DNA of 64,000 nucleotides from Delftia sp. PS-11. GTDB lineage: Bacteria; Pseudomonadota; Gammaproteobacteria; Burkholderiales; Burkholderiaceae_C. The notes under the pieces are model-generated. The model worked only from the letters and a program-made list of their open reading frames with translations, searched no databases and had not been told where the DNA came from. The translations under genes were made by a program, and so were the position numbers. Of the stretch, positions 1 to 64,000 are shown in pieces (the first letter of the stretch is position 1; every line of letters starts with the position of its first letter). The DNA is taken from positions 54,029-118,028 of the forward strand of contig NZ_JACSYA010000023.1 of the NCBI RefSeq assembly GCF_029870285.1, given 5' to 3'.

Positions 1-98
1 AGATGGGCTTCCGCGTGGGCGACAACGCCCCCATGGCCTATGTCGAGCTGGTCGAGCGCGCTGAAGAAGCCGCCGCTGAAGCCCAGGCAGCTGAATAA
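1..98 (+). CDS. rplQ: 50S ribosomal protein L17, C-terminal end (partial)
   Basis: Only the last 31 complete codons lie in the window. They read MGFRVGDNAPMAYVELVER followed by an Ala/Glu-rich tail and TAA at 96-98. The GDNAPMAYVELV stretch is the conserved C-terminus of bacterial L17, a protein of the large ribosomal subunit. L17 is normally the last gene of the alpha (rpsM-rpoA-rplQ) operon, so the upstream chromosome should carry rpoA. The 5' part is missing because the window starts inside the gene. Confidence 0.93.
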   Translation, partial: MGFRVGDNAPMAYVELVERAEEAAAEAQAAE

Positions 99-119
99 TC
101 TGCTATAATATTGGTCTAC

Positions 120-196
<77 letters not shown>

Positions 197-200
197 AATT

Positions 201-233
201 AAAAAGGGTCACGACAATGTCGTGACCCTTTTT
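201..233 (+). terminator. Rho-independent terminator after tRNA-fMet
   Basis: A perfect hairpin has arms GGGTCACGAC and GTCGTGACCC around loop AAT. It is preceded by five A and followed by a run of T, so it could stop transcription in both directions. It begins 5 nt after the tRNA CCA. Confidence 0.93.
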
Positions 234-251
234 GTTTTGGTGCACTGAAAC

Positions 252-593
252 TCAGTGCTCTGTATCTCCCAATTGGCGCCCAACGCTGGGGCTCAGGCGC
301 GAGCGCAGGCGCTCGCGCACGCGGTGTGCGATTCCGTTGGCGATCTCCGGGCTCAGCACCTCGCTGATGTGGACCACCTCGTTGTAGTGCATGTACAGCA
401 GGCCGCGCAGCGTGCGGAAAGAATCACGGTGCTCCGATCCGCAGATGCCTGTGTCGTCTGCCAGCACGCGTTCGACCATGCCATGCTCTAGCAGCGCGAT
501 CTTGCAGATGAGTGCCTGGCGTACGATTTCCAGGTCGATCTCCTCCAGGCGGCTTTCCCATTCCTCGGGCAGAAAGCGGTTGGGCGGCATCAT
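252..593 (-). CDS. Small conserved-type protein of unknown function (113 aa)
   Basis: The product starts MMPPNRFLPEEWESRLEEID and is mostly helical, charged and without a signal peptide or membrane segment. I do not recognise a domain. The start was set at 593 because AGGAG lies 7 nt upstream; the open frame continues upstream but without good codon structure. The gene faces the terminator after tRNA-fMet and is separated from the next gene by about 470 nt. Cysteines occur at ALICKIALL and TGICGSEH. The coding call rests on the strong ribosome site and its plausible amino-acid composition; the function is unknown. Confidence 0.6.
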   Translation of the reverse strand: MMPPNRFLPEEWESRLEEIDLEIVRQALICKIALLEHGMVERVLADDTGICGSEHRDSFRTLRGLLYMHYNEVVHISEVLSPEIANGIAHRVRERLRSRLSPSVGRQLGDTEH

Positions 594-1071
594 GGCGAAA
601 CTCCTGTTGGGCGTTTGTAGGGGCGAGGCTGGCGCGGCCCAAGGGCCTGGGCCACCAGGATCACCTGGGCGGTCCTCTGGGGTGAAACGAAGAAGGCCTG
701 AGCGTTCAGGCCACTCTGCAGCTGTCGTGCCCGTGCCACCTGACCCGGTAAAACAGCCATGGGTCCACGGGCTGCAGGGCAACTGTGGGCAGACCTTCTG
801 GCGTGGGCATGGGTCGGGGCTGGCTTACAGCAAATTGTGCGCAGGATCCATTGCACTCCCTTTATGTCCTGAGGCTCTTGATGTGGGTCAAGCATGCGTG
901 GCGCCGTCCCCATGGAGTGCGTTTTGCGATGCTGCACTGCATCATGATGACACCATGCCGCAGCCATGGCCAATGCCCTTTCAGTGTTGCTGGCCTTTGC
1001 CAGCGAGTCACAGGGCCGCTGATTGACCGGGTGGCGCTGCGGCGCACTCTGGTACAGAAAGGATGACGCGC
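594..1071. other. Intergenic stretch without a recognisable gene
   Basis: About 470 nt separate the divergent small gene and the symporter gene. Several short open frames run through it on both strands, but none has a ribosome site together with a recognisable product. It should hold the promoters of both flanking genes; I could not pick out a convincing -35/-10 pair. Confidence 0.5.
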
Positions 1072-2577
1072 ATGCTCCAGAAAATCGTGGCGATGTTTCG
1101 CTACTTCAACGCGGCCGTGCCCTTTAGGCTTATCCCGGCCCTTGTCACCACGCTGGTGCTGGTGGGTATGCTGCTCATTCCCGCGCCGGCGGATCTGACG
1201 CCCAAGGCCTGGCAGTTGGTGGCCATCTTCATCACCACCATCGTGGCCATCATTCTCAAGGTCATGCCCATTGGCGTCATGGCCCTGATGGCCATTGTCA
1301 TTGTGTCGCTGTCGCAGGTCACCTCTGATTCGTCCAAGGGGGCCATTGCCGATGCGCTGGGCAGCTTCTCCAGCCCGCTGATCTGGCTGATCGTGGTGGC
1401 CATCCTGATTTCACGCGGCCTCAAGAAAACCGGCCTGGGCAACCGCATCGGCCTGATGTTCATCGCGCTGCTGGGCAAGCGGACCTTGGGCATTGGCTAT
1501 GGCCTGACCATCTGCGAGCTGGTCCTCGCCCCCTTCACACCCAGCAACACCGCGCGCGGTGGCGGCATCGTCCATCCGGTCATGAAGTCCATCGCCAACG
1601 CCTTCGATTCGGACCCAGCCAAGGGTACGCAGGGCAAAGTGGGCACCTATCTGGCCCTGGTGAACTATCACGCCAATCCCATCACCTCGGCCATGTTCCT
1701 CACGGCCACGGCACCCAATCCGCTGGTGGTGAACTATGTGGCCAAGGCCACGAATCAGGCCTTTCACCTGAGCTGGGGCACCTGGGCGCTGTGCATGCTG
1801 CTGCCTGGCTTGCTGTGCCTGCTGCTGATGCCGCTGGTCATCTATCTGCTGTCGCCGCCAGAGGTCAAGGCCACACCGAATGCGGTGGAGTATGCGCGCA
1901 GCGAGATGGCGCGCATGGGGCCTTTGTCAGGCAGCGAGCGCGTCATGCTGGGCACTTTTGCCCTGATGCTGCTGCTGTGGGCCAATGTGCCGGCCATGCT
2001 GCTGGGGCCCGCCTGGACGCTGGACCCTACCGTGGTGGCTTTCCTGGGCCTGTTCGCGCTCATCATCACCGGCACCATTGACTGGGACGACGTGCTGTCG
2101 GAGAAAAGCGCCTGGGACACGCTGGTGTGGTTCGGTGCCCTGGTCATGCTGGCCGAGCAGCTCAACAAGGTGGGCGTGACGGCCTGGTTTTCGCTGGGCA
2201 TGAAAAATGCCATCGTGGCCAGCGGCCTGGGCTGGCTGCCCGTGGCCTGCGTTCTGGTGCTGGCCTTCGTCTTCTCGCACTACCTGTTCGCCAGCACCAC
2301 GGCCCATATCAGCGCCATGATGCTGGCTTTTCTGACGGTCGCAGTGCAACTGATTCCGCAGGAATACGTGGTGCCCTTCATGCTGATGATGACGGCGGGC
2401 TCGGCCATCATGATGACGCTGACCCACTATGCCACCGGGACTTCTCCCATCATCTTCGGCAGCGGCTACGTCACCATGGGCAATTGGTGGCGCGTGGGTT
2501 TTGTCATGTGCGTGTTCGAGCTGCTGGTCTTCGCCGTGGCCGGCAGCGCCTGGTGGAAGCTGCTGGGGTTTTGGTGA
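1072..2577 (+). CDS. DASS-family anion:sodium symporter (dicarboxylate/citrate type)
   Basis: The 501-aa protein is almost entirely hydrophobic helices and belongs to the divalent anion:Na+ symporter family (CitT/YbhI/2-oxoglutarate-malate translocator group). It should import di- or tricarboxylates across the inner membrane. Family-type features are the APFTPSNTARGGGIVHPVMK segment in the first half, corresponding to the first SNT substrate/Na+ loop, and the TAGSAIMMTLTHYATGTSPI segment in the second half, its repeat counterpart. Start 1072 was preferred over the in-frame ATG at 1063 because AAAGGA at 1058-1063 then has an 8-nt spacer. The exact substrate cannot be told. It is a single gene, ending in a hairpin that separates it from the convergent operon. 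Confidence 0.88.
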   Translation: MLQKIVAMFRYFNAAVPFRLIPALVTTLVLVGMLLIPAPADLTPKAWQLVAIFITTIVAIILKVMPIGVMALMAIVIVSLSQVTSDSSKGAIADALGSFSSPLIWLIVVAILISRGLKKTGLGNRIGLMFIALLGKRTLGIGYGLTICELVLAPFTPSNTARGGGIVHPVMKSIANAFDSDPAKGTQGKVGTYLALVNYHANPITSAMFLTATAPNPLVVNYVAKATNQAFHLSWGTWALCMLLPGLLCLLLMPLVIYLLSPPEVKATPNAVEYARSEMARMGPLSGSERVMLGTFALMLLLWANVPAMLLGPAWTLDPTVVAFLGLFALIITGTIDWDDVLSEKSAWDTLVWFGALVMLAEQLNKVGVTAWFSLGMKNAIVASGLGWLPVACVLVLAFVFSHYLFASTTAHISAMMLAFLTVAVQLIPQEYVVPFMLMMTAGSAIMMTLTHYATGTSPIIFGSGYVTMGNWWRVGFVMCVFELLVFAVAGSAWWKLLGFW

Positions 2578-2586
2578 GCACTGTAC

Positions 2587-2625
2587 GCGGGGCAGGCTGC
2601 GGCCTCACGGCCTGCGTTGCCCCGC
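2587..2625. terminator. Long hairpin between convergent genes
   Basis: GCGGGGCA at 2587-2594 pairs with TGCCCCGC at 2618-2625, and the inner GGCC arms can pair too. It lies between the stops of the symporter (2577) and the convergent peroxidase-like gene (2636). There is no T-tract, so it may be a weak terminator or an mRNA 3'-end stabiliser. Confidence 0.45.
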
Positions 2626-2635
2626 CTGGCCGTGA

Positions 2636-3229
2636 TCAGGCTGCCGCTGCGCGCTGCGGCTCGCCCAGCGACAGCATGAGGCGGTTGGCCCAGTTGAAGA
2701 AGGCCGCGCCATGCAGCACATCGGAGATGGCTGCGTCATCCAGTCCGGCGGCGCGCAGTGCGTCGATGTGGGCGGGCTCCAGCGCCGGCGGCGTCTGTGT
2801 CAGCGCCACAGCGGCGGTGACGATGGCATTCCAGCGCGGGCCCAGGTCCGTGCCAGGGCCCTCGTCCAGCAGGCGGTCCACATCGCCGCCACGGCGCGAG
2901 AAGTGCGTGGCAAAGCGCGCATGGACCGAGGCGCAGTAGATGCAGCCATTGGCGCGTGAGGTGGCCGCTGCGGCCAGTTCACGCTCGGCACGCGGCAGGC
3001 CGGCGTCGGGGTTGTAGAAGATGTCCTTGTCGGTGCGCGTGCGTGCGCCCAGTGCGTCCGGGTCGCGTGCCAGCAGCCGGAAGTAGGGCGATTGCGCGCG
3101 CGAGGCATCGACCAGCCCGGCGTAGTGGCGCTCGGTCAGTTCGCTCTCGTCCAGCGGCGCAATCCAGGGCAGCCAGTCGAGCTGCTCCTGGGTGAAGACC
3201 TGGGGCGCGGCGGTGTTGGATGTGCTCAT
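2636..3229 (-). CDS. AhpD/CMD-family alkylhydroperoxidase-like protein (Avi_7169-type)
   Basis: This 197-aa protein of the carboxymuconolactone-decarboxylase (CMD) superfamily has the AhpD-like redox centre C96-I-Y-C99 with H103 four residues later. Proteins with this CxxC...H site act as thiol peroxidases or disulfide relay proteins. It is the last gene of a seven-gene operon; its ATG overlaps the TGA of the preceding CMD gene by 4 nt. From memory, this gene order (luciferase-like monooxygenase plus two CMD proteins plus a peptide-type ABC importer) matches the TIGRFAM set KPN_01858/KPN_01854/Avi_7170/Avi_7169. The natural substrate of the system is not known to me. A role in detoxifying a peroxide made by, or feeding electrons to, the flavin enzyme is inference. 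Confidence 0.82.
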   Translation of the reverse strand: MSTSNTAAPQVFTQEQLDWLPWIAPLDESELTERHYAGLVDASRAQSPYFRLLARDPDALGARTRTDKDIFYNPDAGLPRAERELAAAATSRANGCIYCASVHARFATHFSRRGGDVDRLLDEGPGTDLGPRWNAIVTAAVALTQTPPALEPAHIDALRAAGLDDAAISDVLHGAAFFNWANRLMLSLGEPQRAAAA

Positions 3230-3915
3230 GGCTGGGTGTGCTCCGCAGTGGATGGGGTGGCTGCCGGGGCGGCCGGCCGTGCGGCAAGCACGCGCAGTCC
3301 CGCCACGACGCGGATCTGGAAAGACAGGAAGGAGGCGAGCTGCGAGAGGATGACGATGTCCGTTTCGCTCCAGCCTGCCTGCTGCAGCGCCTGCAGGGCC
3401 GCAGCGCTGGCATCGCGCGGGTGATAGGCCAGCAGGTGGGCATGCGCCAGCGCGGCTGTCAGGCGCCGGCCCAGCAGGGCGGCATGCGCCGGGTCCACGG
3501 CGTAGGACGGGCCGGGCTGGTCTTCGCGGCTCAGGGGGCCTGCAGGGTAGCGGCCATAGGGGCCATGCGGGCCGCTGCCTGCCTGCAGGCTTTGCGCCCG
3601 GCCCCGCACCACTTCGGAGGCGATGGCGGCGGCCAGCTCCGCATCCTCGGCCGCCAGGGCCTTGGCATAGAAGCTGGCGCTGCGCTGCTCGCCGTGCAGG
3701 CCCGCAGTGAAGGCCGCCAGCGCCAGCCGCTCGCGCCGCGAGACGGACCCGGCCACCGGCTCTGAGGGAGTGAACAATGCGGCAAAGCTTTGCTGCGCCT
3801 GGCTGCGCGCCTGGGCGCGGTGTCGGCGCACGCTGTCCAGCGTGCTGCCGGGTTCAATGCCCGCGAGGTGGTCTATCACGTCGTCGGGAAAGTGCAAGGT
3901 CGCGGAGGTGTTCAT
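3226..3915 (-). CDS. CMD-domain protein lacking cysteine (Avi_7170-type)
   Basis: The 229-aa product resembles CMD proteins, with the helical pattern LGRRLTAALAHAHLLAYHP, but contains no cysteine at all, so it cannot use the CxxC chemistry of AhpD. The ATG at 3913-3915 follows the stop of the luciferase-like gene by 2 nt, and its TGA overlaps the next CMD gene (ATGA). The tight coupling suggests it forms a complex with its Cys-containing neighbour or with the monooxygenase. That is inference; binding a hydrophobic substrate or acting as a structural subunit are alternatives. Confidence 0.78.
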   Translation of the reverse strand: MNTSATLHFPDDVIDHLAGIEPGSTLDSVRRHRAQARSQAQQSFAALFTPSEPVAGSVSRRERLALAAFTAGLHGEQRSASFYAKALAAEDAELAAAIASEVVRGRAQSLQAGSGPHGPYGRYPAGPLSREDQPGPSYAVDPAHAALLGRRLTAALAHAHLLAYHPRDASAAALQALQQAGWSETDIVILSQLASFLSFQIRVVAGLRVLAARPAAPAATPSTAEHTQP

Positions 3916-3917
3916 GG

Positions 3918-5030
3918 TCAGGCGGGTTGGAGCAGTCCGGCTCGGGCTGCTGGTGGATGTGTCGGAGCGGACGCATGCGCCGGGCCGGGGGTGCGGCGCC
4001 AGCCCAGCGCGGGCGCCACGTCCGAGGCCGTCAGTTCGATGGAGCGCAGGATGGCCTCGTGCGGCGGGTCGATGGAGTGCACCTGGAAAACGATGTCGGT
4101 GGCGCGCGCCAGCGCCGTATCGGCATGCAGCGAGGCGATCACATCGTCCGGCGTGCCCACATGCGCGTCATAGGCGGCGATGAGTTCGGCCAGCGGCGCT
4201 TGCGGGTCCACGCGCGCTGCCCATTGCGCAGGCGATGCGGCATGGCGCTGGGCCAGGCGGCGCAGGCCTGCCTCGGCCCAGCGCAAGGCCTCCTGGCGGC
4301 TGTCTGCGACGAACAGTGTGCGCGAGCCCAGGATGCGCGCGCCCTGGCCTGCCGGCAGTGCCGAAAGATAGGCATCGATGATGGGGTTCTGGATGTCGGA
4401 CAGCGTGGCCTGGGGTGCGCCTGCGGGGCGTGGCTGGGTGCGCGACAGCATCAGCCCGTCGCCGTTGGCGCCGGCGCGTGCGCCGCCTTCGGCGGAGAAA
4501 GTGGCTTGCCAGATACGTTGCAGCAGCTGGGGCGCAGCCGGGTACAGGCGCACGCCGCCGGCGAGTTCGCGCCCGGCCCATGCATCCTGCAGCACCGCGA
4601 AGTTGCGCGCAAAGACTGCGCCGCGATCGATGCCCTGCACGCCGAAGGCTTCGAAGGATTCGGCGGTGCCGCCCGTGCCCAGGCCGACTTCGAGCCGTCC
4701 GCCCGACAGCAGGTCCAGCACGGCTGCATCTTCGGCCACGCGCAGCGCGTTTTCCAGCGGCAGCGTGACCACGCCCGTGCCGAGGCGGATGCGTTGCGTG
4801 CGTGCCGCCACATGCGCCAGGAAGACAAAGGGCGACGGCAGGCCGCCTTCGTTTTCATGGAAATGGTGCTGCGCGATCCAGGCCGAATCAAAGCCATGGG
4901 CTTCGGCATGGGCGATCTGAGCGGCCACCAGGCGGTAGCGCTCGCCAGCGGGCACGTCGTCGAGCAGGCGGCTGAAGAAGCCCAGGCGCGGGCCGCTGCG
5001 CGTGCGGGAGTCAGGCGGGGTGAGGGACAA
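3918..5030 (-). CDS. Luciferase-like FMN-dependent monooxygenase (KPN_01858-type)
   Basis: The 370-aa protein has the TIM-barrel signature of bacterial luciferase-like monooxygenases: LGFFSRLLDD at the N-terminus, AHAEAHGFDSAWIAQHHF, RIRLGTGVVTLPLENALRVA and LSGGRLEVGLGTGG. Such enzymes use reduced FMN and O2 to oxidise small molecules, for example desulfonation, Baeyer-Villiger or N-oxygenation reactions. The start is TTG at 5028-5030, with AAAAGGAG 8 nt upstream; it lies inside the end of the ABC ATPase gene, so the two genes overlap by 20 nt. No flavin reductase gene is in the operon, so FMNH2 must come from elsewhere. The co-transcribed importer suggests that the substrate is taken up from outside. 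Confidence 0.88.
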   Translation of the reverse strand: MSLTPPDSRTRSGPRLGFFSRLLDDVPAGERYRLVAAQIAHAEAHGFDSAWIAQHHFHENEGGLPSPFVFLAHVAARTQRIRLGTGVVTLPLENALRVAEDAAVLDLLSGGRLEVGLGTGGTAESFEAFGVQGIDRGAVFARNFAVLQDAWAGRELAGGVRLYPAAPQLLQRIWQATFSAEGGARAGANGDGLMLSRTQPRPAGAPQATLSDIQNPIIDAYLSALPAGQGARILGSRTLFVADSRQEALRWAEAGLRRLAQRHAASPAQWAARVDPQAPLAELIAAYDAHVGTPDDVIASLHADTALARATDIVFQVHSIDPPHEAILRSIELTASDVAPALGWRRTPGPAHASAPTHPPAARAGLLQPA

Positions 5031-6696
5031 AATCGATGCTCCTTTTGCCGGGAATGGCGTCCATGAGTTCACGTGTGTAGTCGCTGGCGGGGCGCAGGAA
5101 GACGTCCTCGACGCTGCCCGCATCGACCACCCGGCCCGCGCGCAGCACCGACACCGTGTCGGCAATCTGCCGCACCACGGCCAGGTCGTGCGAGATGAAG
5201 AGATAGGTCAGGCCCAGGTCCTGCTGCAGTTGCGCCAGCAGTGCCAGGATCTGGGCCTGTACGGTCACATCCAGTGCCGAGACGGCTTCGTCCAGCACCA
5301 CCACTTCGGGCTGCAGCACCAGGGCCCGTGCGATCGCCACGCGCTGGCGCTGGCCGCCCGACAGTGCATGCGGGCGCCGCTGCAGCACGGCAGGCGGCAG
5401 GCCCACGCGCTCCAGCATGTCATGCACGCGGCGGCTGCGCTCCCCGGGCGGCAGCGGCTCGAAGTTGCGCAGCGGCTCTTCGATGATGTCAAAGATGCTC
5501 TGGCGCGGGTCCAGCGAGCTGAAGGGGTTCTGGTAGACCAGTTGCACCTTGCGGCGCAACTGGCGCAGCGCCTCGCCGCGCAGGGCCGTGACTTCGGTGC
5601 CCGCGACGCGGATGCGTCCTGCCGTGGGCCGGCCCAGGCCGACGATGTCGCGGATGGTGGTGGTCTTGCCCGAGCCCGATTCGCCCACGATGGCATGCGT
5701 GCTGCCTCGGCGCACGCGCAGCGAGACGCCATCCACGGCGCGCAGGATGGCGCTGCCCCGCGCCTGGCCGGGTACCGCGAATTCATGCACCAGGTCTTCG
5801 ACTTCGATGGCCCAGTCATCGGCAGCGGCCGGCGCCTTGACGCGGCGTGGCGCCGGTGTCAGGGATGGCGCATCCGACAGCAGTCGCCGGGTGTAGGCGC
5901 TTTGCGGGTTGCGCAGCAGGTCCAGCGTCGGGCCTTGTTCCTGGATGCGGCCACCTTGCATGACGACGAGGCGGTGGGCCCGGTCGGCTGCCACGCCCAG
6001 GTCATGGGTGACCAGCAGGACCGCAGTGCCGGTTTCGCGGCGCAGCTCGTCGATGAGGTCCAGGATGCGCCGCTGCACCGTCACGTCCAGCGCGCTTGTG
6101 GGTTCGTCGGCAATGATGAGGGCGGGCCGCAGCGCGACGGCGATGGCGATGAGCACGCGCTGGCGCATGCCGCCAGACAGCTCGTGCGGGTACTGGCGCG
6201 CGCGCAGCGCAGGCTGTGACAGGCCGACGCGCGCCAGCAGCTCCACCACGCGTGCCTCGATGGCCGCACGGTCGCGCAGGCCGTGGATGCGCAGGATTTC
6301 GCCGACCTGCTCGCCGACGGTGCGCACCGGGTTGAGCGAGGTGGTCGGGTCCTGCGGCACCAGGCTGACCACGCGGCCACGGATGCTGTTCCAGCGCGCG
6401 GCTGGCCAGTCCGAGACTTCGGTGCCCTGCAGCTGGATGCTGCCCTGCTGGCGGCGGCCGTTGCCGGCCAGCAGTCCGATCACGGCCTGTGCCGTGGTGG
6501 TCTTACCCGAGCCCGACTCGCCCACCAGGGCCACGACTTCGCCGGGGGCGACCGAAAACGATACGCCATGGACCACGCGCTGCTCCTGGCCCGCATGGTC
6601 GCGGTAGGCGACGGCCAGATCCCGCACGGCGAGCACAGGCGTGGCTGCGGCGGCGCCTGCCGTATCGGCGGCGCGTTCTGCGAGGATGGCGCTCAT
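5011..6696 (-). CDS. Dipeptide/nickel-type ABC transporter, fused double ATP-binding protein
   Basis: The 561-aa protein joins two nucleotide-binding domains, like DppD and DppF in one chain. The first has Walker A GESGSGKTTT (about residue 59), signature LSGGMRQR and Walker B ALIIADEPTSALD. The second has GESGSGKTTT, LSGGQRQR and VVVLDEAVSALD. Both sites look competent, so it should power uptake through the two permeases upstream. The ATG at 6694-6696 overlaps the preceding permease stop (ATGA). The fused format is common in GsiA/YejF-type systems. Peptide-family importers also carry opines, glutathione, nickel and modified amino acids, so the family does not fix the substrate. Confidence 0.92.
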   Translation of the reverse strand: MSAILAERAADTAGAAAATPVLAVRDLAVAYRDHAGQEQRVVHGVSFSVAPGEVVALVGESGSGKTTTAQAVIGLLAGNGRRQQGSIQLQGTEVSDWPAARWNSIRGRVVSLVPQDPTTSLNPVRTVGEQVGEILRIHGLRDRAAIEARVVELLARVGLSQPALRARQYPHELSGGMRQRVLIAIAVALRPALIIADEPTSALDVTVQRRILDLIDELRRETGTAVLLVTHDLGVAADRAHRLVVMQGGRIQEQGPTLDLLRNPQSAYTRRLLSDAPSLTPAPRRVKAPAAADDWAIEVEDLVHEFAVPGQARGSAILRAVDGVSLRVRRGSTHAIVGESGSGKTTTIRDIVGLGRPTAGRIRVAGTEVTALRGEALRQLRRKVQLVYQNPFSSLDPRQSIFDIIEEPLRNFEPLPPGERSRRVHDMLERVGLPPAVLQRRPHALSGGQRQRVAIARALVLQPEVVVLDEAVSALDVTVQAQILALLAQLQQDLGLTYLFISHDLAVVRQIADTVSVLRAGRVVDAGSVEDVFLRPASDYTRELMDAIPGKRSIDFVPHPA

Positions 6697-7640
6697 GCCT
6701 GCCTCCCGGTGAATGCCGTGCCGATGCGGTTGGCGGCCAGCACCACGGCCACCACGATCAGACCCGGTGCCGTGGTCAGCCACCATGCGGTGGCGATGTA
6801 GTTGCGGCCCTCGGCGATCAGCAGTCCCCACTCGGGGGTCGGGGGCGGTGCGCCGTAGCCCAGAAAGCCCAGCGTGGAGATGGCCAGGATGGCCGAGCCG
6901 AACTGCAGCGCCGCCAGGGCCGCGACCGAGGTCAGCGAATTGGGCAGCACATGGCGCCACAGCACGGCGGCAAAGCGTGCGCCGCTGCCGAATGCGGCCT
7001 CCACATAGTCCGAGCGGCGCACGCGCACCACCTCCGAGCGCACCAGGCGCGCAAAGCTGGCCACCGAGACTGCGCCCACCGCGATGGCCGCATTGATGGT
7101 GCCAAAGCCCAGCACGATGATGATGGTCAGCGACAGCAGCAGCGAGGGCACGGCCAGCAGCACATCGACCAGGCGCATCAGCGCATCTTCGGTGCGCCCG
7201 CCCGTGGCGCCGGCCAGCAATCCGATCAGCGTGCCCGCCAACAGGCCTGTGGCCACCGCCACGAAGGCGCCCGACAGCGAGTGGACGGCGCCATGCACCA
7301 CGCGGGCCCACAGATCGCGCCCCAACGCATCCGTGCCCAGCCAGTGCGCTGCGCTGGGGGCCAGCAGCTGCTGCCCGACCTGCCCGGCGAGCGGGTTCTG
7401 GTGGGCGAACCAGCCCGGCGCCAGCGCCCACAGCGCGGCCAGGCCGATCACCAGCCAGGCCAGGGCCAGTGTGGGCGGCGTGTGGCGCAGACCTTGCAGC
7501 CGGGTGCGCACGGCGGCGTATGCGCTGGTGCGCAGCGCGGCCGGACGTGCCGCAGCCGGTGCTGGCAGTGCGGTGGGCGTGGCCGGTGCACTCCCGGCGT
7601 CGAAGGTCTGGGGCAGGGCATTCGAGGCGGCGGTATTCAT
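6693..7640 (-). CDS. ABC transporter permease, DppC type
   Basis: This 315-aa membrane protein has the OppC/DppC N-terminal region (FAHQNPLAGQVGQQLLAPSA, then HWLGTDALGRDLWARVVHGA) and the cytoplasmic EAA-type loop VEAAFGSGARFAAVLWRHVL that docks on the ATPase. It forms a heterodimeric channel with the next permease upstream in the operon. It overlaps both neighbours by 4 nt (ATGA at each junction), which indicates strong translational coupling. Confidence 0.92.
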   Translation of the reverse strand: MNTAASNALPQTFDAGSAPATPTALPAPAAARPAALRTSAYAAVRTRLQGLRHTPPTLALAWLVIGLAALWALAPGWFAHQNPLAGQVGQQLLAPSAAHWLGTDALGRDLWARVVHGAVHSLSGAFVAVATGLLAGTLIGLLAGATGGRTEDALMRLVDVLLAVPSLLLSLTIIIVLGFGTINAAIAVGAVSVASFARLVRSEVVRVRRSDYVEAAFGSGARFAAVLWRHVLPNSLTSVAALAALQFGSAILAISTLGFLGYGAPPPTPEWGLLIAEGRNYIATAWWLTTAPGLIVVAVVLAANRIGTAFTGRQA

Positions 7641-8584
7641 GGCCGGTTCTCCACGGAGTGGCGCAGGCGCGGATCGAGCAGCGGGTACAGAAGATCCACG
7701 GCGAGGTTGATGAGCACGAAGGCTGTGGCAGAGACCATGACCACGGCCTGGAGCACGGCAGTGTCCTGATTGCCCACGGCCTGCTGGGTCAGCGTGCCCA
7801 GGCCGTTGAGGCCGAACACGGCCTCGGTCACGACGGCGCCGGCCAGCAGCTCACCGAACAGCACGCCGGCAATGGTCAGCGTGGGCAGCAGGGCGTTGCG
7901 TGCCACGTGGCGCAGCAGCACCCAGCTGCGCGAGGCGCCCTTGGCGCGTGCCACGGCCACGAAAGGCTGTGCCAGTACGGCATCGATATTGCGCAGCAGC
8001 ACCTGGGCCAGCGGCGCCGAGATGGGCACGGCCAGCGTCAGCGTGGGCAGCACCAGTCCTTCCCAGGGGCCGGGGTGGATGACGGCGATCCAGCCCAGGC
8101 GGAACGACACCACCTGGATCAGCATGATGCCCAGCCAGAACACGGGCACCGAGACAAAGACCGAAGGCAGTGCATGCAGCGCACGGCGCAGCCCGGACCA
8201 TGGCGCGAGGCTGGCGGCCGCCGCCAGCGCCAGGGCCAGCAGCGAGGCCGTGGCAAAGCCCAGGGCAGCGAGCCGCAGCGTGGGCGGCAGGCTGGTGGCC
8301 AGGCCCTGGCTCACGGGCACGCCCGCCTGCAGCGAGTAGCCGAAGTGGCCTGTGAGAAACTGGCCCAGCGTATGCAGGTACTGTTGCCACACCGGCTGGT
8401 CCGAGCCGTAGGCGGCCCGGATGTCGGCGATCTCCTGCGGACCCAGGCCCAGTTCGGGGTTGAGGAACTTGATCAGCACGGCGTCGCCCGGCAGCAGCTG
8501 CAACAGAACGAACGAGACCGTGAAGGCCGCCCACAGCACCAGGATGGCCTGGGCGATGCGGCTCAACAGATAGCGGCGCGGCAT
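7637..8584 (-). CDS. ABC transporter permease, DppB type
   Basis: The 315-aa inner-membrane permease has the typical DppB start (RYLLSRIAQAILVLWAAFTV), the LLPGDAV motif and a late coupling loop VAVARAKGASRSWVLLRHVA. About six membrane segments can be read. It lies 38 nt after the binding-protein gene and overlaps the second permease by 4 nt. It pairs with the DppC-type subunit. Confidence 0.92.
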   Translation of the reverse strand: MPRRYLLSRIAQAILVLWAAFTVSFVLLQLLPGDAVLIKFLNPELGLGPQEIADIRAAYGSDQPVWQQYLHTLGQFLTGHFGYSLQAGVPVSQGLATSLPPTLRLAALGFATASLLALALAAAASLAPWSGLRRALHALPSVFVSVPVFWLGIMLIQVVSFRLGWIAVIHPGPWEGLVLPTLTLAVPISAPLAQVLLRNIDAVLAQPFVAVARAKGASRSWVLLRHVARNALLPTLTIAGVLFGELLAGAVVTEAVFGLNGLGTLTQQAVGNQDTAVLQAVVMVSATAFVLINLAVDLLYPLLDPRLRHSVENRP

Positions 8585-8622
8585 GGCGGCAACTCCTGGC
8601 AGGTGCGGCAGCGGTCAGCGCT

Positions 8623-10311
8623 TCAGCGCTTGGCCAGCCAGGTGCTGTAGAAGCTGGGCCGGCCCACGGCCTCGAAGCCCACCTCGCGCACCCAGGGCGC
8701 GCCCGCGAAGGCCTGGGGCTCTTCGAAGATGGGGATGACGTAGGCCTGGTCGATCAGGTAGTTCTGCACTTCGCCCGTCAGCGCCAGGCGTTTGGCGGGA
8801 TCGGTCTCGGCCGCGATGGCGTCGAGCAGGCCATTGAGCCGCGTGTCCTCGAAGGACTGCACCTTCTGGCTCACGCCGCCCTTTTGCAGCAGTGCGTTGC
8901 GGTTGGTCGGGTAGAAGTTGCTCTTGATCACGTCGGGATCGGCGCGGCCCACCATGCTGGGCAGCACGGCTGTCTTTTCGGGGTCCAGTGTGTCCACCGC
9001 GCGGCTGCCGGCATCGCCGGACAGCACATTGAGCTTGATGCCCAGGCGCGCCCACTGCTGGGCGACGAGCTGCAGCGTCTCCTTGTTCTGCGGCTGGGGC
9101 AGGGACTCGTAGGTCGAGAGCACCAGTTCCTTGCCGTCTTTCTGGCGCAGGCCATTGGCCCCCAGTGTCCAGCCGGCGTCTTCGAGCAGCTGCCTGGCCT
9201 TGACCTCGTCATAGGCCAGCTTGGCCGACAGGTCCACGAAGCCGGCCGCCGTCGAGGCGATGACCGAACGGGCCTGTGGATAGCGCGCCGAGAACAGGGT
9301 CTGCACGATTTCCTGGGCGTTGGTGCCGTGCAGCAGCGCCTGGCGCACCTTCAGGTCGGCCACCAGCGGATTGTCGGGACGGATGGCCACGCTGTTGTTC
9401 ACGCCGCGCGTGGACGGGGCATAGATGGTGAACTTCTGTTCTTCCACGCGTTTTTCGTCATAGGCCTGGATCTGGCGGATCAGGCCGGCCTGGCCGGCGA
9501 GCAGGGCGCCGATGCGCACGCTGTCTTCGGGCGTGACGACAAACTTCACTTCGTCCAGGCGTGCGCGGCCCTGGTGGGCCAGCTTGGCCGGACCCCAGGC
9601 GTAGTCCTTGCGCGCCTTGAGCACCAGCTCCTTGCCCAGCGTCTCGCTGGCCACCACGAAGGGGCCGGAGCCGATGATGCGCGTGGCGTCGCCCAACTCG
9701 TCGAAGGGGCGGTCCAGCGTGGCCGGCGAAACCAGGCCCGAGCCGATCACCGAGGTGCCCTGCAGGAAGCCCGGCGAGGGTTTCTTGAAGAAGAACTTCA
9801 CTGTCAGCGGATCGACGACCTCGCTGCGCTCGTAGTTGTTGATGACTTCGGAGACCGGCTGCTTGAGCGCCTTGTTGCCCAGGCCGTAGGTGTCGAAGTT
9901 GCGGGCCACGGCAGCTGCATCCAGCGGCGTGCCATCCGAGAAGGTGACGCCCGGGCGCAGCTTGAAGCTGTATTCGGTGGCATCGGCGTTGATGGTCCAG
10001 GACTCGGCGATCCAGGGCTGGATTTCCAGCGTCTTCGGGTCCTGGTAGGTCAGCTTGTCGGTGATCTGGTTGAGCACGCCGCCATTGGGGTAGAAGCCCC
10101 CGGCCGGCGGATAGAGGTTGGTGTGGGCCTGCTGCTCCAGATACACCAGGGTGCCGCCCTGAACGGGATCTGCCGAGGCCTGCGCCTGGGCGTTGTCGGC
10201 CGTCTTGGAGCAGCCCGCCAGCAGCAGGCCGCCTGCCACCGCTGCGATGGCTGCCCAGAGTACGGATTTTCTGGCCGATCTGCCCGTCTTCGAATGGGAA
10301 AACACGTTCAT
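8623..10311 (-). CDS. ABC transporter substrate-binding lipoprotein (KPN_01854-type, family 5)
   Basis: The 562-aa protein starts with a lipoprotein signal peptide ending LLLAGC and then reads as an extracellular solute-binding protein family 5 (DppA/OppA fold), for example PWIAESWTINADATEYSFKL. It should sit on the outer face of the inner membrane and deliver the ligand to the two permeases. The ATG at 10309-10311 was chosen because GACGAGGT precedes it and the signal peptide then has normal length; an in-frame ATG 30 nt upstream is less likely. It is the first gene of the operon, so the promoter lies in 10312-10597. The ligand is unknown. Confidence 0.9.
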   Translation of the reverse strand: MNVFSHSKTGRSARKSVLWAAIAAVAGGLLLAGCSKTADNAQAQASADPVQGGTLVYLEQQAHTNLYPPAGGFYPNGGVLNQITDKLTYQDPKTLEIQPWIAESWTINADATEYSFKLRPGVTFSDGTPLDAAAVARNFDTYGLGNKALKQPVSEVINNYERSEVVDPLTVKFFFKKPSPGFLQGTSVIGSGLVSPATLDRPFDELGDATRIIGSGPFVVASETLGKELVLKARKDYAWGPAKLAHQGRARLDEVKFVVTPEDSVRIGALLAGQAGLIRQIQAYDEKRVEEQKFTIYAPSTRGVNNSVAIRPDNPLVADLKVRQALLHGTNAQEIVQTLFSARYPQARSVIASTAAGFVDLSAKLAYDEVKARQLLEDAGWTLGANGLRQKDGKELVLSTYESLPQPQNKETLQLVAQQWARLGIKLNVLSGDAGSRAVDTLDPEKTAVLPSMVGRADPDVIKSNFYPTNRNALLQKGGVSQKVQSFEDTRLNGLLDAIAAETDPAKRLALTGEVQNYLIDQAYVIPIFEEPQAFAGAPWVREVGFEAVGRPSFYSTWLAKR

Positions 10312-10597
10312 ACCTCGTCGCCCCTCGGGCGCTGAAAACAAGACCCCCGGCGGTCCTGCCCCAGGTGGTGCGCAGTGCCGGTTCCATGGTCTTCATGCTA
10401 TCGAGGACAAATAATCTTGCTCATATATTGGGTAGCATCGTTATTCAAAAAACGACTAAGAAATGGTGGCGGCGCCATATCTGAAGTGCGCATAAGCGCA
10501 GACGAATTGCGTCCTTTGGCCGCAGCGGCGCGGCCTGAACAATGGCCTGGCACTTCCTTCTCTTGCCCTGCCTGCGGGGCGCATCGAAAGCCAGTCC
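10312..10597. promoter_or_regulatory. AT-rich divergent promoter region of the LLM/ABC operon and the OsmC gene
   Basis: A markedly AT-rich patch around 10405-10465 stands out from the GC-rich surroundings, as expected for promoters. On the minus strand TTGAAT (10448-10443) and TATATG (10427-10422) could be -35/-10 elements, but the 15-nt spacer is short, so the exact promoter is not settled. No clear operator palindrome was recognised. Confidence 0.4.
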
Positions 10598-11155
10598 ATG
10601 AGCGATCTCAACGAATACCTTGCCGAAAAGCGTGCCGCCGTGCTCGCGCGCAGTGCCGCCATCGCGGCCGGCACGGCCCAGCCTGCCCACCTCAAGGCCC
10701 ATGTGCGTGCCGAGGGCCGCAGCGGCGTGCGCCGCCTGCGCATCCGCGAGCACCAGATCATCAGCGACAGTCCGCCGGATTTCGCGGGCTACAACCTGGG
10801 CCCCAGCTCGCCCGAGCTGCAGCTGGGCGTGCTGGGCACCTGCGTGACCCACATTTTTCTGATCCAGGCGGCCGAGCGCCAGGTGCCGGTCGAAAGCCTG
10901 GAGGTGGAGGTCACGGGCATCATCGATCCGCGCGGCGGCAAGCCCGGCCATGAGGCCACGCCCATCTGGCCGCACGAGATCGGCTACACCGTGCATATCG
11001 ACTCGCCTGCCAGCCGGGCCGAGATCGATGCGCTGTTCGAGGCCGTGGAGCGCACCTGCCCCATCCTCAACCTGCTGCGCAATCCGCAGTCCATCCGTGC
11101 CCAGGTGCGTCACACCGACTCCAGCGCCGCAGCCTCCGAGCGCCTGGCGGCCTGA
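10598..11155 (+). CDS. OsmC/Ohr-superfamily peroxidase-like protein
   Basis: The 185-aa protein has the OsmC pattern: a reactive Cys in VLGTCVTHIFLIQAAERQ (C82), the following strand VESLEVEVTGIID, and a second Cys in ERTCPILNLL (C154), matching the two catalytic cysteines of OsmC-type organic hydroperoxide reductases. It is the first of two genes running away from the LLM/ABC operon, so it may share its control and could remove organic peroxides made by the flavin chemistry. That link is inferred from position only. No strong Shine-Dalgarno precedes the ATG. Confidence 0.85.
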   Translation: MSDLNEYLAEKRAAVLARSAAIAAGTAQPAHLKAHVRAEGRSGVRRLRIREHQIISDSPPDFAGYNLGPSSPELQLGVLGTCVTHIFLIQAAERQVPVESLEVEVTGIIDPRGGKPGHEATPIWPHEIGYTVHIDSPASRAEIDALFEAVERTCPILNLLRNPQSIRAQVRHTDSSAAASERLAA

Positions 11156-11179
11156 AACCCGCGCAGAAAGCACATTGCC

Positions 11180-11998
11180 ATGAGCCTGCCTCTCGACCAT
11201 ATCGTCATCGCGGTCCAGGACCTGGAACGCACCATTGCCGACTACACCGCCCTGGGCTTCAACGTGCTGCGTGGCGGCGAGCATCCGGGCCGCGCCACGC
11301 ACAACGCCCTGGTGGTGTTCGCCGACGGCGCCTATTTCGAGCTTATCGCCTGGCGTGCGCCCGCGCCCGAGGAACGCTGGTGGCAGCAGCTGCAGGCCCA
11401 TGGCGAAGGTCTGGTCGATTTCGCCCTGCTGCCCACCGAAACGGGGGCCGTGGTCGCCGCAGCCCAGGCGCGCGGGCTGGACTACGGGGCGCCCCATGAC
11501 GGCGGCCGTCTGCGGCCTGATGGCGCACAGCTGCGCTGGCGCAATGCGCGCCCCCATACCCAGGACCTGCCTTTTCTTTGCGGCGACCTGACGGACCGCG
11601 CATTGCGCGTGCCCGAAGGCGCTGCGCGCGTGCATCCCAACGGCGCCACTGGCGTGGCGCGCCTGGAGATCGCCGTGCACGACCTGCAGGCCAGCCTGGC
11701 ACGCTGGCGCGCGCTGCTGGGCCCGGGCGTGGACATCGGGCCGGTGCACACCGCCGCCGATGGCAGTGCGCGCCAGATTGCGCTGCAACTGGGCCGCACC
11801 GAGCTGGTGCTGGCGGCGCCGGCCCAGGCATCGGGTGATCTGGCGCATCGCCTGGCCACGCGTGGCGAAGGCCCTTATGCCGTTGTGTTGGCCGTGCCGC
11901 AGCAGGCGGCGGCCCAGGCGCTGGATGGGGCCGCCACCCATGGCGCGCGCATTGTGCTGGACCGGCTGGCACAGGCCGAGGAAACCGCCACCGCATAG
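11180..11998 (+). CDS. VOC/glyoxalase-like domain protein
   Basis: The 272-aa product begins LPLDHIVIAVQDLERTIADY, the classical first beta-alpha unit of the vicinal-oxygen-chelate fold. A second unit follows around residue 155 (GVARLEIAVHDLQASLARWR). It fits the glyoxalase-like group in which two modules form one metal-dependent or ligand-binding site. It lies 24 nt after the OsmC-like gene and is probably co-transcribed. Its enzyme activity cannot be predicted; dioxygenase, isomerase and binding roles all occur in this fold. Confidence 0.8.
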   Translation: MSLPLDHIVIAVQDLERTIADYTALGFNVLRGGEHPGRATHNALVVFADGAYFELIAWRAPAPEERWWQQLQAHGEGLVDFALLPTETGAVVAAAQARGLDYGAPHDGGRLRPDGAQLRWRNARPHTQDLPFLCGDLTDRALRVPEGAARVHPNGATGVARLEIAVHDLQASLARWRALLGPGVDIGPVHTAADGSARQIALQLGRTELVLAAPAQASGDLAHRLATRGEGPYAVVLAVPQQAAAQALDGAATHGARIVLDRLAQAEETATA

Positions 11999-12042
11999 GC
12001 GAAATACGGCGGCGCTAGAATGGCGCCCCCGCTGACACCCAT

Positions 12043-12064
12043 GCCCACTCCGGTGGGCGTTTTC
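12043..12064 (+). terminator. Candidate terminator hairpin
   Basis: GCCCAC and GTGGGC form a 6-bp stem around TCCG, followed by GTTTTC. It lies 45 nt after the VOC gene stop and before the Hsp70-like gene. The T-run is short, so efficiency may be modest. Confidence 0.55.
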
Positions 12065-12114
12065 GTTGCTGCCGTGGCCTGCCTGCGCAGGGCTGCGGCG
12101 CTGCGCCGCTTGCC

Positions 12115-13371
12115 ATGACGACTGCTTCCTCCCCCGCCACGCTGGGCATCGATTTCGGTACCTCCAACTCCGCCATGGCCTGGCGCGCTCCCGGACAGGC
12201 CGCGCGCCTGCTGCCGATCGAGGGCCAGGCCTGTGGCATGCCCACGGCCCTGTTCTTCCACACGGACGAGCACAGCACGCACTTCGGGCGCGATGCCATG
12301 GCCCAGTACCTGGACGGTGAGCCGGGCCGCCTGATGCGCTCGCTCAAGAGCCTGCTAGGCAGTGCGCTGCTGCAGGAAAAGACCGCCGTGCATGACCAGT
12401 TCGTCAGCTACCAGGACATCATCGGCATGTTCCTGCGCCGCGTGGCCGATCAGGCGCGCGCCGCGCTGGACGGCCGCCTGCCCGAGCGCGTGGTGCTGGG
12501 CCGGCCCGTGCATTTCGTGGATGAGCATCCCGAGCGCGACCGCCAGGCCCAGCAGGCGCTGGCCGAGGCCGCGCGCGCCGCCGGTCTGGGCGAGGTGGAC
12601 TTCCAGATGGAGCCCATCGCCGCTGCGCTGGACTACGAGCAGCGTCTCGCGCAGGAGTCGGTGGTGCTGGTGGTGGACATCGGCGGCGGCACCTCGGACT
12701 TCACTGTCGTGCGCCTGGGGCCCGGACGCGCCGGACGCAGCGACCGCCGCGACGACATCCTGGCCACCAGCGGCGTGCACATCGGCGGCACGGACTTCGA
12801 CCACCGCCTCAATCTGGCCCAGCTCATGCCGCTGCTGGGCTACCGCCACATCGGCCCCAGCGGCCGCGAAGTGCCCAGCCGCGTGTTCTTCGATCTGTCC
12901 ACCTGGCATCTGATCCAGTGGCTGTACTCGCCCAAGGCCCTGGCCGAGGCGCGCAGCCTGCGCACCGACTACAGCGACCAGCGCCTGCACAAGCGCCTGA
13001 TGGAGGTGCTGGAGCTGCGCGAAGGCCACCGGCTGGCCGCCATCGTGGAGCAGGCCAAGATCGAGGCGTCCACGCGCCATGCCGAAGCCGCCATCGATCT
13101 GGGCTGGCTGGAGACGGGCCTGGCGGCCGCCATCTCGCCCGAGGTGCTGCATGCGCAGTTGCAGGGCCCGCTGCAGCAGGTCGTGGCCTGTGCACAGAGC
13201 TGCCTGTCCCTGGCCGGCGTGGCGCCCCAGGCGCTGGATGCGATCTACCTGACGGGCGGCTCCTCGGCGCTGCGCACGCTGCGCGAGGCGCTGGCGCAGG
13301 CCTTGCCCGGCGTGCCCCAGGTCGAGGGCGATCTGTTCGGCGGCGTGGCCACGGGCTTGGCGTACGCCTGA
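12115..13371 (+). CDS. Hsp70-family protein, YegD-like (ATPase domain only)
   Basis: The 418-aa product has the actin-like ATPase signatures of Hsp70: phosphate loop 1 LGIDFGTSNSAMA at residues 10-22, phosphate loop 2 VVDIGGGTSDFTVVRLG and the adenosine motif YLTGGSSALRTLREAL. It ends where a DnaK substrate-binding domain would begin, so it lacks the peptide-binding lid, as does E. coli YegD. The client and partners are not known. It lies in a gap between the VOC gene and the convergent rsmI, with no J-domain or GrpE gene nearby. Confidence 0.87.
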   Translation: MTTASSPATLGIDFGTSNSAMAWRAPGQAARLLPIEGQACGMPTALFFHTDEHSTHFGRDAMAQYLDGEPGRLMRSLKSLLGSALLQEKTAVHDQFVSYQDIIGMFLRRVADQARAALDGRLPERVVLGRPVHFVDEHPERDRQAQQALAEAARAAGLGEVDFQMEPIAAALDYEQRLAQESVVLVVDIGGGTSDFTVVRLGPGRAGRSDRRDDILATSGVHIGGTDFDHRLNLAQLMPLLGYRHIGPSGREVPSRVFFDLSTWHLIQWLYSPKALAEARSLRTDYSDQRLHKRLMEVLELREGHRLAAIVEQAKIEASTRHAEAAIDLGWLETGLAAAISPEVLHAQLQGPLQQVVACAQSCLSLAGVAPQALDAIYLTGGSSALRTLREALAQALPGVPQVEGDLFGGVATGLAYA

Positions 13372-13387
13372 TGGGCTGTAGTGGCTC

Positions 13388-14329
13388 TCATGGCCCGTTG
13401 CCGTCCTCTTCGGCGGCCTGCTTGATGGCCAGGGCCGCGTCGTAGAGCCGGTTGCGCGGCGCGCCCGTGATGTCGGCGGCCAGGCGCACGGCGGTCTTGG
13501 TGGGCAGCTCGGCCAGCAGCAGGCGCAGCACGCGCAGCGCCTCGCCGTCTGCGCCATCGCCGGTGGCCGCCACCGGATGCAGCACCACGGCGAATTCGCC
13601 CTTGCTGCGCTGGGGCGAAGCCTGCAGCCAGGCGGTCAGTCCGCTGGCCGGCATGGTGGCGATTTCCTCGAATTGCTTGGTGATCTCGCGTGCCAGCGTC
13701 ACCGGGCGCGTTCCCAGCGTGGCCAGCGCGGCCGCCAGATCGGCGATGCGGTGCGGCGCCTCCAGCAGCACGGTGCAGCGTGGCTGGGCTGCCAGCTGCT
13801 GCACGGCGGCCAGCCGCTCGGCGGATTTGGTCGGCAAAAAGCCCGCGAACACGAAGCCGCCCTCGCCTTGCGAAGGGGGGACTGCGCCCGCCACGCTGAT
13901 GGCGGCCGTGATGCTGCTGGCGCCGGGCAGCGGGATGGCGCGCAGGCCCGCCGCCTGCACAGCGGCGCACAGGCGCGCGCCAGGGTCGCTGACGCCGGGC
14001 GTGCCGGCGTCACTCACATAGGCGATGCGCTGGCCCTGCTGCAGCCGTGCCACCACCTGCTGAGCTGCCTCGGCTTCGTTGTGCTGGTGCACGGCCAGCA
14101 GCTGGCTGCCGGGACGGTCCAGGCCATACGAGCGCAGCAGGCCCTGGGTGTGGCGCGTGTCCTCGCAGGCCACGCAGTCGGCGATTTGCAGCACATGCAG
14201 CGCGCGCAGGCTGATGTCGGCCAGGTTGCCGATGGGAGTGGCCACCACATAGAGTGCACCCTGCGGATAATGCTGGGATGCGGCGGCATCCTTGGCTGCG
14301 CCCAGCGCGGCGGCGAAAGAGGTAGTCAA
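13388..14329 (-). CDS. rsmI: 16S rRNA (cytidine1402-2'-O)-methyltransferase
   Basis: The 313-aa protein carries the RsmI (YraL) signatures LYVVATPIGNLADISLRAL, CEDTRHTQGLLRSYG and YVSDAGTPGVSDPGARL. The enzyme transfers a methyl group from SAM to the ribose of C1402 in the 16S rRNA decoding centre. The start is TTG at 14327-14329 with AAGGA about 6 nt upstream. This start shares one base with the ATG of the divergent yraN gene, so each gene's promoter must lie inside the other. The next genes on the other strand are the usual E. coli neighbours (YraN, DiaA-like, DolP-like), without the gammaproteobacterial lpoA. Confidence 0.94.
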   Translation of the reverse strand: MTTSFAAALGAAKDAAASQHYPQGALYVVATPIGNLADISLRALHVLQIADCVACEDTRHTQGLLRSYGLDRPGSQLLAVHQHNEAEAAQQVVARLQQGQRIAYVSDAGTPGVSDPGARLCAAVQAAGLRAIPLPGASSITAAISVAGAVPPSQGEGGFVFAGFLPTKSAERLAAVQQLAAQPRCTVLLEAPHRIADLAAALATLGTRPVTLAREITKQFEEIATMPASGLTAWLQASPQRSKGEFAVVLHPVAATGDGADGEALRVLRLLLAELPTKTAVRLAADITGAPRNRLYDAALAIKQAAEEDGNGP

Positions 14330-14754
14330 TGGGTTTCCTTGGGAAAAAGCCGGCAGGCGCAGCGGCGCCCGCCATCACGACCCGGCTGCGGGGGCAGCAG
14401 GCCGAGGATGCGGCGCTGGTCCATCTGCAGGCAGCCGGGCTGCGCCTGGTCGAGCGCAATTATCGGACGCCGGGCCGTGGCGGCGGCGAGATCGACCTGA
14501 TCGTGCGCGAGCGCGACGGCACGCTGGTCTTTGTCGAGGTGCGCAGCCGCAGCTCGCCAGCCTTTGGCGGTGCCGGCGCCAGCGTGGGTGCCGCCAAGCA
14601 GCGGCGCATCGTGCTGGCCGCGCGCCACTATCTGATGCGCTGCGCCTCGCCGCCACCGTGCCGCTTCGATGTGGTCCTGGTCGAGCCTGTCCGTGCGGGG
14701 CAGGCCGCGCATGTGCAATGGCTGCGGGCGGCCTTCGATGCCGATGGCGGCTGA
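14329..14754 (+). CDS. UPF0102 family protein YraN (nuclease-fold)
   Basis: The 141-aa protein fits the YraN family: RGQQAEDAALVHLQAAGLRL, ERNYRTPGRGGGEIDLIVRE and VFVEVRSRSSPAFGG. The GEIDLI...FVEVR arrangement (E, D, E-x-R) is the active-site layout of the PD-(D/E)xK/Holliday-resolvase-like nuclease fold. The biological role is not settled. AGAGGT lies before the ATG. The gene starts on the same base as the divergent rsmI and is followed by the SIS-domain gene after 74 nt. Confidence 0.88.
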   Translation: MGFLGKKPAGAAAPAITTRLRGQQAEDAALVHLQAAGLRLVERNYRTPGRGGGEIDLIVRERDGTLVFVEVRSRSSPAFGGAGASVGAAKQRRIVLAARHYLMRCASPPPCRFDVVLVEPVRAGQAAHVQWLRAAFDADGG

Positions 14755-14828
14755 GCCGCCCTGTGCCGTGGCACAAATAACGTCTCGCTACCCAAGGCAT
14801 CGGGCCCCGCAGGTATCATCGGGCCTCC

Positions 14829-15437
14829 ATGCTTGAGCAACGTATCCAACAGCATTTCATCGACAGCGCCGACCTGAAGTACCAGGCCGCCCAGGCGCTG
14901 AGCCAGCCCATTGCAGCGGCCGTGCAGGCCATGCTTGCGTGCGTGACCAGCGGCGGCAAGGTGCTGGCCTGTGGCGCTGGCGCATCGGCCGGTGATGCAC
15001 AGCTTTTTGCCTCGCTGTGCGTGGCGGGCTTCGAGCGCGACCGCCCCGAGCTGGCCGCCGTGGCCCTGGTCTCCGATGGCGGGCTGCTCGGCACCGTGGG
15101 CGCCACGGGCTCGGGCGGCAATGCCACCCAGTATCTGGCGCGGCAGGTGCGTGCCCTGGGCCAGCCGGGCGACCTGCTGCTGCTGATGTCGGCCAGCGGC
15201 AATGACGCCGCCGTGCTTGAAGCCCTGGACGCAGCCCATGAGCGCGACATGATGGCCGTGGCGCTGACAGGCCGCACCGGCGGCACCCTGGCAGCCCGGG
15301 TGCGCGAAACCGATGTGCTGATCTGCGTGCCTCACGACCGTGCTGCCCGGGTGCGCGAAACCCACACGCTGGTGCTGCACTGCCTGTGCGACGGCGTGGA
15401 CGCCCAGTTACTTGGTGAACAGGAGATGCCGCTATGA
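14829..15437 (+). CDS. SIS-domain protein, DiaA/GmhA-like
   Basis: The 202-aa sugar-isomerase-domain protein has GGKVLACGAGASAGDAQLFA and LLLLMSASGNDAAVLEAL, the two phosphosugar-binding loops of SIS proteins. In E. coli the gene in this exact neighbourhood is diaA, whose product helps DnaA load at oriC, while the near-identical fold GmhA isomerises sedoheptulose-7-phosphate for LPS. Here GAGAS replaces the usual GNGxS of GmhA. Gene context favours a DiaA-like role, but this is inference. The stop overlaps the start of the BON lipoprotein (ATGA). Confidence 0.87.
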   Translation: MLEQRIQQHFIDSADLKYQAAQALSQPIAAAVQAMLACVTSGGKVLACGAGASAGDAQLFASLCVAGFERDRPELAAVALVSDGGLLGTVGATGSGGNATQYLARQVRALGQPGDLLLLMSASGNDAAVLEALDAAHERDMMAVALTGRTGGTLAARVRETDVLICVPHDRAARVRETHTLVLHCLCDGVDAQLLGEQEMPL

Positions 15438-16150
15438 AGTTTCGTTGGTCCCATGCCGCCTGTGTCGTGCTGGCAGTCGCCTCGCTGTCGGGCTGTGTGG
15501 CCCTGGTGGGGGGCGGCGCCGTGATGGCGGGCATGTCGGCAGCCGACCGCCGCACCACCGGCACCCAGGTGGAGGATGAGGGCATCGAGCTGCGCGCCAG
15601 CAACCGCATCGCCGAGGTGCTCGGCGACAAGGCCCATATCAATGTCACCAGCTACAACCGCCAGGTGCTGCTGACCGGCGAAGCGGGCAATGAGTCCGAC
15701 CGCCAGACCATCGAGAAGCTGGTGCGCGAGCATGCCTCTGTGCGCAATGTCTTCAACGAGGCCGTGGTTGCGCCCTTCACCTCCACGCTGGGGCAGCGTT
15801 CCAAGGATGCGCTGATCACCGCCCAGGTCAAAGCCAGCCTGCTGGACGCCAAGGACATCCAGGCCTCGGCCTTCAAGGTCGTGACAGAGAACAAGGTGGT
15901 GTACCTGATGGGCATCGTCACGCCGCGCGAAGCCAAGCGCGGCGCCGAGGTGGCGCGCGGCGTCAACGATGTGACCAAGGTGGTGCGCGTGCTCGAAGTC
16001 ATCTCCGAGGACGAGCTGGCCCGCATGCAGCCCGCGCCCGTGAGCAGCGACGATGCCGGCAGGTCCGCCGTCTCCAGCCCCTCGGAAAGCGGCATGTCCA
16101 CCCCGCAGCCTGGCGCAGCCGTCACCCCTGTGGTCACCCCGGTGAAGTAG
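15434..16150 (+). CDS. BON-domain outer-membrane lipoprotein, DolP (YraP)-like
   Basis: The 238-aa protein has a lipoprotein signal with lipobox ASLSGC (Cys21) and then two BON domains, roughly residues 50-120 and 130-200. These read HINVTSYNRQVLLTGEAGNE and KVVYLMGIVTPREAKRGAEV. It ends in a Ser/Pro-rich tail. DolP in E. coli binds anionic phospholipids and supports outer-membrane integrity and BAM function. The ATG overlaps the SIS gene stop, and a strong terminator follows. Confidence 0.88.
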   Translation: MKFRWSHAACVVLAVASLSGCVALVGGGAVMAGMSAADRRTTGTQVEDEGIELRASNRIAEVLGDKAHINVTSYNRQVLLTGEAGNESDRQTIEKLVREHASVRNVFNEAVVAPFTSTLGQRSKDALITAQVKASLLDAKDIQASAFKVVTENKVVYLMGIVTPREAKRGAEVARGVNDVTKVVRVLEVISEDELARMQPAPVSSDDAGRSAVSSPSESGMSTPQPGAAVTPVVTPVK

Positions 16151-16166
16151 ATCGCCCGCTCCAATG

Positions 16167-16196
16167 AAAAAGCCGGAAGATGTTTCCGGCTTTTTT
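16167..16196 (+). terminator. Rho-independent terminator after the BON gene
   Basis: AAAAAGCCGGAA pairs with TTCCGGCTTTTT around loop GATGT, followed by TG and more T. It lies 17 nt after the BON stop and can also serve the convergent dehydrogenase gene. Confidence 0.93.
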
Positions 16197-16233
16197 GTTT
16201 GTCCGCCTGACCTGCCAGGCGGGCGTCCGCCGC

Positions 16234-17145
16234 TCAGGGGGTGAGCCGCTTGATCAGGCTGGAGGTATCCCAGCGGCGCCCGCCCATCTGCTGCACATCG
16301 GCGTAGAACTGGTCCACCAGAGCCGTGACCGGCAGGCGCGCGCCGTTGCGCTGGGCCTCGGCCAGCACCAGGCCCAGGTCCTTGCGCATCCAGTCCACGG
16401 CGAAGCCGAAGTCGAACTTGCCTTCGGCCATGGTGCGGCCCCGGTTGTCCATCTGCCAGCTCTGGGCTGCGCCCTTGCCGATGACGTCGAGCACGCTGGG
16501 GATGTCCAGGCCCGCGCACTGGCCGAAGGCGATGGCCTCGGACAGCCCCTGCACCAGGCCGGCGATGCAGATCTGGTTGACCATCTTGGTCAGCTGGCCT
16601 GCGCCGCTGTCGCCCATGCGGGTGCAGGCGCGCGAGAAGGCCATGGCCACGGGCTGCATGGTGGCGAAGGCTTCGGCATCGCCGCCGCACATCACCGTGA
16701 GCTGGCCGTTCTGGGCGCCGGCCTGGCCGCCCGAGACCGGGGCATCGATGAACTGGATGCCCAGCGGCAGGCCTGCAGTGTGCAGCTCGCGCGCCACTTG
16801 CGCCGATGCCGTCGTATGGTCGGCGAAGATGGCGCCACGGCGCATGCCGGCAAAGGCGCCGTCAGCGCCCAGCACCACCGAGCGCAGATCGTCGTCATTG
16901 CCCACGCAGCAAAACACGATGTCGGCGCCGGCCGCAGCCTCGCGCGGCGTGGCGGCATGGCCGCCGTTGAATTCTTCGCACCAGGCGCGTGCCTTGGCCG
17001 GTGTGCGGTTGTAGACCGTCACCTGGTGGCCTGCGGTGGCCAGGTGGCCGGCCATGGGGTAGCCCATGACGCCCAGCCCCAGAAAGGCGACGGAGAGGGG
17101 GGCGATGTCCGCATAGCTGCGGGCGGCGATGGAGGAGTCTGACAT
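16234..17145 (-). CDS. 3-hydroxyisobutyrate-dehydrogenase-like NAD(P)-dependent oxidoreductase
   Basis: The 303-aa enzyme has the Rossmann motif VAFLGLGVMGYPMAGHL near residue 18, the substrate-binding segment FIDAPVSGGQAGAQNG, and the catalytic lysine region GAGQLTKMVNQICIAGL of the beta-hydroxyacid dehydrogenase family (MmsB, GarR, GlxR). It should oxidise or reduce a short beta-hydroxyacid such as 3-hydroxyisobutyrate or tartronate semialdehyde. It stands alone, 57 nt upstream of the end of pilU in its own orientation, so the context does not identify the substrate. Confidence 0.88.
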   Translation of the reverse strand: MSDSSIAARSYADIAPLSVAFLGLGVMGYPMAGHLATAGHQVTVYNRTPAKARAWCEEFNGGHAATPREAAAGADIVFCCVGNDDDLRSVVLGADGAFAGMRRGAIFADHTTASAQVARELHTAGLPLGIQFIDAPVSGGQAGAQNGQLTVMCGGDAEAFATMQPVAMAFSRACTRMGDSGAGQLTKMVNQICIAGLVQGLSEAIAFGQCAGLDIPSVLDVIGKGAAQSWQMDNRGRTMAEGKFDFGFAVDWMRKDLGLVLAEAQRNGARLPVTALVDQFYADVQQMGGRRWDTSSLIKRLTP

Positions 17146-17202
17146 GGGGGGTCCTGATGGGTGGGGGGTGGACAGGTGGGTGGTGCGGTGCAGCGCCGTG
17201 CG

Positions 17203-18339
17203 TCAGACGATGGCGAAATGCTCGGTGCCCGCCGCCAGGTCCAGCGACTTGGCGCGCTGGCTGCCCAGCTTGATCTGCAGCCGCAGGTCGTTGACCGAGT
17301 CGGCGTTGCGCAGCGCATCCTCATAGGTGATCAGGTTGGCCTCGAACAGGTCGAACAGCGCCTGGTCGAAGGTCTGCATGCCGAGGTTGCGGCTTTTCTT
17401 CATGATTTCCTTGATCTCGGTGACCTCGCCCTTGAAGATCAGGTCGGAGATCAGCGGCGAGTTGAGCATCACCTCGATGGCTGCCACGCGGCCCTTGCTG
17501 TCTTGCTTGGGCAGCAGGCGCTGCGAAACCATGGCGCGCAGGTTCAGCGACAGGTCCATGAGCAGTTGCTGGCGCCGTTCTTCGGGGAAGAAGTTGACGA
17601 TGCGGTCCAGCGCCTGGTTGGCGCTGTTGGCGTGCAGTGTCGCCAGGCACAGGTGGCCGGTTTCCGAGAAGACGATGGCATGCTCCATGGTCTCGCGGTC
17701 GCGGATTTCGCCCATCAGGATCACGTCCGGCGCCTGGCGCAGCGAGTTCTTGAGCGCCGCGTCCCAGCTGTCGGTGTCCAGGCCCACTTCGCGCTGCGTG
17801 ACCACGCAGTTCTTGTGCAGGTGCACGAATTCGATGGGGTCCTCGATGGTCACGATGTGGCCATAGGAGTTTTCGTTGCGCCAGTCCACCATGGCGGCCA
17901 GCGTGGTCGATTTGCCCGAGCCCGTGGCGCCGACCAGGATGCACAGGCCGCGCTTGGTCATGGCCACTTCCTTGAGGATCTGCGGCACGCCCAGGCTGTC
18001 GATGGTGGGCAGCGATACGGGAATGGTCCGCAGCACCATGCCGACGCGGCCCTGCTGGATGAAGGCGTTGACGCGAAAGCGCCCGATGCCGGACGGCGAG
18101 ATCGCGAAATTGCACTCCTTGGTGCGCTCGAAGTCGGCGATCTGCCGGTCGCTCATGATGGAGCGCGCCAGCGTCAGCGTGTGCGCGGGCGACAGCGGCT
18201 GCGGCGAGACCTTGGTCACCTTGCCGTCGATCTTGATCGCCGGCGGGAAGTCCGCCGTGATGAAGAGGTCGCTGCCGCTGCGGCTGACCATGAGCTTGAG
18301 CAGGTCGTTGATGAATTTACTGGCCTGATCTCTTTCCAT
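17203..18339 (-). CDS. pilU: Type IV pilus retraction ATPase PilU
   Basis: The 378-aa ATPase of the PilT/PilU group has Walker A GATGSGKSTTLAAMV, Asp box IVTIEDPIEFVH, Walker B-region ILMGEIRDRETMEHA and His box GHLCLATLHANSANQALDR. PilU works with PilT to pull back type IV pili for twitching and DNA uptake. Start ATG 18337-18339 has GGAGAG about 5 nt upstream and gives the normal PilU length. It follows pilT and a cNMP-binding gene on the same strand. The pilin and assembly genes are not in this window. Confidence 0.93.
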   Translation of the reverse strand: MERDQASKFINDLLKLMVSRSGSDLFITADFPPAIKIDGKVTKVSPQPLSPAHTLTLARSIMSDRQIADFERTKECNFAISPSGIGRFRVNAFIQQGRVGMVLRTIPVSLPTIDSLGVPQILKEVAMTKRGLCILVGATGSGKSTTLAAMVDWRNENSYGHIVTIEDPIEFVHLHKNCVVTQREVGLDTDSWDAALKNSLRQAPDVILMGEIRDRETMEHAIVFSETGHLCLATLHANSANQALDRIVNFFPEERRQQLLMDLSLNLRAMVSQRLLPKQDSKGRVAAIEVMLNSPLISDLIFKGEVTEIKEIMKKSRNLGMQTFDQALFDLFEANLITYEDALRNADSVNDLRLQIKLGSQRAKSLDLAAGTEHFAIV

Positions 18340-18441
18340 TGCATCTCTCCCAGGCGCTGCGGGCTGTGCGCGCAGACGCCAGTGTGGTGGCGGGCGCCCC
18401 TGTCCTGCCGCAGCCCTGGCCGGGCCGGGCACTGCGTGGGG

Positions 18442-19077
18442 CTAAGTATGCTGCTCTTCGCCCAGGCGCACGCTGATGGCACGCAGCCGGAACGACAGTT
18501 TGCGCGCCAGCAGTGCCATGAGCTTGGCCGCCAGTGCGGCGTTGCGGGTCATCATGTCATCCAGGGCCTCGGCGCTGAGCACGCCGATTTCGCAGTCGGT
18601 CAGCGTGGTGCAGCTCGAAAAGCGCGGCCCGCCGTCGAGCAGCGACATCTCGCCCAGAATGTCCCCTGGCCGGGTCTGAGCCAGGCGCATGCGCTCGCCC
18701 CAGGGCTGCTGGCGCTCCACGGCGATCTGGCCCGACAGCACGACGGCCATGAAGCTGCCATTCTCGTCCTGGCGGATCACGTCGCGCTGCGCTGCGACGG
18801 AGGCAAAGTAGAAGTACTCGCCCAACTGCCTGAGGCTGGCGCTTTCGAGCTGGCCCAGGTAGCGGTCCCGCTCCCACAGCTTGGCCAGCTGGGGGCCCGC
18901 GTCGCGCTGGGGCAGCCGGGTGGCGCCCACTTCGATGGCTCGCGCCTCCCAGGGCACGGGCGGCGTGTGCAGGTCCAGGTAGCCGTGGGCGGCCAGCGTG
19001 GTCGTGAAGAACGCCGATTCCGGCGAGGCGCTCTGGGGCGGCCCGGCTTGCCGGAGTCTGCGCAAGAAGCTTTTCAC
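18442..19077 (-). CDS. Cyclic-nucleotide-binding (CRP-like cap) domain protein between pilT and pilU
   Basis: The 211-aa protein has a single cNMP-binding beta-roll (GSFMAVVLSGQIAVERQQ, RLAQTRPGDILGEMSLLDGG, then PRFSSCTTLTDCEIGVL). It has no helix-turn-helix after it: the C-terminus ends in one amphipathic helix and EEQHT. It is therefore not a transcription factor of the CRP type. The phosphate-binding cassette reads GDILGEMSLLDGGPRFSS, which keeps G-E-x-S but has F where CRP has the ligand-contacting Ala/Arg environment, so nucleotide binding is uncertain. It lies 19 nt after pilT, which suggests it modulates pilus retraction. Confidence 0.85.
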   Translation of the reverse strand: MKSFLRRLRQAGPPQSASPESAFFTTTLAAHGYLDLHTPPVPWEARAIEVGATRLPQRDAGPQLAKLWERDRYLGQLESASLRQLGEYFYFASVAAQRDVIRQDENGSFMAVVLSGQIAVERQQPWGERMRLAQTRPGDILGEMSLLDGGPRFSSCTTLTDCEIGVLSAEALDDMMTRNAALAAKLMALLARKLSFRLRAISVRLGEEQHT

Positions 19078-19096
19078 GGCCTGGCTCCTCCTGTGT

Positions 19097-20140
19097 TCAG
19101 CCCGGGAAGTTTTCCGGGATCTTGGCCTTGCTGCGCGCTTCGGCAGGGCTGATGAGGTTGCGCCGCACCAGGTCGGTGAGGTTCTGGTCCAGCGTCTGCA
19201 TGCCGATGCTCTGGCTGGTCTGGATGGTCGAGTACATCTGGGCCACCTTGGCTTCGCGGATCAGGTTGCGGATGGCGCTGGTGCCCAGCATGATCTCGTG
19301 GGCCGCGACACGGCTCTGGCCATCCTTGGTTTTGCACAGCGTCTGAGAAATCACGGCCTGCAGCGATTCGGAGAGCATGGCGCGCACCATCTCCTTTTCC
19401 TCGGCCGGAAACACGTCAATGATACGGTCAATGGTCTTGGCCGCGCTCGACGTGTGCAGTGTGCCGAAGACCAGGTGGCCGGTTTCCGCCGCCGTCATGG
19501 CCAGCCGGATGGTTTCGAGGTCACGCATTTCACCGACCAGGATGGCATCAGGGTCTTCGCGCAGTGCCGAGCGCAGCGCTGCGGAGAACGACTGCGTCAT
19601 CGGCCCCACCTCGCGCTGGTTGACCAGGCATTTCTTGGAGTCGTGCACGAATTCGATGGGGTCTTCCACCGTGAGGATGTGGCCGTACTCGGTTTCGTTG
19701 AGGTGGTTGACCATGCCGGCCAGCGTGGTGGACTTGCCCGAGCCTGTGGGGCCGGTCACCAGCACCAGGCCGCGCGGCTTGAGTGCCAGGTCGGCAAAGA
19801 TCTTGGGCGCGTTGAGCTGCTCCAGCGTCAGGATCTTGCTCGGAATCGTACGGAATACGGCGGCCGCGCCCCGGTACTGGTTGAAGGCATTGACGCGAAA
19901 GCGCGCCAGGCCCTCGATCTCGAACGAGAAGTCCACTTCCAGGAATTCCTCGTAGGCCTTGCGCTGGGAGTCCGTCATGATGTCGTAGACCATGGCGTGC
20001 ACTGTCTTGTGGTCCAGGGGGTCCACATTGATGCGGCGCACGTCGCCGTGCACACGGATCATGGGCGGCAGCCCTGCGGACAGGTGCAGGTCGGAGGCCT
20101 TGTTCTTGACACTGAATGCCAGCAGTTGGGTGATATCCAC
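19097..20140 (-). CDS. pilT: Type IV pilus retraction ATPase PilT
   Basis: The 347-aa ATPase has Walker A GPTGSGKSTTLAGMV, Asp box ILTVEDPIEFVHDSKK, ILVGEMRDLETIRLAMTAAE and His box GHLVFGTLHTSSAAKTIDR. The C-terminal region has AIRNLIREAK and KVAQMYSTIQTSQSIGMQTL, close to the AIRNLIRE motif needed for retraction. The start is GTG at 20138-20140 (VDITQLLAFSVK...), preceded by GAGGGAGC at about 6 nt, and matches the usual N-terminus MDI. It is the first gene of the pilT-cNMP-pilU set and diverges from the YggS-type gene over 36 nt. Confidence 0.95.
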   Translation of the reverse strand: MDITQLLAFSVKNKASDLHLSAGLPPMIRVHGDVRRINVDPLDHKTVHAMVYDIMTDSQRKAYEEFLEVDFSFEIEGLARFRVNAFNQYRGAAAVFRTIPSKILTLEQLNAPKIFADLALKPRGLVLVTGPTGSGKSTTLAGMVNHLNETEYGHILTVEDPIEFVHDSKKCLVNQREVGPMTQSFSAALRSALREDPDAILVGEMRDLETIRLAMTAAETGHLVFGTLHTSSAAKTIDRIIDVFPAEEKEMVRAMLSESLQAVISQTLCKTKDGQSRVAAHEIMLGTSAIRNLIREAKVAQMYSTIQTSQSIGMQTLDQNLTDLVRRNLISPAEARSKAKIPENFPG

Positions 20141-20176
20141 GGATTCGCTCCCTCGTTTGGTACGCTGGCGGCAATT

Positions 20177-20899
20177 ATGACGATTGAAAACACGCTTCAA
20201 CATATTCATGCGCGCATCGCGGCGGCTTGTGCCCAGGCGGCGCGTTCGCAACAGGCAGTCCAGCTGCTGGCGGTCTCCAAGACTTTCGGCGCCGATGCCG
20301 TGCGCGAGGCCGTGCTGGCCGGGCAGCGCAGCTTTGGCGAAAACTACATCCAGGAAGGTGTGGAGAAGATCGCTGCCGTGCGCGCCATGGGCCTGCCCGG
20401 CGGCGATGCCCTGCAGTGGCACTGCATCGGCCCCATCCAGAGCAACAAGACGCGGCTGGTGGCCGAGCATTTCGACTGGGCCCAGACGGTGGACCGCCTC
20501 AAGATCGCCGAGCGCCTGTCGGCCCAGCGCCCCGAGGGCCTGGCGCCGCTGCAGGTATGCATCCAGCTGAACGTGGACGGCGGCGAAACCAAGGCCGGCG
20601 TGCCGCCCGCGCAGGCGCTGGAGTTGGCAGCCGCCATCGTGCGCCTGCCGCGTCTGGTGCTGCGCGGGGTGATGAGCATTCCCGACGATGTGCCGGGCTT
20701 CGAGGCCCAGCGCGAGGTCCACCGCCGCGCCGCCGCCGTTTTCGAGGCCATCCGCGCCAGCGGCCTGCCGGGGCTGGAGCGCTTCGATACCCTGTCCATG
20801 GGCATGACTGGCGATCTGGAGGCCGCCGTGGCAGCGGGATCGACCATGGTGCGCGTGGGCAGCGGCATCTTCGGACAACGAAACTACGCCCCGCGTTGA
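20177..20899 (+). CDS. YggS/PROSC-family pyridoxal-phosphate homeostasis protein
   Basis: The 240-aa protein is the single-domain alanine-racemase-fold PLP protein usually divergent from pilT in proteobacteria. The PLP-binding Lys is K35 in LLAVSKTFGADAVREA. Other family motifs are FGENYIQEGVEKI, LQWHCIGPIQSNKTRLV and LSMGMTGDLEAAVAAGSTMV, then VRVGSGIFGQRNY. YggS proteins bind PLP without known catalytic turnover and keep vitamin B6 and amino-acid pools balanced. The whole conserved length is present. Confidence 0.94.
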   Translation: MTIENTLQHIHARIAAACAQAARSQQAVQLLAVSKTFGADAVREAVLAGQRSFGENYIQEGVEKIAAVRAMGLPGGDALQWHCIGPIQSNKTRLVAEHFDWAQTVDRLKIAERLSAQRPEGLAPLQVCIQLNVDGGETKAGVPPAQALELAAAIVRLPRLVLRGVMSIPDDVPGFEAQREVHRRAAAVFEAIRASGLPGLERFDTLSMGMTGDLEAAVAAGSTMVRVGSGIFGQRNYAPR

Positions 20900-20907
20900 G
20901 CGGGGCG
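20887..20907 (+). terminator. GC hairpin overlapping the YggS stop codon
   Basis: CGCCCCGC and GCGGGGCG form an 8-bp stem around GTTGA, with the stop codon in the loop. There is no T-tract, so intrinsic termination is doubtful. It separates the convergent YggS and binding-protein genes. Confidence 0.4.
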
Positions 20908-20928
20908 GAGCCAGTGGGGCGCGCTGTT

Positions 20929-22188
20929 TCAGCGGCTGCCGGGCCGCTTCATCTGGCAGTCCGTGGGCTGTTCGGTCTGCTCTGCCGTGTAGACGGCATC
21001 GGTGCGAAAGCCGTAGTCCGTGCCTTCCCAGCCGGTCTTGACCAGCCTGCCGTCCACGGGCGCGATGGTGTTGACCACCTGGGGCAGCAGCAGCTGGTGG
21101 TCCTTGCCGCGCATGCGCACGGGGCCGGCCACGGTGTCCATCTGCAGGTCTTCCAGCGCCAGCGCGATCTTCACCGGCTCGGTGGACCGGGCCTTGGCCA
21201 TGGCGGCGGCCAGCATGCGTGGCACCAGGTCCATGCGCGGCGAGAGGAAGTCCTTGCCCATGCGTGCCTTGTAATCGCGGGCGCGGGCCTCGGCCAGCGG
21301 GCGGCCGGCCTGGCCCGGGTGCCATTCGGCCACCCAGGTCAGCTGGCCGATGCGGGTCTGGGCGAAGGAGGTCACGGTGCCGGGCATGCCGCCTGCGCTG
21401 TGGTTGAAGTAGCGCAGGTCATGGCCCGCGTCGGCCGCTGACTTGAGCAGCAGCGTCAGATCCTGCCCCCAGTTGCCCGTGATCACGGAATCCGCGCCGC
21501 TTTCCTTGATCTTGGCCACATAGGGCGCGAAGTCCTTGACCCTGCCGATGGGGTGCAGCATCTCGCCCGTGAACTCGATGTCAGGCCGCGCCGCACCCAC
21601 CATCTGGCGCCCGTAGGCAGCCCATTGCTTGCCATGGGCGTAGTCCTGGTTGAGCAGGTAGATCTTGCGGATTGCGGGCTGGGCCTTGATGTAGCTGGCA
21701 ATCGCCTGCATGCGCATTGCGGTGTTGGCATCGAACATGAAATGCCAGAAGCTGCAGGATTTGCCCGTCAGCTCGGGGTCGATGGAGGAGTGGTTGAGCA
21801 CCAGCACCTCCTTGCCCGGATTGCGCTGGTTGTGGCGCGATGCCGCCTGCACCAGGGCCGCCACGACCGAGGAGCCCGAGCCGCCCGTGACCACCACGCG
21901 TGCGCCCTGGTCGATGGCCGCCTGCAGCGCGGCCTGGCTTTCCTGGGCCGAGAGCTTGCTGTCGAACTGCAGCAGCTGCAGCTTTGCGCCGTTGAACAGC
22001 CCGCCCTGGGCATTCACGTCCTCGACGGCAAACTGCACATGGTCGCGCATCAGCTCTCCCGTGCTCACGAAGGGGCCTGACAGCGGGTCGATGAAGGCGA
22101 TCTTGAAAGGCTCGGCACCCTGGGCATGGGCGCCGCCTGCGCACAGCAGTGCAGCGGTGAAGGCAATGGATGGAAGGCGCATGGGCAT
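20929..22188 (-). CDS. Branched-chain-amino-acid-type (LivK) ABC substrate-binding protein
   Basis: The 419-aa protein has a Sec signal peptide (cut near GAHAQG) and the type I periplasmic-binding fold: FKIAFIDPLSGPFVSTGELM, DGRVVVTGG-like ARVVVTGGSGSSVVAAL and a later hinge ADSVITGNWGQDLTLLL. It would bind its ligand in the periplasm for a Liv-type transporter, but no permease or ATPase genes are nearby, so it is either an orphan partner or served by a remote transporter. It is 24 nt downstream of the TetR gene and divergent from the acyl-CoA ligase/carboxylase genes. That placement hints at a carboxylic or aromatic acid ligand. Confidence 0.87.
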   Translation of the reverse strand: MPMRLPSIAFTAALLCAGGAHAQGAEPFKIAFIDPLSGPFVSTGELMRDHVQFAVEDVNAQGGLFNGAKLQLLQFDSKLSAQESQAALQAAIDQGARVVVTGGSGSSVVAALVQAASRHNQRNPGKEVLVLNHSSIDPELTGKSCSFWHFMFDANTAMRMQAIASYIKAQPAIRKIYLLNQDYAHGKQWAAYGRQMVGAARPDIEFTGEMLHPIGRVKDFAPYVAKIKESGADSVITGNWGQDLTLLLKSAADAGHDLRYFNHSAGGMPGTVTSFAQTRIGQLTWVAEWHPGQAGRPLAEARARDYKARMGKDFLSPRMDLVPRMLAAAMAKARSTEPVKIALALEDLQMDTVAGPVRMRGKDHQLLLPQVVNTIAPVDGRLVKTGWEGTDYGFRTDAVYTAEQTEQPTDCQMKRPGSR

Positions 22189-22212
22189 GTCTTGTCTCCA
22201 GTCAGAGGTCGG

Positions 22213-22941
22213 TCAGGCCTTGCCGGGCGGCTCGGCCGCAGGCCGGCTGCGCCGTGCAGGCGTCTTTTTCGCGGGGGATGCAGTGCGGGGGCGGGGCGCT
22301 GGCGTGGCAGCGCGCGCGCCGCCCAGGCCCAGCACGCGGCCGGCCAGATGCGTCAGCTCGGCCACCATTTCGGCCGTGCCCAGGCGTCCGTCTGGGCGGT
22401 ACCAGTGGTAGAGAAAGCCCGGCAGACTGCAGGCGGCCTGCGCCGTGATGCGTGTCTCCCGGAAGTCGAAATGGCCGCTGGCGCGGCCCTCTTCCAGCAG
22501 CGCGCACAACTGGCGGTAGAACTGGCGCGCCAGCGCGCGCGAGGCCTTCATGTAGGCGGGACTGAAGGCCTGGGGTTCGCGGTAGGGGAAAAACGCCGCC
22601 GGGTAGTGGGCAATGGTGGCCGCGATCAGGCGCTGCAGTCCGTCCATGGCCTTCTCGTGCGCGGGGCGGGTGTCGTCGGCGGCAAAGTCCAGCACCGTGA
22701 AGCAGGCCTCGGTGGGTGCCCAGCACAGGGTCTCGAAGATCTCCTGCTTGTTGCGGAAGTAGTAGTAGACAAAGGGCTTGGTCACGCCCAGGGCCTGCAC
22801 GATCTGCTCCATCGTGGTGTGGCTGTAGCCATTGCGGTCGAACAGGGCCTCGGCCGCCTTGAGGATGCGTTCGCGCTTTTCATCGGAGCCGGCCGTGGGA
22901 AGGCGCTGGCGGCCGCGCGGGGTGACAGGGGGCTTGGGCAT
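22213..22941 (-). CDS. TetR-family transcriptional regulator
   Basis: The 242-aa protein has an N-terminal TetR helix-turn-helix (RERILKAAEALFDRNGYSHT, then TMEQIVQALGVTKPFVYYYF) and a C-terminal ligand-binding region containing HYPAAFFPYREPQAFSPAYM. A basic Ala/Pro/Lys/Arg-rich tail from about residue 205 is unusual. It is divergent from the ligase/carboxylase pair and co-directional with the LivK-type gene, so it probably represses both units by binding the two palindromes in 22981-23013. Regulators of this group often respond to acyl-CoA; that is inference here. Confidence 0.9.
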   Translation of the reverse strand: MPKPPVTPRGRQRLPTAGSDEKRERILKAAEALFDRNGYSHTTMEQIVQALGVTKPFVYYYFRNKQEIFETLCWAPTEACFTVLDFAADDTRPAHEKAMDGLQRLIAATIAHYPAAFFPYREPQAFSPAYMKASRALARQFYRQLCALLEEGRASGHFDFRETRITAQAACSLPGFLYHWYRPDGRLGTAEMVAELTHLAGRVLGLGGARAATPAPRPRTASPAKKTPARRSRPAAEPPGKA

Positions 22942-22980
22942 GCGGTAAATCTCGTGTCGCGTCTGTGGCAGCGGTGGTTA

Positions 22981-22992
22981 TACCAATGGGTA
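22981..22992. promoter_or_regulatory. Candidate TetR operator 1
   Basis: TACCAATGGGTA is an inverted repeat (TACC/GGTA arms) between the TetR gene and the ligase gene. Its twin lies 21 bp further, center to center, which is two helical turns and so on the same DNA face. Confidence 0.6.
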
Positions 22993-23001
22993 GCAATGTT
23001 C

Positions 23002-23013
23002 TACCGGTGGGTA
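23002..23013. promoter_or_regulatory. Candidate TetR operator 2
   Basis: TACCGGTGGGTA repeats the TACC-N4-GGTA layout of operator 1 and overlaps an AT-rich stretch (TATATATTT) that could be the -10 region of the ligase promoter. Binding here would block transcription. Confidence 0.6.
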
Positions 23014-23106
23014 TATATTTGCAAGGCGCGGTTTGCAAAATCAGATCAAGGCTATCCCTGAGACAGCCACAGGCCGCGCCCATCACAGACCTCCAGGAGA
23101 CAAGCC

Positions 23107-24707
<1,601 letters not shown>

Positions 24708-24711
<4 letters not shown>

Positions 24712-27700
24712 GAAAGACCACAGACCCCATGTTCCAGAAGATCCTGATCGCCAACCGTGGCGAGATCGCCCTGCGCATCGTGCGCGCCCTGCAGGAGTTG
24801 GGCGTGCCCAGCCTGGCGGTCTATGCCGATGACGATGCGCAGGCGCCCCATGTGCGCGCCGCCGATGCGGCCGTGGCCCTGGGCGGGAGCGGCGCACCGG
24901 CCTACCTCGATAGCGCGCGGCTGCTGCGCATTGCGCGCGAGCAGGGCTGCGATGGCATCCATCCCGGCTACGGGTTTCTCAGCGAAAGCGCGTCATTTGC
25001 CCAGGCATGCGCCGATGCCGGGGTGCGCTTCATCGGCCCCACGCCGGCCCAGCTGGAGTGGCTGGGCGACAAGGCCCGTGCGCGCGATCTCGCCCGCAGC
25101 TGCGATGTGCCCCTGCTGCCCGGCAGCCCTGAGGCTGTGTCGCTGGAGCAGGCCCAGGCATTCTTCGCCGCGCAGCGTGCCGATGGGGCCAGCGGCATCA
25201 TGGTCAAGGCCATCGGCGGCGGTGGCGGGCGCGGCATGCGCGCCGTGCTGCGCGCCGAGGACCTGCCCGCCGCCTATGAGCGCTGCCGCAGCGAGGCGCG
25301 CGCCGCCTTTGGCGTGGACGGCGTCTACGTGGAGCGGCTGATGGCGGACGCGCGCCACATCGAGGTGCAGGTCCTGGGTGATGGCGGCGCTTCGCCCATC
25401 GCGCTGGGCGAGCGCGAATGCACGCTGCAGCGGCGGTTTCAGAAACTGGTCGAGATCGCGCCCAGCCCCAGCCTGGCGCAGCCGCTGCGCGAGCGCATCA
25501 CGCGCGATGCGCTGCGCATGGCCGCCAGGATCGGCTACGAGGGCCTGGGCACCTTCGAGTTCCTGGTCGATGGCGCCTGCGCGGCGCTGCCCTATGTGTT
25601 CATCGAGGCCAACCCGCGCCTGCAGGTCGAGCACACCATCACCGAAGAAGTCTTCGGCATCGATCTCGTGCAGGCCCAGATCCGCGTGGCCGCAGGCCAG
25701 CGCCTGCAGGCCCTGGGTCTGGATGCCCATGCGCCGCCCGCGCCGCGCGGCTACGCCATGCAGTGGCGCATCAATGCCGAGACGCTGGACGCCTCGGGCC
25801 AGTCGCGCCCCGGCGGCGGCAGCATCCGGCAACTGCAGTGGCCTGCCGGGCCCGGCATCCGCATCGACACGCATGCGTGCACAGGGGCCAGCCCCTCGCC
25901 GCACTACGACACGCTGCTGGCCAAGCTCGTCGTGCACAGCAGCGCGCCGCGCTTTGACGATGCGCTGCGCCGCGCGCGGCGGGCACTGGCCGAATGCCGC
26001 ATCGATGGCCTGGAGACCAACCTCGGCCTGCTGCAGGCGCTGGCCCAGCGGCCCGAGATGGCGTCCCAGGCCGTGCATACGCGCTGGCTGGAAGAAGTGC
26101 TGCCCGAGCTGCTGGACGCTGCGCGCCGGCTGAAGCCGCCGGCGCTGTCCGGGCCTGCGCCGGCGGCTTCAGCCGGGGGCCAGGAGGGCGCCCAAGCGCC
26201 AATACCCGACGGCGCCATCTGCGCCCCCATGCCTGCGCGCATCGTGCAATGGAGCGTGGCCGTGGGCGATGCCGTGGCCGCCGGTGCCGAGCTGGGTGTG
26301 CTCGAAGCCATGAAGATGGAGCATGTGCTGCTGGCCCCGCAGGCCGGCACCGTCGCGGCGCTGCTGGCCGGGGCAGGCGCCTATGTGGCGCAGGAGCAGC
26401 CGCTGCTGGTGCTGGCCGCTGCCAGCGCCGGGCAGGCCGGTGCGCGCGAGGAGCTTGCGGCGCCCGACCCGGACCATCTGCGCGATGACCTGCGCCGCGT
26501 CATCGGCCGCCACGCCTTCACGCTGGACGCTGCCCGGCCCGAGGCCATGGCCAGGCGCCATGCCCAGGGCGGGCGCAGCGCGCGCGAGAACATCGCCGAC
26601 CTGTGCGATGCGGGCAGCTTCATCGAATACGGCGCGCTGGCGATTGCCGCGCAGACGCGCCGGCGCAGCATCGAAGACCTGGTCGCCAGCACCCCGGCAG
26701 ACGGCATGGTCACGGGCATGGGCTCCATCAACGGCGCGCAGTTCGGCGAGGAGCGCGCGCGTGCCGTCGTCATGGCCTATGACGCCACGGTGCTGGCCGG
26801 AACCCAGGGCATGCGCAACCATGCCAAGACCGACCGGATGCTGGGCATCGCCCTGGCGCAGAAGCTGCCCGTGGTGCTGTTCGCCGAAGGCGGTGGCGGG
26901 CGCCCCGGCGACACCGACATGCCTGTGGTCGCGGGCCTGCATGTGCACACCTTCGCAGCCTATGCGGCGCTGTCGGGCCAGGTGCCCGTCATCGGCATCG
27001 CCCATGGCCGCTGCTTCGCGGGCAACGCGGCGCTGCTGGGCTGCAGCGACGCCATCATCGCCACCCGCGCCAGCACCATCGGCATGGGCGGGCCGGCCAT
27101 GATCGAAGGCGGCGGCCTGGGAGTGTTCCGCCCCGAAGAGGTCGGCCCCAGCGCAGTCCAGCACGCCAATGGCGTGATCGATGTGCTGGTCGAGGACGAG
27201 GCCCAGGCCGTGGTGGCCGCGCGCCACTATCTGTCTTTCTTCCAGGGCCGTGCAGCCGCCTGGACTGCGCCCGACACCCGCGCCCTGCGCCATGTGGTGC
27301 CCGAAAACCGGCTGCGCGCCTACGATACGCGCGCGGCTCTGGCCCACCTGGTGGACGCGGACAGCCTGCTCATGCTGCGCACGGGCTTTGGCGCGGGCAT
27401 CCATACGGCGCTGGCACGCATCGAAGGCCGGCCCGTGGGCCTGATGGCCAGCAACCCCCTGCACCTGGGCGGCGCCATCGATGCCGATGCCGCCGACAAG
27501 GCCGCGCGCTTCATGCAGCTGTGCAATGCCCACGGCCTGCCCATCGTCAGCCTGGTGGACACGCCCGGCTTCATGGTCGGCCCCGAGACCGAGAAGACTG
27601 CCCAGGTGCGCCATGTCAGCCGCCTGTTCGTTGCCGCCGCCAAGCTGCGCGTACCCTACTTCAGCGTGGTGCTGCGCAAGGGCTATGGCCTGGGCGCGAT

Positions 27701-28022
27701 GGGCATGACGGCGGGCAGCTTCCATGCCCCGGTGTTCAACGTCGCCTGGCCCACCGGCGAGTTCGGCGCCATGGGCCTGGAAGGCGCCGTGCGCCTGGGT
27801 TTCCGCAAGGAACTCGAAGCCCTGCCCGAGGGGCCGCAGCGCGATGCGCTGTTCGCCCAACTGCTGGCCCGCCAGTACGCCCATGGCGAGGCCATGCACA
27901 TGGCCAGCACGCTGGAAATCGATGCCGTCATCGACCCTGCCGACACGCGCACCTGGCTGGCGCGCGGCCTGGCGGGCGCACGCGTTGCGCCCGCTCAAGC
28001 GGGCTTCGTGGACACCTGGTAG
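24708..28022 (+). CDS. Single-chain biotin-dependent acyl-CoA carboxylase (BC-BCCP-CT fusion)
   Basis: The 1104-aa protein holds a whole carboxylase. A biotin carboxylase domain (residues 8 to about 460) shows QKILIANRGEIALRIVRAL, the ATP-grasp loop VKAIGGGGGRGMRAV and FIEANPRLQVEHTITEEVFG. A biotin carrier domain (about 505-570) has the biotinylation site EAMKMEH, lysine near 533. A carboxyltransferase domain (about 600-1104) has the paired crotonase-like halves, for example VVLFAEGGGGRPGDTDM and KGYGLGAMGMTAGSFHAPVF. Fused enzymes of this order resemble the single-chain long-chain acyl-CoA carboxylases. The start at 24708 overlaps the ligase stop; the in-frame ATG at 24729 is an alternative. 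The natural acyl-CoA is unknown. Confidence 0.9.
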
Positions 28023-28084
28023 GCCATGAAAATGCCGGGGTCGGCGTGCTAAGCTGGCCCTCTTTTTCTACGAACAACGATGGC

Positions 28085-28103
28085 GGGCCTGCGCAGCAGG
28101 CCC
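28085..28103 (+). other. Short perfect hairpin before the aminotransferase gene
   Basis: GGGCCTGC and GCAGGCCC form an 8-bp stem with a GCA loop, 22 nt before the aminotransferase ATG and 62 nt after the carboxylase stop. There is no T-tract. It may be a weak terminator or part of the 5' leader. Confidence 0.35.
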
Positions 28104-28125
28104 TGCCGCCTCTGGAGAATTTTCC

Positions 28126-29271
28126 ATGCCCGGACTGTTGCCTGATATCGATCCCGACGGCCTGCTCGAATTCTCGGTGGTCTACACCGACCGCGCGCTC
28201 AACCACATGTCCAAGCGCTTCACCGGCGTCATGCGCGACATCCTGACCACGCTGCAGGAGGTCTACCGCGCCCACACGGCCGTGCTGGTGCCGGGCAGCG
28301 GCACGTTCGGCATGGAGGCCGTGGCGCGCCAGTTCGCCAACCGCGAAAAAGTGCTCATCGTGCGCAACGGCTGGTTCAGCTACCGCTGGACCCAGATCTT
28401 CGAGGAAGGCGGCCTGGGCGGCGGCGCTGTGGTCTGCAAGGCCCGCCGCCAGGGCAGCGGCAGCCAGGACCCCTGGGCGCCATGCCCGGCCGACGAAGTG
28501 GCCGCCGCCATCCGCGCCGAGCGCCCCAAGGTCGTGTTCGCTCCCCATGTAGAGACGGCCAGCGGCATCATCCTCGGCGACGACTACCTGCGTGCCGTGG
28601 CCGACGCAGCCCATGAGGTGGGTGCGCTGTTCGTGCTCGACTGCGTGGCTTCGGGCGCCATGTGGGTTGACATGGAAAAGACCGGCGTGGATGTGCTGAT
28701 CAGCGCGCCGCAAAAGGGCTGGAGCAGCTCGCCGTGCTGTGCCATGGTCATGCTCTCGGCCCGCGCCCGCGAGGCCATCGAGCACACCAAGAGCTCCAGC
28801 TTCTCCTGCGACCTCAAGAAGTGGATGCAGATCGCCGAGGGCTACGAAAAAGGCCAGCACGCCTACCACACGACCATGCCCACCGATGCCCTGGTGCGCC
28901 TGCGCGACGTGATGCTGGAAACCCGTGCCTACGGCTTTGCCAAGGTGCGCGACGAGCAGATCGCGCTGGGCGCCAAGGTGCGCGCCCTGCTGGAGTCGCG
29001 CGGCTTCCCCAGCGTGGCAGCCGACGGCTGGAAAGCCCCTGGCGTCGTGGTCAGCTACACCACCGACCCCGGCATCCAGAGCGGCAAGAAGTTCCTCGAA
29101 GCCGGGCTGCAGACTGCCGCAGGCGTGCCGCTGCAGTGCGACGAGGGCGCGGACTTCAAGACCTTCCGCATCGGACTGTTCGGCCTGGAAAAATGGCACA
29201 ACGTGGACCGTACCGTCGGCCATCTGGCCAAGGCGCTGGACGATATCGGCGTGCCGCCGGCCAAGGCATGA
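28126..29271 (+). CDS. Class V aminotransferase, alanine-glyoxylate/serine-pyruvate type
   Basis: The 381-aa PLP enzyme has the class V signature with the Schiff-base lysine K197 in LISAPQKGWSSSPCCAMVML. LVPGSGTFGMEAVARQFANR, FAPHVETASGIILGDDYLRA and LFVLDCVASGAMWVDME (the conserved Asp pairing with the PLP nitrogen is in this last stretch) are as in alanine-glyoxylate and serine-pyruvate aminotransferases. It should move an amino group between a small amino acid and an oxo-acid. CTGGAG lies 8 nt before the ATG. Its TGA overlaps an in-frame ATG of the FKBP gene. Confidence 0.9.
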   Translation: MPGLLPDIDPDGLLEFSVVYTDRALNHMSKRFTGVMRDILTTLQEVYRAHTAVLVPGSGTFGMEAVARQFANREKVLIVRNGWFSYRWTQIFEEGGLGGGAVVCKARRQGSGSQDPWAPCPADEVAAAIRAERPKVVFAPHVETASGIILGDDYLRAVADAAHEVGALFVLDCVASGAMWVDMEKTGVDVLISAPQKGWSSSPCCAMVMLSARAREAIEHTKSSSFSCDLKKWMQIAEGYEKGQHAYHTTMPTDALVRLRDVMLETRAYGFAKVRDEQIALGAKVRALLESRGFPSVAADGWKAPGVVVSYTTDPGIQSGKKFLEAGLQTAAGVPLQCDEGADFKTFRIGLFGLEKWHNVDRTVGHLAKALDDIGVPPAKA

Positions 29272-29276
29272 GGACC

Positions 29277-29693
29277 ATGATGATGCGCAAGACATCCACC
29301 GCCCTGGCCGCCTGCGCCCTGCTGCTGGCCGGCATGGCCGCCCAGGCCGCCGCGCCTGTCACCACGGCCAGCGGCCTGGTCTATGAAAGCCTCAAGGAAG
29401 GCACGGGCGCCAGCCCCAGGGCCAGCGACACGGTGCGCGTGCACTACCGAGGCTACTTCCCCGATACCGGCAAGGATTTCGACAGCTCCATCGCGCGCGG
29501 CGAGCCCATCGAGTTTCCGCTCAGCGGTGTCATCCCCTGCTGGACCGAGGGCGTGCAGAAGATGAAGGTCGGCGGCAAGGCCCGCCTGACCTGCCCGCCG
29601 TCCATCGCCTACGGCAGCCGTGGCGCGGGCCGTGTCATTCCGCCCAACGCCACGCTGAACTTCGAGGTGGAACTGCTGGGCATCAAGCAGTGA
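29277..29693 (+). CDS. Secreted FKBP-type peptidyl-prolyl isomerase
   Basis: The 138-aa protein has an N-terminal signal peptide (SALAACALLLAGMAAQAA-like, cleaved after AQA) and one FKBP domain: VRVHYRGYFPDTGKDFDSS, EFPLSGVIPCWTEGVQKMKV, and CPPSIAYGSRGAGRVIPPNA followed by TLNFEVELLGI. Residues of the prolyl-binding pocket (Y, D, W, and Y of SIAYG) are kept. It should assist folding in the periplasm. Several ATG codons are possible (29268, 29277, 29280, 29283) after AGGA at 29271-29274; 29277 is a compromise. It is probably co-transcribed with the aminotransferase. Confidence 0.88.
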   Translation: MMMRKTSTALAACALLLAGMAAQAAAPVTTASGLVYESLKEGTGASPRASDTVRVHYRGYFPDTGKDFDSSIARGEPIEFPLSGVIPCWTEGVQKMKVGGKARLTCPPSIAYGSRGAGRVIPPNATLNFEVELLGIKQ

Positions 29694-29777
29694 TGGCGGG
29701 GCCGCCTGCCGGCCCTCTGCCACGGTATGCCATGCCGGCCTGCGCGCCGGCTTTTTCCTGCCGACACGGAAGATATT

Positions 29778-30698
29778 GTGGACTCACGCCAACCCCTGGA
29801 TGCGCGTGCCAGCGCGCTGATGCTGGCGCTGTGCCTGGTCTGGAGCCTGCAGCAGATCCTGCTCAAGGCCACGGCCGATGCCATCGCGCCCACATTGCAG
29901 ATTGCGCTGCGCTCTGGCACGGCCGCCGTGCTGGTGTGGCTGTTCATGCGCTGGCGCGGCATGCGCGTGCAGTGGAGCGACGGCAACTGGCGCGCAGGCG
30001 TGCTGGTGGGCGTGCTGTTCGCCTTCGAGTACCTGCTGGTCGGTGAAAGCCTCAACCACACCTCGGCGGCCCATGTCGTGGTCTTCCTGTATTCGGCGCC
30101 CGTCTTCGCTGCGCTGGGCCTGCACTGGAAGCTGCCCTCCGAGCGGCTGGCCGCGCCGCAGTGGCTGGGCATCGTGCTGGCTTTTGCCGGCATCGCGCTG
30201 GCATTTCTGGGCGGTGGCCAGGCTGCGCAGGGCGCTGCGGCCGCCTCCCTGCTGGGCGACCTGATGGCGCTGGGCGCAGGCGCGGCCTGGGGCGCGACCA
30301 CGGTGGTGATCCGCAGCACCCGGCTGTCGGCCCTGCCCGCCGCCCAGACCCTGCTGTACCAGCTGGTGGTGGCCTTTTTGCTGCTGCTGCCGGCGGCCTG
30401 GCTGCTGGGCCAGACGCGCTTCGAGCCCACACCGCTGGCCTGGGCTGGCCTGGCGTTCCAGTCCGTGCTGGTCTGCTTCGTGAGCTTTCTGGTCTGGTTC
30501 TGGCTGCTCACCCGCTACCTGGCCTCGCGCCTGGGCGTTTTTTCGTTCATGACGCCGATCTTCGGCGTGGTCATGGGCGCCTGGCTGCTGAACGAGCCGA
30601 TCGAGCCCAACTTCCTGGCCGGGGCGCTGATGGTGCTGGCCGGCGTGCTGCTGGTCAGCGGCCACGGGTGGCTGCGCTCGCTCAGGCGCCGGGCCTGA
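29778..30698 (+). CDS. EamA/DMT-superfamily transporter
   Basis: The 306-aa inner-membrane protein has ten hydrophobic helices in two EamA repeats (LCLVWSLQQILLKATADAIA in the first, LLGDLMALGAGAAWGATTVV starting the second). DMT exporters typically move amino acids, metabolites or drugs out of the cell. The start is GTG at 29778-29780, with GGAAG 6 nt upstream. Its 3' end overlaps the convergent norR gene by 17 bp. The substrate cannot be predicted. Confidence 0.87.
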   Translation: MDSRQPLDARASALMLALCLVWSLQQILLKATADAIAPTLQIALRSGTAAVLVWLFMRWRGMRVQWSDGNWRAGVLVGVLFAFEYLLVGESLNHTSAAHVVVFLYSAPVFAALGLHWKLPSERLAAPQWLGIVLAFAGIALAFLGGGQAAQGAAAASLLGDLMALGAGAAWGATTVVIRSTRLSALPAAQTLLYQLVVAFLLLLPAAWLLGQTRFEPTPLAWAGLAFQSVLVCFVSFLVWFWLLTRYLASRLGVFSFMTPIFGVVMGAWLLNEPIEPNFLAGALMVLAGVLLVSGHGWLRSLRRRA

Positions 30699-32262
30699 CG
30701 CAGCCCAGCCGCTTCGCCAGCCGCTGCAGATTGGCGCGGTCCATCTGCAATTCACGCGCGGCGGCGGCCCAGCTGCCCTGATGGCGCCGAAGGCTTGCCT
30801 CGATCAGGCGGCGTTCATGGTCTTGCACGGCTTCGCGCAGGCCCTGCGGCGGGGCATCGCTGGCAGCGGCCTGCTGCTGCGGCGCCAGCGCAGCGGCGGC
30901 AGGCGGCTGCGGCGCATCCCAGAGGTCCGCAGGACCCAGCGTGACAATGCGCGAGCGCCCGCCTGCCTGCGCGCCGGCGGGGGCGCGGCTCAGCGCCCGC
31001 AGCACGCCCCGGCTGAGCAGATGCTCCAGCTCGCGCACATTGCCGGGCCAGGCCTGGGCCAGCAGGGCCGGCTGCGCCGCTGGATGCAGGCGCAGGCCGC
31101 CCAGGCCCAGGCGCGAGCGGTTTTCCTCCAGGAAAAAGCCCGCCAGCACCAGCACATCGCTGTCGCGCTCGCGCAGCGGCGGCACGCGCAGCGGGTAGAC
31201 GCTCAGCCGGTGGAAAAAGTCGGCCCGCATGCGGCCCGCCGCCACCTCGGCCGCCAGATCGCGGTTGGTGGCCGCGATCACGCGCACATCCACATGGTGC
31301 TCGCGGTCCGAGCCCAGGCGCTGCAGCTGGCCGCTTTGCAGCACGCGCAGCAGCTTGGCCTGCACGGCCAGCGACAGCTCGCCCACCTCGTCGAGAAACA
31401 GCGTGCCCTGGTCGGCCTGCTCGAACTTGCCGCCGCGCTCGGACAGTGCGCCCGTGAAGGCGCCGCGCACATGGCCGAACAGCTCGCTTTCGACCAGATT
31501 GTCGGGCAGTGCCGCGCAGTTGATGCTGACCAGCGGCCGGCCTGCGCGCGCGGACTGCGCATGCACGGCCTGGGCCACGAGTTCCTTGCCCGTGCCCGTC
31601 TCGCCCGTGATGAGCACACTCAGATCGCTGGCCGCAACCAGGTCAATGTCCTTTTGCAGCGCGCGCATGGCAGGGCTCTGGCCCGTCAGCGCCCGTGCAG
31701 GCGTGGCCGCCTGGGCGGTGCTGCGCGCCGGCAGGCCCCGCCGGCTGTGGGCAAGCTGGCGCAGGCGCTCCGCCGTAGCCACGGTGGCCGCCGCGAGGTG
31801 GCTGAAGGCCTGCAGCGTCGCCAGCGCCGCCGGATCGGCGAAGCGCCCCGTGTCCAGCGCATCCAGCGTCAACAGGCCCCAGGGCATGCCGTCGGACTGC
31901 AGCACGCAGCCCATGCAGTCATGCACTTGCAGCGGCGCATGGCTGCGGGCGATCAGGCCGTCATAGGGGTCCGGCAGCGGGCTGTCGGGGGCAAAGCGCA
32001 TGGCCTGGCCTGCCGCCAGCAACTGGGCGAAGCGCGGATGCTCGGCAATCCGAAAGCGCCTGCCCAGCGCATCGGGCACCAGTCCATCGATGGCCACCGG
32101 CCGCAGCCATTCGCCCTCCAGCTGCAGCAGGGCAGCTGCATCGGCCGGCAGCACGGCGCGCAGCGCGGCCAGAAGGCGGCGCAGGCGCTCGCGTTCCGGC
32201 AGGTCCAGGGCCAGATCGGCCACCAGAGGCGTCAAGGCATTCAGTGCGATGGATGTTGTCAT
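30682..32262 (-). CDS. norR: Nitric-oxide-responsive sigma-54 activator NorR
   Basis: The 526-aa enhancer-binding protein has three parts. An N-terminal GAF domain (to about 165) includes [20 protein letters not shown], the stretch that supplies iron-binding acids in E. coli NorR. A central AAA+ domain has Walker [13 protein letters not shown], the sigma-54 contact loop GAFTGA and Walker [14 protein letters not shown]-terminal Fis-type helix-turn-helix reads [20 protein letters not shown]. The iron-nitrosyl GAF releases the ATPase when NO is present. It is divergent from hmp, with two NorR-type sites and a -24/-12 promoter between. The ATG at 32260-32262 lacks a good ribosome site; an upstream TTG would add 7 residues. 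Confidence 0.93.
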
Positions 32263-32277
32263 AAAGACTGCGTTCTG

Positions 32278-32290
32278 AGTCAAAAAAACT
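32278..32290. promoter_or_regulatory. Candidate NorR enhancer site 1
   Basis: AGT-CAAAAAA-ACT fits the GT-N7-AC core of NorR sites. It lies 16 bp before the norR start, so it may also serve autoregulation. Confidence 0.65.
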
Positions 32291-32302
32291 CTTTTTGACA
32301 GG

Positions 32303-32315
32303 AGTCATATTGACT
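32303..32315. promoter_or_regulatory. Candidate NorR enhancer site 2
   Basis: AGT-CATATTG-ACT fits the GT-N7-AC core and sits in the larger palindrome GAGTCA-TAT-TGACTC (32302-32316). It is 25 bp from site 1, centre to centre, and about 40 bp before the -24 element. Confidence 0.7.
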
Positions 32316-32355
32316 CATGAAATGCCAATCCCTTGTTTTGCAAGGGGCTGGGCAC

Positions 32356-32370
32356 TGGCACGGTGCTTGC
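32356..32370 (+). promoter_or_regulatory. Sigma-54 (-24/-12) promoter of hmp
   Basis: TGGCACGGTGCTTGC is an exact -24/-12 element (TGGCAC, 5 nt, TTGC). It points toward hmp, whose start is 67 nt further on, and lies downstream of two NorR sites. Transcription would begin near 32382. Confidence 0.9.
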
Positions 32371-32436
32371 CTCTGCTGCAGGCATGTGCGGCACCGCACC
32401 GCGCATCTTTCCGACCGTCTACCCCAGGAGTCCATC

Positions 32437-33612
32437 TTGCTGACCGAACGCCAACGCGCCATTGTCCAATCCACGGTTCCGCTGCTCGAAACCGGCGGCG
32501 AGGCACTGATCACCCACTTCTACAAGACCATGCTGGGCGAGTACCCCGAGGTGCGCGCATTGTTCAACATGGCCCACCAGCAAAGCGGCGCCCAGCCGCG
32601 CGCCCTGGCCTACAGCGTGCTGATGTACGCCAGGCACATTGACCGGCTCGACGCCCTGGGCGACCTGCCCGCGCAGATCATCAACAAACATGTGGCGCTG
32701 CAGGTGCAGGCCGAGCACTACCCCATCGTTGGCGCCTGCCTGCTGCGCGCCATCCGTGAAGTGCTGGGCGCCGAGGTTGCCACCGACGAGGTGATCGATG
32801 CCTGGGGCGCGGCCTACCAGCAACTGGCCGATATCCTGATCGCCGCCGAACGCCAGGCCTACGAGCGCACTGCGGCTGCCGAAGGCGGCTGGCGCGGCGA
32901 ACGCGCCTTCGTGGTTGCGGACAAGGTGGCCGAAAGCGCCGAGATCGTGTCGCTGCATCTGGTGCCTGCCGATGGCGGCGCGGTCATCGCTCACCAGCCG
33001 GGACAGTACATCGGCCTGCGCCTGGTGGTCGATGGCCAGGAGCAGCGGCGCAACTACTCGCTGTCGGCGCCTGCCGATGGCCGCAGCCTGCGCATCAGCG
33101 TCAAGCGCGAGGCCGGCGGCAAGGTGTCCAACTTCCTGCACGACCAGGTCCAGGTGGGCGATACCCTGCAACTGTTCCCGCCGGCCGGCCATTTCACGCT
33201 GCAGCCCGGCGAGCGTCCGCTGGTGCTGATCAGCGCCGGTGTGGGCATCACGCCGACCCTGCCCATGCTGGATGCCGCCCTGCCTGGCAAGCGCCCCGTG
33301 GTCTTCATTCATTGCGCGCGCGAGCGCGGCGTCCATGCCTTCCGTGAGCACATCGATGCCCTGGCCGGGCAGCATCCCCAGCTGACGCGCTACTACTGCT
33401 ACGACAGCGTGCAGGAGGGCGATGGCGCGGATGCGCAGGGCCGGCTGACGACGCAGCAGCTGGGCCAGTGGCTGCCGTCCACCGATGCCGATGTGTACTT
33501 CCTGGGCCCCCGGCCGTTCATGCAGTCGGTCCGCCAGTCGCTGCGCGCGCTGGGGGTGCCGGATGCGCAGGTCCGGTATGAGTTTTTTGGGCCGGCGCAG
33601 GCGCTGGCCTGA
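32437..33612 (+). CDS. hmp: Flavohemoglobin nitric oxide dioxygenase
   Basis: The 391-aa enzyme has a globin domain and a FAD/NAD(P)H reductase domain and converts NO plus O2 to nitrate. The start is TTG at 32437-32439, with AGGAG 6 nt upstream. With this start the haem-pocket residues fall at Tyr29, Gln53 and proximal His85 (NKHVALQ), the same numbers as in E. coli Hmp, which strongly supports it. The reductase part has RRNYSLSAPADGRSL for FAD, VSNFLHDQVQVGD, and LISAGVGITPTLPML for NAD(P)H. Expression should depend on NorR and sigma-54. Confidence 0.96.
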   Translation: MLTERQRAIVQSTVPLLETGGEALITHFYKTMLGEYPEVRALFNMAHQQSGAQPRALAYSVLMYARHIDRLDALGDLPAQIINKHVALQVQAEHYPIVGACLLRAIREVLGAEVATDEVIDAWGAAYQQLADILIAAERQAYERTAAAEGGWRGERAFVVADKVAESAEIVSLHLVPADGGAVIAHQPGQYIGLRLVVDGQEQRRNYSLSAPADGRSLRISVKREAGGKVSNFLHDQVQVGDTLQLFPPAGHFTLQPGERPLVLISAGVGITPTLPMLDAALPGKRPVVFIHCARERGVHAFREHIDALAGQHPQLTRYYCYDSVQEGDGADAQGRLTTQQLGQWLPSTDADVYFLGPRPFMQSVRQSLRALGVPDAQVRYEFFGPAQALA

Positions 33613-33626
33613 GGCGGGTGCAGGTC

Positions 33627-33652
33627 TTCAGGCCCTGACGCCAGGGCCTGAA
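33627..33652. terminator. Hairpin between convergent hmp and DUF3297 genes
   Basis: TTCAGGCCCTG and CAGGGCCTGAA form a perfect 11-bp stem around ACGC, between the two stop codons. It could end transcription from both sides, though it has only weak A/T flanks. Confidence 0.6.
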
Positions 33653-33665
33653 AGCGCCTGCGCAA

Positions 33666-33923
33666 TCAGCGATAGAACGCCTCGACAGTGCCCTTGAGCT
33701 TGATCAGCAGCGGCCGTCCCTTGCGGTCCAGCGTCTTGCCCGCCGGCACCTTGATCCAGCCCTCGCTGACGCAATACTCCTCGACATCGAAGCGCTCCTT
33801 GCCGTTGAAGCGGATGCCGATGTCGTGCTCGAACACTGCCGCCACATGGTGCGGGCTGCGCGGGTCGATGGACAGATGGTCGGGCAGTGCAGGGCGATCG
33901 GCGGGTGCGTTGGCGTCGGTCAT
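33666..33923 (-). CDS. DUF3297 family protein
   Basis: The 85-aa protein fits the small DUF3297 family: LPDHLSIDPRSPHHVAAVFE, DIGIRFNGKERFDVEEYCVS and EGWIKVPAGKTLDRKGRPLL. No function is established to my knowledge. There is no signal peptide or membrane segment. GAGAG lies before the ATG. It is a single gene facing hmp. Confidence 0.88.
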   Translation of the reverse strand: MTDANAPADRPALPDHLSIDPRSPHHVAAVFEHDIGIRFNGKERFDVEEYCVSEGWIKVPAGKTLDRKGRPLLIKLKGTVEAFYR

Positions 33924-34056
33924 GGTCTGGTTCTCTCAAGAGGGTTCTGGGAAAAGCCGGTATTGTCCGCGCAATCGCAGGTCAGGCGCCGGCTGACAGG
34001 GGCTTTGGCATGCGCGCCGTCATGCCGCCCGCGCTGGCCGGCGCTATGCTGCGTCC

Positions 34057-35349
34057 ATGCTGTCTGCGCAACAACGCCAAACACTGAACGCGGCCAAGCG
34101 CCTGCCCCTGGCGCTGCTGGTATGCGTGGCCCTGGGCTTTGCGGCCTCTTCGGTGGCTGCGGCCCGCTGGCCCCAGGTGCCGCTGTGGCTGGCCTGCATC
34201 AAGGCCGTGACCGAGGCCGCCCTGGTCGGCGCGCTGGCCGACTGGTTCGCGGTGTCGGCGCTGTTTCGCCGCATTCCGTTGCCTCTGGTCGGGCGTCATA
34301 CGGCCATCATCCCCCGCAATAAGGACCGCATCGGCCAGAACCTGGCCCATTTCGTGCGCGACAAATTCCTGGACGGCCCCTCGCTGATGGCCCTGATCGA
34401 GCGCCACGATCCCGCACGCGCGCTGGCCGGCTGGCTGACAGCACCGGCCAACAGCGCGCTGCTGGGGCGGCAGGTGGCGCGGCTGGCGCTGGCCGCGCTG
34501 GAGATGGTGCAGGACCGGCAGGTCGAACGCTTTCTGTCGCAGTCGTTCAAGGCCCTGCTGGCACATGTGGATCTGCCGCGCGCGGCGGCGGACCTGCTGT
34601 CCGGGCTGACCAGGGACGGACACCATCAGGCCGTGCTCGACGATGTGCTGGCGCGCGTCAGCGCCGTGCTGCGCGAGTCCGAAACCCATGTGCTGATCGC
34701 CCGCACCATCGTGCTGTGGCTCAAGCGCGAGCATCCGCTCAAGGAAAAAATGCTGCCCACGGACTGGCTGGGCGAAAAGGGCGCCAGCGCCATCGCGGCA
34801 GCGCTGGACAGCCTGCTGCAGGATATCGCCAGCGATCCCGGGCACCATATGCGCCAGGCCTTCGACGCCAGCGTGCAGCAGTGGATTGCCCGGCTGCATT
34901 CCGACCCCGCCATGGCCGGGCGCGCCGAGCGCCTGCGCCACTACCTGCTGCATGACGAAAAGCTGGCCAGTTACCTGCGCGCGCTGTGGCTGGGCCTGCG
35001 CGCCAGGCTGCAGGCGGATCTGGCCAACGAGCATTCGCAGGTGGCGCGCAAGACGGCGGCCATGGGCCGCTGGCTGGGCCAGTCGCTGGCGCATGACGAG
35101 GCACTGCGCCACTCCATGAACGAGCGCCTCAAGCGCTGGGCCCAGGCGCTGGCTCCCGATGTCTCGCAGTTTCTGGCCCAGCACATCGCCGACACGGTGC
35201 GCCGCTGGGATGCGCGCGAGCTGTCCGAGCTGATCGAGCTGCACATCGGCAAGGACCTGCAGTACATCCGCATCAACGGCACGCTGGTGGGCGGCGCCGT
35301 GGGGCTGCTGCTGTTCGTGGTCAGCAACGTGGGCCGGCTGTGGCCCTGA
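34057..35349 (+). CDS. DUF445 family membrane-associated protein
   Basis: The 430-aa protein has an N-terminal hydrophobic segment (LPLALLVCVALGFAASSVAA), the DUF445 motif LVGALADWFAVSALFRRIPL with PRNKDRIGQNLAHFVRDKFL, a long helical middle and a C-terminal membrane helix (VGGAVGLLLFVVSNVGRLW). The function of the family is not known; both ends appear membrane-anchored. Its TGA directly abuts the stop of the convergent transporter gene. Confidence 0.87.
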   Translation: MLSAQQRQTLNAAKRLPLALLVCVALGFAASSVAAARWPQVPLWLACIKAVTEAALVGALADWFAVSALFRRIPLPLVGRHTAIIPRNKDRIGQNLAHFVRDKFLDGPSLMALIERHDPARALAGWLTAPANSALLGRQVARLALAALEMVQDRQVERFLSQSFKALLAHVDLPRAAADLLSGLTRDGHHQAVLDDVLARVSAVLRESETHVLIARTIVLWLKREHPLKEKMLPTDWLGEKGASAIAAALDSLLQDIASDPGHHMRQAFDASVQQWIARLHSDPAMAGRAERLRHYLLHDEKLASYLRALWLGLRARLQADLANEHSQVARKTAAMGRWLGQSLAHDEALRHSMNERLKRWAQALAPDVSQFLAQHIADTVRRWDARELSELIELHIGKDLQYIRINGTLVGGAVGLLLFVVSNVGRLWP

Positions 35350-36303
35350 TCACCGGCCCCAGCGGGCGATCACGCGCACATAGGCCAGCTCGGCCAGCAG
35401 TTCCACCAGCGTCTGCGTGACGATGACGGCAGGCAGCACCGGAATGGCGCCCGGCACGGCCAGCGCCAGCGGCAGCACGACCAGCGCGTTGCGCGTGCCT
35501 GCGCTGAATGCCACCGCGCGGCCTGCAGGCGCCTGCAGCCCGAAGGCGCGCGCCACCAGCCAGCCCAGCGCCGGAGCCGCCACGGCAAAGGCCGCATAAA
35601 TGGGCGCCACGCTCCATGCCGCCTGCCGGGCGGGCCCCAATTGCGGCAGCACGGCAGCGATCACCACGAACAGCACCAGGGCGGTCGCAGGCACAGGCAG
35701 CAGCCCCAGCCATGCGGCGGCGCCTGCGCCACGAGCGCTCCTGGCGGCCCAGCGCTGCGTGGCGGCGGCCAGCGCCAGCGGAAGGGCGATCAGCCAGACA
35801 AAGGCATGGACGAAGGGAGTGGCATCCACCAGGCGGGCCACCTCTGCGCCCAGAAACAGGCCCAGATAGCCGGGCAGGGCCAGCATCTGCGCGATCAGCA
35901 GGACCGGCGTGGCCGCCAGCAGCAGGCGCGCATCGGCGCGGCCCAACTGGGAAAAGGCCACCACATAGTCAATGCAGGGCGCCAGCAGCACCATCAGCAC
36001 GCCCAGGCGGACCAGGGGATCAGCCGGCAGAAACTGCGCCAGCCCCCAGACCAGTGCCGGAATCGCAAGGAAGTTGGCTGCCATCAGCGCGGCCAGAAAC
36101 CGCACCTGCCCGAACGCCTGCCGCAGCTCGGCCACGGGCACCTGCACAAAGGTCACATACAGCATCAGTGCCAGCGCGGGATCGATGGCCCGCTCCAGCC
36201 CCGCCGTGCCGGGCACGGTCCATGCGGCAGCGGCTGCGAGGGCAGCTGCCGCGAAATAGATGGGGGTCTGGCGCTGTTCGAGCGTGTCTCGGAGGTGGTG
36301 CAT
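35350..36303 (-). CDS. BASS/ACR3-like transporter
   Basis: This 317-aa membrane protein has about ten helices. VLLAPCIDYVVAFSQLGRAD matches the PC-containing crossover helix of the bile acid:sodium symporter / arsenite permease superfamily, and FSAGTRNALVVLPLALAVPG is the second conserved segment. ACR3 proteins use that Cys to expel arsenite, but the surrounding residues differ from typical ACR3 and there is no ars regulator or arsC gene nearby, so the substrate is open. Its stop abuts the DUF445 stop, forming TGATCA. Confidence 0.8.
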   Translation of the reverse strand: MHHLRDTLEQRQTPIYFAAAALAAAAAWTVPGTAGLERAIDPALALMLYVTFVQVPVAELRQAFGQVRFLAALMAANFLAIPALVWGLAQFLPADPLVRLGVLMVLLAPCIDYVVAFSQLGRADARLLLAATPVLLIAQMLALPGYLGLFLGAEVARLVDATPFVHAFVWLIALPLALAAATQRWAARSARGAGAAAWLGLLPVPATALVLFVVIAAVLPQLGPARQAAWSVAPIYAAFAVAAPALGWLVARAFGLQAPAGRAVAFSAGTRNALVVLPLALAVPGAIPVLPAVIVTQTLVELLAELAYVRVIARWGR

Positions 36304-36333
36304 GCAGCAAGCGGCCTGTGGTGTGCAGGGCGC

Positions 36334-36759
36334 CTAAGCGTCCTCGCCCTCTGCCGCTTTGGGCAGCAGGTGCTGGCCGATCTGCTGCCACGCCTTGGCC
36401 GCATCGTGCTGGCCTGCGAACAGGTGGCAGCTGGCTGCGGTCATGGCCAGGCGGCCGTTGTCGGGCTCCAGGTCGAAGGCCAGTTCGCACTGGGCGGCAG
36501 CGTTGCGCCACATCACGGCGGCGTTGGGCGAGTCTTCCTTTTGCAATGCGTGGGCCTCGGCCATCCAGGCCTGGGCCAGGCGGAAGGCGCCTTCGGCCTG
36601 TTCCGGGTCTGCCTTGTGGGCCAGGTAGAACTGCTTGCCGGCCTGCTGCCACAAGGCCCGGGCCTGTGCGAAATCCTGGGTGGCCAGCCGCTGGGCCTGG
36701 GCCACGAGGGCATTGCCTGCGGCCAGCAGGCTGGCGTAGGTGCTAGCGTCTTGCGTCAT
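36334..36759 (-). CDS. Small TPR-like helical protein of unknown function
   Basis: The 141-aa protein is made of helices with repeat-like spacing (AEGAFRLAQAWMAEAHALQ, then MWRNAAAQCELAFDLEPDNG, RLAMTAASCHLFAGQHDAAK), suggesting two to three TPR-type units. There is no signal peptide. It lies just upstream of the transporter gene on the same strand. I do not recognise a named family. The start at 36759 has only a weak ribosome site. Confidence 0.65.
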   Translation of the reverse strand: MTQDASTYASLLAAGNALVAQAQRLATQDFAQARALWQQAGKQFYLAHKADPEQAEGAFRLAQAWMAEAHALQKEDSPNAAVMWRNAAAQCELAFDLEPDNGRLAMTAASCHLFAGQHDAAKAWQQIGQHLLPKAAEGEDA

Positions 36760-36829
36760 GGGGCTGTGCTTCAAGAAAAATGCGGGCCGCCATTGTGCCG
36801 CCATCGCGCTGCAGCGCCTGCGCCCGGGC

Positions 36830-38191
36830 TCAATCGCCCGGCCGGTTGTCGGGCAGCTCCAGGCCGATGCGCGTGTGGCCGCCGCGCGATTCGGCGAAGC
36901 AGTGGCCGCCATGCATGCGGGCAATGGCCGCGACGATGGCCAGGCCCAGGCCATGGTTGCGGTCGGCCTGGCTGCGCGCGGCATCGGCGCGGTAGAAGCG
37001 GTCGAACAGGCGCGGCAGGTGCTGCTCCTCGATGGCGGGGCCCTGGTTGACCACGGCCAGCATCACTTGCGTGCCATGGCCGGGGGCTGGGCAGCGGCGG
37101 GCGGAGATTTGCACCTGGATGGCCGAGCCGGCGTGGGCATAGCGCGTGGCATTGCCCAGCAGGTTGGACAGAGCGCGGCGCAGCAGCCGTGCATCGACTG
37201 CCGCTGGGGCATCGCCCTCCACAGCGACCTGGACCCCGGCTTCCTGCAGCGCCGCCTCATGGAAATCCACCACTTCGCTGGCCAGTTCGGCCAGGCTGGG
37301 CACCATGGCCAGGCGCGCGCCCTGGCCCCGGTCTGCATGCGAGAGAAACAGCATGTCGGCGACGATGCCGGCCACACGCCGCAGGTCCTCCAGGTTGGAG
37401 GACAGCACTTCGCGCAGCTCCGCCTCGCTGCGTGGCTTGCGCAAAGCCAGCTCGCAACTGCTGATCAGGGTGGTCAGCGGAGTATTGAGCTCATGGGCCA
37501 CATCAGCGTTGAAGGCCTCCATCTGCCGGTAGGCCACGGCCAGGCGTTCGAGCAGCGCGTTGAACTGGGCGATCAGCGGGCGCAGCTCCTGGGGCTGCCC
37601 GGTATCGTCCAGCCGCCGCTGCAGGTCCTGGGCCGAGAGCTGGCTTGTCTGCTCTGCCAGCAGGCGCAGCGGCGCCAGGCTCAGGCGCACCAGCCAGGCG
37701 CTGGCCAGGGATACGAGCAGGGCGCCGCCCACAGCCGCCAGCGCCAGTGTCCAGGCGATGCGTGACAGCAGCGTATCGTCGCTGCTGCGGTCCAGCAGCA
37801 GGTCGGCCCGCACGGACTGCGCCACGCCGGCAGGCGTGACCTCGAAATGGCGCTGCAGCGTGCGCTCCGGGTCCAGGGGCAGGCGCAGGCGTTCGTAGAT
37901 CACGCTGCCTTGGGCATCGGTGACGCGCAGGGACAACTCGTCATGGCCCGCCAGAAAGTCATCCAGCATGTGGGGCAGGTTGGCGGGGGCATGCGTGCTG
38001 CGGCCCTCGGTCATCAGGTGCATGGCCGCCTGCTGCTTGTGGTCCAGGGTTTCGCGCTGGCGCTGCGCCAGGGTCAGCGAGATCACCAGGTAAACGGCCA
38101 GACAGACGAGGCCCAGGCCCAGCATGGTCTGCAGCGCCAGCCACAGCGACAGCTGCCGCCCCAGATGGGGCACTGCGGCGGTGTCGGTCAC
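36830..38191 (-). CDS. Heavy-metal sensor histidine kinase
   Basis: The 453-aa kinase has two membrane helices (about 15-40 and 147-170) around a periplasmic loop, a HAMP segment ([20 protein letters not shown]), the H-box [13 protein letters not shown] with phospho-accepting His233, an N-box ([12 protein letters not shown]) and G-boxes ([20 protein letters not shown], then [14 protein letters not shown]). This is the CusS/CzcS/CopS class. It overlaps the response-regulator gene by 4 nt, and the pair faces the RND efflux operon, so it should sense the metal exported by that pump. Confidence 0.92.
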
Positions 38192-38874
38192 GGTGTGCGC
38201 GACTCCAGCACATAGCCCATGCCGCGCACGGTGTGCAGCAGCGGCTGGGCGAAGGGCTGGTCCAGCTTCAGGCGCAGGCGCCGCACGGCGACCTCGACCA
38301 CATTGGTCTCGCTGTCGAAGTTCATGTCCCAGACCTGCGAGGCCAGCTCGGTGCGCGACAGCACCTCGCCCTGGCGGCGCAGCAGCAGGCTCAGCAGGTT
38401 GAATTCCTTGGCCGTGAGATCCAGGCGCTGTCCGGCGCGCGTGGCGCGGCGGCGTATGAGGTCCAGCTCCAGGTCGGCCATCCGCAAAAGGGTGGCCTCG
38501 GGCGTGGGCTGCGCTGCCGCGCCCCTGCGCAGCAGCACATGGATGCGTGCGACGAGCTCGGAGAAAGCAAAGGGCTTGACCAGATAGTCGTCGGCGCCGC
38601 CCTGCAGGCCCTTGACCCGGTCTTCGACCTGGCCGCGCGCCGTCAGCATCAGCACGGGCGTCTGCCTGGACTGGCGCAGCGCCGCCAGCACGGCCAGCCC
38701 GTCGATGCCCGGCAGCATGCCGTCGAGCACGATGAGGTCGTAGGACAGTTCAGTGGCCAGGTGCAGCCCGTCAATGCCATCGTGGGCCACATCGACCACG
38801 AAGCCCTCTTCGGTCAGCCCCTTGCGGAGGTAGTCGGCCAGCTTGACCTCATCTTCGACAACCAGCAGTTTCAT
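38188..38874 (-). CDS. Heavy-metal response regulator (CusR/CzcR class, OmpR type)
   Basis: The 228-aa regulator has a receiver domain ([20 protein letters not shown]; phospho-acceptor Asp51 in [11 protein letters not shown]; the conserved Lys in VKPFAFSEL) and an OmpR winged helix ([20 protein letters not shown] and [18 protein letters not shown]). Start 38874 gives the standard MKLLVVEDE beginning; an ATG at 38883 adds three residues. A perfect CusR-box-like palindrome lies 36 nt upstream and is probably its operator, serving both its own operon and the efflux operon. Confidence 0.93.
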
Positions 38875-38910
38875 GCGGTGCATTGTCGATCAAGGCCACA
38901 GTTTTTGCGG

Positions 38911-38926
38911 ATGACAAATTTGTCAT
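38911..38926. promoter_or_regulatory. CusR/CzcR-type operator
   Basis: ATGACAAATTTGTCAT is a perfect 16-bp palindrome followed by TTTC. It equals the core of the E. coli CusR box (AATGACAANNTTGTCATT). It lies in the divergent region between the response regulator and the czcCBA-type operon. Confidence 0.85.
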
Positions 38927-39107
38927 TTTCAGGTCAGGAGGCGGTCGCAGCGCCGTTTCTAGAGTTGCCAGGGTCTGCATGCTTTGCGTGTCTTCGCCCA
39001 TTCTTTCCCCGTTTCCACCATGCCCTGGCACTGGGGTGTGCCTGTTGACCGTCACGGCCGGGGACTGCATGCCCATGGGCATGTGTCCGTGCCAGGAGAT
39101 GTTTCCT

Positions 39108-40454
39108 ATGCTTTTCTTTTCGTCCAGTCTGCCGGGGATGCCCCGCCACAGCCGTCGCTGGGCTGCCCTGGCGGCTGTGGCATCCATGACCGTGGGAGGG
39201 GCACTGGCCGGGCCTGCTGCGGCCGCCAGCGAGGGCCCTGTGGCCGTGCAGGCGCAGGCCGCGCAGGCGCCTGCGCTGTCGCTGCAGCAGGCCACAGCCC
39301 TGGCGCTGGAGCACAACCCCGGCCTGCGTGCGGCCCGCCAGGCGCTGGCGGCCAGTGATGGCGCCGTGCTGCAGAGCCAGGCCCGGCCCAACCCTGAGCT
39401 GGCCTATTCGCAGGAAGATGCGCGGCGCGCCACGCGCAGCGTGACGCTGCAGTGGAACCAGACGGTGGAGGTCGGCGGCAAGCGTGCCGCCCGCATGCGC
39501 GTGGCCGAGCGCGGCCGCGATGTGGCTCAGGCCGAACTGGCTGCGGCCGAGGCCGCCTTGCGCGCCGATGTGCGGGCCGCCTTTTACGGCCTGCTGGCCG
39601 CCCAGCAGCGTGTGGACCTGTCAGGCCAGACGCTGGAGATTGCCCGTGGCGCCCGCGAGGCAGCGGCCAAGCGCGTGGCTGCCGGCAAGAGTGCGCCGCT
39701 GGAGGAGACCAAGGCCCGCGTGGCCGAATCCGGCGCGCAGCTGGAGCTGGACCGCGCGCGCTCGGCCCTGCGCGTGGCGCGCAGCCAGATGCAGGCGCTG
39801 TGGGGCGATGCCGTGCGGCCTTTTGGCGAGGCCGATGGCGCTGTCGATGCCCTGCCCGAGGTGCCCTCGCTGCAGGCGCTGCAGCAGCGCATGCAGGAGG
39901 CGCCCGCCGTGCTGCGCGCGCGCCAGGCACTGGAGCAAAGCCGCGCCGCAGCCGATCTGGAGCGCGCGCGCCGCCTGCCTGATCCCACGGTGAGCCTGGG
40001 CGTCAAGCGCGCCACGGAGGTGGGGCGAAATCAGCTCGTCATTGGCGTTTCAGTGCCGCTGCCCGTGCTCGACACCAACCGGGGCAACCAGCTGCAGGCC
40101 TTGCGCCTGGCAGACCAGGCCGAGGACCAGCTGCAGGCCACGCGCATCGATTTGCAGGCGCAGCTGTTCGAGGCGCGCGAGCTGCTGCAGACCAGCCGCA
40201 GCCAGGCCAGCCAGCTGGCGGGTGAGGTGCTGCCGGCTGCACGCTCGGCCTATGAACTGGCCTCGCGCGGCTTTGCACTGGGCAAGTTCGCCTATCTCGA
40301 TGTGCTCGATGCCCAGCGCACCTGGTCCGAGGCCCGTGCCCAGTACCTGGACCAGCTGCTGGCCACCCACCGTGCTGCCGCCGACATCGACCGTCTGCTG
40401 GGCGGTGAGTCCGCCCCGACCCAACGACCCGCATCCGACCGCTTTGCACCATGA
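39108..40454 (+). CDS. czcC: CzcC-type outer-membrane factor of an RND metal efflux system
   Basis: The 448-aa TolC-family protein has an N-terminal signal peptide and two repeats of long coiled-coil helices, for example LSLQQATALALEHNPGLRAA and AQAELAAAEAALRADVRAAF. VTLQWNQTVEVGGKRAARMR and GVSVPLPVLDTNRGNQLQAL are typical CzcC/CusC strand regions. It forms the channel through the outer membrane. AGGAG lies 9 nt before the chosen ATG. The stop overlaps czcB (ATGA). Confidence 0.9.
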   Translation: MLFFSSSLPGMPRHSRRWAALAAVASMTVGGALAGPAAAASEGPVAVQAQAAQAPALSLQQATALALEHNPGLRAARQALAASDGAVLQSQARPNPELAYSQEDARRATRSVTLQWNQTVEVGGKRAARMRVAERGRDVAQAELAAAEAALRADVRAAFYGLLAAQQRVDLSGQTLEIARGAREAAAKRVAAGKSAPLEETKARVAESGAQLELDRARSALRVARSQMQALWGDAVRPFGEADGAVDALPEVPSLQALQQRMQEAPAVLRARQALEQSRAAADLERARRLPDPTVSLGVKRATEVGRNQLVIGVSVPLPVLDTNRGNQLQALRLADQAEDQLQATRIDLQAQLFEARELLQTSRSQASQLAGEVLPAARSAYELASRGFALGKFAYLDVLDAQRTWSEARAQYLDQLLATHRAAADIDRLLGGESAPTQRPASDRFAP

Positions 40455-41812
40455 ACACTCCTGTCTCTTCCACCCCCAGGCCGGCACGCCGCACTGCCAT
40501 TGCCATCGCCGCCATCCTCGCTCTCGGAGCGCTGGCCGCCGTGCTGATCCTGCGCAATGGCTCCAGTGGAGCTGCCACGCAGTCCGAAGGCCACGGCCAT
40601 GGCCACAGCGAGGCGGCAGGCCACGCCGACACAGAACACCACGGCGCTGCAGCGGCGCCCGGCGCTGGCGACGGGCACAAGCATGACGAAGGCCATGCGG
40701 ACGGCGAGCACCATGACGAACCGCAGGCTGCCCAGCCAGCCCAGAAGGCCAAGGCCGGGCAAGAGCATGGCGAAGAGGAAGGCCTGATCGCCATGGATGC
40801 GCAACGCATGAAAACCGCCGGGGTCTCGCTGGCCGAAGCCGGACCCGCCACGGTGCGCACCCTGCTGCAGTTACCTGGTGAAATCCGGTTCAACGAAGAT
40901 CGCACGGCCCATGTGGTGCCGCGCGTGGCGGGCGTGGCCGAAAGCGTGCCCGCCAACCTGGGCCAGGCCGTCAAGAAGGGGCAACTGCTGGCCGTGCTCA
41001 GCAGCGTGACCGTTTCCGAGCAGCGCAGCGAGCTGCTGGCGGCGCAAAAGCGCCTGGCGCTGGCGCGCACCACCCATGCGCGCGAAAAGCAGCTGTGGGA
41101 GGAGAAAGTGTCGGCCGAGCAGGATTTCCTGCAGGCCCAGCAGGCGCTGCGCGAGGCCGAGATCGCCGTCTCCAACGCCCAGCAGAAGCTGGCCGCCACG
41201 GGGGCGGGAGCCGGTGGTTCGGGCGCGCTCAACCGCTTCGAGCTGCGCGCGCCTTTTGACGGCGTGGTGGTCGAAAAGCACCTGTCGGTGGGCGAGGCCG
41301 TGCAGGAGTCCACCCAGGTGTTCACGGTCTCCGACCTGCGCTCGGTCTGGGCCGAGATGCGCGTGGCTGCGCCCGATCTGCCCGCCGTGCGCGTGGGCGA
41401 AAAGGCTACGGTGCGCGCCACGGCCTTCGATTCCTTGGCCACGGGCGAGGTGGCCTATGTGGGCTCGCTGATCGGCCAGGACACGCGCACAGCGCCCGCG
41501 CGCATCACGCTGCCCAACCCCGATGGCGTGTGGCGCCCGGGCCTGTTCGTCAATGTGGAGCTGACGGCCTCCGCGCAGCAGGTGCCGCTGGCCGTGGCCA
41601 GCGAGGCCATCCAGCGCCTGGAAGGCCAGAAGACCGTGGTTTTCGTGCCTGTGCAGGGGGGCTTTCGTCCCCAGCCCGTGCGTGTGGGCCGTGCCGATGC
41701 CAGGGCCACCGAGGTGCTCGAAGGACTCAGGCCAGGCCAGCCGTATGTGGCCGGCGGCAGTTTCGTGCTCAAGGCCGAGCTGGGCAAGGCCACGGCAGAG
41801 CACGCCCATTGA
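40451..41812 (+). CDS. czcB: CzcB-type periplasmic adaptor protein, His-rich
   Basis: The 453-aa membrane-fusion protein has one N-terminal membrane helix (TAIAIAAILALGALAAVLIL), a His/Glu/Asp-rich segment at about residues 45-105 (GHGHGHSEAAGHADTEHHG, then GHKHDEGHADGEHHDE), a lipoyl/hairpin region and beta-barrel parts (FELRAPFDGVVVEKHLSVGE). The His-rich part should bind divalent metal in the periplasm, as in CzcB/CnrB-type adaptors. A further His ends the protein (EHAH). It overlaps czcC by 4 nt and lies 23 nt before czcA. Confidence 0.92.
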   Translation: MNTPVSSTPRPARRTAIAIAAILALGALAAVLILRNGSSGAATQSEGHGHGHSEAAGHADTEHHGAAAAPGAGDGHKHDEGHADGEHHDEPQAAQPAQKAKAGQEHGEEEGLIAMDAQRMKTAGVSLAEAGPATVRTLLQLPGEIRFNEDRTAHVVPRVAGVAESVPANLGQAVKKGQLLAVLSSVTVSEQRSELLAAQKRLALARTTHAREKQLWEEKVSAEQDFLQAQQALREAEIAVSNAQQKLAATGAGAGGSGALNRFELRAPFDGVVVEKHLSVGEAVQESTQVFTVSDLRSVWAEMRVAAPDLPAVRVGEKATVRATAFDSLATGEVAYVGSLIGQDTRTAPARITLPNPDGVWRPGLFVNVELTASAQQVPLAVASEAIQRLEGQKTVVFVPVQGGFRPQPVRVGRADARATEVLEGLRPGQPYVAGGSFVLKAELGKATAEHAH

Positions 41813-41835
41813 TGCGTTCGTGAACGGAGCACTCC

Positions 41836-44800
41836 ATGTTTGAACGCATCATCCGATTCGCCATAGAGCAGCGCTGGCTGGTGCTGCTGGCCGTGCTGGC
41901 CATGGCAGGGCTGGGCATCTACAGCTACCAGCGCCTGCCCATCGACGCCGTGCCTGACATCACCAATGTCCAGGTGCAGATCAATACCCAGGCCAGTGGC
42001 TATTCGCCGCTGGAGACCGAGCAGCGCATCACCTATCCCATCGAGACGGTGATGGCCGGCCTGCCCAATCTGGAGCAGACGCGCTCGCTGTCGCGCTATG
42101 GCCTGTCCCAGGTCACCGTGGTGTTCAAGGACGGCACGGACATCTATTTCGCGCGCCAGCTGGTGGGCGAGCGCATACAGCAGGCCCGCGACAGCCTGCC
42201 CGCAGGCATCACGCCCACGCTGGGGCCGATTTCCACGGGCCTGGGCGAGATTTACCTGTGGACCGTCGAGGCCGAGGAGGATGCGAGAAAGCCCGACGGC
42301 ACGCCCTACACGCCGATGGACCTGCGCGAGATCCAGGACTGGGTGATCAAGCCCCAGCTGCGCAATGTGCCCGGCGTCACCGAGATCAACTCCATCGGCG
42401 GCTTTGCCAAGGAGTACCTGGTGGCGCCGTCGCCTGAGCGGTTGTCGGCCTACGGCTTCACGCTGGCCGATGTCGTCAACGCCCTGCAGCGCAACAACAA
42501 CAATGTGGGAGCGGGCTATATCGAGCGCCAGGGCGAGCAGTACCTGATCCGCGCGCCGGGCCAGGTGCGCGGCATCGAGGATATTCGCGAGGTCATCGTG
42601 GGCTCTGCCCAGGGCCTGCCCATCCGCATCCGCGACCTGGCCGATGTCGGCCTGGGCCGCGAGCTGCGCTCGGGCGCGGCCACCGACAATGGCCGCGAGG
42701 TGGTGCTGGGCACGGTGTTCATGCTGATCGGCGAGAACAGCCGCACGGTCTCGCGCGCTGTGGACAAGCGCATGGCCGAGATCAACCGTGGCCTGCCGCA
42801 CGGCGTCAAGGCCATCACAGTCTATGACCGTACCAACCTGGTGGACAAGGCCATCGCCACGGTCAAGAAGAACCTGATCGAGGGCGCGGCCCTGGTGGTG
42901 GTCATCCTCTTCCTGTTCCTGGGCAATCTGCGCGCGGCGCTGATCACGGCGCTGATCATTCCGCTGTCCATGCTGTTCACCTTCACGGGCATGGTGCAGT
43001 ACAAGGTCAGCGCCAACCTGATGAGCCTGGGCGCGCTGGATTTCGGCATCATCATCGATGGCGCCGTGGTCATCGTGGAAAACTGCGTGCGCCGCCTGGC
43101 GCATGCGCAGGAGTCGCGCGGGCGGGTCCTGACGCGCAGCGAGCGCTTTCATGAGGTCTTCGCTGCCGCCCGGGAGGCGCGCCGGCCCCTGCTGTTCGGC
43201 CAGCTCATCATCATGGTGGTCTACCTGCCCATCTTTGCGCTCACGGGCGTGGAGGGCAAGATGTTCCATCCGATGGCGCTGACGGTGGTCATTGCGCTGG
43301 CCGGGGCAATGCTGCTGTCCATTACCTTCATTCCCGCCGCCATTGCGCTGTTCATCGGCAAGAAGGTCGGTGAGAAGGAAAACCGCCTCATGGGCTGGGC
43401 ACGCCGCGCCTATGCGCCCGTGCTGGCACGCGCCATGGCCGAGCCCGCCGTGGTGCTCACAGCCGCCGCTGTGGCCGTGGCGCTGTCGCTGCTGCTGGCC
43501 ACGCGCCTGGGCAGCGAGTTCGCGCCCAACCTCAACGAGGGCGATTTCGCCATCCAGGCGCTGCGCATTCCCGGCACCAGCCTGACCCAATCGCTGCAGA
43601 TGCAGATGCAGATCGAGAACACGCTCAAGCAGGAGTTTCCTGAGATCGACCGTGTGTTCGCCCGCACGGGCACGGCCGAGATCGCCTCCGACCCCATGCC
43701 GCCCAACATCTCGGACGGCTACATCATGCTCCGGCCCCGCCGCCAGTGGCCGGACCCGGCGCGCCCGCGCGAAGACCTGCTGGCAGCCGTGCAGGCGGCG
43801 GTGGACCGTCTGCCGGGCAATAACTACGAGTTCTCCCAGCCCATCCAGCTGCGCTTCAACGAGCTGATCTCGGGCGTGCGCAGCGATGTGGCCGTGAAGA
43901 TCTTCGGCGACGACATGGATGTGCTCGAAAAGAATGCGCAGACAGTCGCCGGCATGCTGCAGCAGATCAATGGCGCCTCCGAGGTCAAGATCGAGCAGAC
44001 CACGGGCCTGCCCATGCTCACCGTGCACATCGACCGCGAGAAGGCTTCGCGCTATGGCCTGAACATGGGCGATGTGCAGGACACCATCAGCACGGCCATG
44101 GGCGGTACCGAGGCCGGCACGGTATTCGAGGGCGACCGGCGCTTCGACATCCAGGTGCGCCTGCCCGAGGACGTGCGCAGCGACATGCAGGCGCTGGGCC
44201 GTCTGCCCATTGCGCTGCCGCGCGGCGCGGACGGGCGCATCGGCTACGTGCCGCTGTCGGCCGTGGCGCGCTTCGAGATCGCGCCGGGCCCCAACCAGGT
44301 CAGCCGCGAGGATGGCAAGCGCCGCATCGTCGTCAGCGCCAATGTGCGCGGGCGCGATATCGGCTCCTTTGTCAGCGACGCGCAGCAGCGTCTGGAAGGG
44401 CTGGCGCTGCCGCCCGGCTACTGGACACGCTGGGGCGGCACCTTCGAGAACCTGGAGTCGGCAGCCCAGCGCCTGCAGATCGTCGTTCCCGTGTCGCTGC
44501 TGCTGGTGTTCGTGCTGCTGTTCGCCATGTTCGGCAATGTGCGCGACGGGCTGGTCGTCTTCACGGGCATACCGTTCGCGCTGACGGGCGGCATCCTGGC
44601 GCTGTGGCTGCGCGATATACCGCTGTCCATTTCGGCGGCCGTGGGCTTCATCGCGCTGTCGGGCGTGGCGGTGCTCAACGGGCTGGTGATGATCTCCTAC
44701 ATCCGCTCGCTGCGCGAGGCCGGCAGCAGCGTGTCCGATGCCGTCACCGAAGGCGCGCTCACGCGCCTGCGCCCGGTGTTGATGACGGCGCTGGTGGCCT

Positions 44801-45033
44801 CGCTGGGCTTTGTGCCCATGGCGATTGCCACGGGCACGGGCGCCGAGGTGCAGCGCCCCCTGGCCACGGTGGTGATCGGGGGCATCCTGTCGTCCACCAT
44901 GCTGACGCTGCTGGTGCTGCCCCTGCTGTACCGGCTGGTGCACCGCAATGATCCGTCGGAGAGCCTGCAGGAAGAGGGTGACGATACCGGTTCGGGGGGG
45001 GCGAGCCCCCGAGATGGCACTGCGCACGCATAG
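41836..45033 (+). CDS. czcA: CzcA-type heavy-metal RND efflux pump
   Basis: The 1065-aa pump has 12 membrane helices and two periplasmic loops. The proton-relay motif DFGIIIDGAVVIVEN places D402, D408 and E415 exactly as in CzcA of Cupriavidus. This motif separates divalent-cation pumps (Co/Zn/Cd/Ni) from copper/silver CusA pumps, which lack these acids. It should expel such cations using the proton gradient together with CzcB and CzcC. The C-terminus ends in a short Gly/Ser/acid-rich tail. A strong terminator follows. Confidence 0.94.
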   Translation: MFERIIRFAIEQRWLVLLAVLAMAGLGIYSYQRLPIDAVPDITNVQVQINTQASGYSPLETEQRITYPIETVMAGLPNLEQTRSLSRYGLSQVTVVFKDGTDIYFARQLVGERIQQARDSLPAGITPTLGPISTGLGEIYLWTVEAEEDARKPDGTPYTPMDLREIQDWVIKPQLRNVPGVTEINSIGGFAKEYLVAPSPERLSAYGFTLADVVNALQRNNNNVGAGYIERQGEQYLIRAPGQVRGIEDIREVIVGSAQGLPIRIRDLADVGLGRELRSGAATDNGREVVLGTVFMLIGENSRTVSRAVDKRMAEINRGLPHGVKAITVYDRTNLVDKAIATVKKNLIEGAALVVVILFLFLGNLRAALITALIIPLSMLFTFTGMVQYKVSANLMSLGALDFGIIIDGAVVIVENCVRRLAHAQESRGRVLTRSERFHEVFAAAREARRPLLFGQLIIMVVYLPIFALTGVEGKMFHPMALTVVIALAGAMLLSITFIPAAIALFIGKKVGEKENRLMGWARRAYAPVLARAMAEPAVVLTAAAVAVALSLLLATRLGSEFAPNLNEGDFAIQALRIPGTSLTQSLQMQMQIENTLKQEFPEIDRVFARTGTAEIASDPMPPNISDGYIMLRPRRQWPDPARPREDLLAAVQAAVDRLPGNNYEFSQPIQLRFNELISGVRSDVAVKIFGDDMDVLEKNAQTVAGMLQQINGASEVKIEQTTGLPMLTVHIDREKASRYGLNMGDVQDTISTAMGGTEAGTVFEGDRRFDIQVRLPEDVRSDMQALGRLPIALPRGADGRIGYVPLSAVARFEIAPGPNQVSREDGKRRIVVSANVRGRDIGSFVSDAQQRLEGLALPPGYWTRWGGTFENLESAAQRLQIVVPVSLLLVFVLLFAMFGNVRDGLVVFTGIPFALTGGILALWLRDIPLSISAAVGFIALSGVAVLNGLVMISYIRSLREAGSSVSDAVTEGALTRLRPVLMTALVASLGFVPMAIATGTGAEVQRPLATVVIGGILSSTMLTLLVLPLLYRLVHRNDPSESLQEEGDDTGSGGASPRDGTAHA

Positions 45034-45053
45034 CGTCGCATCTGCCTTTGACA

Positions 45054-45082
45054 GGCCACGGCGTCATGCCGTGGCCTTTTTT
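45054..45082 (+). terminator. Rho-independent terminator of the czc operon
   Basis: GGCCACGGC and GCCGTGGCC form a 9-bp stem around GTCAT, followed by six T. It lies 20 nt after the czcA stop. Confidence 0.95.
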
Positions 45083-45086
45083 ACGG

Positions 45087-45107
45087 GTGCGCCCAGCATG
45101 GGCGCAC
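45087..45107. repeat. Perfect hairpin at the edge of the toxin remnant
   Basis: GTGCGCCC and GGGCGCAC form an 8-bp stem around AGCAT. It has no T-tract and lies between the czc terminator and the first codons of the truncated toxin. Confidence 0.4.
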
Positions 45108-45111
45108 ACCT

Positions 45112-45213
45112 GCTTACTTCAACCTGAGTGACGACAAAATCGTTCTCCTGGTTGCGGTGTACACCAAGGCCGAGCGCTCAAACATCCTGCCCGGCGAAAT
45201 CAAAAGGAGCTAA
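45112..45213 (+). pseudogene. 3' remnant of a RelE/ParE-like toxin gene
   Basis: An open frame with no start codon reads AYFNLSDDKIVLLVAVYTKA, then ERSNILPGEIKRS and TAA at 45211-45213. YxN...KIVLLVAVYxKxERSNxxPxEIK resembles the C-terminal strand and helix of RelE/ParE-superfamily toxins. The first two thirds of such a gene are missing: upstream DNA is a hairpin and the czc terminator. It sits where the toxin of a toxin-antitoxin pair belongs, 2 nt before the antitoxin ATG, and its last codons hold the AGGAG of that gene. Confidence 0.65.
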
Positions 45214-45215
45214 AC

Positions 45216-45554
45216 ATGGTCAAGTCACTCAAGGCCCTTCAGGGCATCGATACCGAAAAGCTGGCCAAGGCGATTGAAGCCGATGCCGGCATGGCCGTGC
45301 CGGACCTTCGCCAGGCACTGGCGCAAGCGAAGGCCGGGGATTTCGCGGCGATTCACACTCCGGAACAAATCGCGACTCGTAAGCCGGGGCGGCCCGCTGG
45401 AACAGTAAAGACCCATGCCAAGGTCGCCACCAACATCCGATTTGATCCGGACGTTCTGGCCGCACTCAAGGCCACCGGGCGAGGCTGGCAAACCCGGGTC
45501 AACGAACTGCTGCGGGCGGATATTGAGTCTGGGCGTCTGGCCAAGGTGGGATGA
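45216..45554 (+). CDS. BrnA-like antitoxin (orphan)
   Basis: The 112-aa protein has a C-terminal ribbon-helix-helix-like DNA-binding part, RPAGTVKTHAKVATNIRFDP followed by DVLAALKATGRGWQTRVNEL and LRADI, matching the BrnA antitoxin family. The N-terminal half (LKALQGIDTEKLAKAIEADA) would wrap the toxin. AGGAG is 6 nt before the ATG. Its toxin partner is reduced to about 33 C-terminal codons, so the product is probably a free antitoxin or autorepressor. Confidence 0.8.
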   Translation: MVKSLKALQGIDTEKLAKAIEADAGMAVPDLRQALAQAKAGDFAAIHTPEQIATRKPGRPAGTVKTHAKVATNIRFDPDVLAALKATGRGWQTRVNELLRADIESGRLAKVG

Positions 45555-45736
45555 CCGCGCTGTGGGCGGTGTCCAGGGTGGAGATGCCGTCATCCGTGCC
45601 GGTTGCTGACAGCAATGTCACCCTCCTGTGGGGCTGGTGTTGGGGCCCGGTTTCTACATTGGAGTCCTCTCCCCGGCGCTCTGCTTTGCGGCGTGTGGGG
45701 AGAACGAACAACAACCCATCAGAAAGGAACCTGACC

Positions 45737-46087
45737 ATGGCACAACGCCGACGCACCTCCGCTTCCCTGATCGCCAGCCTGGCGGCCGCTGCCGCCCTGG
45801 CGCTGCCCGGCGCCGCCATGGCCGCGGGCTACATCCATCCTGCCAACAACGAGGCTGGTTCCACCATCCATCCTTCGCACTTCCAGAGCGGCAAGACACG
45901 TGACCAGGTCCGGGCCGAGGCTGCGGAGGCTGTGCGCCAGGGCGGCAGCTCGCGCTTCAACCAGGGGGCATATCCGGCGCCTGCGCCGCAGGCCGGCCCT
46001 GGCCGTACACGCCAGGAAGTGATCAACGAGCTGCTGCAGGAGACGCCTGCGCAGCGCGATGCGCGCCAGCTCGCCATGGGCGGCTGA
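45737..46087 (+). CDS. DUF4148 family secreted protein
   Basis: The 116-aa protein has a Sec signal peptide (ASLIASLAAAAALALPGAAM, cut after AMA) and the DUF4148 body: KTRDQVRAEAAEAVRQGG and GRTRQEVINELLQETPAQRD, a pattern common in Burkholderiales. The role is unknown; it is small, helical and periplasmic. AAGGAAC precedes the ATG at 45737. The open frame continues upstream without codon character. It ends 2 nt before the convergent oxidase stop. Confidence 0.85.
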   Translation: MAQRRRTSASLIASLAAAAALALPGAAMAAGYIHPANNEAGSTIHPSHFQSGKTRDQVRAEAAEAVRQGGSSRFNQGAYPAPAPQAGPGRTRQEVINELLQETPAQRDARQLAMGG

Positions 46088-46089
46088 GT

Positions 46090-47643
46090 TCAGTATCTGG
46101 GCAAATCGGGGTGGCTGATCTGCCCGCCGCGCACCAGCATCCTGCCGTATTCGGCACAGCGGTGCAGCGTGGGCACCACCTTGCCGGGGTTGAGCAGCGC
46201 CTGCGGGTCGAAGGCGGCCTTGAGCGCGAACATCTGAGCGTTCTCGGCCGTGGTGAACTGCGTGCACATGGAGTTGAGCTTTTCCACGCCTACGCCATGC
46301 TCGCCCGTAACGGTGCCGCCCATGGCCACGCTGGTTTCCAGGATGTCGGCGCCAAACAGTTCGCAGCGGTGCAGCTCGTCGGGGTCGTTGGCATCGAACA
46401 GGATCAGCGGGTGCAGGTTGCCGTCGCCGGCATGAAAGACGTTGGCGCAGCGCAGGCCGTACTTCTTTTCCATGTCCTGGATGGCCAGCAGGATGTCGGC
46501 CAGGCGCTTGCGCGGGATGGTCGAGTCCATGCACATGTAGTCCGGGCTGATGCGGCCGCTGGCGGGAAAGGCGTTCTTGCGCCCGCTCCAGAAGCGCAGG
46601 CGTTCGGCCTCGCTTTCGCTGACGGTGATGGCTGTGGCGCCCGCGCCGCGCAGCACCTCGCTCATGCGGGCGATTTCTTCCTCGACTTCCTCGGGCGTTC
46701 CATCGCTCTCGCACAGCAAGATGGCTTCGGCCGTGAGGTCGTAGCCGGCCTTGACGAAGTCCTCTACAGCCGCTGTCATGGGCTTGTCCATCATCTCCAG
46801 CCCTGCCGGAATGATGCCTGCTGCGATCACGGCGGCCACGGCGTCGCCGGCCTTGCGCACATCGTCGAAGCTGGCCATGATGCAGCGCGCCAGCTGCGGC
46901 TTGGGGATCAGGCGCACGGTGACTTCGGTGGCCACGGCCAGCATGCCCTCGCTGCCGATCAGCACGGCCAGCAGGTCAAAGCCCGGCGTGTCCAGCGCCG
47001 TGGAGCCGAATTCCACAGGCTCGCCTTCGACCGTGAAGCCGCGCACCTTGAGCACGTTGTGCACCGTCAGCCCATACTTGAGGCAGTGCACCCCGCCCGA
47101 GTTTTCGGCCACGTTGCCGCCGATGGTGCAGGCGATCTGGCTGCTGGGGTCGGGCGCGTAGTACAGGCCGAAAGGCGCAGCCGCCTCGCTGATGGCCAGG
47201 TTGCGCACGCCGCACTGCACCACGGCCGTGCGGCTGGCAGGGTCCACCTGCCGGATTTGGTTGAACTTGGCCAGCGACAGCGTCACGCCCATGGGGTGGG
47301 GCAGGGCGCCACCCGACAGTCCGGTGCCGGCGCCGCGCGCGATCACCGGTGCCTGGATCGCATGGCAGGCGCGCAGCACTGCCTGCACCTGGGCCTCGGT
47401 CTCTGGCAGGCAGACCACCAGCGGGCGCTGGCGGTAGGCCGTGAGTCCGTCGCATTCGTAGGGCGTGGTGTCTTCGGCGTTCCACAGCAGCGCATGGGCG
47501 GGCACATGGGGGCTGAGTGCGGCGACGACCTCGGCCTGGCGGCGGGCGCGCTCGGAGGGCGTGGGCTGGCGATGCGCGGCATCGGCTGCGGCCGACGCCA
47601 GTGCGCCTTGGGCGTTGCTGGCTGTGGGGTTGGCGCAAGTCAT
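46090..47643 (-). CDS. glcD: FAD-linked oxidase, glycolate oxidase GlcD/D-lactate dehydrogenase type
   Basis: The 517-aa flavoprotein has the PCMH FAD-binding domain (VIARGAGTGLSGGALPHPMG and SQIACTIGGNVAENSGGVHC) and the VAO C-terminal cap (NVFHAGDGNLHPLILFDAND and TVTGEHGVGVEKL, with the FAD-linked oxidase GEHGVG signature). It should oxidise a D-2-hydroxyacid such as glycolate or D-lactate. The partner genes glcE and glcF are not next to it, so a D-lactate or other 2-hydroxyacid dehydrogenase is equally possible. It follows the LysR gene on the same strand. Confidence 0.87.
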   Translation of the reverse strand: MTCANPTASNAQGALASAAADAAHRQPTPSERARRQAEVVAALSPHVPAHALLWNAEDTTPYECDGLTAYRQRPLVVCLPETEAQVQAVLRACHAIQAPVIARGAGTGLSGGALPHPMGVTLSLAKFNQIRQVDPASRTAVVQCGVRNLAISEAAAPFGLYYAPDPSSQIACTIGGNVAENSGGVHCLKYGLTVHNVLKVRGFTVEGEPVEFGSTALDTPGFDLLAVLIGSEGMLAVATEVTVRLIPKPQLARCIMASFDDVRKAGDAVAAVIAAGIIPAGLEMMDKPMTAAVEDFVKAGYDLTAEAILLCESDGTPEEVEEEIARMSEVLRGAGATAITVSESEAERLRFWSGRKNAFPASGRISPDYMCMDSTIPRKRLADILLAIQDMEKKYGLRCANVFHAGDGNLHPLILFDANDPDELHRCELFGADILETSVAMGGTVTGEHGVGVEKLNSMCTQFTTAENAQMFALKAAFDPQALLNPGKVVPTLHRCAEYGRMLVRGGQISHPDLPRY

Positions 47644-47740
47644 GGAACGTGACTGTAGGCCATGCGGCCCGCTTTGTCGCGGGGGCAGGTGCTGATGTTT
47701 ATTGCAACGGCCCGTGAAATCCGCTGCAATCGGGCCGGCT

Positions 47741-48664
47741 TCAGGAGGCCATCGCCTTTTTCAGCCATTCGGCAAAGGCCGCGCATTCCCAGCGGTCCAT
47801 GGTGCCGGTGCGCCAGCACAGGTAGTGCGCGTGGGGGCTGGCCGTGTCCATGTCGAACAGGCGCACCAGACTGCCGTTGTCCAGCCAGGGCGCGCCCAGC
47901 TTATGGCGCACCAGGGCGATGCCCATGCTGGCGGCGGCGGCGTCGCACATCAGGCCGATGTCGTTGAACTGCGAGCCCTCGTGGGGTTCGGGCCAGTCCA
48001 GTCCGGCCGCGCCAAACCAGGTGCGCCAGGGCTCCAGCGGGCTGCGCAGCAGCGGCATGCCCTCCAGGTCCTCGGGCCTGTCGAAGGGGCCGTGCTCGCG
48101 CAGAAAGCTGGGCGATGCCAGCGGCGTGACGCTGTCGCGCGCCAGCTCGATATGCTCCACGTCCGCGTAGTGGCCGGGGCCGAAGCGCACCATCAGGTCC
48201 GCATCTTCTGCGACCACATCCAGCAGCGGGATGGACACCTGCAGCGCCAGGTCGATTTCGGGATAGGTCTCGGTGAACTGGCGCAGGCGCGGGATCAGGA
48301 TGGCGCGCGCAAAGGTGGGCGTGACGGCCAGCTTGAGCCGCCGCCGCCCCGGCGCTGACGCCGCGCCGGGAAAGCGCTGCAGCGCGCCCAGCCCCTCGCG
48401 GACATGTGCCAGGTAGGCGCTGCCCTCGGTGGTCAGCGAAAAATCCGAACGGCCGAACAGCCGCGTGCCCAGCAGCTGTTCGAGCTGCTTGACGCGGTGG
48501 CTGACGGCGCTGGGCGTGACGCACAGTTCCTCGGCCGTCTGGGTGACGCTGCGCAGCCGCGCCAGTGCCTCGAAAGTGAGCAGACACTGTATGGGCGGAA
48601 TCCGGCGTGCGCCCCCGCCCGCCGGCGTGAATGCGCTTGCTGCCGGGGTGGTCACGGTTGCCAT
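47741..48664 (-). CDS. LysR-family transcriptional regulator (GcvA-like)
   Basis: The 307-aa regulator has an N-terminal LysR helix-turn-helix (LTFEALARLRSVTQTAEELC, then VTPSAVSHRVKQLEQLLGTR and LFGRSDFSLTTEG) and a substrate-binding domain. The PIQCLLTFEALARLRSVTQTA pattern and C-terminal HAHYLCWRTGTMDRWECAAF resemble GcvA-type regulators. It sits between purU and the GlcD-like gene on the same strand. Both neighbours touch one-carbon/C2 metabolism, which is consistent with control by glycine or glyoxylate-related signals, but this is inference. Confidence 0.88.
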   Translation of the reverse strand: MATVTTPAASAFTPAGGGARRIPPIQCLLTFEALARLRSVTQTAEELCVTPSAVSHRVKQLEQLLGTRLFGRSDFSLTTEGSAYLAHVREGLGALQRFPGAASAPGRRRLKLAVTPTFARAILIPRLRQFTETYPEIDLALQVSIPLLDVVAEDADLMVRFGPGHYADVEHIELARDSVTPLASPSFLREHGPFDRPEDLEGMPLLRSPLEPWRTWFGAAGLDWPEPHEGSQFNDIGLMCDAAAASMGIALVRHKLGAPWLDNGSLVRLFDMDTASPHAHYLCWRTGTMDRWECAAFAEWLKKAMAS

Positions 48665-48683
48665 GGCGGGTCTGCGCCAGGCG

Positions 48684-49532
48684 TCAGCGGAAGATCACGG
48701 TCTTGTGGCCGTTGAGGATGACGCGGTGCTCGCTGTGCCACTTCACGGCGCGGGCCAGCACCTGGCTTTCGGTGTCGCGGCCACGGGCGGTCAGATCCTC
48801 GACGGTGTCGGTGTGGTCGGCGCGGGCCACGTCCTGCTCGATGATCGGGCCTTCGTCGAGGTCGGCCGTCACATAGTGGGCGGTGGCGCCGATCAGCTTC
48901 ACGCCACGGTCATGGGCCTGGTAGTAGGGCTTGGCACCCTTGAAGCTGGGCAGGAAGCTGTGGTGGATGTTGATCGCGCGGCCCGCCAGCTTGGCGCACA
49001 GGTCGTTGGACAGCACCTGCATGTAGCGGGCCAGCACCACGAGTTCGGCGCCTTCGGCTTCGATGATCTCGAACTGCTTCGCTTCGGCCTGCGCCTTGGT
49101 CGCTGCCGTGACAGGGATATGGTGGAAAGGGATGTTGTAGCTGGCTGCCAGTTGGTAGAACTCGCGGTGGTTGCTGATGATGGCGCGGATGTCCACGGGC
49201 AGCAGGCCGCTTTTCCAGCGGAACAGCAGATCGTTGAGGCAGTGGCCTTCCTTGCTGACCATCAGGACGGTCTTCATGGCCTCGTCCTTGGCGTGCAGGC
49301 GCCACTTCATCTGGTACTGGCCTGCCAGGTCGGCCAGCGCCGCCTTCAAGGCAGCAGGGTCGCAGCCATTGCATGCAAACTGCACGCGCATGAAGAAAAG
49401 GCCGGTGGCCTGGTCGTTATACTGCGCGGCTTCTTCAATGTTGCCGCCCTGTTCGAGCAAAAAGCCCGAAACGGCATGTACCAGACCGAGCCGGTCGGGG
49501 CACGAAAGGGTAAGAATATAGGCTTGGGTCAT
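48684..49532 (-). CDS. purU: Formyltetrahydrofolate deformylase
   Basis: The 282-aa enzyme has an N-terminal ACT domain (YILTLSCPDRLGLVHAVSGF) and a formyltransferase-like catalytic domain with AINIHHSFLPSFKGAKPYYQ, HDRGVKLIGATAHYVTADLD and EGPIIEQDV. The N/H/D catalytic residues are in the NIHHSFLPSF and HYVTADLD segments. It hydrolyses 10-formyl-THF to formate and THF, balancing one-carbon pools; the ACT domain senses glycine/methionine in E. coli. The ATG at 49530-49532 gives the usual length. Confidence 0.94.
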   Translation of the reverse strand: MTQAYILTLSCPDRLGLVHAVSGFLLEQGGNIEEAAQYNDQATGLFFMRVQFACNGCDPAALKAALADLAGQYQMKWRLHAKDEAMKTVLMVSKEGHCLNDLLFRWKSGLLPVDIRAIISNHREFYQLAASYNIPFHHIPVTAATKAQAEAKQFEIIEAEGAELVVLARYMQVLSNDLCAKLAGRAINIHHSFLPSFKGAKPYYQAHDRGVKLIGATAHYVTADLDEGPIIEQDVARADHTDTVEDLTARGRDTESQVLARAVKWHSEHRVILNGHKTVIFR

Positions 49533-49594
49533 AGCGGCGCCATTGTCGCAGCATGGACGCGACCCTGCGGACATTGACTGTTCTGAGGAACCAC

Positions 49595-51925
49595 ATGCAA
49601 GATCAGGGAACGCGTCCCCGAATATCACTCAGGGGAGCCATAGCCCTGTATATCTGTACCGGGCTGCTGGGGCTGTGCGCCGTGCGCTGGCTGCTGGACT
49701 GGCTGCAGCTGTCGCCTGGCCAGTCCTGGGGCTTTGGCCTGCTGGCCATGGCACTGTGGCTGCTGGCCACAGCATTGGCTGCCACAGCATTGGCTGCCAC
49801 AGGCCCGCTGGCGCGCATGCGCCGCGCCGACGGTGTGCATACGCAATCGGTACAGGAGCTGGCGCTGTTGGCCCGCCATGCCCCCGCAGGTATGGCGCAA
49901 GTCCTGCTGGGCGGCGCCCGCATCGGCTGGGCCAACGAACGCCTGGCTGGATGGCTGGGCCGCAGCGCCGAGTCGCTGCAAGGCGAGGATTTCCGCCAGC
50001 TCGTGCCGCCGGACGACCCGCAGGAGACGCTGCGCCTGTTCGACGCGCTGATTGCCGGGCATATTGACAGCTTCCAGGTGCAGCGCCGCTGCGTACATGC
50101 CGGCACAGGCCAGATCACGCCTGTGCTGTGCACTGCCAGTCTGGTCGATCCGCACAGCCCCGGGCCTGCCACCATGGTCTGCGTATTGCAGGATCTGGGC
50201 GCGCTGCTGGGCGCGCGGGCCGCGTTGGCCGATGAGCGCCAGCGCCTGGCGGCCACCGTGGTGGACAACACGATTGAGGGGGTGGTGGTCACCGATGCCC
50301 ACAGCCGCATCCTGTCTGTCAACAGCGCTTTCACGCGACTGATGGGCTACACGGAAGAGGAGATGCTGGGCAAGACGCCGCGCATGTTCAAGTCCGGCCG
50401 CCACGACCAGGCGTTCTACGACGCCATGTGGGCCAGCATGAGCACCACGGGCCACTGGCAGGGCGAAATCTGGAACCGCCGCAAGAGTGGTGAGATTTTC
50501 CCCGAGCACATGTCGCTGAGTGCCGTCAAGGATGCGACTGGCGCGGTGACGCACTACGTATGCATGTTCACCGACATCTCGGCGGAGAAGGCGCGCGAGG
50601 CCCAGCTGGAGTTTCTGGCCCACCGCGACATGCTGACCGGACTGCCCAACCGGGCGCGCTTTGCAGCGCTGCTGGGCGATGCCGTGGCGGAAGCCGCTGC
50701 CGCAGGCTCCGCGCTGGCCGTGATGCTGATCAACATCGACCGCTTCAAGGATGTCAACGACAGCTATGGCCATGCCATCGGCGACCAGGTGCTGCGCCAT
50801 ATCGCCGCCCGTGTCCATGACTCGCTGGGCGAAGATGGCGTCATCGGGCGCATGGCGGGCGACGAGCTGGCCGTGCTGTTCAAGGGCGTGGGCGAGCGTG
50901 GCGAGGCCATTGCCCGTGCGCGCCACCTGATCGCTGCGGCCGGCCAGCCCTGGCGCTCTCCCGATGGGCTGTCTGTGGTGGCGGGTGTCAGCGTTGGCAT
51001 CTGCATGTACCCTGCCCATGCTGACAATGCGCAGGATCTGCTGCAGGGCGCCCATGCGGCCGTCTACGGCGCCAAATCGCGCAGCGGGCGCGCCTGGTGC
51101 TTCTTCCAGGAGGACATGACCCATGCTGCCCGCGAGCGACTGGCTCTGGAGGCCCGGCTGCGCCAGGCGCTGGACCTGGGCCACCTGCGCCTGTATTTCC
51201 AGCCGCAGATCGATCTGGGCACAGGCCGCCTCGTGGGGGCCGAGGCCCTGGTGCGCTGGCTGGACCCCGAGGAGGGTCTGATCTCCCCGGCACGCTTCAT
51301 TCCTGTGGCAGAAAGTTCGGGCGTGATCGGCCCGCTGGGCCTGTGGGTGCTGCGCGAAGCCTGTGCTATGGGACAGCGCTGGCGCGAGCAAGGCCTTCCC
51401 GAGATGACGATTGCCGTCAATGTCTCGCTGCACCAGTTCCTGCTGACCGACATTGCGGGCGCCACGGCCGATGCGCTGGCGGCCACAGGATTTCCGCCGC
51501 ACTGCCTGGAGCTGGAGATCACCGAGAGTGCGCTGGCCGAGCGCCCCGAGGAGGCGATGGCCGTGATGCGCCGTCTGCGCGCCCAGGGCCTGCGCCTGGC
51601 CATCGACGACTTCGGCACGGGCTACTCGTCGCTGGCCCACCTCAAGCGCTTCCCGCTGGACCTGCTCAAGATCGACCAGGGCTTCATCCGCGACATCCCG
51701 CACAGTGCCGATGACATGGCCATCAGTGGCTCGGTGATCGCGCTGGGCCATGCCATGGGCCTGAAGGTGCTGGCCGAGGGGGTGGAAACACGCGAGCAGC
51801 TGGAGTTTCTGCGCAGCAAGGGCTGCGACCACTTCCAGGGCTACCTGTGCAGCCGGCCCCTGCCTGCCGAGGATTTCGGCCAATGGGTGCAGGACATGCA
51901 GGGCCAGTGCCCGGCCGTGCCCTGA
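49595..51925 (+). CDS. Membrane PAS-GGDEF-EAL protein (c-di-GMP turnover)
   Basis: The 776-aa protein has two N-terminal membrane helices (residues about 12-60), a PAS-like region and a clear PAS domain with PAC (TIEGVVVTDAHSRILSVNSA to YVCMFTDISAEKAREAQ). A diguanylate-cyclase domain and an EAL domain follow. The GGDEF site reads AGDEL, so cyclase activity is uncertain. The EAL domain keeps EALVRW (near residue 548), NVS, ELEITES, DDFGTGYSSL, KIDQGF and EGVET, as in active phosphodiesterases. It should break down c-di-GMP in response to a PAS signal. GAGG lies 6 nt before ATG 49595; an ATG at 49553 is a weaker choice. Confidence 0.9.
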   Translation: MQDQGTRPRISLRGAIALYICTGLLGLCAVRWLLDWLQLSPGQSWGFGLLAMALWLLATALAATALAATGPLARMRRADGVHTQSVQELALLARHAPAGMAQVLLGGARIGWANERLAGWLGRSAESLQGEDFRQLVPPDDPQETLRLFDALIAGHIDSFQVQRRCVHAGTGQITPVLCTASLVDPHSPGPATMVCVLQDLGALLGARAALADERQRLAATVVDNTIEGVVVTDAHSRILSVNSAFTRLMGYTEEEMLGKTPRMFKSGRHDQAFYDAMWASMSTTGHWQGEIWNRRKSGEIFPEHMSLSAVKDATGAVTHYVCMFTDISAEKAREAQLEFLAHRDMLTGLPNRARFAALLGDAVAEAAAAGSALAVMLINIDRFKDVNDSYGHAIGDQVLRHIAARVHDSLGEDGVIGRMAGDELAVLFKGVGERGEAIARARHLIAAAGQPWRSPDGLSVVAGVSVGICMYPAHADNAQDLLQGAHAAVYGAKSRSGRAWCFFQEDMTHAARERLALEARLRQALDLGHLRLYFQPQIDLGTGRLVGAEALVRWLDPEEGLISPARFIPVAESSGVIGPLGLWVLREACAMGQRWREQGLPEMTIAVNVSLHQFLLTDIAGATADALAATGFPPHCLELEITESALAERPEEAMAVMRRLRAQGLRLAIDDFGTGYSSLAHLKRFPLDLLKIDQGFIRDIPHSADDMAISGSVIALGHAMGLKVLAEGVETREQLEFLRSKGCDHFQGYLCSRPLPAEDFGQWVQDMQGQCPAVP

Positions 51926-51934
51926 GCAGGGCTT

Positions 51935-52792
51935 TCAGCTGGCGTCCGCGCGCGGCGCCGGAGGGTTTCTGAAGCGCTCGCGCAGCTCGGCGCAATGGTC
52001 CTTTTCCAGCAGGGGCTCGGTGCGCTGCAGCCAGTCGGCATCTCCCCCCTGGGTGAATTGCTCGGTTCCCGACTGGGCAATGGCCACCTTGGCGCCGGCA
52101 GTGGCAGGCAGCCAGGTCGGAATGCCCACGCTGCGCAGCACATGGCCTCGGCCAGCCACCAGCAGCACGCTCTTGCCCGGCTGCATGGCGCTGAGCGCGG
52201 CCTGCGCAAGGCTGGCATCACGCGCCAGCTGCACACGGGCCATTGCGGGCAGCTGACTCTCGGGCAGCAGGCCGCAGTGGCCATCGCGGATGGCATTGAG
52301 CTGGCGCTGCCAGCCTGCCGCTGGCAGGTGGGCATCCAGTTTTTCGTCGCGCATGGCCTCGCCCATGGCGGTGCGCGGCAGGTTGCCGCCCAGCACCGGA
52401 ACGCCCGCGCGCACTGCCGCCATCACCACGCCACGGTAGCGCTGCCAGGGCCAGGCGGCCTCATGCCAGCGCAGCGCCTGCTGCACATCCTCCTCGCCGG
52501 CATCGCTGCGCAGCGTGGCGGTCGATGCCGCACGTGGCGCCATCTCGATGACCAGAGCGGCCAGGCGGCCCTGTGCAGCCAGCTGCTCCACGCTGGATTG
52601 CTGCCATGCCTGGTGTGCCGGGGCATCGTGCTGCTCGCCCAGCAGCACGATGGAGGCATCGGGCCATGCCTGAAGCTGCTCGTTCCAGTTGCGTGCGGCA
52701 TCTCCTTTGCTGGCGCAGCCAGCCAGGGCGGCGGCCAGCAGACTGGTGGCTGCCAGGCAGCGGAGGCGAAGGTGCGTGCGTGGATTGGGCAT
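51935..52792 (-). CDS. ChaN-family lipoprotein
   Basis: The 285-aa protein has a lipoprotein signal with lipobox AALAGC (Cys26) and a ChaN fold: IVLLGEQHDAPAHQAWQQSS, ALVIEMAPR and VLLVAGRGHVLRSVGIPTWL. ChaN homologues bind haem or take part in iron uptake; the first motif carries the Glu/His pair of the family. It is the last gene of the siderophore operon, 69 nt after the permease gene, and convergent with the EAL gene. An iron- or haem-related role is supported by context. Confidence 0.88.
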   Translation of the reverse strand: MPNPRTHLRLRCLAATSLLAAALAGCASKGDAARNWNEQLQAWPDASIVLLGEQHDAPAHQAWQQSSVEQLAAQGRLAALVIEMAPRAASTATLRSDAGEEDVQQALRWHEAAWPWQRYRGVVMAAVRAGVPVLGGNLPRTAMGEAMRDEKLDAHLPAAGWQRQLNAIRDGHCGLLPESQLPAMARVQLARDASLAQAALSAMQPGKSVLLVAGRGHVLRSVGIPTWLPATAGAKVAIAQSGTEQFTQGGDADWLQRTEPLLEKDHCAELRERFRNPPAPRADAS

Positions 52793-52861
52793 CCTTACAT
52801 GCTAAACACCACGCGTGCCAGCGCCTGCATAGGCCCTGCGTGCGGTGGGGGCAGTGTGCAG

Positions 52862-54112
52862 TCAGTCTTGCCCAGTGCTGCTTTGCGCGGCCCACCCATC
52901 GCCCGCGCAGCGCCACGCCCACAGCCAGGCCAGCGTGGCGGCCGCTGCCAGGCCTGCCAGCATGGCCGCCGCGCCCATGGCGTCCATCGCCACGCCTGCT
53001 GCCAGCGGCACCAGCATGCGGCTGGCCGCGAACAGGCTGGCCTGCAGGCCGTAGTCGAAAGCCTGCCAGCGTGGCCGTGCGAACTGCATCATCAGGCCGA
53101 AAAGGCAGGCCGAGGAGGCGCCCATGGCCGCTGCCACGCAAACCACGGCGGTGACCAATCCGGGGGGCGGGCCACCGGCCGCGATGACGGTGGCCAGCAA
53201 GGCCAGCGCCATCACATTGCAGCCCGCGTACAGGGGCAGGGCGCGCTGCATGCCCAGGCGGCGTGTGAGTGAGGCCGATGCTGCAGCCGCCAGCGCGGCC
53301 ACCACGCCGCCGCCCATGCCCGCCAGCAGGGCGGCCTGGGCGGGGGCAAAGCCGTGGTCCAGCATCAGCGGCTTCAGGTAGAACCAGGCCGCGCCGATGA
53401 AGGGAAAGCCGCTGACCAGCACCAGGGTCCAGCGCCAGGCGCCGGGCTGGGCGCCATAGCCACGGACCATGGCGGCCAGGCCTTCGCGCGCTGGAGCCTG
53501 TGCACCGGATGGCACGTCGTTCGGCTCGCTGCCAACGATGCACGCCAGCAGCAAGGTGCCCAGGGCCAGCGCACCGGCCAGGCAGAGAAAGGGCGCGCGC
53601 CAGCCCCATTTCACCTGCATCAGCAGCATCATCCCGCCGCCCACGATGGCGCCCAGCGACAGCGCCGCCGCACGCACGCCGCCGGCGCGCATGCGTTCCT
53701 CGGGCGGCAGCAGGCGGATGGCCAGGGCGCTGACGGGGATGTCGGCCCAGGTCGCGGCCAGCGCGGCCGCGCTGGCCAGGCCAAACAGCCAGGCGCGCTC
53801 GGCCAGCAGCTCCTGCCAGCCCAGGGCCAGCAGCACGGCTGCATAGCCCAGGCACAGCGCCAGGCCCCAGGCGCGGTAGCGTGATCCGCCCGTGGCGCTG
53901 CGTGCCTCCACGGGCGCGGCCAGTGCGAACTTGATCAGCGCGGGCAGGCCCGCGAGCTGGAACAGGCCAATCGCCGTGCCCGACCAGCCATGCTGGCGCA
54001 GCACCAGCGGCAGACCCAGCCACAGATAGACGCTGGGCGCCGTCAGCGCCAGATGCAGCCAGCCAAACAGGGCCTGCAGCAGCCAGGCAGGGCGTGGTGC
54101 CGGCGCACTCAT
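52862..54112 (-). CDS. MFS transporter, RhtX/FptX siderophore-import type
   Basis: The 416-aa inner-membrane protein has 12 predicted helices. The start resembles RhtX/FptX permeases: LLQALFGWLHLALTAPSVYL, LVLRQHGWSGTAIGLFQLAG and LPALIKFALAAPVE. These proteins bring ferric siderophores (rhizobactin, pyochelin) into the cytoplasm without an ABC transporter. Its ATG overlaps the methyltransferase stop by 4 nt. AmpG-like permeases share the fold, but the TonB receptor and PchR-like neighbours favour siderophore import. Confidence 0.86.
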   Translation of the reverse strand: MSAPAPRPAWLLQALFGWLHLALTAPSVYLWLGLPLVLRQHGWSGTAIGLFQLAGLPALIKFALAAPVEARSATGGSRYRAWGLALCLGYAAVLLALGWQELLAERAWLFGLASAAALAATWADIPVSALAIRLLPPEERMRAGGVRAAALSLGAIVGGGMMLLMQVKWGWRAPFLCLAGALALGTLLLACIVGSEPNDVPSGAQAPAREGLAAMVRGYGAQPGAWRWTLVLVSGFPFIGAAWFYLKPLMLDHGFAPAQAALLAGMGGGVVAALAAAASASLTRRLGMQRALPLYAGCNVMALALLATVIAAGGPPPGLVTAVVCVAAAMGASSACLFGLMMQFARPRWQAFDYGLQASLFAASRMLVPLAAGVAMDAMGAAAMLAGLAAAATLAWLWAWRCAGDGWAAQSSTGQD

Positions 54113-55170
54113 GCCGCGGCCTTGCGCGCCACGAGCACGGCCAGCGGCGCCATCGGGAAATCATGAGCTTCGATGCGGTCGATGCGCTCGAAGCCGGCCT
54201 GTGCCAGCAGTTCTTCCAGCACGCCGCGCCGCGTCACGCTGCGGCCCAGCAGGCGCATGGGCAGGTAGTAGGGCAGGGTGCGCAGCGCGGCCTCGGGCGT
54301 TTCCTGCACTTCGGCATGGGCGCAGACGAAGACGCCGCCCGGCGCGAGGGCGCCGAAGACCTTGGTGAGCACGGCGGCCGCATCGGGCACGAAATGCAGC
54401 ACCGAGGAGCACCAGACCAGTCCGTAGCCAGTGCCGATATCGTCCCGTGCCAGATCACCGCCCAGCGCGGTAAAGCGCTGCGACAGCCGCGCTTGCTGCG
54501 CATTGTGCGCGGCCACGGCCACGGCCTCGGGCCAGTCGAAGACGCTGGCCTGCAGCGCAGGCTGCTGGCGCAGCAGGGCCAGGGCAATCCAGCCGGGGCC
54601 GCCGCCCAGGTCCAGCATGCGGTGTGCTGTGGCGGCCTCGGGCACCTGCTGCAGCACACGCAGCGCGGCGGGCACGCTGATGGCGCGCTGTTCCTGGCCG
54701 ATCTGGGCGCGTGCGGCAGCCGCCCAGCCTTCGGCACTGCCTGTGGCCATGGGGGCGCCGGACGCCGCGCCCTCGCCCGCAGGCCCGTGCGCAACCAGGC
54801 CACGCAGCCGCTCGGATGAATGCCGCAGCGAACGCAGCCGGAACAGCCAGGCCGCGCCGCAGGTCTCGGGCGATGCGCTGTGCAGGTAGCGCAGCGCATC
54901 GGGGGCCAGCAGGTAGCTTTCGGGCAGGGCTGTGCCGCGCTGCAGCAGGCCCATGGCCCACAGCAGCTCCAGCCAGTGCGCGGTGTTGGCTTCGTGCCAG
55001 CCCTGGGCCTGGGCCAGTTCGGCCGCCGTGTGCGGCGTGGCAAGGCGGTCCAGCGCGCCCGATTCCAGCGCCAGTGCCAGGGCCTCTGCCTGCACCTGTG
55101 CGGCCGCGAGGTTCCACAGCGGCTGCAGGGCATGGCCTGCGGTGGCGTGATCGGTATGGTGAGTCGTCAT
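54109..55170 (-). CDS. SAM-dependent methyltransferase (O-methyltransferase-like)
   Basis: The 353-aa enzyme has an N-terminal winged-helix dimerisation region (LPHTAAELAQAQGWHEANT-like) and a class I SAM-binding domain with motif I MLDLGGGPGWIALALL and the later WCSSVLHFVPDAAAVLTKVF and ALAPGGVFVCAHAEVQETP. CAGGAAACTGCC precedes the ATG at 55168-55170. It lies between the TonB receptor and the permease. No siderophore synthesis gene is present, so it may modify an imported siderophore or a breakdown product. This is inference; the substrate is unknown. Confidence 0.85.
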   Translation of the reverse strand: MTTHHTDHATAGHALQPLWNLAAAQVQAEALALALESGALDRLATPHTAAELAQAQGWHEANTAHWLELLWAMGLLQRGTALPESYLLAPDALRYLHSASPETCGAAWLFRLRSLRHSSERLRGLVAHGPAGEGAASGAPMATGSAEGWAAAARAQIGQEQRAISVPAALRVLQQVPEAATAHRMLDLGGGPGWIALALLRQQPALQASVFDWPEAVAVAAHNAQQARLSQRFTALGGDLARDDIGTGYGLVWCSSVLHFVPDAAAVLTKVFGALAPGGVFVCAHAEVQETPEAALRTLPYYLPMRLLGRSVTRRGVLEELLAQAGFERIDRIEAHDFPMAPLAVLVARKAAA

Positions 55171-55193
55171 GGCAGTTTCCTGGTGTATGTGTT

Positions 55194-57188
55194 TCACATG
55201 CGCCATGTCAGGCGCAGGCCGAATTCGCGCGGCGGGCTGTAGACCACGACCTGTCCGTTGAGGTAGCCCACGGCGTCATGGCGCCGGTCTGCCGCGTTGC
55301 GCAGGTAGGCAGCGATTTCCCAGGGCCCCTCGGCGTAGCCTGCCGACAGATGGAGCAGTCCGTAGCCGGGGCGGCGGTAGCTGTTGGCGGCATCCAGGTA
55401 GGCTTTGCCCGTGCCCTGCACGGCAGCCTGGGCCCACCAGCCCCGGGGGGCGTCGTAGCGCAGCGCCACATGCAGGTTCAGGTCTGGCACGAAGGGGTTG
55501 CGGTGGCCGTCATAGACGGCGGCGCCGTCGCGGAACGCGCCAAAGCGCGTGCGGTTCAGGCCCAGCGCTGCCTGCAACTGCCAGCCGCTGCCCAACACAT
55601 AGTCCAGTTCGAAGTCCGCGCCTGTGGAGCGCGCCCGCGCCGCGTTGGTGATGTAGACCACGCCCGGCAGGCCCATCTGCTGCACCTGCATGTCGCGCAC
55701 CTGCTGGGTGTAGAGCGAGGCCGCGTAGCGCAGGCGCTGGCCCGCCAGCCGGCCCTTGGCGCCGATCTCCCAGGCGCGCACGGTCTCGGGCCCGTAGGGC
55801 GCATGGCCCATGGCGGGGGAGAACACGTTGAAGCCCCCTGCGCGGTAGCCTTCGCTGAGGCTGGCGTAGACCTGGGCCTGGGGCGACCACTGGTACTGCA
55901 GCGACAGCTTGGGGCTGAAGCGTGTCCAGTCGTCGCTGTGGGCCGCCGCGCCCATGGGCGCGAGCTTGACGCGGTTGCGCTCGATGCGCCCTCCGGCGGC
56001 CAGCGTCCAGCGCTCGGCCAGGGGAATCGTCCAGTGCGTGAACAGCGCCGCCGTGCTGCCTTGGAGAGCGGCTGTGGGCCGCATCAGCGCGGCGGGCAGC
56101 CTCTGCTCGTAGCGCAGGTCGTGATCGTCGCGGTCCAGGTACAGACCCGCCAGCCAGCGGGCACCGCCCAGGGCCTGCGATTCACCTTCCAGGCGCAGCT
56201 CCTGCGAGGTCGTGGCCAGGCGGTAGTCTCGGCCCACGTGCAGCAGGTCAGCCGGCTGGAAATCCGTGTCCTGCAGCACGCGGTCGTCAAAGACATTGCG
56301 CGCGGTGATGGAGCGCAGCTTCAATCCCGAGGCGAAGCGGTGCGATACGTCGAGCGACAGCGTCTGCCCGCGCGAGCGGTTCCAACTGGATGTGCCCGAG
56401 TTCACCGTGGCGCGCGGCGCGCTGATGCTGCCCCATTGTGCGGCGCCATCGTCCCAGCGCTGCTGCGCGTAGCGCAGCGTGGCTTCGGTCTCGGCCGTGG
56501 GTGTCCAGCGCAGCGCCAGGCGGGCGCTTGCGCGCTCGCGGCTGTCCACACGCTCGCCCGTGCCCTGCTCGCGTATGAAACCGTCCTGCGCACGCCATTC
56601 GCCCGACAGGCCCAGATACCACTGACCCGGCACCAGGGCACGGCCCAGTTCGAAGCTGCCCGCACGCTGGCCCTGGTTGCCTGCCTCTGCGCTGGCCGAT
56701 GCATAGGGCGCTTCGCCGGGCTGGCGCGTGGTGATGCTGACCACGCCCGCCTCGGCATTGCGGCCGTACAGCGTGGACTGCGGGCCGCGCAGCACCTCCA
56801 CCCGGTCCACGCCCTGCAGGTTGTGCTCAAAGCCCTGGGCCATCAGCGTGGGCACGCCATCGACCAGCAGCAGCGTGGAGGATGAAAACGACACGAAGTT
56901 GGCCGTCAGCCCGCGCATCACGGGCGGCTGCACGCCCGATTGGCCAAATGCCTGGAAGCCGAAGCCCGGCACCTGGGCGGACAGGGCATCGAGCCCGCGC
57001 ACGCCGGCCGACTCCAGTGCCGTGCCGTCGAAGACGGAGACGCTGGCGGGCACGGCGTCCAGGCTCTCGGCCTGCTTGTTCACGGAAACCGTGATCACGG
57101 GCAGGGCGGCGTCGGGCGTCTGGCTCTGGGCCGCCGCTGCCAGCGGTGCCAGGGCCAGCACCGCTGGCCAGCGAAGGGGGAATGGCAT
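55194..57188 (-). CDS. TonB-dependent siderophore receptor
   Basis: The 664-aa outer-membrane receptor has a signal peptide, a TonB-box-like PVITVSV, a plug domain (VEVLRGPQSTLYGRNAEAGV with SITTR) and a beta-barrel ending in the aromatic C-terminal strand (REFGLRLTWRM; the last residue is Met rather than Phe). It should import a ferric siderophore and is of the pyochelin/yersiniabactin/pesticin receptor kind by length and context. It is the first gene of the operon, divergent from the AraC regulator, with a Fur-like box 56 nt upstream. Confidence 0.93.
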   Translation of the reverse strand: MPFPLRWPAVLALAPLAAAAQSQTPDAALPVITVSVNKQAESLDAVPASVSVFDGTALESAGVRGLDALSAQVPGFGFQAFGQSGVQPPVMRGLTANFVSFSSSTLLLVDGVPTLMAQGFEHNLQGVDRVEVLRGPQSTLYGRNAEAGVVSITTRQPGEAPYASASAEAGNQGQRAGSFELGRALVPGQWYLGLSGEWRAQDGFIREQGTGERVDSRERASARLALRWTPTAETEATLRYAQQRWDDGAAQWGSISAPRATVNSGTSSWNRSRGQTLSLDVSHRFASGLKLRSITARNVFDDRVLQDTDFQPADLLHVGRDYRLATTSQELRLEGESQALGGARWLAGLYLDRDDHDLRYEQRLPAALMRPTAALQGSTAALFTHWTIPLAERWTLAAGGRIERNRVKLAPMGAAAHSDDWTRFSPKLSLQYQWSPQAQVYASLSEGYRAGGFNVFSPAMGHAPYGPETVRAWEIGAKGRLAGQRLRYAASLYTQQVRDMQVQQMGLPGVVYITNAARARSTGADFELDYVLGSGWQLQAALGLNRTRFGAFRDGAAVYDGHRNPFVPDLNLHVALRYDAPRGWWAQAAVQGTGKAYLDAANSYRRPGYGLLHLSAGYAEGPWEIAAYLRNAADRRHDAVGYLNGQVVVYSPPREFGLRLTWRM

Positions 57189-57243
57189 GATGTTCTCGTC
57201 CTCTCCAAATGGGCATCTCGTCGGCTTTTGATGCTAGATTGGA

Positions 57244-57258
57244 TGAGAATGGGTATCA
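57244..57258. promoter_or_regulatory. Candidate Fur box
   Basis: TGAGAAT-G-GGTATCA is a 7-1-7 inverted repeat matching 11 of 14 arm bases of the Fur consensus (TGATAAT-N-ATTATCA). It lies in an AT-rich patch between the divergent receptor and AraC genes. Confidence 0.65.
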
Positions 57259-57318
57259 TTTGAAAATCTATGCGCACCGGAACATTTCGTATGCGAAGCG
57301 CGTACCCGGCCTCTGTCC

Positions 57319-58266
57319 ATGTCTGTCCGCATCCTGTCCTCGCTGGCCCTGCCACAGCCCTGCGCTCCGGGCTGGACGCGCCACGCGCTGCCTGCCGAGC
57401 TGGGCGAATGCGCTTGCGAGCGCTTTACGCTGGGCGACGGCATCGTGCTGGCGCGCTCGCACTACCGCCCGCTGCGCGACCTGGTGGAAGAAAGCGTGCA
57501 TGCCGACGGCTCGGACCAGGGCCGAACCCTGGTCATCACGCTGGGACTGGCAGGGGAGTCGGGGTTTGTCGCCCGCAGCGGGGCAGCCTTGCGCTTTGGC
57601 GTGGGACAGACGACGTTGGCGGCCTTTCGGGGCAGCCGTGGCGAGCGCCGCTATGCCGCCGGCCAGAGCGTGCGCCAGTTGCGCCTGCTGCTGTCGGGGG
57701 CGGCGCTGGACCGCTACCTGGGGCCCGAGCTGTCGCGGCGGCTGACAGACGCCGATGGCGTGCGCGCCCTGGACCGCCGCGCCAGCCTGCCCGCCAGCCT
57801 GGCACTGGCGCGGCGACTGGTCCAGCCGCCAGGGCCTCAGCCCACCGATGCGCTGGACCGCCATATCGCCATGCTGAGCCTGGCTGCGCTGGAGCTGCGC
57901 CATCTGGCGCCTGCGCCCCAGGCTCTGCCGCCCCGCTGGTCCGACGATGAACTGGCCCGGCTGGAGCAGGCGCGCGAGCTGCTGTCCGCCCAGATGGACC
58001 GTGCGCTGACGCTGGCTTACCTGAGCGCTGCTGTGGGACTGGGCGAGCACCGGCTCAAACAGGGCTTTCGCGCCGTCTTCGGCAGCACGCCCCAGGCCAT
58101 GCTGCTGGAGCTGCGCATGCGCCGTGCCTGGGCGCTGCTGGAGAGCGGCTGCCAGGTGGCGCAGGCCGGCTGGCAGGTGGGCTATGCCCATCCTTCCAAT
58201 TTCAGCGCAGCTTTCACGCGGTTTTTCGGACGCAGCCCCAAGTCGGTGTCCGGGCGGCGGTCCTGA
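57319..58266 (+). CDS. AraC-family regulator, PchR-like
   Basis: The 315-aa regulator has an N-terminal sensing domain containing LVITLGLAGESGFVARSGAA and a C-terminal AraC double helix-turn-helix: LTLAYLSAAVGLGEHRLKQG, FRAVFGSTPQAMLLELRMRR and WQVGYAHPSNFSAAFTRFFG. The layout is that of PchR, which activates ferripyochelin uptake when the ligand is bound. It diverges from the TonB receptor gene; PchR regulators sense the intracellular siderophore. This suits a system that takes up siderophores made by other bacteria. Confidence 0.88.
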   Translation: MSVRILSSLALPQPCAPGWTRHALPAELGECACERFTLGDGIVLARSHYRPLRDLVEESVHADGSDQGRTLVITLGLAGESGFVARSGAALRFGVGQTTLAAFRGSRGERRYAAGQSVRQLRLLLSGAALDRYLGPELSRRLTDADGVRALDRRASLPASLALARRLVQPPGPQPTDALDRHIAMLSLAALELRHLAPAPQALPPRWSDDELARLEQARELLSAQMDRALTLAYLSAAVGLGEHRLKQGFRAVFGSTPQAMLLELRMRRAWALLESGCQVAQAGWQVGYAHPSNFSAAFTRFFGRSPKSVSGRRS

Positions 58267-58540
58267 TCCGCTGGCAGCGGACTGGCGCATCTATGCCATG
58301 GTGCGCGCGAGGTCGGAGGCGGGGCAGTCCGGGTGGCGCGGATGGCACCATGTCACCGAAGACGGCAAAGTCCATGCCGCCGGTGTCCGTATCAGCCGCT
58401 TTGTTGCGGCACCGCAAGCTGGCCAGTGGCGGCCCTGGCCATACCCGCTCCGGGTGGAGCATGATGGATGGCCGCTTGCCGGCCGAGGCCCGAGCCAGTG
58501 CCAGGGAAGGCGGCAAAGCGTCACAACGGGAGCCATGCCA
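58267..58540 (+). other. Structured 274-nt leader upstream of nrdJ, no gene found
   Basis: No convincing coding region lies here on either strand. CATGGTGC (58297-58304) and GCACCATG (58345-58352) can pair, and several further GC-rich self-complementary segments follow (for example around 58371-58440). Because the enzyme needs adenosylcobalamin, a cobalamin riboswitch was looked for, but the canonical GCCACTG box and AATCC/CCGCAACTG elements are not clear. It may be an RNA leader or simply promoter DNA. Confidence 0.4.
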
Positions 58541-61500
58541 ATGCATCGCGAAAACCTGGGCCGCGCACAGGATGCGGCCGAACTGCAGCCCATCAGTCTG
58601 GATGTCCTGCAGGAAAAGTACCTCAAGAACGGCGAGACCGGCGTGGGCGAACTCTACGCCCGCGTGGCCCGCGCCCTGGCCTCGGTCGAGCCTGAGGCGC
58701 GCCGCGCCGAGTTCGAGGCGCTGTTCCTGGCCAACCTGCAGGCGGGCGCCATCGGCGCCGGGCGCATCATGAGCGCGGCTGGCACCGGCCTGCAGGCCAC
58801 GCTGATCAACTGCTTTGTGCAGCCTGTGGGCGATTGCATCCAGGGCCAGGACGAGGGCGGCCATCCCGGCATTTACGAAGCCCTGCGCGAAGCCGCCGAA
58901 ACCATGCGCCGTGGCGGCGGCGTGGGCTACGACTTCTCGCGCATCCGTCCCCGGGGCGCCGAGGTCCGCGCCACGGCCTCGCTGGCCTCGGGTCCGTGCA
59001 GCTACATCAATGTCTTCGACCAGTCCTGCGCCACCGTGGAAAGTGCGGGCGCACGGCGCGGCGCCCAAATGGGCGTGCTGCGCATCGACCACCCCGACGT
59101 GCTCGAATTCATCACGGCCAAGCGCACGCCGGGCCGCTGGAACAACTTCAATGTCTCGGTCGGCGTCAGCGACGCCTTCATGCAGGCCGTGGCCGAAGAC
59201 CGGCCCTGGGACCTGGTGCACCGCGCCCGCCCCGGCACCGCGCTGCGCGAGCAGGGCGCCCGCCAGCGCGAGGACGGACTGTGGATCTACCAGACCGTGC
59301 AGGCCCGCACGCTGTGGGACACCATCATGCGCTCGGCCTACGACTTCGCCGAGCCCGGCATCCTGTTCCTGGACCCTATCAACGGCGACAACAACCTGCG
59401 CTACTGCGAGGAGATCGCGGCGACGAATCCTTGTGTTACGGCGGACACCTGGGTGCTCACGGAGTCAGGGCCAGTCCAGGTGGCAGACCTCGTCGGTAAG
59501 CCATTTGGCGCCGTGGTTGACGGCCAGGTTTACGCCACTGAAAGCGCGGGCTTCTTTGCCACCGGCCGCAAGCCGGTGCTGCGGCTGACCACACGCGAGG
59601 GCCAGACGCTGCGCCTGACCGCAGACCATCTGGTGCGGCGTGTCGCTCGCCGTACGCGCCATGCGCTGCAGGCTGAATGGACTGCGGCCGCCCAACTGAG
59701 GGCAGGGGACGAGGTACTGCTGCACAACCACCGTGCGCTTCAAGGCTGGGATGGGCACGGTACCGAGGCCGAAGGCTACCTGTTGGGCCTGCTGATAGGC
59801 GATGGAACCCTCAATGCCGACAAGGCCGTGATCAGCGTATGGGCGCCCGAGCTGCGCCAGGTCGCAGGCAACGCCAGCGGTGCGGTAGCCTATGCCGCCA
59901 CGGGCTCGGCAGGCATCATGCAGGCCGCTGAGGCTGCAGCAGCCAGCTTGCGCCACCGTGCAGATTTCCGTGGATTCCAGCGGCCAGTGACGGGATGCGC
60001 AGAGGTGCGCATGGCTAGCGCCGCATTGCGCGATCTGGCGTTTGGCATGGGGATGGAGCCAGGGCGAAAGTACATCACCAAGTCCATGGAGGCGGCCTCT
60101 TGTGCATTCTCCGCAGGACTGCTGCGCGGCCTGTTTGATGCCGATGGATCAGTCCAGGGCACACAGGACAAGGGCGTGAGCCTGCGCCTGTCCCACAGCG
60201 ATTCTGAGTTGCTGCGTACCGTGCAGCGCATGCTGCTGCGCCTGGGCATGGCGTCGACGATTGATGAGAACCGTCGGCCAGCCCAACTGCGGGCAATGCC
60301 CGACGGCAAAGGGGGCCAGCGCGACTATGCAACACAGGCACAGTATGAACTGGTCATCAGCGGCGACAACCTTGGCATCTTCGCCGACCGCATAGGCTTT
60401 GCGGACACCGGCAAGGCCGAACGGCTTGAGCAGGCACTGGCCCAGTACCGGCGCACCCCGAACCGTGAGCGCTTCACTGCCACCGTCCAGGCGCTGGAGA
60501 GCGACGGCGAGGAAATGGTCTATGACGTCACGGTGGCAGACTGCCACGCCTTTGACGCCAATGGCCTGTATGTGCACAACTGCGGCGAACAGCCGCTTCC
60601 CTCCTACGGCTGCTGTGACCTGGGCCCCATCATCCTCACCCGCTTCGTGCGCCACCCCTTCGGCTTCGCCGGCGAGCCTGCGTTCGATTTCGAGGCCTTC
60701 GAGCGTGCCGTGGCCGTGCAGGTGCGTGCGCTGGACAATGTGCTGGAGCTGACCTGGTGGCCGCTGCCCCAGCAGCGCGCGCAAAGCGATGCCAAGCGGC
60801 GCATTGGCGTGGGCTTCACCGGCATGGGCAATGCCCTGGCCATGCTGTGCCTGCGCTACGACGCACCCGAGGGCCGTACCATGGCCGCGCGCATCGCCGA
60901 GTGCATGCGCGATGCGGCCTATTGCGCCTCGGTGGACCTGGCGTGCGAAAAAGGGGCCTTCCCCGAATTCGATGCCGACGGCTATCTGGCCCCGGGCACC
61001 TTCGCCAGCCGACTGCCCGAGGCACTGCGCCAGCGCATACGCGCGCACGGCATACGCAACAGCCATCTGCTGTCCATCGCGCCCACGGGCACGGTGAGCC
61101 TGGCCTTCGCCGACAACGCCTCCAACGGCATCGAGCCGCCGTTTTCCTGGACCTACAAGCGCAAAAAGCGCACGGCCGATGGCGGCAGCACCGAATACGC
61201 GGTCGAGGACCATGCCTGGCGGCTGTACCGCGCCCTGGGCGGCGATGTGGAGCAGTTGCCCGGCTACTTCGTCAATGCGCTGCAGATGCCGGCAGCGGAC
61301 CATATCGCCATGATGCAGGCCGTGCAGCCCTTCGTGGACACAGCCATCTCCAAGACCGTCAACGTGGCCGCCGACTATCCCTACGAGGACTTCAAGGACC
61401 TGTACCGGCAGGCCTGGCGCGCGGGCCTCAAGGGCCTGGCGACCTACCGGCCCAACGCCATTCTGGGCGCTGTGCTCGAAACCCATGCGCCGCCACCGGC

Positions 61501-62176
61501 CCAGCCGGCCGCGCCTGAGCCAGCCGCACCTCAGCCGGCCGCACCTCAGCCGGCCGCACCTGAGCCTGCTGCGCAGATGGCGCTGACCCCGGTGGCCGAC
61601 CCGCTGCGCACGGTGATCGAAAGCCGCCCGCAGGGCGCGCTGGATGCCGTGGCCGAGAAGATCGAGTACTGGACCCAGCAAGGCCCCAAGCGCCTGTACC
61701 TGGTTGTCTCCTTCCTGCCCGTGGCGCTGGCCGATGGCCGCACCGTGGATCGCGCCATCGAGTTCTTCATGCCCGTGGGGCAAAGCGGCGAATCGCAGCA
61801 GTGGGTGACCTCCAGCATGCGCCTGCTGTCGCTGGCCGCGCGCGGGGGCTTCCTGGAGCGCGCACTCAGCGACATGCGCAAGGTGGCCTGGGACCGGGGG
61901 CCTGTGCGCCTGGGCACGCACCGGCGCGATGACGGCACGCAGGTGCCCATGTGGCATGACTCCGAGGTGGCGGCCATCGCCTATGCGGTGCAGAACATTC
62001 TCGCGCGGCGCGGCAGCGGCGCGGCGCCAGCGCCCCAGGCCGGCCCTGTGGCGCCAGCCACCGACCCCATGGTCATGGCTGGCCGCAAATGCGGGGAGTG
62101 CGGCGCCCATGCCGTCATCCGCAAGGACGGCTGCGAGTACTGCACGGCCTGCGGTCACTTGGGCAGCTGCGGATGA
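58541..62176 (+). CDS. nrdJ: Class II (adenosylcobalamin-dependent) ribonucleotide reductase with intein
   Basis: The 1211-aa precursor holds two extein parts of class II ribonucleotide reductase and a 383-aa intein; splicing would give about 828 residues. Extein signatures are INCFVQPVGD, RRGGGVGYDFSRIRPRGAEV, NPC-GEQPLPSYGCCDLGPI across the splice site, and APTGTVSLAFADNASNGIEP. NPCGE aligns with the N-x-C-x-E active-site triad of NrdA (N437/C439/E441), so the first C-extein residue is the predicted thiyl-radical cysteine. A proline-rich spacer and a zinc-ribbon-like end (CGECGAH...CEYCTACGHLGSCG) complete the chain. Start 58541 is preferred over ATG 58535 because GGGAG is 8 nt before it. 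The enzyme makes dNTPs without oxygen dependence. Confidence 0.94.
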   Translation: MHRENLGRAQDAAELQPISLDVLQEKYLKNGETGVGELYARVARALASVEPEARRAEFEALFLANLQAGAIGAGRIMSAAGTGLQATLINCFVQPVGDCIQGQDEGGHPGIYEALREAAETMRRGGGVGYDFSRIRPRGAEVRATASLASGPCSYINVFDQSCATVESAGARRGAQMGVLRIDHPDVLEFITAKRTPGRWNNFNVSVGVSDAFMQAVAEDRPWDLVHRARPGTALREQGARQREDGLWIYQTVQARTLWDTIMRSAYDFAEPGILFLDPINGDNNLRYCEEIAATNPCVTADTWVLTESGPVQVADLVGKPFGAVVDGQVYATESAGFFATGRKPVLRLTTREGQTLRLTADHLVRRVARRTRHALQAEWTAAAQLRAGDEVLLHNHRALQGWDGHGTEAEGYLLGLLIGDGTLNADKAVISVWAPELRQVAGNASGAVAYAATGSAGIMQAAEAAAASLRHRADFRGFQRPVTGCAEVRMASAALRDLAFGMGMEPGRKYITKSMEAASCAFSAGLLRGLFDADGSVQGTQDKGVSLRLSHSDSELLRTVQRMLLRLGMASTIDENRRPAQLRAMPDGKGGQRDYATQAQYELVISGDNLGIFADRIGFADTGKAERLEQALAQYRRTPNRERFTATVQALESDGEEMVYDVTVADCHAFDANGLYVHNCGEQPLPSYGCCDLGPIILTRFVRHPFGFAGEPAFDFEAFERAVAVQVRALDNVLELTWWPLPQQRAQSDAKRRIGVGFTGMGNALAMLCLRYDAPEGRTMAARIAECMRDAAYCASVDLACEKGAFPEFDADGYLAPGTFASRLPEALRQRIRAHGIRNSHLLSIAPTGTVSLAFADNASNGIEPPFSWTYKRKKRTADGGSTEYAVEDHAWRLYRALGGDVEQLPGYFVNALQMPAADHIAMMQAVQPFVDTAISKTVNVAADYPYEDFKDLYRQAWRAGLKGLATYRPNAILGAVLETHAPPPAQPAAPEPAAPQPAAPQPAAPEPAAQMALTPVADPLRTVIESRPQGALDAVAEKIEYWTQQGPKRLYLVVSFLPVALADGRTVDRAIEFFMPVGQSGESQQWVTSSMRLLSLAARGGFLERALSDMRKVAWDRGPVRLGTHRRDDGTQVPMWHDSEVAAIAYAVQNILARRGSGAAPAPQAGPVAPATDPMVMAGRKCGECGAHAVIRKDGCEYCTACGHLGSCG
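59432..60580 (+). other. Intein with LAGLIDADG homing endonuclease, inside nrdJ
   Basis: The 383-residue in-frame insert begins with Cys1 (block A CVTADTWVLTESGPVQVADL) and has the block B TADH motif (LRLTADHLVRRV). Its two DOD endonuclease motifs are YLLGLLIGDGTLN and LLRGLFDADGSVQ. It ends with block F YDVTVADCHAFD and block G NGLYVHN, followed by Cys+1 of the C-extein. All residues needed for splicing (Cys1, T-x-x-H, penultimate His, terminal Asn, Cys+1) are present, so it is probably active. Removal restores AATNP-CGEQPLPSYGCC. It lacks the strict third-base GC preference of the flanking extein, which suggests transfer from elsewhere. Confidence 0.95.
61502..61576 (+). repeat. Five 15-bp tandem repeats coding a Pro/Ala linker in NrdJ
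   Basis: Five units of about CAGCCGGCCGCACCT (with GAG/CAG variants) encode (Q/E)PAAP repeats. They form a flexible spacer between the reductase core and the C-terminal part. Copy number could vary between strains. Confidence 0.85.
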
Positions 62177-62274
62177 TCGGCATGCCACCCGTACACCATA
62201 ATCTGCAGTCCTTTGTGGAGGAGCGTGCACAGGTGGCAGTGGCGGTACTGCTGCAATCGCAGGAGAGGTTGTAG
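62173..62274 (+). CDS. Possible 33-residue ORF after nrdJ
   Basis: The ATG overlaps the nrdJ stop (ATGA) and the frame runs to TAG at 62272-62274, encoding MIGMPPVHHNLQSFVEERAQ and 13 more residues (VAVAVLLQSQERL). Its end contains the AGGAGAGG that serves the next gene, which suggests translational coupling. No family is recognised; it may be a short leader rather than a functional protein. Confidence 0.3.
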   Translation: MIGMPPVHHNLQSFVEERAQVAVAVLLQSQERL

Positions 62275-62276
62275 AG

Positions 62277-62387
62277 ATGGAACCAATCGAAGGTTTCCGG
62301 GTCCGCAATTACAAGGCCTTGCGCGACATCACGCTCGGCAAGCTTTCTACTGATCAAAAGGGCGATCCGCTGACACCCTTCACGGTA
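62277..62387 (+). pseudogene. 5' fragment of an AAA-family ATPase gene
   Basis: After AGGAGAGG the frame reads MEPIEGFRVRNYKALRDITL, then GKLSTDQKGDPLTPFTV. This matches the beginning of OLD/AAA_21-type ATPases (FRVxNYKALxDxxLGKL...LTxxTVxIGxNGxGKS) but stops before the Walker A motif. From about 62388 the sequence changes character, and the frame ends at a stop near 62448. The gene was broken by insertion or deletion linked to the mobile element that follows. Such ATPases often belong to defence systems, but no partner remains in the window. Confidence 0.7.
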
Positions 62388-62498
62388 TCCCATTACACAC
62401 AAGTCAAAACGTACCAGCCAGCGATAGCTTACGTGAGCGTAAGTTGTTGATTTTGCTCACTCCACGGATCGTCAGCAGCTTGCGCGCCATCGTTCCTA
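62388..62498. other. Unassigned segment between the broken ATPase and the IS630 element
   Basis: About 110 nt of lower-GC DNA. On the minus strand an open frame ends LLTIRGVSKINNLRSRKLSL, then AGTF and a stop at 62404-62406; this looks like the end of some coding region, perhaps an older transposable element, but it is not recognised. GGTATCCCATTACACAC at its left edge could be an element end. Confidence 0.3.
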
Positions 62499-62810
62499 GT
62501 GTCTCTGCACAGAGGTTTTGCCGGTATGGCGAGGCTGCAGGACGGGCAGGCAGTTGTAGTCCAAGAGCAACTCGATGCTGCGGGCAATACCCGGTTGCCG
62601 GCGTATCAGTCCATGGCGCTCCAAGGTGAGCACCATCTGGTGGACGGACGGTGCTGTGACAGCGAAAAATCGCTGCATGTCCCGCTCGGCTGGCGGGCGG
62701 CCATTGATCAGGCCATAGGCCCAGATGAATGCCAGATACTGACCTTGCGTGTCCGTGAAATCCGGGCAGGCCAAGCGTTGCTCGGACAACGCGCACGATG
62801 TTTGATCCAT
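62496..62810 (-). CDS. LexA/MarR-like winged-helix protein carried in the IS element
   Basis: The 104-aa protein has a helix-turn-helix of the LexA DNA-binding type: [40 protein letters not shown] and [20 protein letters not shown]. There is no LexA protease domain. GGAG lies 6 nt before the ATG at 62808-62810. It diverges from the transposase gene across 46 nt. Its last codons run through the left inverted repeat, and its TAG stop contains the flanking TA. Small HTH genes next to IS630 transposases recur in bacteria; a role in repressing transposase is inference. Confidence 0.75.
62503..62517 (+). repeat. Left inverted repeat of the IS630 element
   Basis: CTCTGCACAGAGGTT is the exact reverse complement of 63983-63997. 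It contains a near-palindrome (CTCTG-CA-CAGAG). Confidence 0.8.
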
Positions 62811-62856
62811 TCTTGACTCCGGCGATCAAAGGAGGCCCCTGAAACGAGCTATCCGA

Positions 62857-63984
62857 ATGAATTTACGCTACCGAGTCGAACTGGCTGCATCCGAGCAAGA
62901 GATGCTTGGCGCACTGCTCAGCGCAGGCAAGCATGCGGCCCGCAAGATCAAACGCGCCCAGATCCTGTTTGCGGCCCATGCTGAGCAGGACAACGCACGC
63001 ATAGCCGCCACCTTGGCAGTGAGCGAATCCACCGTGTACCGAACCAAGCGCCGCTTCGTGGAGCAGGGCTTGGAGGTGGCACTGGCCGAACAGGATCGGC
63101 CAGGAGCGCAACGCAAGCTCAGCGGTAAGCAGGAGGCTTTGCTGATCGCCACCGCCTGCTCCGATCCACCGCCAGGACGGGCCCGCTGGACGCTGCAGTT
63201 GCTGGCAGATGCGCTCGTGCAGTTGAGCGAACATGAGACGCTATCGCGAGAGACTGTGCGTCGGCGCCTGGCCGAGAATGACCTCAAGCCTTGGCGCAAG
63301 GACATGTGGTGCATACCCAAAGTGGATGCCGAATACGTAGCCCGCATGGAAGATGTACTTGATCTGTACACCCAAGCGCCAGATCCACTGCAGCCCGTTG
63401 TGTGCTTCGATGAAAGCCCGACCCAGCTCATTGGCGAAGTGCGACAACCAATCCCAGCCGAGCCGGGGCAACCGTTGCGCTACGACTATGAATACAAGCG
63501 CAACGGAACTGCAAACTTGTTCGTCTTCCTGGATGCCCATCGCAATTGGCGCAAGGTGAAGGTGACCGAACGGCGAACGGCACATGACTTCGCCCAGTGC
63601 ATGCGTGATCTGGTGGATATCCACTATCCACAGGCGCAGCGCATCCGACTCGTGCTGGACAACCTCTCGACCCACACGCCCGCAGCACTGTACCGATGCA
63701 TGCCGCCAGCAGAGGCGCGTCGCATCCTGCAGCGCCTCGAATGGCACTACACCCCAAAGCACGCCAGTTGGCTCAACATGGTCGAGCTTGAAATCGGAGT
63801 GCTGCGACGCCAGTGCCTGGCTCGCCGCATCGAGTCGCGCGATCGCCTGGTGGCCGAGGTTCAAGCTTGGGAGCAACTGCGAAATGCCAGCGGCGCCCGT
63901 ATCGCTTGGATGTTCTGTACGGACAAAGCCAGGCAAACCTTGGCCAAGGCCTACCCAGTTCCCATTGCAGACAAAGCGTCATAA
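62857..63984 (+). CDS. IS630-family transposase
   Basis: The 375-aa transposase has an N-terminal HTH ([20 protein letters not shown], then RRFVEQGLE) and a DDE catalytic domain with [13 protein letters not shown] (first Asp), [15 protein letters not shown] (second Asp) and [20 protein letters not shown] (final Glu), the IS630/Tc1-mariner arrangement. The frame is intact from ATG to TAA, so it may be active. Its stop codon abuts the right inverted repeat. Confidence 0.93.
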
Positions 63985-63997
63985 CCTCTGTGCAGAG
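63983..63997 (-). repeat. Right inverted repeat of the IS630 element
   Basis: AACCTCTGTGCAGAG is the exact reverse complement of the left repeat at 62503-62517 and is followed by GTA at the window end. Confidence 0.8.
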
Positions 63998-64000
63998 GTA

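Follow-up and report, generated by a model that had tools for sequence, protein, structure and literature searches.

A probably mobile class 1 intein, of the rir1-b kind already on record, lies directly before the predicted radical cysteine of a class II ribonucleotide reductase in a Delftia-clade bacterium

RESULTS

An intein interrupts the NPCGE motif of NrdJ

We analyzed a stretch of 64,000 nucleotides from Delftia sp. PS-11, referred to below as the window. Its nrdJ gene very probably contains a mobile intein of class 1 that belongs to the known rir1-b kind, the host being of the Delftia clade, and we infer from its residues that the element splices and cuts. The features of the gene are given below; the conservation counts refer to a set built on the best 80 of 458 loci by similarity, which is skewed to close relatives and thus biases the conservation of splicing and DOD residues upward.

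58541..62176, plus strand: nrdJ, intein-bearing class II (B12-dependent) ribonucleotide reductase precursor, 1211 aa (PF02867, E 1.2e-117; TIGR02504 NrdJ_Z, 535.5 bits)
58541..59431, plus strand: N-extein, 297 aa (part 88-298 aligned to 1xjk residues 131-322)
58811..58813, plus strand: Cys91, predicted redox-pair cysteine (aligns to T. maritima Cys134)
59432..60580, plus strand: intein, 383 aa, class 1, LAGLIDADG (PF14890, PF14528; same junction in relatives)
59432..59434, plus strand: Cys1, first splicing nucleophile (C in 81/81 distinct inteins)
59618..59629, plus strand: block B TxxH, T63 and H66 (T and H in 81/81)
59777..59806, plus strand: first DOD motif YLLGLLIGDG, catalytic D124 (D in 80/81, E in 1)
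60119..60148, plus strand: second DOD motif LLRGLFDADG, D236/D238 (D236 in 81/81, D238 in 79/81)
60518..60580, plus strand: blocks F and G, VYDVTVADCHAFDANGLYVHN (D365, H372 and N383 in 81/81, H382 in 80/81)
60581..62173, plus strand: C-extein, 531 aa (part up to residue 979 aligned to 1xjk residues 320-638)
60581..60583, plus strand: Cys+1 (C681), predicted thiyl-radical cysteine (aligns to T. maritima Cys322)
60614..60616, plus strand: Cys692, predicted redox-pair cysteine (aligns to T. maritima Cys333)

The frame is open across all 1211 codons for amino acids of ORF 58541-62176 on the plus strand, and a second in-frame ATG lies at 58535. In Pfam, the ribonucleotide reductase domains PF02867 and PF00317 (barrel and all-alpha) are split by PF14890 (Intein_splicing) and PF14528 (LAGLIDADG_3). 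Among the NCBIfam profiles, the class II model TIGR02504 passed its cut-off of 399.95 bits. NF005401 was the top match by E-value, yet it stayed below its own cut-off (725.5 versus 906) and was spread over two stretches. With C91, N296, C681, E683 and C692 all present, we assign the product to the class II ribonucleotide reductases (NrdJ), for which adenosylcobalamin-dependent activity is predicted. The NPCGE motif of Thermotoga maritima NrdJ occupies residues 320-324 (1xje/1xjk), and its Cys322, which we take to be the thiyl-radical residue, aligned to C681 of the precursor and not elsewhere, as the sequence-only reading had proposed. Cys134 and Cys333 of the T. maritima enzyme are presumably the reducing pair.

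The intein is bounded by the junctions ATNP/CVTADT and LYVHN/CGEQPLPSYG (a slash marks the splice point) and thus lies between Pro297 and Cys681. Subtracting its 383 residues from the 1211 of the precursor leaves a protein of 828 aa; the coordinates and lengths given in the sequence-only reading were exact to the base. The residues expected of a class 1 intein (C1, T63/H66, D365, H372, H382, N383 and C+1) were all found, and PF14890 scored 36.9 bits against a cut-off of 35.8. Both DOD motifs of a LAGLIDADG homing endonuclease are likewise present, with D124 and D238 as catalytic acids and a PF14528 score of 81 bits (cut-off 22.5). The earlier statement that the intein carries the complete set of splicing residues and both DOD motifs therefore stands.

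From these residues, splicing may be pictured as follows. The precursor would be inactive, the radical cysteine still being tied up at the splice junction; with Pro297 and C681 383 residues apart, an unspliced protein could hardly perform radical chemistry. Cys1 and Cys+1 would carry out the N-S shift and the transesterification, and cyclization of Asn383 would then set free an 828-aa reductase in which the NPCGE motif is intact.

The third-position GC content (GC3) was 0.74 for the intein versus 0.86-0.89 for the exteins. No B12 riboswitch was seen; an RNA family search of the window, which returned one tRNA, gave no above-threshold match near nrdJ. Upstream of nrdJ, window positions 55194-58266 encode a TonB-dependent receptor (minus strand) and an AraC-type regulator (plus strand). 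A transposase with DDE_3 and HTH_32 domains, presumably IS630-like, lies at 62857-63984 in a lower-GC stretch at the window end.

The same junction is occupied in many relatives

A contig scan yielded 458 loci encoding a relative, of which the best 80 were kept. By their titles, these best 80 of 458 stem mostly from genera that we take to be Betaproteobacteria; one title reads Gammaproteobacteria bacterium, and a few go no further than Pseudomonadota or Proteobacteria. With own-genome and genus loci added, they make up 115 fetched loci, a set biased to close relatives, in which tblastn found the intein 87 times. A pattern search of the 115 revealed an insert at NP/C...N/C[GA]E in 87 and an uninterrupted NPCGE in 27, all from the genus, while one (the nrdA locus) had neither. 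Since the same junction is occupied in 87 loci and 27 genus loci read through NPCGE, the insert is not a product of chance. The 87 loci include repeats and reduce to 81 distinct inteins, that of the window among them. A protein search gave 3713 matches from 8000 scored candidates, and the best 120 of the 3713 all contained PF02867.

The survey of presence and absence among relatives that the sequence-only reading had suggested gave a patchy picture. Within the genus (53 genomes), an nrdJ match was found in 42 genomes (30 of these were fetched) and the intein in 3, so that 39 of the 42 have nrdJ without an intein match. Of the 53 genomes, 11 gave no nrdJ match at E <= 1e-20; among the 46 of good quality this was the case for 9. 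In a draw of 399 genomes from the family, 253 matched the nrdJ C-extein, and 51, distributed over 35 of 141 genera, matched the intein (E <= 1e-10). Identity was just 32-35% in seven of these 51 genomes and 28, 29 and 44% in three more. Six of the seven (L120-L123, L127, L128) carry a 374-aa intein at the same NP/C junction that ends GQ/C. Thus, two distinct intein lineages occupy this nrdJ site within one family. Reduced inteins of 318, 277 and 278 aa were observed at the same site in L124, L125 and L126; two of them end KN, not HN.

We also looked for carriers of a near-identical intein. There was no nucleotide match in 50,697 phage records; the best 20 of 22 records from a phage protein search, and both records from a plasmid search, showed less than 60% identity to the intein. 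Eight IMG/VR contigs (L130-L137) encode relatives with 34-52% identity, with NP/C at the match start in six and HN/C at the match end in seven. A close phage vector was thus found in none of the phage, plasmid and IMG/VR collections searched, and this candidate was dropped.

Intein and exteins differ in their histories

Compared with the D. tsuruhatensis locus L006, whose intein is identical to that of G051, the window differs at 68/1149 nucleotides in the intein, 61/891 in the N-extein and 161/1548 in the C-extein. The corresponding values for L009 are 239/1146, 113/891 and 212/1533. The intein is therefore somewhat more similar than the exteins in the first pair and less similar in the second. 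Synonymous divergence (dS) showed the same two directions, with 0.15 for the intein versus 0.34 for the C-extein between the window and G051, and 0.72 versus 0.43 between the window and G032. The N-extein was compared by nucleotide differences, its dS having been set aside because it included in-frame sequence lying before the start codon. Over 81 of 84 intein-bearing loci, those with enough extein, the median ratio of intein to extein protein distance was 1.26; the pair with L006 had a ratio of 0.92 (2nd percentile) and that with L009 a ratio of 2.09 (97th).

Of 37 strong intein splits in quick trees, 15 conflicted with strong extein splits and 14 were shared. The window, L006 and L009 cluster together in both trees, a feature compatible with vertical descent. 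The median omega was 0.33 (range 0.06-0.62) for the endonuclease part, defined by us as residues 113-335, and 0.32 for the splicing part, both from 656 non-independent pairs; judged by these ratios, the endonuclease part is under purifying selection. Intact unoccupied sites exist in close relatives, since G002 and G052 match the window without a difference over 30 nt on the upstream side of the insertion point and 20 nt on its downstream side. The intein-bearing L006 and the intein-free G001 differ at 8/891 positions in the N-extein and 51/1594 in the C-extein, and this near-identity indicates that the intein was gained or lost recently.

An intein that still splices and homes no longer, with a distribution made up of vertical descent and losses, would account for the common cluster of the window, L006 and L009 and for the 14 shared splits. 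We consider such a decayed resident very unlikely, as the DOD aspartates are intact, the endonuclease omega is 0.33, the intein is closer than the exteins between the window and L006, and 15 strong splits conflict. The data fit a homing intein whose history would be in part vertical and in part horizontal. Mobility, which the sequence-only reading had considered likely, is well supported at the sequence level: presence is patchy, close relatives have intact empty sites, the intein is closer than the C-extein between the window and G051, the trees conflict, and the endonuclease evolves under purifying selection. Most likely, the LAGLIDADG domain cleaves nrdJ alleles that lack the intein at this point, and the element would have spread by homing.

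Two further lines were set aside. The codon ACG at -3 occurred in 29/81 intein-bearing versus 3/27 intein-free rows, a possible codon footprint, the empty rows being all from one genus and the comparison lacking phylogenetic control. The smallest number of intein-state changes on the extein tree was five, a count discarded because the empty sites come from one genus.

An altered empty site in one Delftia-clade allele

The intein-free nrdJ of G001 (L117) belongs to the Delftia clade and comes close to identity with the D. tsuruhatensis gene that bears the intein. Relative to the window, L006, G002 and G052, it has private differences at 12 of 1771 extein columns, six of which lie at +5, +9, +11, +14, +15 and +17 from the insertion point; 0 of 20000 shuffles were as clustered. 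One of the changes near the site replaces Gln by Glu. G002 and G052, the other two intein-free clade members, are unaltered from +5 to +17. A search for a donor of the G001 stretch gave no match with <=2 mismatches in the 399 family genomes, a draw that excludes G001 and hence provides no positive control. We tentatively raise the possibility, doubtful as it is, that G001 represents a naturally recoded homing site, either because the allele escaped the endonuclease and so gained natural immunity to homing, or because an intein was lost there and left a scar. For this one allele, the changes may reflect evasion of cutting, a scar left by repair or by loss, micro-conversion with an unsampled donor as the source, or an error of assembly.

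DISCUSSION

Role of NrdJ and retention of the intein

Contig C22 of the same genome carries nrdA (971 aa, with NLCTEI) adjacent to nrdB (402 aa), which identifies the second reductase as class I. A search of this genome for a class III NRDD came back empty, so an anaerobic role for nrdJ is possible. The nrdJ gene appears dispensable in the group, given the presence of nrdA/nrdB and the 11 of 53 genus genomes with no nrdJ match. For the same two reasons, the earlier claim that exact excision is under the strongest selection went too far.

We infer that the intein is retained by virtue of its insertion site: since this is a catalytic motif, it would offer a constant target, and imprecise loss would break the enzyme. 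A regulatory role would be unnecessary. If nrdJ is indeed dispensable, as the 11 genomes suggest, the argument from costly imprecise loss becomes weaker.

The sequence-only reading had also suggested a redox-gated switch, in which oxidation of Cys1 and Cys+1 blocks splicing and thereby controls class II reductase activity. Both splice nucleophiles are indeed cysteines, one of them aligned with the radical cysteine, and redox-sensitive splicing has been described for a mycobacterial DnaB intein in the consulted part of PMC6195587. Potential partners exist in Cys371 in block F of the window's intein and in an extein cysteine at -9, found in 70/84 intein-bearing rows. A conserved partner cysteine within the intein, as expected of a redox-regulated intein, was however absent from the 81 distinct inteins: Cys1 is their sole invariant cysteine, and position 371 is Cys in 12/81. 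The cysteine at -9 also occurs in 12 of 27 intein-free rows. Moreover, 39 of the 42 genus genomes with nrdJ show no intein match, and the second reductase NrdAB is encoded. The regulatory reading is thus weak, and we regard a redox switch as very unlikely, although oxidation of Cys1 and Cys+1 themselves could still take place. That nrdJ is a dead or non-splicing copy, whose loss the second reductase could make tolerable, has a very small probability in view of the open frame, the retained splicing residues and reductase residues C91, N296, C681, E683 and C692, and a C-extein omega of 0.14 (window versus G051).

Comparison with known inteins

The preferred reading, a mobile class 1 intein in nrdJ, agrees with systems on record. 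The consulted part of PMC4071816 lists rir1-b inteins in 2014 for Delftia acidovorans, Delftia sp. Cs1-4, Acidovorax avenae, and Acidovorax sp. NO-1 and CF316, with a membership of 55 bacterial, 15 halobacterial and 5 other euryarchaeal inteins. In our data, the nrdJ genes of Acidovorax NO-1 (L025) and CF316 (L029) hold an intein at the NP/C junction of the window, and with exteins of 815 and 838 residues they show no sign of a second one. The window's intein thus shares the insertion point common to the published members as far as the names NO-1 and CF316 identify them, and no difference of kind from rir1-b was seen in a match made by organism names, not by comparison of accessions, against the part of that source consulted.

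The bnrdE intein of Bacillus phage SPbeta (annotated in NC_001884.1; named in the consulted part of PMC3653736) has the junctions NL/C and GN/CSE and likewise precedes the cysteine of an NxCxE motif. It is 27% identical to the window's intein over the whole length and differs in its host protein, a phage NrdE, and in its end, GN versus HN. The second lineage within the family shares the NP/C junction and begins CVTADT, CVTGDT or CVVGET; it differs from the window's intein in its low identity, its terminal Gln and the missing HAFDANG block. The NrdJ-1 split intein also resides in a ribonucleotide reductase near the same motif; it is split and lies one residue downstream, after NPC. An intein in the R2 subunit of Aquifex aeolicus likewise sits between active-site residues and, by the consulted part of PMC8772380, splices to yield active protein; it differs in occupying the metal-site subunit, hence another gene and site. 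RNRdb had about 80 inteins curated in ribonucleotide reductase entries by 2009, according to the consulted part of PMC2795772. That Cys+1 coincides with the radical cysteine was not mentioned in the titles and opening abstracts searched, a limited coverage of the literature that makes this result say little.

With the rir1-b allele and an intein at this position already on record, the novelty attached to the element by the sequence-only reading was overstated. Kind, allele and host clade are all known, and we have here a well-formed case, not a new phenomenon. It cleanly illustrates the rule that catalytic motifs are where inteins endure, as such a target does not change and an inexact loss destroys the enzyme. 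The Delftia clade holds intein-bearing, intact empty and apparently recoded empty alleles of nrdJ at about 1-10% nucleotide divergence. These alleles form a good natural set for tests of homing and escape, at a site where Cys+1 is also the predicted radical cysteine.
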